A DNA stretch of 34,340 nucleotides from a virus, in IMG/VR virus record IMGVR_UViG_3300030101_000627, positions 1-34,340 of that record; one strand, 5' to 3'. The translations under genes were made by a program, and so were the position numbers. Each line of letters begins with the position of its first letter. Position 1 is the stretch's first letter. The notes below the pieces were generated by a model. That model was not told the DNA's origin. It worked only from the letters and a program-made list of their open reading frames with translations, and ran no database searches. Below are positions 1-34,340 of this stretch, in pieces.

Positions 1-531
1 CCACAAATGACAGCAACAGAAGTCATACAAAGAAACGAAGAGAAGATGAGATTACTTGGTCCAGTATTAGGTAGACTACAATCAGAATTATTAAAACCAA
101 TGATTGATAGATGCTTTGCAATACTACTTAGAAACAATCAGTTTGCACAAGCACCTGAGTTTTTATCTGGTCAAGATATAGAAATAGAATATGTATCACC
201 ATTAGCCAAAGCACAAAAAGGAACAGAGCTTTCATCAATTACTAGAGCAATAGAAATATTAGGATCACTTGCTAATGTTGCTCCTGTATTTGATTACATA
301 AACTTTGATGCGTTAGTCAAGCATGTAGCAGACTTAGTTGGCGTACCGCAAAAAGTTTTAAAACTACAATCACAAGTAAACGCTGAAAGAGAACAAGCAG
401 CACAACAACAACAAGAAATGGCACAGATGCAACAACTGCAACAAGTAGCCAAAGCAGGAGGAGATATAGCACCGCTAGCGAAAGCATTGCCAGACGAAGC
501 AAGAGCTGTAGCAAACGCAGAAGCGGAATAG
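1..531 (+). CDS. Portal (head-tail connector) protein, C-terminal part
   Basis: This is the last third of the portal protein that begins at 33153. The reading frame is open from base 1 (P-Q-M-T-A-T-E-V) and continues the frame from the right end once the 90-base duplicated end is removed, giving a joined gene of 543 codons (542 aa). That is close to T7 gp8 (about 536 aa) and typical of the podovirus head-to-tail connecting family. An ATG at 7 is internal, not the true start. The C-terminal 60 residues are rich in Gln and Ala (E-Q-A-A-Q-Q-Q-Q) and probably coiled. The portal forms the dodecameric DNA channel at one capsid vertex and is the docking site for terminase. The next gene starts one base after its stop. 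Confidence 0.93.
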   Translation, partial: PQMTATEVIQRNEEKMRLLGPVLGRLQSELLKPMIDRCFAILLRNNQFAQAPEFLSGQDIEIEYVSPLAKAQKGTELSSITRAIEILGSLANVAPVFDYINFDALVKHVADLVGVPQKVLKLQSQVNAEREQAAQQQQEMAQMQQLQQVAKAGGDIAPLAKALPDEARAVANAEAE

Positions 532-532
532 T

Positions 533-757
533 ATGGAAGCAAAACAACTAGAGAAATACTTACAAGAACTACAAACAGATTATAAAACAGTATTCAATTC
601 AGACGAAGGCGTAAGAGTCATGGCTGATCTTGAAAAACGATGTCATTTTATGACTACCACAAATATAAAAGGTGATAGTCATGAAAGTGCATATATGGAA
701 GGACAACGCAGCGTTCTTCTATTTATAAAATCAATGCTGCAAAAAAAGGATAGATAA
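533..757 (+). CDS. Bbp19-like small head protein
   Basis: A 74-residue protein between portal and scaffold. The pattern Y-K-T-V-F-N, then G-V-R-V-M-A-D-L, then a C-terminal E-G-Q-R-S-V-L-L-F-I helix resembles the Bbp19-like phage family, whose members sit in the same place in many podoviruses. Their function is unknown, but position argues for head assembly. The start follows the portal stop by one base (TAGT-ATG), so translation is probably coupled. No membrane segment or signal peptide is visible. The family call rests on motif memory, not on a search. Confidence 0.7.
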   Translation: MEAKQLEKYLQELQTDYKTVFNSDEGVRVMADLEKRCHFMTTTNIKGDSHESAYMEGQRSVLLFIKSMLQKKDR

Positions 758-758
758 A

Positions 759-1637
759 ATGTCAAGCGAACAGATAACACAGGAAACTGTGCCTGTAGAA
801 CAGACAACTACAGAAGCACAACCACAAGCAACACAATCAACTGTTGCCAAAGCAGACACACCTGCACCACAACCCACCCAATCAACTTGGAAAGATACTA
901 TTAGCGAAGTCTATAGAAACGATCCTAACATTGAAAAGTTTACAGAGATAGATGCACTTGCAAAGTCATACATCAACGCAACTAGAATGATAGGACAAGA
1001 TAAGATGGTTGTGCCTAATAAAAACTTTACTGAAGATCAATGGGAAGAAGCCTATATGAAAATGGGTAGACCAGAATCTGCAGATAAATATTCATTAGAT
1101 GTAAAATCAGATGTTGTTTCTTTAGATGAACAAGCTATCAAAAGTTTTCAAGATCAATCTTTTAAACTTGGTTTGAATAACGAACAAGCAAAAGGTGTCT
1201 TAGATTTCTATAAAAATAATATGGAAGCACAAACTCAACAAGCAAAAGTAGATGCAGAAACATCACAAGCTCAAGCTCAAAACTTACTTAGACAAGAATG
1301 GGGTAGAGACTATGATGCAAATATTGCAAAAGCTAAATCATTAGCTACTGCTAATCTTTCACCAGAAGTATTTGAAATGCAACTAGCAGATGGAAGTAGA
1401 CTTGGAGATAATATTGATGTCATCAAAGGTTTTGCAAAGATTGCAAACATGATGTCAGAAGATAAAATATTGTCTACTGAATCTGAAAACATGGATAGAA
1501 GTGAGGATATTCAAACTGAAATAGATCAGATTATGAATGATAAGAATGGTCCATATTGGAACTCTTCGCACCCTAATCATGATAAAGTTGTTCAACAAGT
1601 TTATACTTTAAGGGAGATGTTAAGTGGCAGCAAATGA
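759..1637 (+). CDS. Capsid assembly scaffold protein
   Basis: A 292-residue protein directly upstream of the capsid region, in the place of T7 gp9. The first 45 residues are a disordered Gln/Thr/Pro/Ala stretch. The rest is strongly charged and helical, with a coiled, Gln/Ala-rich centre around residues 150-175 (Q-T-Q-Q-A-K-V-D-A-E-T-S-Q-A-Q-A-Q). This composition is usual for podovirus scaffolds, which guide coat subunits into a procapsid and then leave. The start is supported by AAGGA about nine bases upstream. The end overlaps a GTG-started small gene. Confidence 0.8.
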   Translation: MSSEQITQETVPVEQTTTEAQPQATQSTVAKADTPAPQPTQSTWKDTISEVYRNDPNIEKFTEIDALAKSYINATRMIGQDKMVVPNKNFTEDQWEEAYMKMGRPESADKYSLDVKSDVVSLDEQAIKSFQDQSFKLGLNNEQAKGVLDFYKNNMEAQTQQAKVDAETSQAQAQNLLRQEWGRDYDANIAKAKSLATANLSPEVFEMQLADGSRLGDNIDVIKGFAKIANMMSEDKILSTESENMDRSEDIQTEIDQIMNDKNGPYWNSSHPNHDKVVQQVYTLREMLSGSK

Positions 1638-1797
1638 ACACTTAAATAACGAAGAGCTTAAACTTGAGATTTTAAGAATTGTTAAAGAAACAGGTACAGA
1701 ATTTCAGAAACAAGACCCCTTGCCAATCTGTGAAATTTATTATAAATGGATTAAAGGTAAGACAATTCGTAAGAACCTTACTGGCAAGAAGGAATAG
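1624..1797 (+). CDS. Small unknown protein with GTG start, between scaffold and capsid
   Basis: A 57-residue open frame too short for most gene callers. It starts with GTG at 1624, within the last codons of the scaffold gene, and is preceded by GGGAGATG about eight bases away. The product begins M-A-A-N-E-H-L-N-N-E-E and is helical in the first half, with a basic tail (K-G-K-T-I-R-K-N-L-T-G-K-K-E). I do not recognise a family. The ribosome site and overlap with the scaffold argue that it is real and made with head proteins. Its TAG stop lies inside a small inverted repeat. Confidence 0.6.
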   Translation: MAANEHLNNEELKLEILRIVKETGTEFQKQDPLPICEIYYKWIKGKTIRKNLTGKKE

Positions 1798-1856
1798 ACT
1801 TCTAGTCTAAAAGACTTAAAATCCAAGAGATGCCTGCGTAGGCGGATAACTTCTCT
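1795..1856 (+). promoter_or_regulatory. Structured leader ahead of the capsid gene
   Basis: The 96-base gap before the capsid gene holds two RNA-hairpin candidates. TAGACT (1795-1800) pairs with AGTCTA (1804-1809) across a three-base loop. Downstream, GCCT (1832-1835) pairs with AGGC (1840-1843), enclosed by AGAGA (1826-1830) and TCTCT (1852-1856). No U-run follows either, so neither is an ordinary terminator. They may stabilise or cut the capsid message, or mask a promoter. The capsid ribosome site GGGAG follows at about 1883-1887. Confidence 0.35.
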
Positions 1857-1893
1857 GATTGTTTAATATAAATGATAACAATGGGAGACTAAT

Positions 1894-2757
1894 ATGTCAT
1901 CACAAGTAACTACAGCATTTGTACAGCAGTATTCTGCTAACATTCAAATGCTATCTCAACAAATGGGATCGTTATTAAGAGACAAAGTTCGTCTTGAATC
2001 TGTTGTTGGAAAAAATGCTTTCTTCGATCAAGTAGGGAAAGTAACTGCTGTTTTAAAAACTAGCAGACACTCCGACACTCCACAGATCGACACTCCGCAT
2101 GCTAGAAGAAGAGTATCTCTTGCGGACTACGAATTTGCGGATTTAATAGATCAACAAGATAAAGTGAGACTCTTAATAGACCCGACTTCATCTTATGCTC
2201 AAGCTGCTGCTATGGCAATGGGTAGAGCTATGGATGATGTGGTAATCAGTGCCGCTACAGGAACTGCATTTACTGGTGAAACAGGTTCGACTTCAACTGT
2301 ATTACCTTCTTCACAGAAGATTACAGAAAGTGGAACTGATGGTTTAACTATTGCGAAGTTAAGAACTGCAAAAGAAAAGTTTGACTTAGCAAGTGTAGAC
2401 CCATCAATCGCTAGATTTATCGTGGTATCCCCAAGACAAATCACTGATCTATTAGGTACAACTGAAGTAACAAGTTCAGATTTCAACACTGTTAAAGCAT
2501 TAGCAAATGGTGAAATCAACTCGTTCTTAGGTTTTAACTTTATAGTATCAAACAGACTATCTATTGCATCTTCTAAAAGATCATGTATCGCATTTGCACA
2601 GGATGGTATTACATTAGCAGTTGGTAAAGATGTTCAAGCTCGTATTGACGAAAGAGCTGATAAATCTTATGCTACTCAAGTGTACTACTGCATGAGCATT
2701 GGTGCTACAAGAATGGAAGAAGAAAAAGTAGTAGAAGTTCAAGCACACGAAGCGTAA
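1894..2757 (+). CDS. Major capsid protein
   Basis: A 287-residue coat protein. The N-terminal helix (residues 1-35, with V-Q-Q-Y and L-S-Q-Q-M-G) is followed by a conserved-looking segment H-S-D-T-P-Q-I-D-T-P-H-A-R-R-R and then Y-E-F-A-D-L-I-D-Q-Q-D. This order, and the C-terminal A-R-I-D-E-R-A-D-K-S-Y-A-T-Q, fits the phage capsid group found in small podoviruses and N4-like phages, presumably with the HK97 fold. It lies directly after the scaffold module and before the tail tube genes. It has a good ribosome site (GGGAG) and a structured leader, as expected for the most abundant virion protein. Confidence 0.85.
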   Translation: MSSQVTTAFVQQYSANIQMLSQQMGSLLRDKVRLESVVGKNAFFDQVGKVTAVLKTSRHSDTPQIDTPHARRRVSLADYEFADLIDQQDKVRLLIDPTSSYAQAAAMAMGRAMDDVVISAATGTAFTGETGSTSTVLPSSQKITESGTDGLTIAKLRTAKEKFDLASVDPSIARFIVVSPRQITDLLGTTEVTSSDFNTVKALANGEINSFLGFNFIVSNRLSIASSKRSCIAFAQDGITLAVGKDVQARIDERADKSYATQVYYCMSIGATRMEEEKVVEVQAHEA

Positions 2758-2775
2758 TAGAAGGAGGATATAATT

Positions 2776-3225
2776 ATGGCTGATTCAATACAACAAGCTA
2801 AGATTGATTCTACACCTTCACAAAAAGTAAAAGCAAACGAACTTGCTGGAAGAGTAAGAGTAGCTTTTGCAGAATACGAAGCGAGTGCAGAACAATCAAC
2901 AATACACATGTTTAGCATACCAAATGGTGCGAGACTTTTATCAGGTTCAGTAGCGTATGATGCGTTAGGTTCATCGACTACTATCTCTGTAGGTTACGCA
3001 GCACACACTAAAGCAGATGGTACAGCAGAAGCAGCAGACGTAGATCAATACAAAGCTGCAGCAGCTTCAACTTCTGCACAGAGTGTTGCAGTGTTAGACA
3101 CGATTGCATTAGACAAAAATGCAGTAACAGATGCCAACAAAGATGGTGTTCCAGTTACAGTTACATTAGCAGGTGCTAATGGTACTGGTACTATTCAGTT
3201 GCAAATGTTATATGTAATTGACTAA
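2776..3225 (+). CDS. Putative capsid decoration or minor head protein
   Basis: A 149-residue protein, rich in Ala, Thr, Ser and Val, starting after a strong AAGGAGG site. A beta-rich segment (H-M-F-S-I-P-N-G-A-R-L-L-S-G-S-V and T-T-I-S-V-G-Y) follows a short helical start. Genes of this size and composition commonly follow the coat gene in marine podoviruses and are found in virions, but their fold and role are not established. I infer a head-surface or head-stabilising role from position. It has no signal peptide or membrane segment. Confidence 0.55.
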   Translation: MADSIQQAKIDSTPSQKVKANELAGRVRVAFAEYEASAEQSTIHMFSIPNGARLLSGSVAYDALGSSTTISVGYAAHTKADGTAEAADVDQYKAAAASTSAQSVAVLDTIALDKNAVTDANKDGVPVTVTLAGANGTGTIQLQMLYVID

Positions 3226-3237
3226 TAAATAGAATTT

Positions 3238-3269
3238 TAGGGGAGGAAAGCGAGAGTGGAACTCCCCTA
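3238..3269 (+). promoter_or_regulatory. Strong hairpin between head and tail genes
   Basis: TAGGGGAG (3238-3245) pairs perfectly with CTCCCCTA (3262-3269) over a 16-base loop. No run of T follows, so a classical terminator is unlikely. The stem sequesters a GGGAGG that would otherwise look like a ribosome site. It could protect the 3' end of the capsid message, serve as an RNase cleavage site, or lower expression of the tail genes that follow. Confidence 0.5.
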
Positions 3270-3276
3270 GGATGCA

Positions 3277-3477
3277 ATGAAGCAAATAAAAGATTTAAAA
3301 ACTGTACTACATTTTAGAAAAGATAATTATGTATACAGATATGTGTTGGTAGACAGATTTAAGTATGGTCCTAAATATCATTATGGATTTGATATTAAGG
3401 AAGAAAGATTAGAAGAAGAAATCCATGCCTTAGAAAAAGATAGACACATAAGGCGTAAGTATATTATAAGGAAGTAG
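3277..3477 (+). CDS. Small charged unknown protein before the tail tube genes
   Basis: A 66-residue protein rich in Lys, Arg, Tyr and Glu (Y-V-Y-R-Y-V-L-V-D-R-F-K-Y-G-P-K-Y-H-Y-G-F-D). I do not recognise it. It starts just below the hairpin at 3238-3269, with only a short AGGA four bases upstream, so its translation may be modulated. It ends one base before the tail tube A gene. Position suggests a head-tail joining or assembly role, but nothing in the sequence shows that. Confidence 0.5.
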   Translation: MKQIKDLKTVLHFRKDNYVYRYVLVDRFKYGPKYHYGFDIKEERLEEEIHALEKDRHIRRKYIIRK

Positions 3478-3478
3478 T

Positions 3479-4060
3479 ATGGCATCAATAGTAGACATTT
3501 GTAATGGAGCATTAAATCAACTAGGTGCTACAACTATTGTTTCCTTAACAGAAGATTCAAAAAATGGCAGACTATGTAATGCTAGATATACTCAAATAAG
3601 AGATAGTGTATTTAGATCACACCCTTGGAACTGCTTACAGAAAAGATTAGAGTTATCATCATCAACAGATACTCCTGCATGGGGATTTAGTTTTAAATAT
3701 GATCTACCCGGTGATTGTTTAAGACTACTTAGAATATTAGATTTTGATTCAAACCACAAAGTAGAAGGTAGATCAATTTTATCTAACAACTCTTCTATGA
3801 AGATATTATATATCTCAAGAGTTACAGACCCAAATCAATATGATGAAAATTTAAGAGAAACATTATCAGCAGCATTGGCTGCAGATATAGCATACGCTGT
3901 TACATCTAACAATACCACACAACAAAACATGATAGCTCTTTATCAAGATAAATTAAAAGATGCTAGATTTGTAGATTCAACTGAAGGATATAATACTACT
4001 CAAGAAGATGGAATGGCAGATGTTATAGATGCTGGTACATTTATAAACGCAAGGTTCTAA
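3479..4060 (+). CDS. Tail tubular protein A (T7 gp11-like)
   Basis: A 193-residue protein that matches the gp11 family by length, position and N-terminus: I-V-D-I-C-N-G-A-L-N-Q-L-G, then R-D-S-V-F-R-S-H-P-W-N-C, and F-K-Y-D-L-P-G-D-C-L-R. In T7, gp11 forms the 12-fold ring under the portal to which gp12 attaches. The C-terminal half is helical (A-L-A-A-D-I-A-Y-A-V). It lies four bases ahead of the tail tube B gene, the usual pairing. Confidence 0.88.
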   Translation: MASIVDICNGALNQLGATTIVSLTEDSKNGRLCNARYTQIRDSVFRSHPWNCLQKRLELSSSTDTPAWGFSFKYDLPGDCLRLLRILDFDSNHKVEGRSILSNNSSMKILYISRVTDPNQYDENLRETLSAALAADIAYAVTSNNTTQQNMIALYQDKLKDARFVDSTEGYNTTQEDGMADVIDAGTFINARF

Positions 4061-4063
4061 TAC

Positions 4064-6277
4064 ATGGCTAGAGTAGCTGCACAACTTACAAATTTTACAG
4101 CAGGTGAACTATCACCAAGACTAGATGGTAGAAATGATCTATCTAAATATCCTGCAGGCTGTAAGACACTTGAGAATATAGTTATCTATCCACATGGTGC
4201 TGCAGCTCGTAGACCGGGTACTCAGTTTATAGCTGAAGTAAAAACAAGTAGTGCTAAAACAAGATTAATACCTTTTGAATTTTCTACAACACAAACTTAT
4301 GTTCTTGAGTTTGGTAATCAGTATATGAGAGTATTCAAAGATAAAGGTCAAGTATTATCAGGTGGTTCAGCTTTTGAAATATCTACACCATACTTAACTG
4401 CAGAGCTATTTGATATTAAGTTCGCACAATCTGCTGATGTAATGTACATAACACATCCTAGTCATGCAACAAGAAAGCTATCAAGAACAGGTCATACAGC
4501 TTGGACATTAACAACTGTTGATTTTACTAATGGACCATACTTAGATACAAATACATCAGCCACAACAATTACAGCTTCAGCACAAACAGTAGGAACTGGT
4601 AGAACTTTTACTGCTAGTGCTAATACATTTGCCTCAACAGATGTTGGAAGATTGATTAGATTTAGAGATGGACACGCAAAGGTAACAGGATTTACAGATG
4701 CTACAGTTGTAACTGTTGAGATATTAGTAGACACAGGATCAGCTAGTGCATCAACTGATTGGTCGTTAGGTGCATTTTCAGATACCACAGGTCATCCATC
4801 TTGCGTAACCTTTTTTGAACAAAGATTAGTTTTCGCAGCGACATTGAATAATCCGCAAACAATTTATTTTTCAAAGTCAGGTGATTATGAAAACATGGAT
4901 GCGAATATTGGCGGAACTGTGGCGGATGATGATGCTATTGTTTATACGATTGCATCTAACCAAGTCAATGCCATAAGATTTCTTTCACCAACTAGAACTT
5001 TAATTATAGGTACTGCAGGAGGTGAGTTTGCAGTTTATGGGGGTGGAGATAATGATGCGATCACACCAACAAATATTATTATTAAAAAACAATCAAACTA
5101 TGGTGGAGCAAATGTAGATGCTGTACCAGTAGCTAACGCCACATTATTTCTACAAAGAGCCAAAAGAAAAATAAGAGAACTAGCATTTAACTTTGATGTA
5201 GATGGTTATGTAGCACCAGACCTTACAATCCTTGCCGAACATATTACTAAAGGTGGTATTACACAAATGGCGTATCAAGAAGAACCTTTATCTATTATTT
5301 ATGCTGTAAGAGAAGATGGCGAATTAGTGGCACTTACATATCAAAGAGATCAACAAGTAGTTGCTTGGCATAGACATATCTTCGGTGGTGCATTTGGAAC
5401 TGGTAATGCAGTTTGTGAAAGTATTGCAGTTATTCCTACAGACTTAGATGAGTATGAAGTTTATGTAATTATCAAAAGAACAATTAATGGTGCAACAAAA
5501 AGATATGTAGAAGTTTTAAATACATTTGATTTTACTGAAACAGATAATACTTCATTTAATTATTTAGATAGTCAATTAAACTATGATGGTGTTTCAACAA
5601 CACTCAATGGAGATATTACAAACTCAGCAACTACAATTACTTTAGCTGATGCAAGTTCTTTTAATAGTTCAGGTAAAATAAAAATTAATAAAGAGATTAT
5701 AGCTTACACAGGTAAATCATCAAACGATCTTACAGGATGTACAAGAGGTCAAAACTTAACTACTGCAGCCGCACACACATCAGGTGATACAGTAGATCAA
5801 GTGGTTGAAACATTATCAGGTCTAACTCACCTTGAAGGACAAACAGTTTCTATATTAGCAGATGGTGCAACGCACCCAACAAAAACTGTTAGTTCTGGTG
5901 CTATAGGTTTAGATAGACCATCTAAAAAAGTTAAAGTAGGTTTATCTTATACTTCTTTACTTCAAACAATGAGAATAGATGCTGGTTCACAGAATGGAAC
6001 ATCACAAGGTAAGACTAAAAGAATATATGAAATAACACTAAGACTATTTGAAACTGTTGGTGTAGAGGTAGGACCAGACTTAGATAATTTAGAAAGGATA
6101 CCATTTAGATCATCTGCTAATCCAATGAACGAAGGTATTGCACCATTCACAGGTGATAAAGAAGTTGAATTTAGAGGAAACTACGATACAGATGGTTTTA
6201 TAGTGATAAGGCAAACTCAACCTTTACCTTTAACTGTTTTATCGGTATACCCAAGGCTAGTAACAAATGATGGATAA
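4064..6277 (+). CDS. Tail tubular protein B (T7 gp12-like nozzle)
   Basis: A 737-residue beta-rich protein. The N-terminus (T-N-F-T-A-G-E-L-S-P-R-L-D-G-R, then Y-P-A-G-C-K-T-L-E-N and G-A-A-A-R-R-P-G-T-Q-F) is characteristic of tail tubular protein B. F-E-Q-R-L-V-F-A near residue 250 is also typical. In T7 the hexamer of gp12 forms the tail nozzle below gp11. A Thr/Ser-rich insert around residues 500-590 contains T-C-T-R-G-Q-N-like sequence that may be an added small domain. The end overlaps the gp13-like gene. Confidence 0.9.
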   Translation: MARVAAQLTNFTAGELSPRLDGRNDLSKYPAGCKTLENIVIYPHGAAARRPGTQFIAEVKTSSAKTRLIPFEFSTTQTYVLEFGNQYMRVFKDKGQVLSGGSAFEISTPYLTAELFDIKFAQSADVMYITHPSHATRKLSRTGHTAWTLTTVDFTNGPYLDTNTSATTITASAQTVGTGRTFTASANTFASTDVGRLIRFRDGHAKVTGFTDATVVTVEILVDTGSASASTDWSLGAFSDTTGHPSCVTFFEQRLVFAATLNNPQTIYFSKSGDYENMDANIGGTVADDDAIVYTIASNQVNAIRFLSPTRTLIIGTAGGEFAVYGGGDNDAITPTNIIIKKQSNYGGANVDAVPVANATLFLQRAKRKIRELAFNFDVDGYVAPDLTILAEHITKGGITQMAYQEEPLSIIYAVREDGELVALTYQRDQQVVAWHRHIFGGAFGTGNAVCESIAVIPTDLDEYEVYVIIKRTINGATKRYVEVLNTFDFTETDNTSFNYLDSQLNYDGVSTTLNGDITNSATTITLADASSFNSSGKIKINKEIIAYTGKSSNDLTGCTRGQNLTTAAAHTSGDTVDQVVETLSGLTHLEGQTVSILADGATHPTKTVSSGAIGLDRPSKKVKVGLSYTSLLQTMRIDAGSQNGTSQGKTKRIYEITLRLFETVGVEVGPDLDNLERIPFRSSANPMNEGIAPFTGDKEVEFRGNYDTDGFIVIRQTQPLPLTVLSVYPRLVTNDG

Positions 6278-6731
6278 CATACTACATATTGTGCCTTATA
6301 CTGCAGAACATGGACAGTTTATATTATCCTGTCAGATGAATCATAAAGTATTAGAGGCAGATAGACATTATATTAATGTAGAAGGTAATGCTAAAAACTT
6401 AGAGCAAGATCATTTAGCATTTACTGGTATTGTTAATAACAAACCTATCTTTGCTGCAGGTATGAAAATGATATGGGGTCAAGTAGCTGAAGGTTGGGTA
6501 ATAGCATCAAGTGAGATGTGGAACTATCCTTTAGCTGTTGCAAAAGCAATCAAAAAAGATTTTGCAAGAGTTGCTAAAGAAAATAATATTGTCAGAGTTC
6601 AAACTGCAATCAGAAAAGATTTTGAACAAGGTCAAAGATTTGCAGAGTGGCTAGGTTTAGAGAATGAGGGTTTAATGAAAAAATTTGGTTTTGATGGAAC
6701 AGACCAATACAGATATGCGAGGATATTCTAA
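6267..6731 (+). CDS. Internal virion protein A-like (T7 gp13-like)
   Basis: A 154-residue protein resembling the T7 gp13 group, which has a GNAT-like fold. It shows a central beta region (A-F-T-G-I-V-N-N-K-P-I-F-A-A-G-M), W-G-Q-V-A-E-G-W, a helix, and the closing R-V-Q-T-A-I-R...F-A-E-W-L-G-L-E-N-E-G-L-M-K-K-F-G pattern seen in acetyltransferase-like proteins. It lies between tail tube B and the gp14-like gene. Two ATGs in a row (6267 and 6270) leave the exact start open. Acetyl transfer is not shown; a structural role is the more likely one. Confidence 0.7.
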   Translation: MMDNILHIVPYTAEHGQFILSCQMNHKVLEADRHYINVEGNAKNLEQDHLAFTGIVNNKPIFAAGMKMIWGQVAEGWVIASSEMWNYPLAVAKAIKKDFARVAKENNIVRVQTAIRKDFEQGQRFAEWLGLENEGLMKKFGFDGTDQYRYARIF

Positions 6732-7195
6732 TGGGTGCAGCAAATATTTTTACAATAGGAATGGGTGTTGCTCAATATCAAGCACAAGGAAAAATTGGTA
6801 AATATAATCAAGCTGTTAATAATAGAAACGCTTTAGTATTAGAAAACCAAGCTCTTCAGTTAGAGCAAAAAGCAGAATTTGATATAGCTCAATTTAATAA
6901 GTCATTTAAAAAAATAAAAGGTTCTACAAAAGTAGCAACTGCTAAATCAGGTGCTGTAATTGATAGTGGTAGTGCTTATTATGTTGCTTTATCAAATGCT
7001 CGTGAAGCTGAACTACAAAGAAAATTAATTGAATATAATGCCAAGATAGCTGCAGATAATAAAAGAGAACAAGCAAACTTTGCAAGGATACAAGGTCAAA
7101 TAGCTAGAAACGCATCTAAATTAGCTCAACTACAAACGATTGCTACAACAGGATCAAGTTTGCTTACAATGAATCAAGGGAGTAAAACAGTATAA
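6731..7195 (+). CDS. Internal virion protein B-like (T7 gp14-like)
   Basis: A 154-residue Ala/Gln/Lys-rich protein: a hydrophobic glycine-rich start (G-A-A-N-I-F-T-I-G-M-G-V-A), a long coiled helix, the motif K-S-G-A-V-I-D-S-G-S-A, and a small hydrophobic C-terminus. Size and place between the gp13-like and gp15-like genes match gp14, which in T7 is ejected first and forms a pore in the outer membrane. Its start codon overlaps the previous stop (TAATG). Confidence 0.72.
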   Translation: MGAANIFTIGMGVAQYQAQGKIGKYNQAVNNRNALVLENQALQLEQKAEFDIAQFNKSFKKIKGSTKVATAKSGAVIDSGSAYYVALSNAREAELQRKLIEYNAKIAADNKREQANFARIQGQIARNASKLAQLQTIATTGSSLLTMNQGSKTV

Positions 7196-9288
7196 TGCCA
7201 AAGTTACCAGTATTTCAAGCAGAGGGTTCAGTTAGTCAATTAGCTGGTACTACAACTAATGTTCAAGTTCCTTTAACACAAACTTTAGGAACTGCTTTAA
7301 AACCAGTTACTGATTTTGTTGTAAAACAAAAAGTTCAAGAAAAAAATTTTGAAAACAAAACAGAAGCACTAAAACTTGAAAATAATTTTATTACTGACAT
7401 GACTAAAGTATATGACGAAGTAAATGTTTTAGAAAACAAAGATCAAGCTCAATTAATATTAAAAGAAAAATCAGATGCTTTGATGGCTTCTTATGGAGAT
7501 AAAGCAACTAATGTTAATGTAAAAACATTATTTAATAACGCAGCTTTATCTGAAGTACAAAAAGGAATATTTAGAGTTAATACACAAATATCAAAAAATA
7601 TTTTAACTAGCTTACAAAATGAAGTTAATAAAAAAGAAGAAAGATTATTAGCAAACGCATTTTTAGCAGAGGGTGATTTTGATTACTCTGTTCTTGCAAC
7701 AGATTTAGAAAAATTATACAAAGATAATTATGATGGCAGAATACCCAATGCAAATTTAAAAGCATTAGTAAATAATATTCCATCTACTATTCAAATTTTT
7801 GAAGCAACTAAAGGTATATCTGATAATCCAAGATCAACTTTAATAGATTTAAAAGATGCAGATAAATTTAAAGATATTCCTTTAGAAAAAAGGTTAGACC
7901 TTATTGATGATGCTAAAAAAACTTTAGCTCCTGTTATTGAAGAAAAATTTAATAATTACATTGCTGCTGCAAATAGAGGTAAAAAAATAGAGTTTGATAT
8001 AGAATTTGCAAAAGAAGTATTACCAGAAAAACAATATAATAATTATGTAAAAAAATATAATATAGCCACAGAAACTGTAATAGATGCTGCTGTTCTTAAT
8101 TCAGTTTCTATAAAAGATTTATCTGCAACTTTAGAAGGTTTTATTAATGATAAATATGAAAATTATGGAGAAGTGGATGCACAAGCACTTGAAAATAATT
8201 TAAAAAATATTGTAGCTATAAGATTAGAAGAAATGAAAACTGATCCTGTAAACTTTTTAATAGGAACAAATGATGATATTAAAAATGCTCTTGAAGAAAT
8301 AAGAACAGAAACAAATGATGAGTTAAGACAAAAAAAAAAATTAGAATTTACAAATTTAGTATATGAAACTCAAGTTAAAATGGGTGTGCCAAACTATGAA
8401 ATACAAGTTACTTCTATTAGTGAGGCTGCAAGTTTTGTTGAGCAGTATATGAACGCTGATGAAGGTCAAAGATTAGCTTTACTTCAAAATGCAGAAAATG
8501 AATTTGGTGAGTTTTTTTCAAAAGCATTAAATGAATATTCTGCTCAAGGATTACCTGTTACTGCAGAATTATCCGCTTTTTTTGTAAATCCTAATTTAAC
8601 TAAAAAATTTTTAAGTTTTGATTCTAAAGATGAACAAGATAAATTAAAACAATTATTAGTAGATGAAGGCACTTCTTTTTCAAAAGTTAGACAAGATGTT
8701 TTTGATGGTCTTGCAGAATTTAGTGAAAAAGTAATGTTTGCTAATAAATTTGATACTTCTGCTGCAGCAGATAAACTTGATAGGATCGTTGAAGTTTTAA
8801 CTTATTTTGCTGCTAATGAAATGAGAATAGGTGTCAAGCAAACTACAGCAGTTAAAACTGCCACAGCTTTATTTGGAACACAAAATTTTAGATTAGAAGA
8901 TACTTATTTTATTCCAAAAATTTATAATGGTACAAGATTAAGTGAAAGACAAGTAGACTTCGTAGTTGAAAAAGCTAAAAAAACTTTAGTATACATAGAC
9001 AGATGGGGTGTAAAAAGTTTTGGCTCTAAAGATGATACCATTGGTCAAATAGAATTAGATACTGATATGAAAGAGGCGATAAAAGAAGATGGAAAATGGG
9101 TAAACAATACAGATGGAACAGGTATTATATTTGGTATTGTTTTGAGTGATAATTCTTTTGCACCTGTATTTAATCAAGATGGTCAAACATTAGAAATTAT
9201 GTTTGATGATGATAGTTTTTTATTACCAAATACAGATATTGATATGTTTACTCAAAAAAAATTAAAAAGAAAAAAAAAGAATAATTAA
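7195..9288 (+). CDS. Internal virion protein C-like (T7 gp15-like)
   Basis: A 697-residue, Lys/Glu/Asn-rich, mainly helical protein in the gp15 position; T7 gp15 has 747 residues. The N-terminus includes a Q-V-P-L-T-Q-T-L-G-T-A stretch and then long charged helices. The last 12 residues are almost all lysine and asparagine. In T7 this protein joins gp14 and gp16 to make the periplasmic part of the DNA ejection tunnel. The assignment rests on order and length more than on motifs. Confidence 0.68.
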   Translation: MPKLPVFQAEGSVSQLAGTTTNVQVPLTQTLGTALKPVTDFVVKQKVQEKNFENKTEALKLENNFITDMTKVYDEVNVLENKDQAQLILKEKSDALMASYGDKATNVNVKTLFNNAALSEVQKGIFRVNTQISKNILTSLQNEVNKKEERLLANAFLAEGDFDYSVLATDLEKLYKDNYDGRIPNANLKALVNNIPSTIQIFEATKGISDNPRSTLIDLKDADKFKDIPLEKRLDLIDDAKKTLAPVIEEKFNNYIAAANRGKKIEFDIEFAKEVLPEKQYNNYVKKYNIATETVIDAAVLNSVSIKDLSATLEGFINDKYENYGEVDAQALENNLKNIVAIRLEEMKTDPVNFLIGTNDDIKNALEEIRTETNDELRQKKKLEFTNLVYETQVKMGVPNYEIQVTSISEAASFVEQYMNADEGQRLALLQNAENEFGEFFSKALNEYSAQGLPVTAELSAFFVNPNLTKKFLSFDSKDEQDKLKQLLVDEGTSFSKVRQDVFDGLAEFSEKVMFANKFDTSAAADKLDRIVEVLTYFAANEMRIGVKQTTAVKTATALFGTQNFRLEDTYFIPKIYNGTRLSERQVDFVVEKAKKTLVYIDRWGVKSFGSKDDTIGQIELDTDMKEAIKEDGKWVNNTDGTGIIFGIVLSDNSFAPVFNQDGQTLEIMFDDDSFLLPNTDIDMFTQKKLKRKKKNN

Positions 9289-9290
9289 AA

Positions 9291-10499
9291 ATGGCACAAT
9301 TAGGTTTTGGACTAAATATAAATGAAACTGCTCAAGAAAGTGGTTACGATCAATTTACTATTGGTCTTGGTGAAACTTTAAAAGCAGTTGCTGCAGATAA
9401 TTGGAAATATAATCCTTGGCAATCTATTTCAACTTATAGAGATTTACAATCTGCAAGAGAGTTAGCTAAAAAAGAAAAACAACCTTTATTAGATAGACAA
9501 GATTTAAACACAGAGTATAAAAATTTAGGTTTACTTTTTGAACAAGACGAACCACAATCAGTTGTTGATTTAATTGTAAATCAAAAAAAAGAAGAACTTA
9601 GAAATCAAGACATAATTAATAGAGGTCAAAAAGGTGCAATAGCTGGAACTGCAAAATTCTTAACAGGATTAGGTGTTAGTTTTTTAGACCCTATAAATGT
9701 TGGTGTTTCATTTTTACCTTTTGTTGGTCAAGCTAATTTTGCTAGACTCGCTGCAAGAACAGGATTTACAACAGCAAGATTAACTAGAGGTGCTGTAGAA
9801 GGTGCGATTGGTACAACTTTAATAGAACCATTAATTTATAATGTAGCTCAATCAGTACAAGCAGATTATGATTTAACAGATTCTTTTTTAAATATTACTT
9901 TTGGAACTATTATAGGAGGTGGACTTCATGTGGGTGTGGGTAAATTAAAAGATTTAAACACAGCTAGAAAATTTAAAAAAAGAATAAGAAAAGCAGGTAC
10001 ACCTGATGAAAAATTAAATCTTTATAAAGAATATTATCCTGAAAACGCACCAATAATGAAAAAATTAGCTGAGACATCACCTGAAACAAGAAAATTGTTA
10101 ATGGCTAAATCTGTTGGTGATTTGTTAATAGAAAAACCAGTTGATGTAACGCCTATTGCAGCAAAAGACCCTGTATTAAAAAATGATTCTTCTGTCCCTC
10201 AACCTGTTGATCCTTCTATTAAAACACAACCAAGAAAAATGACAGTAAATCAAACTGATCTTTCAACAGTAGAAAATACTACAATAAATAAAACACCTAA
10301 ACAAACAGATTTAGAGATAGAAAGTTTAAATGCACAATTAGAAACTTTAAAAACAAGAAAACAACAAGAAAATTTTAAATTTGATGAAGAACAAGCAGAA
10401 GTTAGAAAAGCAAATCAAGAAGCAGATGAATTAGATGCAAACGATAAAGAGGTAGATAGTATAATTAAAGATACTATTAATTGTGTAAATGGCAGATAA
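9291..10499 (+). CDS. Internal virion protein D-like, first part (gp16-like)
   Basis: A 402-residue protein. Residues about 110-165 and 195-215 are hydrophobic and glycine-rich (G-A-I-A-G-T-A-K-F-L-T-G-L-G-V and L-D-P-I-N-V-G-V-S-F-L-P), as in the membrane-interacting part of gp16-like ejection proteins. No transglycosylase domain precedes them: there is no recognisable catalytic Glu motif of the SLT type. The C-terminal 100 residues are a charged coiled coil. The gene overlaps the next by 11 bases, and the two products together (1268 aa) approach T7 gp16 (1318 aa), suggesting gp16 split into two chains. Confidence 0.62.
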   Translation: MAQLGFGLNINETAQESGYDQFTIGLGETLKAVAADNWKYNPWQSISTYRDLQSARELAKKEKQPLLDRQDLNTEYKNLGLLFEQDEPQSVVDLIVNQKKEELRNQDIINRGQKGAIAGTAKFLTGLGVSFLDPINVGVSFLPFVGQANFARLAARTGFTTARLTRGAVEGAIGTTLIEPLIYNVAQSVQADYDLTDSFLNITFGTIIGGGLHVGVGKLKDLNTARKFKKRIRKAGTPDEKLNLYKEYYPENAPIMKKLAETSPETRKLLMAKSVGDLLIEKPVDVTPIAAKDPVLKNDSSVPQPVDPSIKTQPRKMTVNQTDLSTVENTTINKTPKQTDLEIESLNAQLETLKTRKQQENFKFDEEQAEVRKANQEADELDANDKEVDSIIKDTINCVNGR

Positions 10500-13089
10500 G
10501 TGTTTAATAAGATTAGAAAATTTACTTAAAGGTTCTTCTGTAAGAGGTAATCTTAAAGATGAAATATTAAGTACAATTAAAAAGGTACAAGCGGAAAAAA
10601 AAATATCTAAACTAGATGATATAAATGTTGATGCTATAGCAAAAGATGTCAAAGAACAAATAAAACTACAAAAAAAAATTAACAAAAGAAACGCTATAGA
10701 AAATGAAATAAAAGTTAGAAATCTTACTGAGTATGTTTATGAAAATTTTAAAGGTGATGAAAAAGAAGGTTTAATTTCTATATTAGTTGGTTCAAACAGA
10801 CAAAAAGTAGGTGCAAGAGAAAGTGTAGCTACACAACAAACTTCTGCTGTAAATAATTTAATAACAGGATTCAACGCAAAACTTAGAGAAGCAGGAGTTG
10901 ATGATTTATTTGCTAAAATGGATAAAGACACTCAAAGAAGAGTTTCAAATGTTATGTTTGAATTAAGTCAAAGACAAACTGATATTGAAAAACGAACTGG
11001 TATCAAACCTCCTGTAACTGAAAAAAATCAACAAATAGTAAAATTAGGTGAAATCATGGAAGGTTGGTCAGAAATGATTAGAACAAAATTAAATGATAGG
11101 GGTGCTAATATTGGAAAACTTTGGGGATATATGGTTCGACAATCTCACGATCCATTTACAGTTAGAAATGCTGCAGATGTTTTAGGTATAAAAAATATAG
11201 AACCTGATCCTAATTTAAAAAGTAAAAAAGATATTAATTACAATAAAAATTATACAGCTTGGAAAAATTTTGTAATGGAAAAATTAGATAAAGAAAGAAC
11301 ATTTGCTGGTGTAGATGACATAGATGAGTTCATGGATTTTGTTTATAATTCAGTAGTAAAAAATCAATATGTTAAATCTGATGGTTCTGCTTATACTTAT
11401 GGAGCAACTGTTAAAAAAGATGTTGCAAGAGATGTGTCAAATAAATTTAAAAGAGTTTTACATTTTAAATCTGCTGATGATTGGTTTGCTTATAATGATA
11501 AATTTGGTGCTGGTAATTTAAGAGAAGCTATGTTTTCTGGTATGCAGACCGCAGGAAGAAATATAGGTATTATGGATATTTTAGGTACAAAACCACAACA
11601 GGCATTTGACCAAATAAGAAAATCTGTTGGTTCTAAAATGATAAAAGATAAAAGATCAACAGAGTCTATAAAATCTGATAAAACATTTGAAAAATATTTG
11701 AATGTAGTTGATGGAACAATATTTAGTGTAGATAATTTTGCGGTAGCTAAATATTCAGCTATTGCTAGAACGATTGCCTCGCTTGCTAAACTTGGAGGTG
11801 CAACTATTTCTGCTGCGGCTGATATAGGTTTATACGCATCTGAACTAAGATACCAAGGTAGAAATTTTTTAGGTGGTATGTTTGAAGCAATGGGTAATTT
11901 AGCCAAAATTAAAAATAAAAAGAAAGCTAAAGATATAGCTGAAAGTTTAGGTTTTGTTGCAGATAATACTATCTATGACATTGCTGGAAGATACCAAGTA
12001 GGAGATGTTCAAAGTAAAGGTTGGAGTAAACTTCAAAGAACTTTTTTTAAATTAAATTTACTCTCTTGGTGGACAAACACTTTAAAAGAGGGTGTAATGT
12101 TAAGTCAAGCAAACTATTTTGCTAAACAAAAAAATTTAAAATTTGATTCTTTAAATCCAGCACTAAAAAATTTATTTAAACAATACAATATTGATTCTAC
12201 AAAATGGGATGTCATTAGAAAAAGAACAATGGTAAATGCAGATGATGGTAAAGAATTTTTAAATATATCAAGTTTAGATAATATGACAGATGCTGAAGTA
12301 AAAGCAGTTACAGGTATTGATAATTTAACAAAAAGACAAATAGATATAGAAAGAGATAAATTTAAAACTTCTGTATCAGGATTGCTTTTAGATAGATCAA
12401 TTTATGCAGTTATAGAACCAGACGCTAGAGGTAAGGCTTTTCTTACTCAAGGTCAAATGGCTGGTACAGGACCGGGTGAAGCATATAGATTTATAGGTCA
12501 ATTTAAAGCATTTCCATTTGCTATAATTCAAAAAACATTAAGTAGAGAAGCATCATTTTTTAGAGGACCAAATAGACAAATCATGAGAGGAATAACTGGT
12601 TTAGGAGCTGTAATTATAACTTCTGGTTTTATGGGTTATTTATCTATGACAGCAAAAGATTTTTTAAAAGGTAAATCACCAAGAAAACTTAGTGCTAAAA
12701 CTATAAAATCTGCTTTTTTACAAGGTGGAGGTTTAGGTATATATGGTGATGTTTTGTTTCAAGAAACAAGGCAAGGAACTGAAATTTTAGGTTCTTTTGC
12801 AGGACCAGTTTTTTTAACCGCATCCGATATTGCTCAAGCAATTAAATATGGAATTGTAGATCAACGAGGTGATTTAGCTGCTAGATCAGCTTATAAGGCT
12901 GTAAGTCAAAGTATTCCTTTCTTAAATTTGTTTTACATTAAGACCGCTTTCGATTATATAATAGGTTATCAGTTGATGGAAACTCTATCTCCGGGTGTAC
13001 TTAGAAGAGTTGAAAATAGAATGGAAAAAGATTATGGACAAGAATTTTTATTTACAAAACCATCAACGAAGTTTAAAGGATTTAGATAA
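10489..13089 (+). CDS. Internal virion protein D-like, second part (gp16-like)
   Basis: An 866-residue protein starting at an ATG that overlaps the previous stop in another frame. It is mostly helical. The region around residues 420-470 (Y-S-A-I-A-R-T-I-A-S-L-A-K-L-G-G-A and I-G-L-Y-A-S-E-L-R) resembles the C-terminal half of large podovirus ejection proteins. Hydrophobic stretches near residues 690-720 (I-T-G-L-G-A-V-I-I-T-S-G-F-M-G-Y) could enter the inner membrane. It ends one base into the gp17-like fibre gene. The N-terminal C-L-I-R-L-E-N-L-L-K-G would read naturally as a continuation of the upstream protein. Confidence 0.68.
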   Translation: MADKCLIRLENLLKGSSVRGNLKDEILSTIKKVQAEKKISKLDDINVDAIAKDVKEQIKLQKKINKRNAIENEIKVRNLTEYVYENFKGDEKEGLISILVGSNRQKVGARESVATQQTSAVNNLITGFNAKLREAGVDDLFAKMDKDTQRRVSNVMFELSQRQTDIEKRTGIKPPVTEKNQQIVKLGEIMEGWSEMIRTKLNDRGANIGKLWGYMVRQSHDPFTVRNAADVLGIKNIEPDPNLKSKKDINYNKNYTAWKNFVMEKLDKERTFAGVDDIDEFMDFVYNSVVKNQYVKSDGSAYTYGATVKKDVARDVSNKFKRVLHFKSADDWFAYNDKFGAGNLREAMFSGMQTAGRNIGIMDILGTKPQQAFDQIRKSVGSKMIKDKRSTESIKSDKTFEKYLNVVDGTIFSVDNFAVAKYSAIARTIASLAKLGGATISAAADIGLYASELRYQGRNFLGGMFEAMGNLAKIKNKKKAKDIAESLGFVADNTIYDIAGRYQVGDVQSKGWSKLQRTFFKLNLLSWWTNTLKEGVMLSQANYFAKQKNLKFDSLNPALKNLFKQYNIDSTKWDVIRKRTMVNADDGKEFLNISSLDNMTDAEVKAVTGIDNLTKRQIDIERDKFKTSVSGLLLDRSIYAVIEPDARGKAFLTQGQMAGTGPGEAYRFIGQFKAFPFAIIQKTLSREASFFRGPNRQIMRGITGLGAVIITSGFMGYLSMTAKDFLKGKSPRKLSAKTIKSAFLQGGGLGIYGDVLFQETRQGTEILGSFAGPVFLTASDIAQAIKYGIVDQRGDLAARSAYKAVSQSIPFLNLFYIKTAFDYIIGYQLMETLSPGVLRRVENRMEKDYGQEFLFTKPSTKFKGFR

Positions 13090-14705
13090 TGACAGTATCA
13101 ACAACTATAATTAAATCATCACACAATGGTAATGGTTCAACTACAACCTTTGCCTACAATTTTAAAATATTTGCGGACACAGATTTAGTAGTAATTATCA
13201 GATCATCCACAGGAACTGAGACAACTAAAACTTTAACAACTCACTATACAGTAGCGGGTGCAGGTGATGCTAGTGGAGGTTCAATTACCTTTACTACAGG
13301 CAACACTCCAGCATCAGGTGAGACAGTTGTTATAAGAAGGAATGTCCCGCAAACGCAAGCGATAGATTATATCGCTAATGATCCATTCCCTGCGGAGACT
13401 AATGAAGAGGGTTTGGATCGTTCAACTATGATTGCACAACAAGTATCTGAAGCAACAGATAGATCAATCAAGTTATCAAGAACAAACACAATGACATCTA
13501 CAGAGTTTACTGTAGGTGCAACTGATAGAGCAAACAAAATTCTAGCCTTCGATGGTTCTGGTGAAATTTCTGTAACTCAAGAATTAGGATCATTCAAAGG
13601 TAACTGGTCTAGTGGTACAGCTTATGTTGCAAGAGATTTAGTTAAAGATACATCTACTAATAATATTTTTATAGTTAATGAAGCACACACTTCATCTGGC
13701 TCGCAACCTCTTACATCAAATGCAAACTCTGCAAAATACGATTTAATTGTAGACGCTGGTTCAGCTACAACATCTGCAAGTGCTGCATCAACTTCGGCTA
13801 CAAATGCTGCTAATTCTGCAACAGCCGCATCGACTTCAGCTACAAACGCAGCAAACTCTGCTACAGCAGCAGCTAGTTCTGCAACTTCAGCAGCTAATAG
13901 CTTTGATGATTTTGATGATAGATACTTAGGAGCAAAAAGTTCTGAACCATCTACAGATAATGATGGTGATGCTTTAGTAACAGGTGCATTATTTTTTGAC
14001 ACAACTGCAGGAGCTATGAAAGTATGGACAGGTTCTGCATGGAATACAGTTACAGTATCTGCTGCCAATCAAGCAAACATAAATACAGTTGCAGGTATAT
14101 CATCGAATGTAACTACAGTAGCTGGTATAGCATCAAATGTTACAACAGTAGCTGGTATATCTAGCGATGTTACTGCAGTTGCAGGTATATCAAGTGATAT
14201 TCAAGCAGTAGAAAATATAAAAGCTAATGTAACAACTGTAGCAGGTATATCTGCTAATGTAACTACAGTTGCGGGTATATCTTCTAATGTAACGAGTGTA
14301 GCTAGTAATGCTAGTAACATTAACACAGTTGCAGGAAACAACTCAAATGTAACTACAGTTGCTACTAATATTTCAGATGTAAATAATTTTGCAGCACAAT
14401 ACAGAATAGGATCATCTGATCCAACATCAAGTTTAGATGAAGGTGATTTATTTTATAATACTACCTCAAACCAACTTAAATATTATAATGGTTCAGCATG
14501 GGTAGCTATCGTATCTGATACAGATGTTAAAGTATCTGTAAGTGCTAATGATACAACACCGGGTTTCTTAAATGGTAAATTAGTTGCAGGAACAAACATA
14601 TCTCTTACAGAAGGTAATGATGGAGGTAATGAAACATTAACAATAGCAGCAACAAGTTCGGGTGCTACAGCAGGATTTGCAGTTGCAATGGCTATAGCAT
14701 TATAG
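13089..14705 (+). CDS. Tail fibre protein (T7 gp17-like N-terminus)
   Basis: A 538-residue fibre. Residues 1-150 match the tail-attachment domain of gp17-like fibres: N-G-N-G-S-T-T-T-F-A-Y-N-F-K-I-F, later V-I-R-R-N-V-P-Q-T-Q and E-E-G-L-D-R. Residues about 225-275 are an Ala/Ser/Thr-Asn repeat stalk. Residues about 330-430 repeat a ten-residue unit near T-V-A-G-I-S-S-N-V-T some ten times, the sort of repeat that forms a trimeric shaft. The C-terminus is a short beta domain without a clear chaperone. It attaches to the tail nozzle and starts the adsorption gene block. Confidence 0.87.
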   Translation: MTVSTTIIKSSHNGNGSTTTFAYNFKIFADTDLVVIIRSSTGTETTKTLTTHYTVAGAGDASGGSITFTTGNTPASGETVVIRRNVPQTQAIDYIANDPFPAETNEEGLDRSTMIAQQVSEATDRSIKLSRTNTMTSTEFTVGATDRANKILAFDGSGEISVTQELGSFKGNWSSGTAYVARDLVKDTSTNNIFIVNEAHTSSGSQPLTSNANSAKYDLIVDAGSATTSASAASTSATNAANSATAASTSATNAANSATAAASSATSAANSFDDFDDRYLGAKSSEPSTDNDGDALVTGALFFDTTAGAMKVWTGSAWNTVTVSAANQANINTVAGISSNVTTVAGIASNVTTVAGISSDVTAVAGISSDIQAVENIKANVTTVAGISANVTTVAGISSNVTSVASNASNINTVAGNNSNVTTVATNISDVNNFAAQYRIGSSDPTSSLDEGDLFYNTTSNQLKYYNGSAWVAIVSDTDVKVSVSANDTTPGFLNGKLVAGTNISLTEGNDGGNETLTIAATSSGATAGFAVAMAIAL

Positions 14706-14717
14706 TAAAGGAGTAAT

Positions 14718-15047
14718 ATGGCACAAGATTTTGAAAGAGTATTAAAGACTAGCATAGGTACATCAGCTACAGAAGTAAGAGCTGCAGCTAATAGTGATGA
14801 TGCAATCATTGGTATGAGATTTGCCAACAAAGGCACAGTTGCAGTAACAGTTGATGCTACTGTAAAAAATAGTAGTACGAGTTATTATTTAATTAAAGAT
14901 GCACCTATTCCTGTAGGTGGATCATTAGAGCTAATTGATGGAGGCTCAAAGGTGGTTCTTCAATCTGGTGATTCTGTAGAGGCATTAGCTTCTGTTGGTA
15001 GTTCAGTTGATGTTATACTTTCTGTTGTAGACTCCATAAGTACATAG
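14718..15047 (+). CDS. Small beta-rich virion protein after the fibre
   Basis: A 109-residue protein with a strong AAAGGAG ribosome site. Its pattern (I-I-G-M-R-F-A-N-K-G-T-V-A-V-T-V-D, I-K-D-A-P-I-P-V-G-G-S-L-E-L, L-Q-S-G-D-S-V) looks like a compact beta sandwich often seen near fibre genes of marine phages. It may be a fibre tip, collar or adhesin part. No enzyme motif is visible. I infer the role from position only. Confidence 0.55.
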   Translation: MAQDFERVLKTSIGTSATEVRAAANSDDAIIGMRFANKGTVAVTVDATVKNSSTSYYLIKDAPIPVGGSLELIDGGSKVVLQSGDSVEALASVGSSVDVILSVVDSIST

Positions 15048-15054
15048 GAGAACA

Positions 15055-16017
15055 ATGGGTTATTTAGGTAACACTCCCGGTGAAAGTTTTATCTCATTTG
15101 CAAAACAAGTATTTACTATTGTAAATTCTCAAACTGCATACACACTAGACTTTGCTGTAGTTGATGAAAACGAACTTAGACTTGTAATTAATAATGTAGT
15201 TCAAGAACCGGGTAGTGGTAAAGCATATACTGCATCTGGTACTACACTAACACTAGCATCTGCACTAACAAATGGTACAGATGAAATGTATTGTGTGTTC
15301 TTAGGTAAAGCTAGAGAAACAGTAACAGTACCAACTATTACAAGAGATAAATTAAATTTAATATCAGATGCTTCTAATCCAAGTTTAATTGCAAAAGGTA
15401 CATCTGGTGTTTCAGAAGGTTACATACAGCTTAACTGTGCAGAAAACTCTCATGGTATAAAACTTAAATCACCACCTCACTCTGCTGGACAATCATACAC
15501 TTTAACTTTTCCACAATCCATTACTGCTGATACATTTTTAAAAACAGATGGTTCTGGTAATCTTAGCTTTGCTGCTGCTGGTGGAATTAACACACCAGCT
15601 TTTCAAGCATACCTTTCATCAGACCAAACTGTGTCAAGTGGTACAGAAACAAAAATTCAACTTAACACAGAAGATTTTGATACAGATAATGCTTATGATA
15701 ATTCTTCAAACTATAGATTTACACCTCAAACTGCTGGGAAATATTTTGTTTATGCAACAGTTAGAGGAAATGCAGGTTCTTCATCTTTAGATTTAGAAAT
15801 GACAGCAATTTATAAAAATGGTTCTTCATTTGTTGAAAATCAAATTGATTTTAGAGCTAATGATGCACTATTAGCAGGTATAACAGTTACCGCTTTTATT
15901 GATATGAATGGTAGTTCAGATTATTTAGAATGTTATGCAAGATGTTTAGGCGGAACAACCATAAAAGGTTCTTCAACAAGACCATCAGTATTTGGTGCAT
16001 ACAGGATTTTAACATAG
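15055..16017 (+). CDS. Fibre/adhesin with attachment domain and C1q-like tip
   Basis: A 320-residue protein with two visible parts. Residues about 15-90 (Q-T-A-Y-T-L, L-R-L-V-I-N-N-V-V-Q-E-P-G-S-G, L-T-N-G-T-D-E) form a beta domain that recurs in the protein at 16900 and may be an attachment module. Residues about 185-320 (T-P-A-F-Q-A-Y-L, F-D-T-D-N-A-Y, T-P-Q-T-A-G-K-Y-F-V-Y-A, closing F-G-A-Y-R-I-L) resemble a C1q/TNF-like jelly roll, a common trimeric receptor-binding tip. It is probably a receptor-binding protein. Confidence 0.65.
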   Translation: MGYLGNTPGESFISFAKQVFTIVNSQTAYTLDFAVVDENELRLVINNVVQEPGSGKAYTASGTTLTLASALTNGTDEMYCVFLGKARETVTVPTITRDKLNLISDASNPSLIAKGTSGVSEGYIQLNCAENSHGIKLKSPPHSAGQSYTLTFPQSITADTFLKTDGSGNLSFAAAGGINTPAFQAYLSSDQTVSSGTETKIQLNTEDFDTDNAYDNSSNYRFTPQTAGKYFVYATVRGNAGSSSLDLEMTAIYKNGSSFVENQIDFRANDALLAGITVTAFIDMNGSSDYLECYARCLGGTTIKGSSTRPSVFGAYRILT

Positions 16018-16025
16018 GATAAATT

Positions 16026-16538
16026 ATGGCAATAGATAAAATACAATCAGAATCAATAAATTTAGCAGATAACTTTGCATTTACAGGAACTGTAACTGGT
16101 GCTGGTGGTGCTAATACTCCTGCTTTTTTTGCAGTAGCTGATGGTCAAAATGTTACTGACAATACTTATACTAAAGTTAATTTAACAGAAGTTTTTGATA
16201 CTGATAGTGCTTTTGCTTCATCAAAATTTACAGTTCCAAGTGGAAAAGCTGGTAAATATTTTTTCTATGCATCTTTACAAAATTTAGTAGATACTAATAG
16301 TCATTTAATTAATTCTTACTGTAATATTTATAAAAATGGTTCTGTTTATAAAGAGAATAGAACTAATTTTGCTAGTAATAATATTAGAATGCACTCAATA
16401 GATAATAGTGTTGTTATGGATTTAGCAGTAGGAGATTATGTAGAATTATATACTGCAATTGATACATCATCATCACAACCAAGTGTAAACACATCAGATA
16501 GAGGTTCAAGTTTTGGTGGGTACAAAATTATAGAATAA
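16026..16538 (+). CDS. C1q-like adhesin without attachment domain
   Basis: A 170-residue protein that is nearly all C1q-like tip: T-P-A-F-F-A-V, F-D-T-D-S-A-F, P-S-G-K-A-G-K-Y-F-F-Y-A, I-Y-K-N-G-S and the closing G-G-Y-K-I-I. It is clearly a paralogue of the C-terminal half of the preceding protein, with which it shares F-D-T-D, A-G-K-Y-F and I-Y-K-N-G-S. The N-terminus I-D-K-I-Q-S-E-S-I-N-L-A-D-N-F is a motif I associate with marine phage fibre proteins. The following small acidic gene may act with it. Confidence 0.62.
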   Translation: MAIDKIQSESINLADNFAFTGTVTGAGGANTPAFFAVADGQNVTDNTYTKVNLTEVFDTDSAFASSKFTVPSGKAGKYFFYASLQNLVDTNSHLINSYCNIYKNGSVYKENRTNFASNNIRMHSIDNSVVMDLAVGDYVELYTAIDTSSSQPSVNTSDRGSSFGGYKIIE

Positions 16539-16559
16539 CAATATTAAGGAGGACAAACT

Positions 16560-16889
16560 ATGGCAAATCTATCAACTAAAATTAAAATGTACGCAGCAGC
16601 AAATGGTGTAGCTGATGTAGATTTTACAAAAGATGTTATGTTGCAAGATGATAGTGATGGCAATGGTGCTTACATTAAGGAGTGGAATTTATCAATTGCA
16701 CAACCTACTGACGCACAATTATCAGCACAAGAATCAGCAGCAGATACAGAAGAAGCCAATGCACAAGTAAGAGCTACAAGAAAAGCTGCTTATGGTGATA
16801 TTGGAGATCAGCTAGACGAAATCTATAAAGATATTGATGCTTGGAAAGCAAGAATAAAAAGTATAAAAGATAATAACCCAAAGCAATAA
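16560..16889 (+). CDS. Small fibre-associated protein 1
   Basis: A 109-residue acidic, helical protein behind a strong AAGGAGG site. The C-terminal half, Y-G-D-I-G-D-Q-L-D-E-I-Y-K-D-I-D-A-W, matches a motif common in short phage tail proteins of the XkdW or fibre-associated type. It follows a C1q-like adhesin, and two further adhesin genes are each followed by a similar-sized acidic protein. A chaperone or fibre-joining role is inferred. Confidence 0.58.
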   Translation: MANLSTKIKMYAAANGVADVDFTKDVMLQDDSDGNGAYIKEWNLSIAQPTDAQLSAQESAADTEEANAQVRATRKAAYGDIGDQLDEIYKDIDAWKARIKSIKDNNPKQ

Positions 16890-16899
16890 GGAGTAATTA

Positions 16900-17868
16900 G
16901 TGGCTTATATAGGTCGACCAAGTATAGTAGGAAATTTTGTTAAGCTAGACAGCATAACTGCAGTTAATGGTCAAGCAGCTTACACTATGCAAAATAGTAG
17001 TGTAAACTTCACAGACTATTCTACTGTCAATCAGTTTTTAGTTTCACTTAATGGAACTATACAATCTCCGGGTAGCTCTTTTACAGTAAGTGGTTCTACA
17101 CTTACATTCGCATCTAACCTATCTACAGGAGATGTTATAGATTTCATAATTGTATTTGGTAATTCCTTATCTGCTGGAGTTCCGACAGATGCTACAGTTA
17201 CAACTGCTAAAATAGTTGATGCAAATGTAACTACAGCTAAACTTGCTTCAAATTCTGTTACAGCAGCAAAATTAAATAACGATATTATTTCTGGTTCAAC
17301 AGAACTTGCTAGTGAACCAGCAGACACAGACGAATTTTTAGTATCAGATGCTGGTACATTAAAAAGAATTGATTACTCATTAATTAAAGGTGGTGGAATT
17401 ACCAATGCTCAACAATGGAGAATTACAGCAAATATGACTGGAATGGATAATGGAGATCACATAACTAATAATTGGGAAGAAGCAGATACCTATGGATATG
17501 CAAGAATAGGAGATGCAATGTCTAACTCTTCTGGAATATTTACTTTTCCTACAACTGGAATTTGGCTTATTACACACAACGTAACTTTTTTAGATGCAAC
17601 TGAACAAAGTCATTTGTCTTGTATTATAACAACTACTACAGATAACGGCACTTATAACAGCATTTCAATTTCAAAAACATCTTTAAAATTAATTAATAGT
17701 GCAAACACTAATGCTGCTGCCTCTGCACAAACTATTTTTGATGTTACAAATACTTCAACTCATAAAATAAGATTTGCGATTGGTTGTCAAAATAATAACA
17801 TAGAAGTTGTTGGAAGCACTAACGCAAATTATACTAGTGCAACATTTATTCGTTTAGGAGATACATAA
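16900..17868 (+). CDS. Fibre/adhesin with attachment domain, GTG start
   Basis: A 322-residue protein started by GTG at 16900, eight bases after AAGGAG. Residues 15-95 (Q-A-A-Y-T-M-Q, F-L-V-S-L-N-G-T-I-Q-S-P-G-S-S, L-S-T-G-D-V-I-D-F) repeat the attachment domain of the protein at 15055. A short linker with T-T-A-K-I-V-D-A-N-V and T-A-A-K-L-N-N-D repeats follows. The C-terminal 150 residues form another jelly-roll-like tip (G-I-F-T-F-P-T-T-G-I-W-L-I-T-H-N). Tip sequences differ between copies while the attachment parts stay alike, as expected if the receptor target is swapped. Confidence 0.63.
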   Translation: MAYIGRPSIVGNFVKLDSITAVNGQAAYTMQNSSVNFTDYSTVNQFLVSLNGTIQSPGSSFTVSGSTLTFASNLSTGDVIDFIIVFGNSLSAGVPTDATVTTAKIVDANVTTAKLASNSVTAAKLNNDIISGSTELASEPADTDEFLVSDAGTLKRIDYSLIKGGGITNAQQWRITANMTGMDNGDHITNNWEEADTYGYARIGDAMSNSSGIFTFPTTGIWLITHNVTFLDATEQSHLSCIITTTTDNGTYNSISISKTSLKLINSANTNAAASAQTIFDVTNTSTHKIRFAIGCQNNNIEVVGSTNANYTSATFIRLGDT

Positions 17869-17869
17869 A

Positions 17870-18178
17870 ATGGACAAAGATTATTTACAAGAAGCATTAT
17901 CAACTTTTAATGGTGGTAATTGGTATGGTTGGAAAAAAAAAAATGATAATGGAGATAAAATTCCAAGCGAAGATCGTATGCAATATAAATATATTAAAAT
18001 TATTAAAGAAGGTGCTACTATGCCAAGTGAAGCAGATGTAAATGCAAAGATAAAAGAATTAAAAGATGCTGATGTATCTGCTGCAACATTAAATGAAAAT
18101 AAAAAAACATCTGGCAAACAAAAATTAAAAGACTTGGGATTAGATGATGACGAAATCCAAGCATTGATGGGAGCATAA
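17870..18178 (+). CDS. Small fibre-associated protein 2
   Basis: A 102-residue Lys/Asp-rich helical protein directly after the GTG-started adhesin. It contains W-Y-G-W-K-K-K, a central E-A-D-V-N-A-K-I-K-E-L and a closing K-L-K-D-L-G-L-D-D-D-E-I-Q-A-L-M helix. The last segment resembles the A-K-L...G-L-t-x-D-E pattern of the proteins at 16560 and 18711. I infer a helper or cap for the neighbouring fibre. Confidence 0.5.
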   Translation: MDKDYLQEALSTFNGGNWYGWKKKNDNGDKIPSEDRMQYKYIKIIKEGATMPSEADVNAKIKELKDADVSAATLNENKKTSGKQKLKDLGLDDDEIQALMGA

Positions 18179-18179
18179 C

Positions 18180-18707
18180 ATGGCAATAATTAAACCAAAC
18201 AATAATACAATATCTGCGATAACAGCTCTACCAACAGCTATTACTACTGGTAAGGTTCTTCAAATTCAATCTACTAATAAAACTGATACATCATCTTTTA
18301 GTATTGGCGACACAAACTTTACAGATGTACCCGGTTTAAGTGTAGCAATAACACCATCTGCTACATCTAGCAAAATTTTTGTAATAGCAACTGTAATTTG
18401 TGCTATGAACAATAATACTTATGGAAGTATGATTGGACCTAGACTTCAAAGAGGTTCAACTGCTATTGGTCAAGGTGGTAATAGTATAACTGCTGCAACA
18501 GTTCTTGGAGAAAATGAAAGTTCAGTTTATGCTAGATTTACAGCACCTTTACAAGTTTTAGATAGTCCATCATCAACCTCTGAACTAACATATAAAGTAA
18601 CAGCAAAAAATTATCTTGGTGGAACTGAAACTTGTATCATTAATGGTACAAAAAACGGAGCAGCATCAGGCTCATCAAATATAACAGTATTCGAAATAGC
18701 GGGATAA
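18180..18707 (+). CDS. Fibre/adhesin-like beta protein
   Basis: A 175-residue beta-rich protein: V-L-Q-I-Q-S-T-N-K-T-D, D-V-P-G-L-S-V-A-I-T-P-S-A-T-S-S-K-I, and a closing N-I-T-V-F-E-I-A-G. This architecture is frequent in marine phage virion proteins near tail fibres and is probably another jelly-roll tip. It has no attachment domain of the type found at 15055 and 16900. It is followed by another small acidic protein. Confidence 0.6.
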   Translation: MAIIKPNNNTISAITALPTAITTGKVLQIQSTNKTDTSSFSIGDTNFTDVPGLSVAITPSATSSKIFVIATVICAMNNNTYGSMIGPRLQRGSTAIGQGGNSITAATVLGENESSVYARFTAPLQVLDSPSSTSELTYKVTAKNYLGGTETCIINGTKNGAASGSSNITVFEIAG

Positions 18708-18710
18708 ATT

Positions 18711-18989
18711 ATGAAATATGTACTTACAGCAATATTAAAAATAAATCCAAAAGCAGAAGTTTCTGTAAATGAAAATGATATTAATCAAATAACTTGGCAC
18801 AATGCAACAAAACCTATTCCTAAAGTTGACATAGAAGCTAAAATGGCAGAGTTACCTACTGAAGAAGAAGAAAGAGCTGCAAAAGAGAAAGAAAGAATTG
18901 CTAACGAAAATTTAAAAGCTAGTGCTAAAGCTAAATTAATAGCTGGTGAACCGCTTACTGAAGAAGAAGCTAACACAATAGTGTTATAA
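18711..18989 (+). CDS. Small fibre-associated protein 3
   Basis: A 92-residue protein with a short beta start (K-Y-V-L-T-A-I-L-K-I) and a long charged helix (E-E-E-E-R-A-A-K-E-K-E-R-I-A-N-E-N-L). It closes with A-K-L-I-A-G-E-P-L-T-E-E-E-A, a pattern I associate with short tail-fibre partner proteins. It is the third small acidic gene placed directly after an adhesin gene. The stop overlaps the start of the next gene (TAATG). Confidence 0.55.
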   Translation: MKYVLTAILKINPKAEVSVNENDINQITWHNATKPIPKVDIEAKMAELPTEEEERAAKEKERIANENLKASAKAKLIAGEPLTEEEANTIVL

Positions 18990-19222
18990 TGAAATATTTA
19001 TTGATACTGTATATGTGCAGCATGACTACAGGTGAATGTCCTTCAAGCACAGTATCAGGTTATCAATTTACATCACACTTTGATTGCGTCAATGCAGGTT
19101 ATGCAATAGCACAAAAAACTTACAAAAATTTATCTGAATTAGAAGAGTGGGATATAAACCACATTAATGAAAATAAAATAGTAGTTAGATTTGAATGTAA
19201 GGAATTAAAAGTAGATGCCTAG
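18989..19222 (+). CDS. Small exported or membrane-anchored cysteine protein
   Basis: A 77-residue protein beginning with a hydrophobic segment (K-Y-L-L-I-L-Y-M-C-S-M) that could be a short signal or anchor. Four cysteines (C9, C17, and two further on in F-D-C-V-N-A and F-E-C-K) could form disulphides in the periplasm. A similar arrangement appears in the small protein at 21382. I do not recognise a family. It stands at the border of the fibre and lysis blocks. Confidence 0.5.
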   Translation: MKYLLILYMCSMTTGECPSSTVSGYQFTSHFDCVNAGYAIAQKTYKNLSELEEWDINHINENKIVVRFECKELKVDA

Positions 19223-19454
19223 AAAAAAGAAAACTGAAGAATTAGTACAAGCATCGTTAGGTCATAGAATATCTAAACACGAAGCTATCTGTGCAGAGAG
19301 AATGAAAACATTATTTAAAGCAATAGATGAGATGCGATTAGATATAAAAGAACTAAGAAAAGATATGAATAAAGGAAAGGGAGCTGTCAACTTATTAATA
19401 TTTTTAGCAGGGTTAGTTGCAGCTATAGTAGGTTTTTTTAAATGGAATGGTTAG
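19215..19454 (+). CDS. Small XhlA-like coiled-coil membrane protein
   Basis: A 79-residue protein: a basic start (P-R-K-K-K-T-E-E), a helix with I-S-K-H-E-A-I-C-A-E-R-M-K, a coil (D-E-M-R-L-D-I-K-E-L-R-K-D-M) and one C-terminal membrane helix (N-L-L-I-F-L-A-G-L-V-A-A-I-V-G-F-F). This order resembles XhlA/haemolysin-like small proteins that act with endolysins. The neighbouring peptidase fits a lysis role, but the similarity is by layout only. Confidence 0.55.
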   Translation: MPRKKKTEELVQASLGHRISKHEAICAERMKTLFKAIDEMRLDIKELRKDMNKGKGAVNLLIFLAGLVAAIVGFFKWNG

Positions 19455-19752
19455 ACGAAAGAAAGCAGTTACTGGACTTATTAATGAACTTGCGGCACAA
19501 CTTGACTTTGCCAAAGACCCAAACATACTTGTATTTACACCCCTTGGAGGACTAGGACCAATAGATATTGTTACTTTAAATATGACAACAGGTGAGTATA
19601 CTGCTTATGATGTTAAGACAAAAAATTTTAGAAAAAAAGATTATGTGCCTAGCGATGGATACAAGAGAAACACTAAAGGTTCTCTCATTAATAGACAAGC
19701 AACTATTGAACAAAAGAAACTAAAGGTAAAAATTATTTATGCAACTATCTAA
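19447..19752 (+). CDS. Small PD-(D/E)XK-like nuclease candidate
   Basis: A 101-residue protein with the signature of a small PD-(D/E)XK fold: L-D-F-A-K-D-P-N-I-L-V-F-T-P, then G-P-I-D-I-V-T-L-N and, after a turn, A-Y-D-V-K-T-K-N. The candidate metal ligands are the Asp of P-I-D and the Asp and Lys of D-V-K, with Asp replacing the usual Glu. Similar stand-alone proteins are common in marine phages. Its location just before the endolysin is odd for a DNA enzyme. Activity and substrate are unknown. Confidence 0.55.
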   Translation: MVRRKKAVTGLINELAAQLDFAKDPNILVFTPLGGLGPIDIVTLNMTTGEYTAYDVKTKNFRKKDYVPSDGYKRNTKGSLINRQATIEQKKLKVKIIYATI

Positions 19753-20224
19753 ACATTTTAAACTAGAAGAATTTACAAAGTCAATGACCGCAACTCGTAA
19801 AGGTATAGACAATACACCGGGAGCTGGTGATATTAAGAACCTTGAAAATGTGTGCTATGAAATACTAGAACCAGTACGAGCTAAGTTTGACAAGCCAGTA
19901 ACTATAACCTCTGGCTATAGATCAGAAGAATTATGCGAAGCAATCGGCTCAAAGAAAACTTCGCAACATGCCAAAGGTCAAGCGGTAGACCTTGAGATAG
20001 GAGGAGTTCCTAACATACAAGTAGCCTATTGGTTACAAAACAATGTAGACTTTGACCAACTGATCCTTGAGTTCTACAATCCTGACGACCCCGCAGGTGG
20101 TTGGGTTCATGTTAGTTACAATGAAAAAGGATCTAACAGAAAACAAGTCTTAACTTATGATGGTAAAAAGTTTGAAAATGGCTTGCCAGATATGAAGTGG
20201 AAAGATGGAAAGGTAACAGGATAA
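19739..20224 (+). CDS. Endolysin, M15-type peptidase
   Basis: A 161-residue protein of the peptidase M15 group, which cleaves peptide cross-links of murein. The motifs are clear: I-T-S-G-Y-R-S (56-62), S-Q-H-A-K-G-Q-A-V-D (75-84) and G-W-V-H-V-S (121-126). H77, D84 and H124 are the expected zinc ligands. The N-terminus (L-S-K-H-F-K-L-E-E-F-T-K-S) is the usual start of these single-domain enzymes. It has no signal peptide, so it needs a holin; the next gene supplies one. Since the gp16-like proteins lack a transglycosylase, this is the only murein enzyme I see. Confidence 0.88.
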   Translation: MQLSKHFKLEEFTKSMTATRKGIDNTPGAGDIKNLENVCYEILEPVRAKFDKPVTITSGYRSEELCEAIGSKKTSQHAKGQAVDLEIGGVPNIQVAYWLQNNVDFDQLILEFYNPDDPAGGWVHVSYNEKGSNRKQVLTYDGKKFENGLPDMKWKDGKVTG

Positions 20225-20607
20225 TGTGGTTTAGTGCTTTAAAACTAGGATTGAACGCTGCTAGTCATATATATAAAAAGCGTCAAGAAACAAAAATGGC
20301 AATGGCTGATGCACAACATATGCACGCAGCTAAGATGGCTAAAGGAGAAACAGAATATCAAGGTAAATTATTAGAGGCAAGACAATCAGATTGGAAAGAC
20401 GAGTTTGTTTTGGTCGTATTAACGCTGCCGATATTAGTGATCGCTTATGGAGTTTTTTCAGATGATCCAACTGCATCTTCTAAAATAAAAGAGTTCTTTG
20501 AACAATTCCAACAACTGCCAAGCTGGTTTACTAATTTATGGATTTTAGTTGTGGCAAGTATTTATGGTATAAAAGGTACACAAATATTTAGAAATGGTAA
20601 AAAATAA
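20224..20607 (+). CDS. Putative holin
   Basis: A 127-residue protein starting at the ATG that overlaps the endolysin stop (TAATG). An upstream in-frame codon at 20197 lies inside the endolysin gene and is less likely. After a basic amphipathic part (K-K-R-Q-E-T-K-M-A-M-A-D-A) come two clear membrane helices: F-V-L-V-V-L-T-L-P-I-L-V-I-A-Y-G-V-F and L-W-I-L-V-V-A-S-I-Y-G. A Trp/Phe-rich amphipathic segment lies between them. The layout resembles the three-helix holin group known from gene transfer agents and marine phages. It would release the endolysin to the murein. Confidence 0.7.
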   Translation: MWFSALKLGLNAASHIYKKRQETKMAMADAQHMHAAKMAKGETEYQGKLLEARQSDWKDEFVLVVLTLPILVIAYGVFSDDPTASSKIKEFFEQFQQLPSWFTNLWILVVASIYGIKGTQIFRNGKK

Positions 20608-20719
20608 TTTTGTACAACAGTATAGAAAAAAAGTAACACACTTATCACAACAAGGATATGGCAAAAAAAAAGTTCAATCTCGAAAAGCTAGAACACGAAA
20701 GAATACCAAAAAAAACTAG
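20594..20719 (+). CDS. Possible tiny basic protein overlapping holin end
   Basis: A 41-residue open frame (M-V-K-N-N-F-V-Q-Q-Y-R-K-K ...) starting inside the holin C-terminus and overlapping the next small gene in another frame. A helical start is followed by a very basic end (K-K-K-V-Q-S-R-K-A-R-T-R-K). It has no good ribosome site and could be chance, since the overlapping basic gene at 20658 would itself produce Lys/Arg-rich shadows. Confidence 0.25.
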   Translation: MVKNNFVQQYRKKVTHLSQQGYGKKKVQSRKARTRKNTKKN

Positions 20720-20801
20720 CATAGGTCGTAGACCTAAAATGAGCAGTATGAACAAGCATAAGAAGCGTTCATTTAAGGCTTACAATTCACAAGGAAAATG
20801 A
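20658..20801 (+). CDS. Tiny basic phage protein
   Basis: A 47-residue protein, too short for most callers. The core P-K-K-T-S-I-G-R-R-P-K-M-S-S-M-N-K-H-K-K continues to a Y-N-S-Q-G-K end. This pattern (T-S-I-G-R, N-K-H-K-K-R, then a Gly-rich end) recurs in small proteins of marine podoviruses as I remember them. AAGGAT precedes the start. The function is unknown; its charge suggests nucleic acid binding. Confidence 0.6.
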   Translation: MAKKKFNLEKLEHERIPKKTSIGRRPKMSSMNKHKKRSFKAYNSQGK

Positions 20802-20826
20802 TATATCAGAGCTTGGAGGTTATGTT

Positions 20827-20925
20827 ATGGAAAATATTATTGATAAGATAAAACATTACTGGACCGATCATAAAGTGGTTGTTTGTATTGTTGTAGCTGC
20901 AATCATAGTTGCGATTATCTGGTAA
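20827..20925 (+). CDS. Tiny single-pass membrane protein
   Basis: A 32-residue protein with a strong GGAGG site seven bases upstream of its ATG. A short charged start (M-E-N-I-I-D-K-I-K-H-Y-W) precedes a membrane helix that ends in Trp at the stop. The TAATG overlap couples it to the next gene, which also begins with a membrane helix. It lies in the lysis region, so a holin regulator or antiholin is possible but unproven. Confidence 0.58.
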   Translation: MENIIDKIKHYWTDHKVVVCIVVAAIIVAIIW

Positions 20926-21269
20926 TGAAAATCAGCGAGAATACAAACATAGGATTACCATTAAGGAATCTTATAGGTTTAGTCGCTGCTATAGTTATGG
21001 GAGCTTGGTTTGCTTTTGGAGTAATCGAAAGACTAAACAAACTTGAAACTGCAGATACATTGTTTCAAGCTGATCTACTTAAAAAAGCAGAACAAGAACC
21101 AAAAAATTTAGAAATGTTTATGCTTATTGAACATCTTGCAGGACAGATTGAAAGCATTGAAAAAGAAATAGAAGCCTCAAGATATAATAAAGTAAACATA
21201 GATCATCTAAAAGAACAAGTAGATGTATTACAAAAACAAATAGATAAATTAAGAAATGGAGGACATTGA
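20925..21269 (+). CDS. Membrane-anchored coiled-coil protein (i-spanin candidate)
   Basis: A 114-residue protein starting at the ATG that overlaps the previous stop; in-frame codons upstream lie in the preceding gene. A single N-terminal membrane helix (L-I-G-L-V-A-A-I-V-M-G-A-W-F-A-F) is followed by a long coiled coil (E-H-L-A-G-Q-I-E-S-I-E-K-E-I to the C-terminus). This is the layout of an inner-membrane spanin, with the coil in the periplasm. Its place after endolysin and holin fits. A lipoprotein partner is not obvious, so the call stays tentative. Confidence 0.5.
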   Translation: MKISENTNIGLPLRNLIGLVAAIVMGAWFAFGVIERLNKLETADTLFQADLLKKAEQEPKNLEMFMLIEHLAGQIESIEKEIEASRYNKVNIDHLKEQVDVLQKQIDKLRNGGH

Positions 21270-21385
21270 TGAGAAATATTTTTTTAGGTTTATTTTTTGC
21301 TAGTTTATTATTGGGTTCTTTTTATTTAGGATATTTATTTTCTATAGATATATTTGAACTATTATGTTTTAGGACAAGTCTATGA
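21269..21385 (+). CDS. Tiny hydrophobic membrane protein
   Basis: A 38-residue protein beginning at TGATG after the spanin candidate and ending with ATGA overlap into the next gene. It is almost wholly hydrophobic (I-F-L-G-L-F-F-A-S-L-L-L-G-S-F-Y-L). The absence of a lipobox cysteine at the usual place argues against an outer-membrane spanin. The tight start-stop overlaps on both sides are the main sign that it is a real gene. Confidence 0.5.
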   Translation: MRNIFLGLFFASLLLGSFYLGYLFSIDIFELLCFRTSL

Positions 21386-21579
21386 TCGAAGTTATAGCTT
21401 TACTTATGTATCTTGGTGATCCACCAGTTTTAAAAGAACATCTACTTATGCCAAATATAAGTGAGTGCTTGGCTAAAAAAAGAGTTGCTACTAGAAATTC
21501 AAATGCAGATTATGCTTGTATGAAAGTAAATGCTGTTGTTAAAGATGGTAAAATAATTAGTATATCAAAGAGTGATTAA
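21382..21579 (+). CDS. Small cysteine-containing, possibly exported protein
   Basis: A 65-residue protein with a hydrophobic start (M-I-E-V-I-A-L-L-M-Y-L-G-D-P-P) and two cysteines (S-E-C-L-A and Y-A-C-M-K) that could pair in the periplasm. The C-terminal part is a short beta hairpin (V-N-A-V-V-K-D-G-K-I-I-S-I). Its general plan recalls the protein at 18989. I do not recognise a family. Overlapping ATGA and TAATG junctions tie it to its neighbours. Confidence 0.52.
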   Translation: MIEVIALLMYLGDPPVLKEHLLMPNISECLAKKRVATRNSNADYACMKVNAVVKDGKIISISKSD

Positions 21580-21860
21580 TGAGAAAAAGAGATAAACAGC
21601 CACCAAAAACTAAAAAGTATTTTAGGTCCACAAAGTCTGGTGCGGGTATGACTAAAGCAGGTGTTGCAAGATACCGAAGAGAAAACCCCGGATCAAAACT
21701 TAAAACTGCTGTAACTAAAAAGAGTGGACTTACAAAAAGAGAAAAAGCAAGAAGAAAATCTTTTTGTGCTAGATCAGCAGGTCAAATGAAACGATTTCCA
21801 AAAGCTGCCAAAGACCCTAACTCAAGACTTAGACAAGCAAGAAGAAGATGGAGATGCTAG
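21579..21860 (+). CDS. DUF6321-like basic phage protein
   Basis: A 93-residue strongly basic protein. The pattern G-A-G-M-T-K-A-G-V-A-R-Y-R-R-E-N-P-G-S-K-L, then K-S-F-C-A-R-S-A-G-Q-M, and a closing R-Q-A-R-R-R-W-R-C is characteristic of a group I know as DUF6321, widespread in cyanophages and other marine phages. The function is not known. Two conserved Cys positions and the Arg/Lys content suggest binding to nucleic acid. Confidence 0.72.
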   Translation: MRKRDKQPPKTKKYFRSTKSGAGMTKAGVARYRRENPGSKLKTAVTKKSGLTKREKARRKSFCARSAGQMKRFPKAAKDPNSRLRQARRRWRC

Positions 21861-22085
21861 TTGAAGCGTAAGACTTGGGTCAAAAGAGAAGTAGTTAGGC
21901 TTTGTGGAATATGTGAAGAGTGTAATAAAGAACTATTGAGTAATGAAGGCGGATGGATTATAACTCATAGTAAGAAATACTTTTGCCACGATGGTCGTGA
22001 TGGAAGTTGTTTTGATAATTATTGTGAACGCAAACTAAAGGAGAAACACAATGTACGGAAAGAAAATGAAAAAGCCTATGGCTAA
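21861..22085 (+). CDS. Small zinc-motif protein, TTG start
   Basis: A 74-residue protein with no in-frame ATG at its beginning; TTG at 21861 directly follows the previous stop, with GGAG about ten bases upstream. C-G-I-C-E-E-C near residue 15, with cysteines in K-Y-F-C-H-D-G, G-S-C-F and N-Y-C-E, forms a likely zinc site of the short-ribbon kind. The last 12 codons overlap the next tiny gene in another frame. The target is unknown. Confidence 0.52.
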   Translation: MKRKTWVKREVVRLCGICEECNKELLSNEGGWIITHSKKYFCHDGRDGSCFDNYCERKLKEKHNVRKENEKAYG

Positions 22086-22140
22086 AAAGAAAGCAAAGAA
22101 AGTTAAAAAAGCTAAGAAAGCAAAAGGGAGAATGTACTGA
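22051..22140 (+). CDS. Tiny lysine-rich peptide
   Basis: A 29-residue peptide behind an excellent AAAGGAG site. More than half of its residues are lysine (M-K-K-P-M-A-K-K-K-A-K-K-V-K-K-A-K-K), and it begins M-Y-G-K-K and ends G-R-M-Y. Such peptides occur in clusters like this in marine phages. Its charge suits DNA or RNA binding, for example neutralising packaged DNA, but this is guesswork. Confidence 0.52.
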   Translation: MYGKKMKKPMAKKKAKKVKKAKKAKGRMY

Positions 22141-22262
22141 TGCCGGGTAAAAAACTTACAAAGAAACAAATGAAGATTGCTAGAGTTGCAGGTAATCCAA
22201 ATAAAATAGATGCTGCAGACTTTAGAAAATTAAAAATGAACAAAAAGAAAAAGAAAAGATAA
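22140..22262 (+). CDS. Tiny basic protein
   Basis: A 40-residue protein beginning in the ATG that overlaps the previous TGA and ending with TAATG into the next gene. L-T-K-K-Q-M-K-I-A-R-V-A-G-N-P, then D-A-A-D-F-R-K-L-K, then a run of lysines. The A-D-F-x-x-L motif recurs in small phage proteins beside DUF6321-like genes, as I remember it. Unknown function. Confidence 0.55.
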   Translation: MPGKKLTKKQMKIARVAGNPNKIDAADFRKLKMNKKKKKR

Positions 22263-22414
22263 TGAAAAAACTAACTGATAGACAAAAGAGTACACTAAAA
22301 AAACATTCAGTACATCATAGTAAAAAACATATGGCTATGATGAGAAAAGAAATGAGAGCTGGTAAATCTTTTACTGCTGCTCATAAGAAAGCACAAAAGA
22401 TGGTCGGAAAATAA
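22262..22414 (+). CDS. Tiny His/Met/Lys-rich protein
   Basis: A 50-residue protein linked by TAATG to its upstream neighbour. The pattern L-T-D-R-Q-K-S-T-L-K-K-H-S-V-H-H-S-K-K-H continues with M-A-M-M-R-K-E-M and G-K-S-F-T-A-A-H-K-K-A. This helix-turn-helix-like amphipathic layout recurs in marine phages. The His cluster might bind metal. Unknown function. Confidence 0.58.
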   Translation: MKKLTDRQKSTLKKHSVHHSKKHMAMMRKEMRAGKSFTAAHKKAQKMVGK

Positions 22415-22415
22415 T

Positions 22416-22598
22416 ATGGCTAAAAAAAAAAACACAGTTAATAAAGCTGGTAATTATACTAAACCGGGTATGAGAAAAAGAATGTTTAAAAGAATATTAG
22501 CATCTAATGTACAAGGAACTGCTGCTGGTAAATGGAGTGCTAGAAAAGCACAACTATTGGCTAAAAGATATAAGGCTGCTGGTGGTGGTTATAGATAA
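22416..22598 (+). CDS. Small basic phage protein with GYR end
   Basis: A 60-residue protein: K-A-G-N-Y-T-K-P-G-M-R-K-R-M-F-K-R-I, then G-K-W-S-A-R-K-A-Q-L-L-A-K-R-Y-K and a G-G-G-Y-R end. I recognise this as a recurring small protein of marine phages, usually next to a DUF5872-like gene as here. Its function is unknown. It begins one base after the previous stop and overlaps the next start. Confidence 0.65.
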   Translation: MAKKKNTVNKAGNYTKPGMRKRMFKRILASNVQGTAAGKWSARKAQLLAKRYKAAGGGYR

Positions 22599-22846
22599 TG
22601 GCTTTATCAAAAACTCAAAGAAGTTTAAGAGCTTGGAGTAGACAGAAGTGGCGTACAAAATCTGGAAAAAAATCGAGCATTACTGGCGAAAGATATTTGC
22701 CTTCTGCTGCAATAAAAAGTTTGAGTGCTGCGGAGTATGCAGCAACAACAAGGGAGAAAAGAAAAGCTAAAAGAAAAGGCAAACAATTTAGCAAACAACC
22801 TAAAAGTATTGCAGCAAAGGTAAGAAGATTTAGACAGTTTAGTTAA
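22598..22846 (+). CDS. DUF5872-like basic protein
   Basis: An 82-residue protein with W-S-R-Q-K-W-R-T-K-S-G-K, then T-G-E-R-Y-L-P-S-A-A-I-K-S-L, A-E-Y-A-A-T-T-R-E-K-R-K-A, and Q-F-S-K-Q-P-K-S-I-A-A-K. This matches a group I know as DUF5872, found in phages, algae viruses and bacteria; the name is from memory. It is the last plus-strand gene of the late region and overlaps by eight bases the tail of the convergent DnaA-like gene. Confidence 0.68.
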   Translation: MALSKTQRSLRAWSRQKWRTKSGKKSSITGERYLPSAAIKSLSAAEYAATTREKRKAKRKGKQFSKQPKSIAAKVRRFRQFS

Positions 22847-23312
22847 TTAAATCTAAATACTCATCCCAAATAGTTTGTTCAGGACTCCAAAATCTTTCTT
22901 TGTTAGCTTTCATTTGTATTGAGTGTAATACTGTAGTGTGGTCCTGTCCAAAGTATCTACCAATATTTGTTAGATTCATATTGTATTTATCATTTAAAAT
23001 ATTGTGTATTATATTTCTTGCACGAACTATATCTTGAGTTCTACATTTACCTAATAAAGTTTTTTTGTGTACCTCATATCTAACACATACTTTATTTATT
23101 ATTTGATCTATATTTTTTGGAGTTGTGCTATTGAATTGAAAATTTATAATTTTTTTTGGTTTGTGTTTTATTTTTTTTTTAATATTATTTCTTGCAAGTT
23201 TATATCCATTTCTAAAACCAGCTTGATATATTTTTAATTCATACTTTGATAGTTTTTCATATTGAGGTGCTTTCATTGCTGTTTTAAATGTTTGTAGCTT
23301 AGTTTTAAGCAT
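22839..23312 (-). CDS. Stand-alone DnaA domain IV protein
   Basis: A 157-residue protein whose residues about 66-150 align well with the DNA-binding domain IV of bacterial DnaA. The stretch L-L-G-K-C-R-T-Q-D-I-V-R-A-R corresponds to the E. coli L-L-S-K-R-R-S-R-S-V-A-R-P-R region, keeping R91 (R399) and R99 (R407). G-R-Y-F-G-Q-D-H-T-T-V-L-H keeps the base-reading D124, H125 and T126. E. coli P423 is replaced by Thr, and one Gly of F-G-G-R is missing. There is no AAA+ ATPase domain; the first 60 residues are basic and unknown. It should bind DnaA boxes. It is the last gene of the minus operon, so it might recruit, mimic or block host DnaA. Confidence 0.82.
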   Translation of the reverse strand: MLKTKLQTFKTAMKAPQYEKLSKYELKIYQAGFRNGYKLARNNIKKKIKHKPKKIINFQFNSTTPKNIDQIINKVCVRYEVHKKTLLGKCRTQDIVRARNIIHNILNDKYNMNLTNIGRYFGQDHTTVLHSIQMKANKERFWSPEQTIWDEYLDLIN

Positions 23313-23355
23313 ACGATCCCTATACCTTTCTTTGTTTTTTTATATTAATTGTTAC

Positions 23356-23514
23356 TTATCTCAGCAACAATTCTTTAGCTCTTTCGACTTTCCATATTAA
23401 TCTAAAGCTATCTTTTTGTAACTTGTCAGCTTTATATTTAGTTGCAAGATATGCTTCATGTTTTCTCTGTTGCAAGTCTTTCAACTTCTGGAGTCGTTGT
23501 CTTAGCTTTTCCAT
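23356..23514 (-). CDS. Small basic coiled-coil protein
   Basis: A 52-residue protein, too short for usual callers: E-K-L-R-Q-R-L-Q-K-L-K-D-L-Q-Q-R-K-H, then a second helix ending R-A-K-E-L-L-L-R. AAAGGAGAAGG directly precedes its ATG, one of the best ribosome sites in the operon. It begins inside the preceding gene in another frame (59-base overlap). I do not recognise it. It may be a partner of a neighbouring replication or recombination protein. Confidence 0.6.
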   Translation of the reverse strand: MEKLRQRLQKLKDLQQRKHEAYLATKYKADKLQKDSFRLIWKVERAKELLLR

Positions 23515-23677
23515 CCTTCTCCTTTTTCACTTTAGTAAAGTCTAATTTAACATTCTCTACTTTACATTCTACATACTCACCCTGTGCGTTGGGGTCTGCA
23601 GCTTTCTTTACATCATCAAATCTTTCAACTAATTGAAAATTAGCCTCGCCAGATTTAATTCGTATATATTTAGTCAT
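23456..23677 (-). CDS. Small unknown protein of the recombination operon
   Basis: A 73-residue protein (T-K-Y-I-R-I-K-S-G-E-A-N-F-Q-L-V-E-R-F) with AAAGGA eight bases ahead of the ATG. The middle, G-E-Y-V-E-C-K-V-E-N-V-K-L-D-F-T-K-V, looks like a beta strand pair, and the end is charged and flexible. No family is recognised. It lies immediately after the DUF6378-like gene. Confidence 0.55.
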   Translation of the reverse strand: MTKYIRIKSGEANFQLVERFDDVKKAADPNAQGEYVECKVENVKLDFTKVKKEKDGKAKTTTPEVERLATEKT

Positions 23678-23968
23678 TTAATCCTTTTTGTCTATACTTA
23701 TTTTATGTAGTTCTTTAGCCATTTTTGAGTATATCTCAAGGTCATCATAGTTATCTGCTTTGTATTTTTTAGTTGTTCTATATAATTTTAAACCCATCAT
23801 TAGTTGTCCTACTTCGTGTGGTTCTATATCATCTTTCAATTTGTCGTGCAATATAACATTAAATATTACAGCGATTAGCCTAAAGTTCTCCTTATAATCG
23901 CCATAATCTTCTTGCCGATCCTCCATAATTTTTTTTAAAATCTTATCTGATAAATTTATTGTGTCCAT
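23678..23968 (-). CDS. DUF6378-like protein
   Basis: A 96-residue protein from the ATG at 23968; a TTG at 23995 would add nine residues, and neither start has a clear ribosome site. The pattern E-D-R-Q-E-D-Y-G-D-Y-K-E-N-F-R-L-I-A, then E-P-H-E-V-G-Q-L-M-M-G-L-K-L-Y-R and N-Y-D-D-L-E-I-Y-S is typical of DUF6378, a small helical phage family. The function is not established, though the acidic helices recall MazG-like folds. The 95-base gap above it contains a distant seven-base inverted repeat (GATGAGG/CCTCATC). Confidence 0.72.
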   Translation of the reverse strand: MDTINLSDKILKKIMEDRQEDYGDYKENFRLIAVIFNVILHDKLKDDIEPHEVGQLMMGLKLYRTTKKYKADNYDDLEIYSKMAKELHKISIDKKD

Positions 23969-24063
23969 AACTAGGTGATGAGGCAGAGAAAACAACTAAA
24001 GACGGCAGAAAGGGATGCCAATAAAAACTCCACCTCATCGAAAGGTATATAAACTAATACCTA

Positions 24064-24357
24064 TTATCTTTTAGCATAGTAGCTTTGTTTTGCATAATCT
24101 TTTTTTGGTGCAAAACTTGGTGTGCCACCACCAGATGATCCCGACTTAGACCTATCATTTGCTCTAAGTCTAACAGTAATCATACCATTCTCATCATCCC
24201 AGCCTGCTTGATTGTGCCAAGTCTCTCCTATCTTAACACCAATACGCCAATCTTTATCAGGTGGAGATTCCTCATTTGGTGGACCAACCCAATCAGGTTG
24301 CTCTGGTGCGTTCTTCTTATCGTTTCTTACTAGCTTAATATATATATCATCAGCCAT
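24064..24357 (-). CDS. Candidate single-strand DNA-binding protein
   Basis: A 97-residue acidic protein translated from a strong AAGGAG site right after the ERF gene. The centre (D-W-R-I-G-V-K-I-G-E-T-W-H-N-Q-A-G-W, then G-M-I-T-V-R-L-R-A) looks like beta strands of an OB-like or DUF736-like small domain. The tail (S-G-S-S-G-G-G-T-P-S-F-A-P) is flexible, as in many SSBs, but ends basic rather than acidic. An SSB role is inferred mainly from the exonuclease-ERF context. Similarity is weak. Confidence 0.45.
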   Translation of the reverse strand: MADDIYIKLVRNDKKNAPEQPDWVGPPNEESPPDKDWRIGVKIGETWHNQAGWDDENGMITVRLRANDRSKSGSSGGGTPSFAPKKDYAKQSYYAKR

Positions 24358-24991
24358 TTGTTATTACTCCTTGGTTTAGTTTTGTCTCATGAGTTTCATA
24401 CAAATCAGTTATCTGTCTGTATTCTCTTTGAGACTTATTATTAGAGTCAAATAATTCTGAGTTAGCCTTTCTCCATTTTCTCAGAGCATAGATGTCATCT
24501 ATTTTTTTTATGTCATCTTTTATTAGACCCATATCAAGCTCCATATCGAGCTTAATATTCTTCTTTCCATTTGTACTTGGAATCTTTTTTACTTCTTCAA
24601 ATGGCTTTGCTTCATATCCATCATCGTCTTTGATACCTGTTTTTAAATTTAATAAGTTTAAGAAAGCATACTTTCTTGAGTATGACATAGCTTGACCAGT
24701 ACCAAACTTATCTAAGCCACCCATAGCACTACAACCATTCATCTCAACTACATCATCTGAATCCACATCGTGTATTCTCATGTAGCAAGTAACCATCACA
24801 TAACTTTCATGTGTATCTGTTTTATAGCTACACATTGGATATAGTCTTTGGTCCAGTAATGCTTGCACAGCCACCTCTTGTACTGCATCGTGCAGCAAAG
24901 GATTGAAGTGCATACCTTTTACTTTCTCTCCTTTCTTTACGCCACCTGCATTTAAACATGCTTGGTGTAATTTTTGATATATTTTTTTCAT
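24350..24991 (-). CDS. ERF-type single-strand annealing protein
   Basis: A 213-residue recombinase of the ERF group, which anneals complementary single strands. The signature G-T-G-Q-A-M-S-Y-S-R-K-Y-A-F-L-N-L-L (97-114) and D-D-D-G (122-125) is the conserved ERF core. The ATG at 24991 is preferred over one at 25006: it forms an ATGA overlap with the exonuclease stop and has GGGGGAT seven bases upstream. The C-terminus is a charged helix. With the exonuclease it makes a two-part recombination system comparable in logic to lambda Red. Confidence 0.82.
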   Translation of the reverse strand: MKKIYQKLHQACLNAGGVKKGEKVKGMHFNPLLHDAVQEVAVQALLDQRLYPMCSYKTDTHESYVMVTCYMRIHDVDSDDVVEMNGCSAMGGLDKFGTGQAMSYSRKYAFLNLLNLKTGIKDDDGYEAKPFEEVKKIPSTNGKKNIKLDMELDMGLIKDDIKKIDDIYALRKWRKANSELFDSNNKSQREYRQITDLYETHETKLNQGVITNG

Positions 24992-25890
24992 GCGTTTATC
25001 CCCCATAGTTGTTTTATTAGTTGTCTTTGTTTGTCTGTTAGATTTTTATAGTGAAAGAAATGATTAAGGTCTGGCTCTTCTGTTAGCTCTGCTAGTTGAG
25101 ATAGATTACCTTTACAATATATAATCATCTGTTCCCATCTATAAATTTTTTTTGTCATCAAGTTGAATTGATATTCTAAATGATCGGCTCTCATCTTCTC
25201 ATGTGTGTCATCAAAGATTAAGTAATCTGTTTCATTTGCCAAACCTAAAAATGGTTTCTTCCCGGTACACTTCCAATAGAAAGCTACTTGTTTCCAGTAG
25301 CCATCAAAGATTGAATCTTCACTTAATTCTTGTTGCTTCCAATAGTATTCATCTTTGTTTTTTCTTTTGTAACATTTGCTAGGTTTTGTTTTTAGTTCTA
25401 AAAATTTTGTATTACTTTCATAATCTATACGACCTATAATATCGTGCATTAATTCTTTGACACTTGCAGCTACATATCTTTCGGCTGCAGTTTTTTCATC
25501 TTTAAATATTTCTTTGTATAGTTTTTTTATTTGTTCAATAATCTTATGTGCAATTTCATCTATGTTATCTCTTGCAAACTTATCTTGTGTATCTATTGGA
25601 TCATACTTATTGATGTCATTTAGTTCTTGTTTGTATATTTCATTGTAATCTCTGTTATCTATTTTTACTTTCTTATCTTTGAAGTATCTATATTCACATA
25701 GTAATCTTTGAGCTGAGTTGTTGGTAAGGTTTCCAACTCTAGGTTTATAGTTCATCAAGAACCCGTCTCTTTCTTTAGGAGAATGATAACCATAATTAGT
25801 TACCCATTTAGCCAAAGGCATATCTGTACTTGAAGGCGACCAATGATCTAAACCTAGACCACCATTAATATTTGAAAAGTATTCTTTCAT
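24988..25890 (-). CDS. PD-(D/E)XK (RecB/Cas4-like) exonuclease
   Basis: A 300-residue nuclease, first gene of the minus operon. It begins with a W-S-P-S-S-T-D-M-P-L-A-K-W motif near residue 17, as in RecB-family enzymes. The active site is visible: G-R-I-D (153-156), L-E-L-K-T (164-168) and the following Q-V-A-F-Y (201-205). D156, E165 and K167 are the expected metal-binding and catalytic residues, and Q201/Y205 the QxxxY motif. It would resect double-strand ends for the ERF partner. No ribosome site precedes the ATG, and a predicted promoter lies so close that the message may be nearly leaderless. Confidence 0.8.
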   Translation of the reverse strand: MKEYFSNINGGLGLDHWSPSSTDMPLAKWVTNYGYHSPKERDGFLMNYKPRVGNLTNNSAQRLLCEYRYFKDKKVKIDNRDYNEIYKQELNDINKYDPIDTQDKFARDNIDEIAHKIIEQIKKLYKEIFKDEKTAAERYVAASVKELMHDIIGRIDYESNTKFLELKTKPSKCYKRKNKDEYYWKQQELSEDSIFDGYWKQVAFYWKCTGKKPFLGLANETDYLIFDDTHEKMRADHLEYQFNLMTKKIYRWEQMIIYCKGNLSQLAELTEEPDLNHFFHYKNLTDKQRQLIKQLWGINA

Positions 25891-25904
25891 AGTTGTTTCA
25901 AATC

Positions 25905-25932
25905 AATATAGTCATTTATACCAGTTTGTCTA
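25905..25932 (-). promoter_or_regulatory. Candidate promoter for the recombination operon
   Basis: Read on the minus strand, TAGACA (25932-25927) and TATATT (25910-25905) match the sigma-70 consensus at five of six bases each, with a 16-base spacer. Transcription would start near 25898, only a few bases before the exonuclease ATG at 25890. That agrees with the lack of a ribosome site there. Confidence 0.42.
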
Positions 25933-25950
25933 CTATTATTTTTTACTTGC

Positions 25951-25972
25951 AATACATAACCTTTATGGTATT
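25951..25972. promoter_or_regulatory. Candidate operator in the divergent intergenic region
   Basis: AATAC (25951-25955) and GTATT (25968-25972) form an inverted repeat; the arms extend imperfectly as AATACATAA against AATACCATAA on the other strand. A weak plus-strand promoter (TTGCAA about 25948, TATTAG about 25970) overlaps it. A repressor bound here would control the regulator gene at 25997 and perhaps the opposite operon. Confidence 0.3.
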
Positions 25973-25996
25973 AGGCATATTTCACGAAAGGAGTTT

Positions 25997-26218
25997 ATGA
26001 AATTATCAGAATGGATAAAAAAGAATAAGTTAAGTTATTCACAAGCAGCTAATGCTTTTGGTATAATTAATATTAATCCTGCAACCAATGTACAACGCTA
26101 CGCTAAAGGACAGAGAATACCACATCCTATAGTAATGTTAAAAATATATAAAGCAACCAACAAACAAGTACAACCTAATGATTTCTATGAAGAATACTGG
26201 CAAAGAGAAGAAGTTTAA
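25997..26218 (+). CDS. Cro/Xre-like helix-turn-helix regulator
   Basis: A 73-residue DNA-binding protein with a strong AAAGGAG site. L-S-Y-S-Q-A-A-N-A-F-G-I (12-23) and N-V-Q-R-Y-A-K-G-Q-R-I-P (31-42) are the first helices and recognition region of a Cro-like fold; P-I-V-M-L-K-I-Y follows as the last helix. It is the first gene of the rightward early operon and is divergent from the exonuclease operon, the classic position for a switch repressor. With no integrase present, it more likely times early transcription than maintains lysogeny. Confidence 0.72.
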   Translation: MKLSEWIKKNKLSYSQAANAFGIININPATNVQRYAKGQRIPHPIVMLKIYKATNKQVQPNDFYEEYWQREEV

Positions 26219-26468
26219 ATACAAGCGAGTGCGTTTGTATTGGCAAGATATTGTTAGTAATTCTGAATGGATGACGCTTGAGAAAGCAAAGGATCAAAGC
26301 TATAGTTGGTGTGAGGATACCGGGTATCTTTTACATAAAGATCAAAAAAAAGTTATCATCTTTGCTTCACATAGTTTTGATGAAGATGATGGTTCACTTA
26401 CAGTTGGTAACACTACAACATATCCAAGATCAGTAGTCAAAAAGATAGAGGTACTCAATGACAAATGA
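26187..26468 (+). CDS. Conserved-looking small phage protein
   Basis: A 93-residue protein (from the ATG at 26187; another at 26178 adds three residues, and neither has a good ribosome site). V-R-L-Y-W-Q-D-I-V-S-N-S-E-W-M-T-L-E-K-A, then T-G-Y-L-L-H-K-D-Q-K-K-V-I-I-F-A-S-H-S-F is a pattern I have seen in short phage proteins of unknown function, with an SH3-like or small beta-barrel feel. The start overlaps the regulator gene and the end overlaps the next start. Confidence 0.58.
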   Translation: MKNTGKEKKFKYKRVRLYWQDIVSNSEWMTLEKAKDQSYSWCEDTGYLLHKDQKKVIIFASHSFDEDDGSLTVGNTTTYPRSVVKKIEVLNDK

Positions 26469-26631
26469 TAAAATCTTTGATGAGATAGGTTGTCCGGATG
26501 AGCTAAAAAAATGCAGGGATGAACTCAAACGACACAAGAAGCACATTGAAAAACTATCTAATCAGTTGTTAGATTATGAAAGAATAATTGAAGAGAAAGA
26601 AAACGAGATAATAATAATTAAAAATAAATAA
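26458..26631 (+). CDS. Small coiled-coil protein
   Basis: A 57-residue protein missed by length cut-offs. It starts at an ATG that overlaps the end of the previous gene. After F-D-E-I-G-C-P-D-E-L come two cysteines (C12, C19) and a heptad-like helix (H-K-K-H-I-E-K-L-S-N-Q-L-L-D-Y-E-R-I) to the end. Function unknown; small coiled-coil proteins often act as adaptors of replication genes. Confidence 0.5.
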   Translation: MTNDKIFDEIGCPDELKKCRDELKRHKKHIEKLSNQLLDYERIIEEKENEIIIIKNK

Positions 26632-26634
26632 CTT

Positions 26635-27015
26635 ATGGCACGCTGGACCTACGCTTTTAGTAATGGGGATTATAATGATTGGCACAGACAATTTGAAGGA
26701 TTAGCCGGTATAGACATAGATTTTATTGAGGTTTGTCCTAAATGCTATCAACCTTTAGCAGTAAAAGAAACTTGCTATGACAAGGGTCAGGTTTACAAGG
26801 CTACAACCCTTACAAAGATAGTCGCTAATGCTCTTCAGATACCCGGATTTTTAGTTTTTTACACTCCTATGGGTAAGGATATGAAATTTAGGATAAAACG
26901 CATTACAGAGCCTGTGAGTAAGATATATGAGCTAACACAGGATGAGTGGTTAAGGTATTTATATGAGTTGCATAAGGAACACAGGAGGTGTTGCAAAAAT
27001 GCAACAGAAGTATGA
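26635..27015 (+). CDS. Unknown protein with CPxC motif, nuclease-like layout
   Basis: A 126-residue protein. A-G-I-D-I-D-F-I-E-V-C-P-K-C-Y-Q-P-L-A-V then K-E-T-C-Y-D-K-G-Q, followed by A-L-Q-I-P-G-F-L-V-F-Y-T. The spacing of D-x-D, then a strand carrying Glu, then I-P-x-x-L-V-F-Y recalls restriction-like phage proteins, but the catalytic Lys after Glu is not in the usual place. The two Cys of C-P-K-C might bind zinc with C47. It lies directly before the initiator gene. I regard a nuclease fold as possible only. Confidence 0.48.
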   Translation: MARWTYAFSNGDYNDWHRQFEGLAGIDIDFIEVCPKCYQPLAVKETCYDKGQVYKATTLTKIVANALQIPGFLVFYTPMGKDMKFRIKRITEPVSKIYELTQDEWLRYLYELHKEHRRCCKNATEV

Positions 27016-27712
27016 GCCACACATAAGGGTTAAGTTCTCTTTATTTGATAGCAAACAATTTAGAACCATTCCAAACAAACACCGAGCTTACTGCTATTTG
27101 GTATTCATTTGTTTACTAAAGTTCGCAAACTCTAGGACTTTAACCTGTTATCCACGCCAAGCCACCCTATCTAGTATGACAGGTCTTAGTCGCAGCACTA
27201 TTTTTAGAACTACTGAATTGTTAGAGAGATCACAAATTATTACAAAAAAACGCCAAAAGTCTACTACATTATATACTATTAATAAAGATTTAGTTGTGTC
27301 TGTGAGAAACTATGATGTGTCTACAGGACACATGGGTAGTGTCTACAGGACTAATATTAGTAGAACTAACATAACAACTAACAGTAATATAACTATCTTT
27401 ATAAAAGGTCTTGCAGAGGGTGGTAGCGATAAAGAGACTATCTTAGAAAAGCTAGCGTCTAAGTTTACAACCAAAGAACTAAATCAAGCTATTAAGGATA
27501 ATGATAACCCTTATTTGTGTAAACAGGCTCTTCAAATAAAAGAACAAGAAGGAGTGAAGTATGTCTCAAAAGATGTTATAAATAAGGCAGTACAAAATGT
27601 ACAAAAGAATACTAATTATTTTTATAAGAATAAGGTAGCAGAGAATAAAAGAAAACATGGCAGGATTTCAGCAACGAAAAGTTTTTTGTCAAGGTCTAAC
27701 AAGAAAAAGTAA
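26999..27712 (+). CDS. Winged-helix replication initiator-like protein
   Basis: A 237-residue protein from the ATG at 26999, which has AGGAGG ten bases upstream; an ATG at 26963 lies in the previous gene. Residues about 10-95 form a winged helix-turn-helix of the HTH_36/RepA/lambda-O kind (L-T-C-Y-P-R-Q-A-T-L-S-S-M-T-G-L-S-R-S-T, then L-L-E-R-S-Q-I-I-T-K-K). Residues about 100-140 are a low-complexity Ser/Thr/Asn linker, and the C-terminal part is helical and basic. The linker-coding DNA carries spaced repeats, as in lambda O, whose gene contains the origin. It probably binds them and recruits host replication proteins. Confidence 0.72.
   Translation: MQQKYEPHIRVKFSLFDSKQFRTIPNKHRAYCYLVFICLLKFANSRTLTCYPRQATLSSMTGLSRSTIFRTTELLERSQIITKKRQKSTTLYTINKDLVVSVRNYDVSTGHMGSVYRTNISRTNITTNSNITIFIKGLAEGGSDKETILEKLASKFTTKELNQAIKDNDNPYLCKQALQIKEQEGVKYVSKDVINKAVQNVQKNTNYFYKNKVAENKRKHGRISATKSFLSRSNKKK
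27148..27156 (+). other. DnaA-box-like nonamer
   Basis: TTATCCACG differs from the strict E. coli DnaA box TTATCCACA at the last base only. It lies inside the winged-helix initiator gene, about 140 bases before the GTGTC repeats. By eye it is the closest match I found in the window, and the phage also encodes a DnaA-box-binding domain at 22839. A single nonamer can be chance. Confidence 0.3.
27296..27361 (+). repeat. Iteron-like repeats inside the initiator gene (candidate origin)
   Basis: Three sites of the form GTGTC-N5-GA lie at 27296, 27317 and 27339, that is 21 and 22 bases apart. Copies two and three share 13 identical bases (GTGTCTACAGGAC). Copy two is a full inverted repeat, GTGTC-TACAG-GACAC. 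Copies two and three are in different reading frames, so the likeness is not forced by the protein. A perfect 12-base palindrome ACTAATATTAGT (27350-27361) and an AT-rich stretch follow. The arrangement resembles the lambda origin inside gene O. Confidence 0.55.
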
Positions 27713-28079
27713 AAGACCATGCCAAGCAAAAGGATACCCAACTGCTAATGGAAAATATTTATGTAGGTTTCATGGCGGTAATAATATAAAAGGATTTAAC
27801 CAAAAGAACTATACCGATGACACAAGAATCAAAGCACTCTCAAAGCTCAAACAATTCAAAGACAAGTCAAGAGAAGAAGTTGAACAATACTATTACAAAG
27901 AAATCAAACCTAGAATTGGAACTAATGAAAGAAGTCGATACTATAGAAAATATGCTTATGCGAGGCGTAACTCTTTCAGAAATTTTAGAGGACAAAAAAC
28001 TCTCTGTCTCACAGATGAGCTTACAAAAGTTTTATGCAATCTTAAAGAAAGACAAAGAACTCAATCACAAAATAACTGA
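27657..28079 (+). CDS. HGG-motif zinc protein
   Basis: A 140-residue basic protein. C-Q-G-L-T-R-K-S-K-R-P-C-Q-A-K-G, then N-G-K-Y-L-C-R-F-H-G-G: C11, C22, C36 and H39 form a CCCH site of the kind found in short HGG-motif phage proteins often next to terminase genes. K-L-K-Q-F-K-D-K-S-R-E-E-V-E-Q-Y-Y is a following helix. The last 50 residues overlap the small terminase in another frame and look less natural (R-N-S-F-R-N-F-R-G), so the true protein may matter mainly in its first 90 residues. Role unknown; position suggests packaging or replication. Confidence 0.62.
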   Translation: MAGFQQRKVFCQGLTRKSKRPCQAKGYPTANGKYLCRFHGGNNIKGFNQKNYTDDTRIKALSKLKQFKDKSREEVEQYYYKEIKPRIGTNERSRYYRKYAYARRNSFRNFRGQKTLCLTDELTKVLCNLKERQRTQSQNN

Positions 28080-28353
28080 GGCTAGAAAAATTGGTATCCA
28101 AACATTAATAGATAAGCTGCTACAAATATTTCAATACCAAGAAGTAGAAAACCCTAATCAGATACTATGGATCAGAGAGAAAACAAAATTTATTACTTAC
28201 CTAGCAGGAAAGCTGACCGATCTTTATTCTGACAATAAACCGATAAAGCAAAATATAGATCAGAAAATTTCTGTAAGCTGGCAAGATACACCTGATCTGA
28301 TTGAGGCAGACGCTGTAGTAGTTGATGATAACCCAACCCCCTCGCAAGAATAA
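27925..28353 (+). CDS. Small terminase subunit
   Basis: A 142-residue protein from the ATG at 27925. The frame is open to an ATG at 27817, but those 36 residues are a low-complexity Ser/Asn/Lys stretch that looks like a shadow of the HGG gene. L-Q-K-F-Y-A-I-L-K-K-D-K-E-L-N-H-K-I-T-E is the usual TerS helix pair; I-L-W-I-R-E-K-T-K-F-I-T-Y-L-A-G-K-L then D-L-Y-S-D-N-K-P and a I-S-V-S-W-Q-D-T-P tail are also TerS-like. TerS selects phage DNA and feeds it to TerL, whose gene lies 2.5 kb away. A tandem repeat array starts 40 bases after its stop. Confidence 0.72.
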   Translation: MKEVDTIENMLMRGVTLSEILEDKKLSVSQMSLQKFYAILKKDKELNHKITEARKIGIQTLIDKLLQIFQYQEVENPNQILWIREKTKFITYLAGKLTDLYSDNKPIKQNIDQKISVSWQDTPDLIEADAVVVDDNPTPSQE

Positions 28354-28391
28354 TATTACATAAAGTTTGAATTTTAAGATCAAGAATTTTA

Positions 28392-28535
28392 TCTAATTTA
28401 TTATTTCGTTGAGACTCTAATTTATTATTTCGTTGAGACTCTAATTTATTATTTCGTTGATAGTGCAGTTTATTATTCAAAAAAAAATCTAATTTATTAT
28501 TTCGTTGTATGTTTATTATTTATTTTTTTTTATTT
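28392..28535. repeat. Phased 24-bp tandem repeats after the small terminase
   Basis: A 24-base unit begins at 28392 and repeats exactly at 28416. A third copy at 28440 matches for 20 bases. A degenerate copy fills 28464-28487, a copy at 28488 matches 20 bases, and a worn copy (TTTATTATTT) starts at 28512. The core is TTATTATTTCGTTGA. No gene covers it: it separates the convergent small-terminase and tiny-gene operons. Even phasing of near-identical 20-base cores suggests a protein-binding array, for packaging or replication. Confidence 0.75.
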
Positions 28536-28700
28536 TATTTCCTGTCCATTTTTATTAAATGATTTGTTTATATTTGGTACATATAAAAAACCATCTTTTT
28601 TAAGCTGCTTTAATATGTTATTAAACCATATATTATTGATTAAATGTTGTTTTTTATTTAGATTTTTGTAGTATTTTTGAGACCATTTAAACTTTGTCAT
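28530..28700 (-). CDS. Small basic unknown protein, last of the tiny-gene operon
   Basis: A 56-residue protein from the ATG at 28700; an upstream ATG at 28739 would add 13 residues, and neither start has a good ribosome site. F-K-W-S-Q-K-Y-Y-K-N-L-N-K-K-Q-H, then a helix and a G-F-L-Y-V-P-N-I-N-K-S-F end, looks like a real folded unit rather than a shadow. No family is recognised. Downstream it runs into the 24-bp repeat array. Confidence 0.45.
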   Translation of the reverse strand: MTKFKWSQKYYKNLNKKQHLINNIWFNNILKQLKKDGFLYVPNINKSFNKNGQEIK

Positions 28701-28787
28701 AATTTTTAATTTTTTGTGGCTGTTATGCTGTCGCAACATTTAAGAAGGCTGCCTAAATCCTTCCACCACAGATCCATATGTACCATA

Positions 28788-28889
28788 TTAAAACAATATA
28801 ACGCCTAATAAAAAACCAATTAAGAAGCATTGATATTCATGCCTATAATATAATTCATAAAATTTTAAATCTTTTAAAAATTTATTCAT
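28788..28889 (-). CDS. Tiny membrane protein
   Basis: A 33-residue protein whose ATG overlaps the previous stop. A short charged start (M-N-K-F-L-K-D-L-K-F-Y-E-L) precedes a single hydrophobic stretch at the C-terminus (C-F-L-I-G-F-L-L-G-V-I-L-F). It is likely to sit in the inner membrane. Tight overlap with its neighbour is the main support. Confidence 0.5.
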   Translation of the reverse strand: MNKFLKDLKFYELYYRHEYQCFLIGFLLGVILF

Positions 28890-29049
28890 AATTTATATTT
28901 TTAATTTCATGGTCTTTTAAATCTATATTAAATTCCTCTTTAAAATTATCTTTTACTTTTTTAATATATTCCTCTTTAGATTTAGCTTCAAAAGAGTTAC
29001 CGCCAAAACTAATATCAATATCGCAATAATATGTTTTTTCTTTATTCAT
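28882..29049 (-). CDS. Tiny acidic/basic unknown protein
   Basis: A 55-residue protein (K-E-K-T-Y-Y-C-D-I-D-I-S-F-G-G-N-S-F-E-A-K) followed by a charged helix (K-E-E-Y-I-K-K-V-K-D-N-F-K-E-E-F). The beta-then-helix order looks like a small alpha/beta fold. It starts inside the last codons of the previous gene and ends in an overlap with the next. Unknown function. Confidence 0.58.
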   Translation of the reverse strand: MNKEKTYYCDIDISFGGNSFEAKSKEEYIKKVKDNFKEEFNIDLKDHEIKNINYE

Positions 29050-29188
29050 TTTTAAGTTGCTTTCTGTATTGTCTAAATTGTTTTATAGCTTCTTTTTTAG
29101 TATAAAAATAATAGACTTGCTCTATTAAATGACCCTTTATAATATCGCTTATATAGTAGCTTCCATTATGTAACCTTGTAATTGTCAT
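29042..29188 (-). CDS. Tiny unknown protein
   Basis: A 48-residue protein with a strong AGGGGG site about eight bases before its ATG, which overlaps the previous stop as ATGA. T-I-T-R-L-H-N-G-S-Y-Y-I-S-D is a beta hairpin-like start, followed by Y-T-K-K-E-A-I-K-Q-F-R-Q-Y-R-K-Q. The last part, an exposed basic helix, is common in small early phage proteins. Unknown function. Confidence 0.6.
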   Translation of the reverse strand: MTITRLHNGSYYISDIIKGHLIEQVYYFYTKKEAIKQFRQYRKQLKNE

Positions 29189-29337
29189 TTATAACCCCCT
29201 AAAAGATTTCTTAATTTATATGGCGTGATCTTTTTAGGAATTGGCAACTTATACTTGAGCCAATCGGTCCAGTATTGTTTAACCCGGTATATCTTTTTAA
29301 TAGGCACTTGATACATATTTATATTATCTTTTTTCAT
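29185..29337 (-). CDS. Tiny basic unknown protein
   Basis: A 50-residue protein with the unusual aromatic and basic stretch Y-R-V-K-Q-Y-W-T-D-W-L-K-Y-K-L-P-I-P-K-K. It begins within the last codons of the upstream gene and its stop overlaps the next start. The Trp/Tyr content is well above chance for this AT-rich DNA, which supports a real gene. Unknown function. Confidence 0.55.
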   Translation of the reverse strand: MKKDNINMYQVPIKKIYRVKQYWTDWLKYKLPIPKKITPYKLRNLLGGYK

Positions 29338-29467
29338 GGTTGTTCTTTTTTTGTTTTTTTTCTATTTTTGTTTTTATTTCATATCCATTTTCTGCTAGTA
29401 ATTCCAAAATACTATCCTCATCACAAGCAACCAATATTCCTTCTTCATTGTATATTTTATATTTCAT
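29324..29467 (-). CDS. First gene of the tiny-gene operon
   Basis: A 47-residue protein from the ATG at 29467, which has AAGAGGT six bases upstream; the frame stays open to 29506 but without support. K-Y-K-I-Y-N-E-E-G-I-L-V-A-C-D-E-D-S-I-L then E-L-L-A-E-N-G-Y-E-I forms a compact beta-helix unit, followed by a lysine-rich tail. It sits next to the repeat-rich promoter region at 29492-29604, so it is probably transcribed very early. Confidence 0.58.
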   Translation of the reverse strand: MKYKIYNEEGILVACDEDSILELLAENGYEIKTKIEKKQKKNNHEKR

Positions 29468-29491
29468 TTTACCTCTTATTTTAGTTGTTTT

Positions 29492-29604
29492 AATATATAT
29501 AGACATATTGGTTATATATTAACATGGTCAATAATGTCGCAGATGTAAATATATATAGACATTTTGGTTATGTAGTTATAAAAGTTTAAATGTCAATAAT
29601 GACA
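29492..29604. promoter_or_regulatory. Repeat-rich divergent regulatory region
   Basis: A 24-base element at 29492-29515 recurs at 29548-29571 with one mismatch (core TATATATAGACAT, then TTGGTTAT). A second element GTCAATAATG occurs at 29527-29536 and 29592-29601. The latter is part of a perfect inverted repeat, TGTCA-ATAA-TGACA (29591-29604). On the minus strand the same region contains TTGACA and TTGACC, good -35 candidates for the tiny-gene operon. The region is flanked by divergent genes, so these are likely operators or duplicated promoters. Confidence 0.5.
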
Positions 29605-29630
29605 AAAACAACTAACAATAAAAGGTAAAT

Positions 29631-30224
29631 ATGAAACCAATAAGATCAAATGAGTTAGAGCATTATAAAGAGGAAATAAATAAAAAGTTTCGATATAAAG
29701 CTCAAGCGATTGAAAGCGAAATACAGCAAGAAGCTCAAACGCTTTCAGATAAGAAAAAACCTAGCTTTCAAAAATTAGTCAAGGTTGATAAAAAAATGGC
29801 TAATTTAATTGAAGCTGAAAAAAAGTATAAAAAGCATCTAATGAATAAAGACGCTATTGAGCGTAAATTATTAGAGGATGTAAGAAAAAAAGCTAAAGAA
29901 GTTGAGGACCACTGCAACAGGGTTCGTAATGTGCGAGATTGGTCTGAAAGTTTTAGCGGTTATAGTGCAAGGCATGAAATAGACGATCAAGCTAGTAATT
30001 ACTTTATAGATCAACTTAATGACGCTTGCTACCAAGAAGCATTTAAAAGCGTTCAATCAAATCATAAGTTAAGACAAATATTAGAATCTAAAAGAGAATT
30101 GGCTTATAATATTTTATATAGTGGCGGGGATATTAACGCCATATTAAGTGAATTGGTGAAAGCGTTTAAAAGTGCTGACATTGAATATGCTGTTCCAAAC
30201 TCACTATTGCAATTAAGTAAATAA
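29631..30224 (+). CDS. Orphan coiled-coil protein
   Basis: A 197-residue protein with an AAAGGT site. Residues 10-110 form a long charged coiled coil (E-E-I-N-K-K-F-R-Y-K-A-Q-A-I-E-S, later K-K-M-A-N-L-I-E-A-E-K-K-Y). The C-terminal part is a helical domain with W-S-E-S-F-S-G-Y-S-A-R-H and L-Y-S-G-G-D-I-N-A-I-L-S-E-L. No family is recognised. It has its own upstream repeat region and a downstream terminator and uses codons such as AGC and GCG more than its neighbours, so it may be a late-acquired independent cassette. Confidence 0.65.
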   Translation: MKPIRSNELEHYKEEINKKFRYKAQAIESEIQQEAQTLSDKKKPSFQKLVKVDKKMANLIEAEKKYKKHLMNKDAIERKLLEDVRKKAKEVEDHCNRVRNVRDWSESFSGYSARHEIDDQASNYFIDQLNDACYQEAFKSVQSNHKLRQILESKRELAYNILYSGGDINAILSELVKAFKSADIEYAVPNSLLQLSK

Positions 30225-30227
30225 TAT

Positions 30228-30335
30228 ATGACTAAAAACATTGAGTTAATTATATTTGTTTTTATGATGTTTATTTGTATTGATGTATTTATGCAAGATA
30301 GCATTACAAAATATATTATTAATTTATTCTTTTAA
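30228..30335 (+). CDS. Tiny hydrophobic membrane protein
   Basis: A 35-residue protein starting three bases after the previous stop codon. A single membrane helix (I-E-L-I-I-F-V-F-M-M-F-I-C-I-D-V-F-M) is followed by a short tail. It shares the operon and terminator of the coiled-coil gene, so the two may work together. Being short and AT-rich, it could also be chance. Confidence 0.42.
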   Translation: MTKNIELIIFVFMMFICIDVFMQDSITKYIINLFF

Positions 30336-30346
30336 TAATAAACACT

Positions 30347-30384
30347 AACCCCTGATTAATTAATTTTAGTTAGGGGTTTTTTAT
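30347..30384 (+). terminator. Intrinsic terminator
   Basis: AACCCCT (30347-30353) pairs with AGGGGTT (30372-30378) around an AT-rich loop, and six T follow the G-run, continuing into TATT. It is the clearest terminator in the window and closes the two-gene unit at 29631-30335. It would insulate that unit from the late genes that start at 30680. Confidence 0.8.
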
Positions 30385-30679
30385 TGGTTTATATAAAGTT
30401 AGTATCAAGACATAGAACGACCTCTCGCAAAATCTCGCATATATAAGCGGATCACAAATTACATAGATATTAACCGAATTGTCATAGTGATAATAGAAAA
30501 TTATCAGTTGTAGAAGTGTTTTTGCCTGCGATTATCTATAGTTTTTGTTTTTATTTTTTGCCATGTAGCCAAAGTTTTAGCCGCAGCCACAACATATATA
30601 TATACCGGATTAGAGGACACCCTTACACACAGCCTTCGTTCAACTTGCCAGACCACCAATAATAAACTAGATATAGTAT
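30385..30679. other. Gene-free segment upstream of the late region
   Basis: This is 295 bases with no credible gene on either strand. It holds a perfect hairpin, TGATAAT-AGAAA-ATTATCA (30488-30506), with no T-run; a repeated TCTCGCA around 30425-30440; and a more GC-rich half (30540-30660) with TAGCCGCAGCC-like sequence. TTACACACA near 30626 is one base off a DnaA box. It is the natural place for the late promoter or a terminase cutting or binding site, but I see no convincing consensus. Confidence 0.5.
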
Positions 30680-30868
30680 ATGGATGATTTTTTAAAACAA
30701 GGTTTAGAGTCAGTATCGTTTATTGAAAAAGGCACAAACAATGTTGTAGTAGTATTTGAGGGTTTTCCTAATGAATTAGCTTCACAGTTGTTTATTACAT
30801 ATCTTATGCTTTCTATTGGTTTTGATTACGAAACAACTGATGATATGCCTAGTAAATCAATTCACTAA
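30680..30868 (+). CDS. Small acidic protein before the large terminase
   Basis: A 62-residue acidic protein (M-D-D-F-L-K-Q-G-L-E-S-V-S-F-I-E-K-G-T-N-N-V-V-V-V-F-E-G-F-P) four bases before TerL. The first half is beta-rich and the second is a hydrophobic helix (L-F-I-T-Y-L-M-L-S-I-G-F). No ribosome site is evident. No family is recognised. It may be an accessory packaging protein, judged only from position. Confidence 0.5.
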   Translation: MDDFLKQGLESVSFIEKGTNNVVVVFEGFPNELASQLFITYLMLSIGFDYETTDDMPSKSIH

Positions 30869-30871
30869 TTT

Positions 30872-32143
30872 ATGGATATAAAAATACCTTACACACCTCG
30901 TAAGCATCAAGCCTACATTCATAATCAAATAGATAAATACAGATGGAGTGTATTAGTTTGTCATAGAAGATTTGGCAAAACTGTGGCAGTTCTAAATCAT
31001 TTGATTAGATCAGCTTTAACTTCTAAGAACAAAAACCCTAGGTATGCCTACATATCACCCACCTTCAAACAATCAAAAGCTATTGCTTGGGATTATATAA
31101 AACAGTTTACAGCTAAGATACCTTACACAAAGTTCAACGAAACAGAACTGAGAGTTGATTTACCAAATGGCTCTCGTATCACCTTGCTAGGCTCAGAAAA
31201 CTCAGATGGCTTGAGGGGTATCTACCTTGATGGCTGCGTGATTGATGAGTATGCAAATGTTAATGAGAAACTATTTCCTGAGATTATCAGACCAGCACTA
31301 TCCGACAGAAAGGGGTACTGTGTTTTTATCGGTACACCACAAGGAATGAATAATAATTTTTATGAACTATACCAACACGCACAAGGTGCGGATGATTGGT
31401 TTCACTATAAAGCTAAAGCTAGCGATACGAAAATTGTCGACCAAGAGGAACTAGACAAAGCGAAAGAAGTAATGGGTGAAAAGAAGTATCTGCAAGAGTT
31501 TGAGTGTGATTGGATCGCAAACATCGAAGGTGCTATCTATGGTGATGAGATTGCAAAGCTAGATAACAAACGACAGATAACTAGAGTACCATACGATCCT
31601 AGCCTACCAGTATCAACGAGTTGGGATTTAGGAGTTTCAGATCATAGCTCAATTATATTCTTTCAACAACTAGGTAGAGCAATCAATATTATTGACTACC
31701 ATGAAGAAAGAGGTCAAGGACTACCGCACTATATTCAGATGATTAAGGAAAAAGATTACATCTACAAAGATCACTTTGCACCACACGACATCGAAGTTAC
31801 AGATTTTAGCAATGGCAAGACCCGGAGAGAGGTCGCCTATCAGTTAGGAATTAGGTTCAAGGTCGTACCTAAAATACCATTAGAAGATGGCATACACGCA
31901 ACCACCATGATCTTGCCGAGATGTTGGATTGATGTAGACCATTGCAAAAATTTAATAGATGCGTTAAGACACTATCATAGGAAGTACATCGACAAAAATA
32001 GAATGTTCAGATCGAAACCTGTACATGATTGGAGTTCGCATGCGTGTGATAGCATGAGGTATCTAGCTGTTGGACTACAAGAAATAAATGATAGACAAAT
32101 TGCTCCACAAAGTGTAGCAGATAATGAATATAGGATTATATAA
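30872..32143 (+). CDS. Large terminase subunit (packaging ATPase and nuclease)
   Basis: A 423-residue terminase. ATPase: Walker A C-H-R-R-F-G-K-T (30-37), Walker B C-V-I-D-E (122-126) and the coupling motif G-T-P-Q-G (154-158). Nuclease: T-S-W-D-L-G-V-S-D (249-257) with D252 and D257, and a third acidic residue in A-C-D-S-M-R-Y-L (391-398). The motor packages DNA through the portal and cuts it at the end. It is smaller than T7 gp19 (586 aa), so it is not of the T7 lineage proper, despite T7-like tail genes. It is the first major late gene. Confidence 0.95.
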   Translation: MDIKIPYTPRKHQAYIHNQIDKYRWSVLVCHRRFGKTVAVLNHLIRSALTSKNKNPRYAYISPTFKQSKAIAWDYIKQFTAKIPYTKFNETELRVDLPNGSRITLLGSENSDGLRGIYLDGCVIDEYANVNEKLFPEIIRPALSDRKGYCVFIGTPQGMNNNFYELYQHAQGADDWFHYKAKASDTKIVDQEELDKAKEVMGEKKYLQEFECDWIANIEGAIYGDEIAKLDNKRQITRVPYDPSLPVSTSWDLGVSDHSSIIFFQQLGRAINIIDYHEERGQGLPHYIQMIKEKDYIYKDHFAPHDIEVTDFSNGKTRREVAYQLGIRFKVVPKIPLEDGIHATTMILPRCWIDVDHCKNLIDALRHYHRKYIDKNRMFRSKPVHDWSSHACDSMRYLAVGLQEINDRQIAPQSVADNEYRII

Positions 32144-32145
32144 TT

Positions 32146-32376
32146 ATGGGATTCTTAAAACCGAAAATGCCAGCGTTGCCGCCACCTCCACCACCGCCAG
32201 AGCCGCCTAGCACAGAATTATCACCAGAGGAAAAAGAAAGAATTAAAAAAGAACAAGATGCTATTAGAAGAAAAAGAAAAGGTAGAAGATCAACTATTCT
32301 TACTGGTCCTCTTGGTATACAGGAAACAGAAGAAGATGCTTTAAATACACTATTAGGTAAGTCAGATGATTATTAA
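32146..32376 (+). CDS. Proline-rich protein with GRRSTILTG motif
   Basis: A 76-residue protein: a polyproline stretch (P-A-L-P-P-P-P-P-P-P-E-P-P), a charged helix (E-E-K-E-R-I-K-K-E-Q-D), then R-K-G-R-R-S-T-I-L-T-G-P-L-G and N-T-L-L-G. Proteins of this design lie between terminase and portal in many marine podoviruses; the function is not known. The R-R-x-T-I-L-T motif is repeated at the end of the protein at 32548, so both may bind the same partner in the head-tail vertex. Confidence 0.65.
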   Translation: MGFLKPKMPALPPPPPPPEPPSTELSPEEKERIKKEQDAIRRKRKGRRSTILTGPLGIQETEEDALNTLLGKSDDY

Positions 32377-32545
32377 AAGTTTAAAAAAAATATTTAAAAA
32401 AAAACCAACAGTAAAAAAAACTAAAAAAGTTAAGGAAGAAATTAAAATTGAAGAACCTTTAGTCTTGCAAGATAAAAATATTATTCAAGAATCTACAAAA
32501 GAAACTAAGCAAGAAACTAAATCTTCATTAACATTTGGAGTATAA
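32366..32545 (+). CDS. Small lysine-rich protein
   Basis: A 59-residue protein just under usual length cut-offs. It starts in an ATG overlapping the end of the proline-rich gene. The first 25 residues are almost all lysine and hydrophobic (I-I-K-S-L-K-K-I-F-K-K-K-P-T-V-K-K), and the rest is charged and disordered, ending S-S-L-T-F-G-V. It probably binds nucleic acid or an acidic partner. Function unknown. Confidence 0.5.
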   Translation: MIIKSLKKIFKKKPTVKKTKKVKEEIKIEEPLVLQDKNIIQESTKETKQETKSSLTFGV

Positions 32546-32547
32546 TT

Positions 32548-33153
32548 ATGGGAGCAGCATCTAGCGGAGGATCAGATAATCAAGTTTCAGGAGCAGAGGC
32601 AGTATATACTGGTGGCACTACTTACAGTTCAAGAAAAACTAAAACTGTAAATAAACAAATTGAAGATCAAAATAGAGCAAATAGAGAAAGTAGAAAATCT
32701 CCTATAACAAAATTATTTGAAGCATCACTTGTAGGTAAAGGTGCAAAAGCTATTTCAGAATCTAAATTTGTAAGAGAAAATAATTTAAAAAGAAGAAAAG
32801 CCTTTGCAACAAAAAAAGGTTTAAGAGTATCTGATATGAGTGATGATTTTATTTTATCATCAGGATTTAAAACTCAATTAGATGGATTAGGTTATTCAAA
32901 AGAACCCGGCAATGTAGGTGGAGGAAGAGATGATAACAACAATCAATCTGCTCAACCAGTTATCGTTAAAAAAAATATTGGCGGTACAGAAGTACAAACT
33001 ACTGAAGCTAAACTAGCAGAGGAAAAAGAAATTGATGATGCTTATGATATGAGAAAAACAAAACGAAGAGGTAGAAGGCAAACAATACTTACCTCTCAAA
33101 GAGGAGCTACAGGAAATCTTGTATTAGGTAAACCAACTTTATTAGGTGCGTAA
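32548..33153 (+). CDS. Unknown virion protein with C-terminal TILT motif
   Basis: A 201-residue protein, Gly/Ser/Lys-rich, with no membrane segment. A flexible start (M-G-A-A-S-S-G-G-S-D-N) leads to a helical middle (L-F-E-A-S-L-V-G-K-G-A-K-A-I) and a low-complexity Gly/Asn part. The C-terminus, K-R-R-G-R-R-Q-T-I-L-T-S-Q-R-G, then T-L-L-G-A, mirrors that of the 76-residue protein upstream. It ends within the portal start (TAATG). A head or connector assembly role is inferred from context. Confidence 0.58.
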   Translation: MGAASSGGSDNQVSGAEAVYTGGTTYSSRKTKTVNKQIEDQNRANRESRKSPITKLFEASLVGKGAKAISESKFVRENNLKRRKAFATKKGLRVSDMSDDFILSSGFKTQLDGLGYSKEPGNVGGGRDDNNNQSAQPVIVKKNIGGTEVQTTEAKLAEEKEIDDAYDMRKTKRRGRRQTILTSQRGATGNLVLGKPTLLGA

Positions 33154-34340
33154 TGGCAAAAACTGATTTAACAAAAACTATCATGGCGAGATTTGATCGC
33201 CTTAAAACTGGTAGACAAAACTGGGAAACACATTGGCAAGAAGTTGCAGACTACATGCAACCTAGAAAAGCTGATGTAACTAGAACAAGATCAAAAGGTG
33301 ATAAACGAACAGAACTTATTTTTGATTCCTCTCCAATACAAGCTGTAGAATTGTTAGCTGCATCCCTACATGGAATGTTGACTAACCCTTCTACTCCTTG
33401 GTTCTCACTTAGATATAAGGATGAAGGATTAGATTCAGATGATGAAGCAAAACTTTGGTTAGAAGGTGTAACCGATACTATGTATACAGCTTTTAATAGA
33501 TCAAACTTTCAACAAGAAATATTTGAATTGTATCATGATCTAATTACATTTGGTACTGCTGCAATGTTTATTGAAGAAGATCAAAACGATCTTTTAAAAT
33601 TTTCTACAAGACACATTAATGAAATATATATTACTGAAAATGATAAAGGTAGAATAGATACAGTATACAGAAAATTTAAAATTACACTTAGAGCTGCTGC
33701 TCAACAGTTTGGTAATAACTTATCTGAAGAAGCAAGAAACAAAGTAGAGAAAGATCCATTTGATGAAATAGATATTTTACATGCTGTATATCCAAGACAA
33801 GACTTTAATCCTAATAAAAAAGATAAACAGAACATGGAGTTTGAATCTGTTTATGTAGAATACAAAAATGGTAATGAACTATCAGTAGGTGGTTTTATGG
33901 AGTTTCCTTTTGTAGTACCAAGATATTTAAAAGCATCACATGAAATCTATGGTAGATCACCTGCAATGACAGCACTACCAGATGTGAAGATGCTAAATGA
34001 AATGTCAAAGACAACTATCAAAGCTGCACAGAAACAAGTAGACCCACCGCTATTAGTTCCTGATGATGGTTTTTTATTACCAGTTAGAACTGTACCGGGA
34101 GGACTTAACTTTTATAGATCAGGTACAAGAGATAGAATTGAACCATTAAACATTGGTGCAAACAATCCATTAGGTTTGAATATGGAAGAACAAAGAAGAA
34201 CTGCAATTAGAAATGTATTCTATGTAGATCAACTATTGTTACAACAAGGACCACAAATGACAGCAACAGAAGTCATACAAAGAAACGAAGAGAAGATGAG
34301 ATTACTTGGTCCAGTATTAGGTAGACTACAATCAGAATTA
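33153..34340 (+). CDS. Portal (head-tail connector) protein, N-terminal part
   Basis: This frame begins at ATG 33153 and runs to the window end with no stop. It continues at 1-531 once the 90 duplicated bases are removed, giving 542 residues. The start, M-A-K-T-D-L-T-K-T-I-M-A-R-F-D, then G-R-Q-N-W-E-T-H-W-Q-E-V-A-D-Y-M-Q-P-R, S-P-I-Q-A-V-E-L-L-A-A-S-L-H-G-M-L and N-P-S-T-P-W-F is typical of the podovirus head-to-tail connecting protein. Its ATG overlaps the previous stop (TAATG), so it is tightly coupled. Confidence 0.94.
   Translation, partial: MAKTDLTKTIMARFDRLKTGRQNWETHWQEVADYMQPRKADVTRTRSKGDKRTELIFDSSPIQAVELLAASLHGMLTNPSTPWFSLRYKDEGLDSDDEAKLWLEGVTDTMYTAFNRSNFQQEIFELYHDLITFGTAAMFIEEDQNDLLKFSTRHINEIYITENDKGRIDTVYRKFKITLRAAAQQFGNNLSEEARNKVEKDPFDEIDILHAVYPRQDFNPNKKDKQNMEFESVYVEYKNGNELSVGGFMEFPFVVPRYLKASHEIYGRSPAMTALPDVKMLNEMSKTTIKAAQKQVDPPLLVPDDGFLLPVRTVPGGLNFYRSGTRDRIEPLNIGANNPLGLNMEEQRRTAIRNVFYVDQLLLQQGPQMTATEVIQRNEEKMRLLGPVLGRLQSEL
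34251..34340 (+). repeat. 90-base repeat of the window start (circular closure)
   Basis: Bases 34251-34340 equal bases 1-90 without a difference, and both copies read in the portal frame. A natural terminal repeat is unlikely in the middle of a head gene. It is the usual overlap left when an assembler closes a circle or a circularly permuted genome. The unique length is therefore 34,250 bases. Confidence 0.95.

Follow-up and report, generated by a model that had tools for sequence, protein, structure and literature searches.

A DnaA domain IV protein of HTVC010P-type pelagiphages that may act on host DnaA boxes, and a candidate lambda-type origin inside an O-like gene

In this study, we examined a small DnaA-like protein of an uncultured pelagiphage and relate it to how phages of this group may replicate. 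Its gene (22839..23312) encodes 157 aa on the minus strand, from an ATG at 23312 to a stop at 22839, and lies in IMG/VR record IMGVR_UViG_3300030101_000627, whose 34,340 nucleotides we refer to as the window; an exact 90-bp end repeat (1-90 = 34251-34340) identifies the window as a complete phage genome of ~34.25 kb, circular or end-redundant. Judged by sequence and predicted structure, the product is a stand-alone DnaA domain IV without the ATPase and oligomerising parts. We tentatively favour the explanation that it acts on host DnaA boxes and competes with DnaA at oriC, a reading we regard as plausible rather than probable. Comparison across genomes further points to a candidate origin, formed by repeats in an O-like gene, and distinguishes the initiator encoded by that gene from the DnaA domain IV protein. 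Both results bear on how HTVC010P-type phages, abundant marine viruses that infect the ocean's commonest bacteria, replicate with almost no replication genes.

What was originally predicted of the protein itself was largely borne out. Bac_DnaA_C (PF08299) matched residues 68-133 over profile positions 1-67 of 69 (E=5.5e-18; 65.2 bits, cut-off 31.5), which places DnaA domain IV in the C-terminal part as proposed, and a PDB sequence search returned domain IV of E. coli DnaA (1j1v, 6e-6) and the M. tuberculosis DnaA-DBD (3pvp, 8e-4). The AlphaFold2 model, for which metagenome loci served as the input sequences, was confident over residues ~65-157 (block pLDDT 82-92) and contains the helix-turn-helix fold of DnaA domain IV. 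All of its top 12 PDB matches in Foldseek were DnaA, with TM scores by target length of 0.80 for 3pvp and 0.77 for 1j1v (probability 1.00), so the predicted fold also agrees with the proposed domain. Pfam detected neither an AAA+ nor a DnaA N-terminal domain in the 157 residues, consistent with the claim that the AAA+ domain is absent, and the protein thus lacks the domains III (AAA+) and I expected of a full DnaA initiator. Its layout comprises an N-terminal helical module (residues 1-45), domain IV (~65-136) and a C-terminal W-x6-W tail (W142, W149).

Conservation was assessed in 249 sequences, forming 32 clusters at 85% identity, with E. coli DnaA numbering taken from the 1j1v alignment and contact roles being those of that structure. 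Of the 249 homologues, 248-249 have K89 (E. coli K397), R91 (R399), R99 (R407), D124 (D433) and H125 (H434), and 246 have T126 (T435); the equivalent of T436 is also kept. The box-reading residues named in the original prediction (R91, D124, H125 and T126) are therefore present and conserved. Elsewhere the homologues fall to ~33% identity while the base-reading residues are practically invariant, which argues that the target DNA has stayed constant across the group. Compared with E. coli DnaA there are three changes, Q408 to N/S, P423 to S/T and R432 to Q, and these could alter DNA specificity. Outside domain IV, Y29, F33, G36, W142 and W149 are invariant in the 249 homologues. The most diverged homologues (L037, L038 and L039) combine an N-terminal module nearly as in the window with a very different domain IV, a pattern that suggests, at the level of sequence, two exchangeable modules.

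The gene is a member of a known and widespread phage family. With tblastn, full-length homologues were found in 19 phage records, all of them HTVC010P-type Pelagibacter phages, the closest being 71% identical, and relatives are encoded in at least 426 IMG/VR stretches. HTVC034P gp20, Greip gp42, Skadi-1_28 and HTVC010P AGE60316 are the same gene in the same place after the nuclease and ERF genes; full-length homology and conserved position together place the window gene in this HTVC010P-type DnaA-like family, and it differs from the isolate genes in sequence divergence only, the window being an uncultured phage of the same group. The novelty implied at first was overstated, as several isolate homologues already carry the label 'DNA replication initiation (DnaA)' or Bac_DnaA_C and a 2019 paper listed DnaA among the proteins common to all HTVC010P-related genomes (PMC6811365). 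The genome collection gave a single match, L051, a pelagiphage-like contig binned in a Woesearchaeota MAG, where it is probably contamination.

All operon genes lie on the minus strand, beginning with a putative nuclease (24988..25890), so annotated in isolate homologues, one of which has a weak Cas4-like PHROG match (2e-4). It is followed by an ERF-type single-strand annealing protein (24350..25006; PF04404, 7e-9; PHROG Erf-like, 5e-14), a small gene covered by the Pfam and PHROG scans (24064..24357), a DUF6378 protein (23678..23995; profile match 6e-17) and a 73-aa gene (23456..23677) with no Pfam or PHROG match. Of the exonuclease and annealing proteins originally assigned to this operon, the ERF protein is confirmed; the exonuclease corresponds to the isolate label and the one Cas4-like match. 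Related phages share the arrangement: the DnaA domain IV gene accompanies nuclease and ERF, in the same gene order, in 10 of the 10 isolate genomes examined. Between the 73-aa gene and the DnaA domain IV gene, directly upstream of the latter, the operon also holds an unannotated 52-aa coiled-coil-like ORF (23356..23514, minus strand), the reading of which recurs in isolates. The 143-bp gap before the DnaA domain IV gene had been considered as an origin and was ruled out, since it holds this conserved small ORF.

DnaA boxes in the phage genome were considered as targets, and TTATCCACG at 27148..27156 (plus strand) had been put forward as one. This site lies inside the coding sequence of the O-like gene and reads TTACCCACG in five of seven close relatives, a synonymous change that breaks the box; being coding and non-conserved, it was judged a chance match. 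Nor are boxes enriched in any of 11 genomes (exact boxes: 1 observed, 4.7 expected). One-mismatch boxes in these genomes numbered 117 against 134.8 expected, a ratio of 0.87 that is uninformative, as scrambled words of the same composition span 0.41 to 1.49, and we claim no depletion. DnaA-box 8-mers are rare between genes, and the top enriched intergenic 8-mers of the 11 genomes resemble ribosome-binding sites, none of them a DnaA box. Boxes were likewise not enriched in four other phages with domain IV proteins. Degenerate phage sites may still be compatible with this lack of exact boxes.

Contrary to the original view that the phage lacks any replication enzyme, the gene at 26963..27712 (plus strand) encodes a lambda-O-like replication initiator with iterons inside the gene. 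It matches PHROG 1032 (1e-7), PHROG 270 (1e-6) and a DnaD-like PHROG (4e-5), and its relatives match PHROG 678, 'replication initiation O-like' (3.7e-7 to 1e-4). In the model, a winged helix is followed by a disordered linker (residues 112-140) and a C-terminal domain made of helices; the winged helix is similar to those of plasmid RepA-type initiators, as well as to many generic winged helices. GenBank records of the isolates call the orthologue 'putative transcriptional regulator', for which 'O-like replication initiator with intragenic origin' would probably be the better name. A lambda-like helicase loader is referred to in the Skadi paper, in passages that do not name its gene (PMC10504331). 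We found no counterpart of lambda P in the phage.

Within the linker-coding DNA, the 13-mer GTGTCTACAGGAC occurs at 27317..27329 (codon phase 0) and, 22 bp further, at 27339..27351 (codon phase 1), both on the plus strand, and nowhere else in the window. A direct repeat is found in the corresponding DNA of 10 of 11 genomes, spaced by 22 bp in nine and by 21 bp in HTVC034P; HTVC203P has no clear repeat in its O-like gene. The combined p-value over these genomes is indicative only, as related genomes are not independent samples. The repeat is confined to one place in each genome, 44-53% of the way along the gene. Among 24 nonredundant linkers the best offset was 22 in 20, and at least 12 of 14 positions matched in 16, compared with 0.3% of control windows. 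In all genomes with the 22-bp spacing, the codon phase differs between the two copies, and so does the encoded peptide (QIAVK against PDSRF in Greip, for instance), which argues that the repeat is kept as DNA. Its sequence is lineage-specific at constant position and spacing, and follows the recognition helix of the O-like protein across lineages. The window's pair, with its exact spacing, recurs in seven other contigs, and in those with a readable gene the codons of the iterons are unchanged although the remainder of the O-like gene has diverged. Taken together, the comparison shows the repeats to have the makeup of a lambda-type intragenic phage origin, apparently without annotation so far, for which we infer origin activity.

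Two further repeats were observed in the window. After the putative small terminase gene, a tandem array at 28392-28507 consists of 4.8 copies of a 24-bp unit, TCTAATTTATTATTTCGTTGAGAC, and is followed by a very AT-rich stretch; a similar multi-copy array is present in two other viral contigs only (L274, the same contig as L001, and L286), and a second origin element or a regulatory site is possible. Two 27-bp direct repeats, 93% alike, lie just upstream of the gene at 29631 (29492-29518 and 29548-29574) and are possibly a tandem operator or promoter.

These findings bear on what the DnaA domain IV protein does. It had been considered as the reader of the iterons and was rejected as such because they covary with the O-like helix; moreover, L184 and L187 have the same DnaA domain IV reading residues and different iterons, so the phage iterons do not appear to be its target. 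As the phage has its own O-like initiator and intragenic iterons, the proposal that the protein is the main means of taking over host replication is not supported. On these sequence comparisons, it is unlikely to read the iterons and does not appear to be the phage's main initiator.

Our leading explanation, action on host boxes, is favoured because the DNA-reading residues are constant and the phage has no constant boxes of its own; from the conservation of these readers, host DnaA boxes are predicted to be bound. The protein is encoded in the recombination operon of a phage whose replication appears to start from a lambda-type origin inside the O-like gene, and it would bind DnaA-box DNA (candidate target TTATCCACA) in trans. 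Its main sites would be host boxes at oriC and DnaA-regulated promoters, assuming that such boxes are present and match the protein. In established DnaA biology, a DNA-binding domain without AAA+ should occupy origins and not open them. Occupation of these sites without unwinding would lower host initiation, so that the phage origin could draw on the helicase and polymerase of the host. No DNA polymerase is encoded by the isolates (PMC10504331), and they therefore need the host replisome. The fuller scenario for lytic pelagiphages, in which a DnaA-domain decoy occupies SAR11 boxes and stops host initiation while a lambda-type origin takes the host replisome, is possible and we consider it rather doubtful; if true, the phage would block host initiation directly, by acting at the box itself. 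Against host targeting, other phages, several of them temperate, carry domain IV proteins near replication genes, which by analogy would accord at least as well with a role in phage replication.

Such a role would be that of an accessory replication factor, which would recognise degenerate sites close to the phage origin, or link the O-like protein to host DnaA/DnaB, aiding origin opening or transcriptional activation as host DnaA does for lambda; overall we think this somewhat unlikely. In unrelated phages, domain IV proteins indeed occur within replication or recombination modules. The neighbour is DUF1376 in Rhizobium phage RHph_N28_2, a DnaC-like ATPase in a Leeuwenhoekiella phage and a primase in AmM-1; a Bradyrhizobium prophage has the protein together with ERF, YqaJ and DUF1376, and a Microcystis phage has it with ERF. 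The conserved N-terminal module could bind a partner, and host DnaA is known to stimulate transcriptional activation of ori-lambda (PMC3985674; PMC7466680). However, the only box near the O-like gene is not conserved, the two genes are in different operons, and the covariation of the iterons is with the O-like helix and not with domain IV.

Less likely still, we judge, is a transcription activator of the GafY/GafA type, whose DnaA-IV-like domain would recruit RNA polymerase to phage promoters such as that of the late operon. There are alphaproteobacterial precedents, as a DnaA-like DNA-binding domain of GafA is needed for RcGTA activation (PMC9638019) and GafY, which contacts RpoD, binds DNA upstream of the capsid operon (PMC11150451); L262 contains a GafY-like protein whose 151 aa are close to the length of the pelagiphage protein, and a phage RNA polymerase is absent from the isolates (PMC10504331). 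Yet the GafY-like protein has DRSTV in place of DHTTV, and so has lost the H434 equivalent, and in GafA the R399 position is occupied by E; the pelagiphage protein keeps all of these readers. Further, the search for shared intergenic motifs gave none like a DnaA box. Neither the annotated flanking genes of the isolates nor the window genes scanned with Pfam and PHROGs included a recognisable GafZ-like gene. That the protein is a functionless, degenerate remnant of a captured dnaA, as the single DnaA domain left might suggest, is hardly credible given its strict conservation in 249 homologues, including the invariant positions outside domain IV, and a gene order that is the same in all genomes.

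Compared with known systems, the action on host boxes that we favour would be carried out by a protein that shares the fold and the base-reading residues of bacterial DnaA domain IV (1j1v, 3pvp), but differs from bacterial DnaA in having no domains I-III, in the substitutions noted above and in its added N-terminal helical module and W-x6-W tail. GafY and the N-terminal part of GafA likewise have a DnaA-IV-like domain and are small, phage-derived and alphaproteobacterial (PMC9638019; PMC11150451); they differ in their altered contact residues and in being transcription activators paired with GafZ. The replication module, in turn, differs from that of lambda in having two or three iterons, where lambda has four, of unrelated sequence. 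It nevertheless resembles lambda O and ori-lambda in its winged-helix initiator match, in a spacing of ~20-24 bp, and in mid-gene iterons over a disordered linker, those of lambda occupying codons 117-139 of O.
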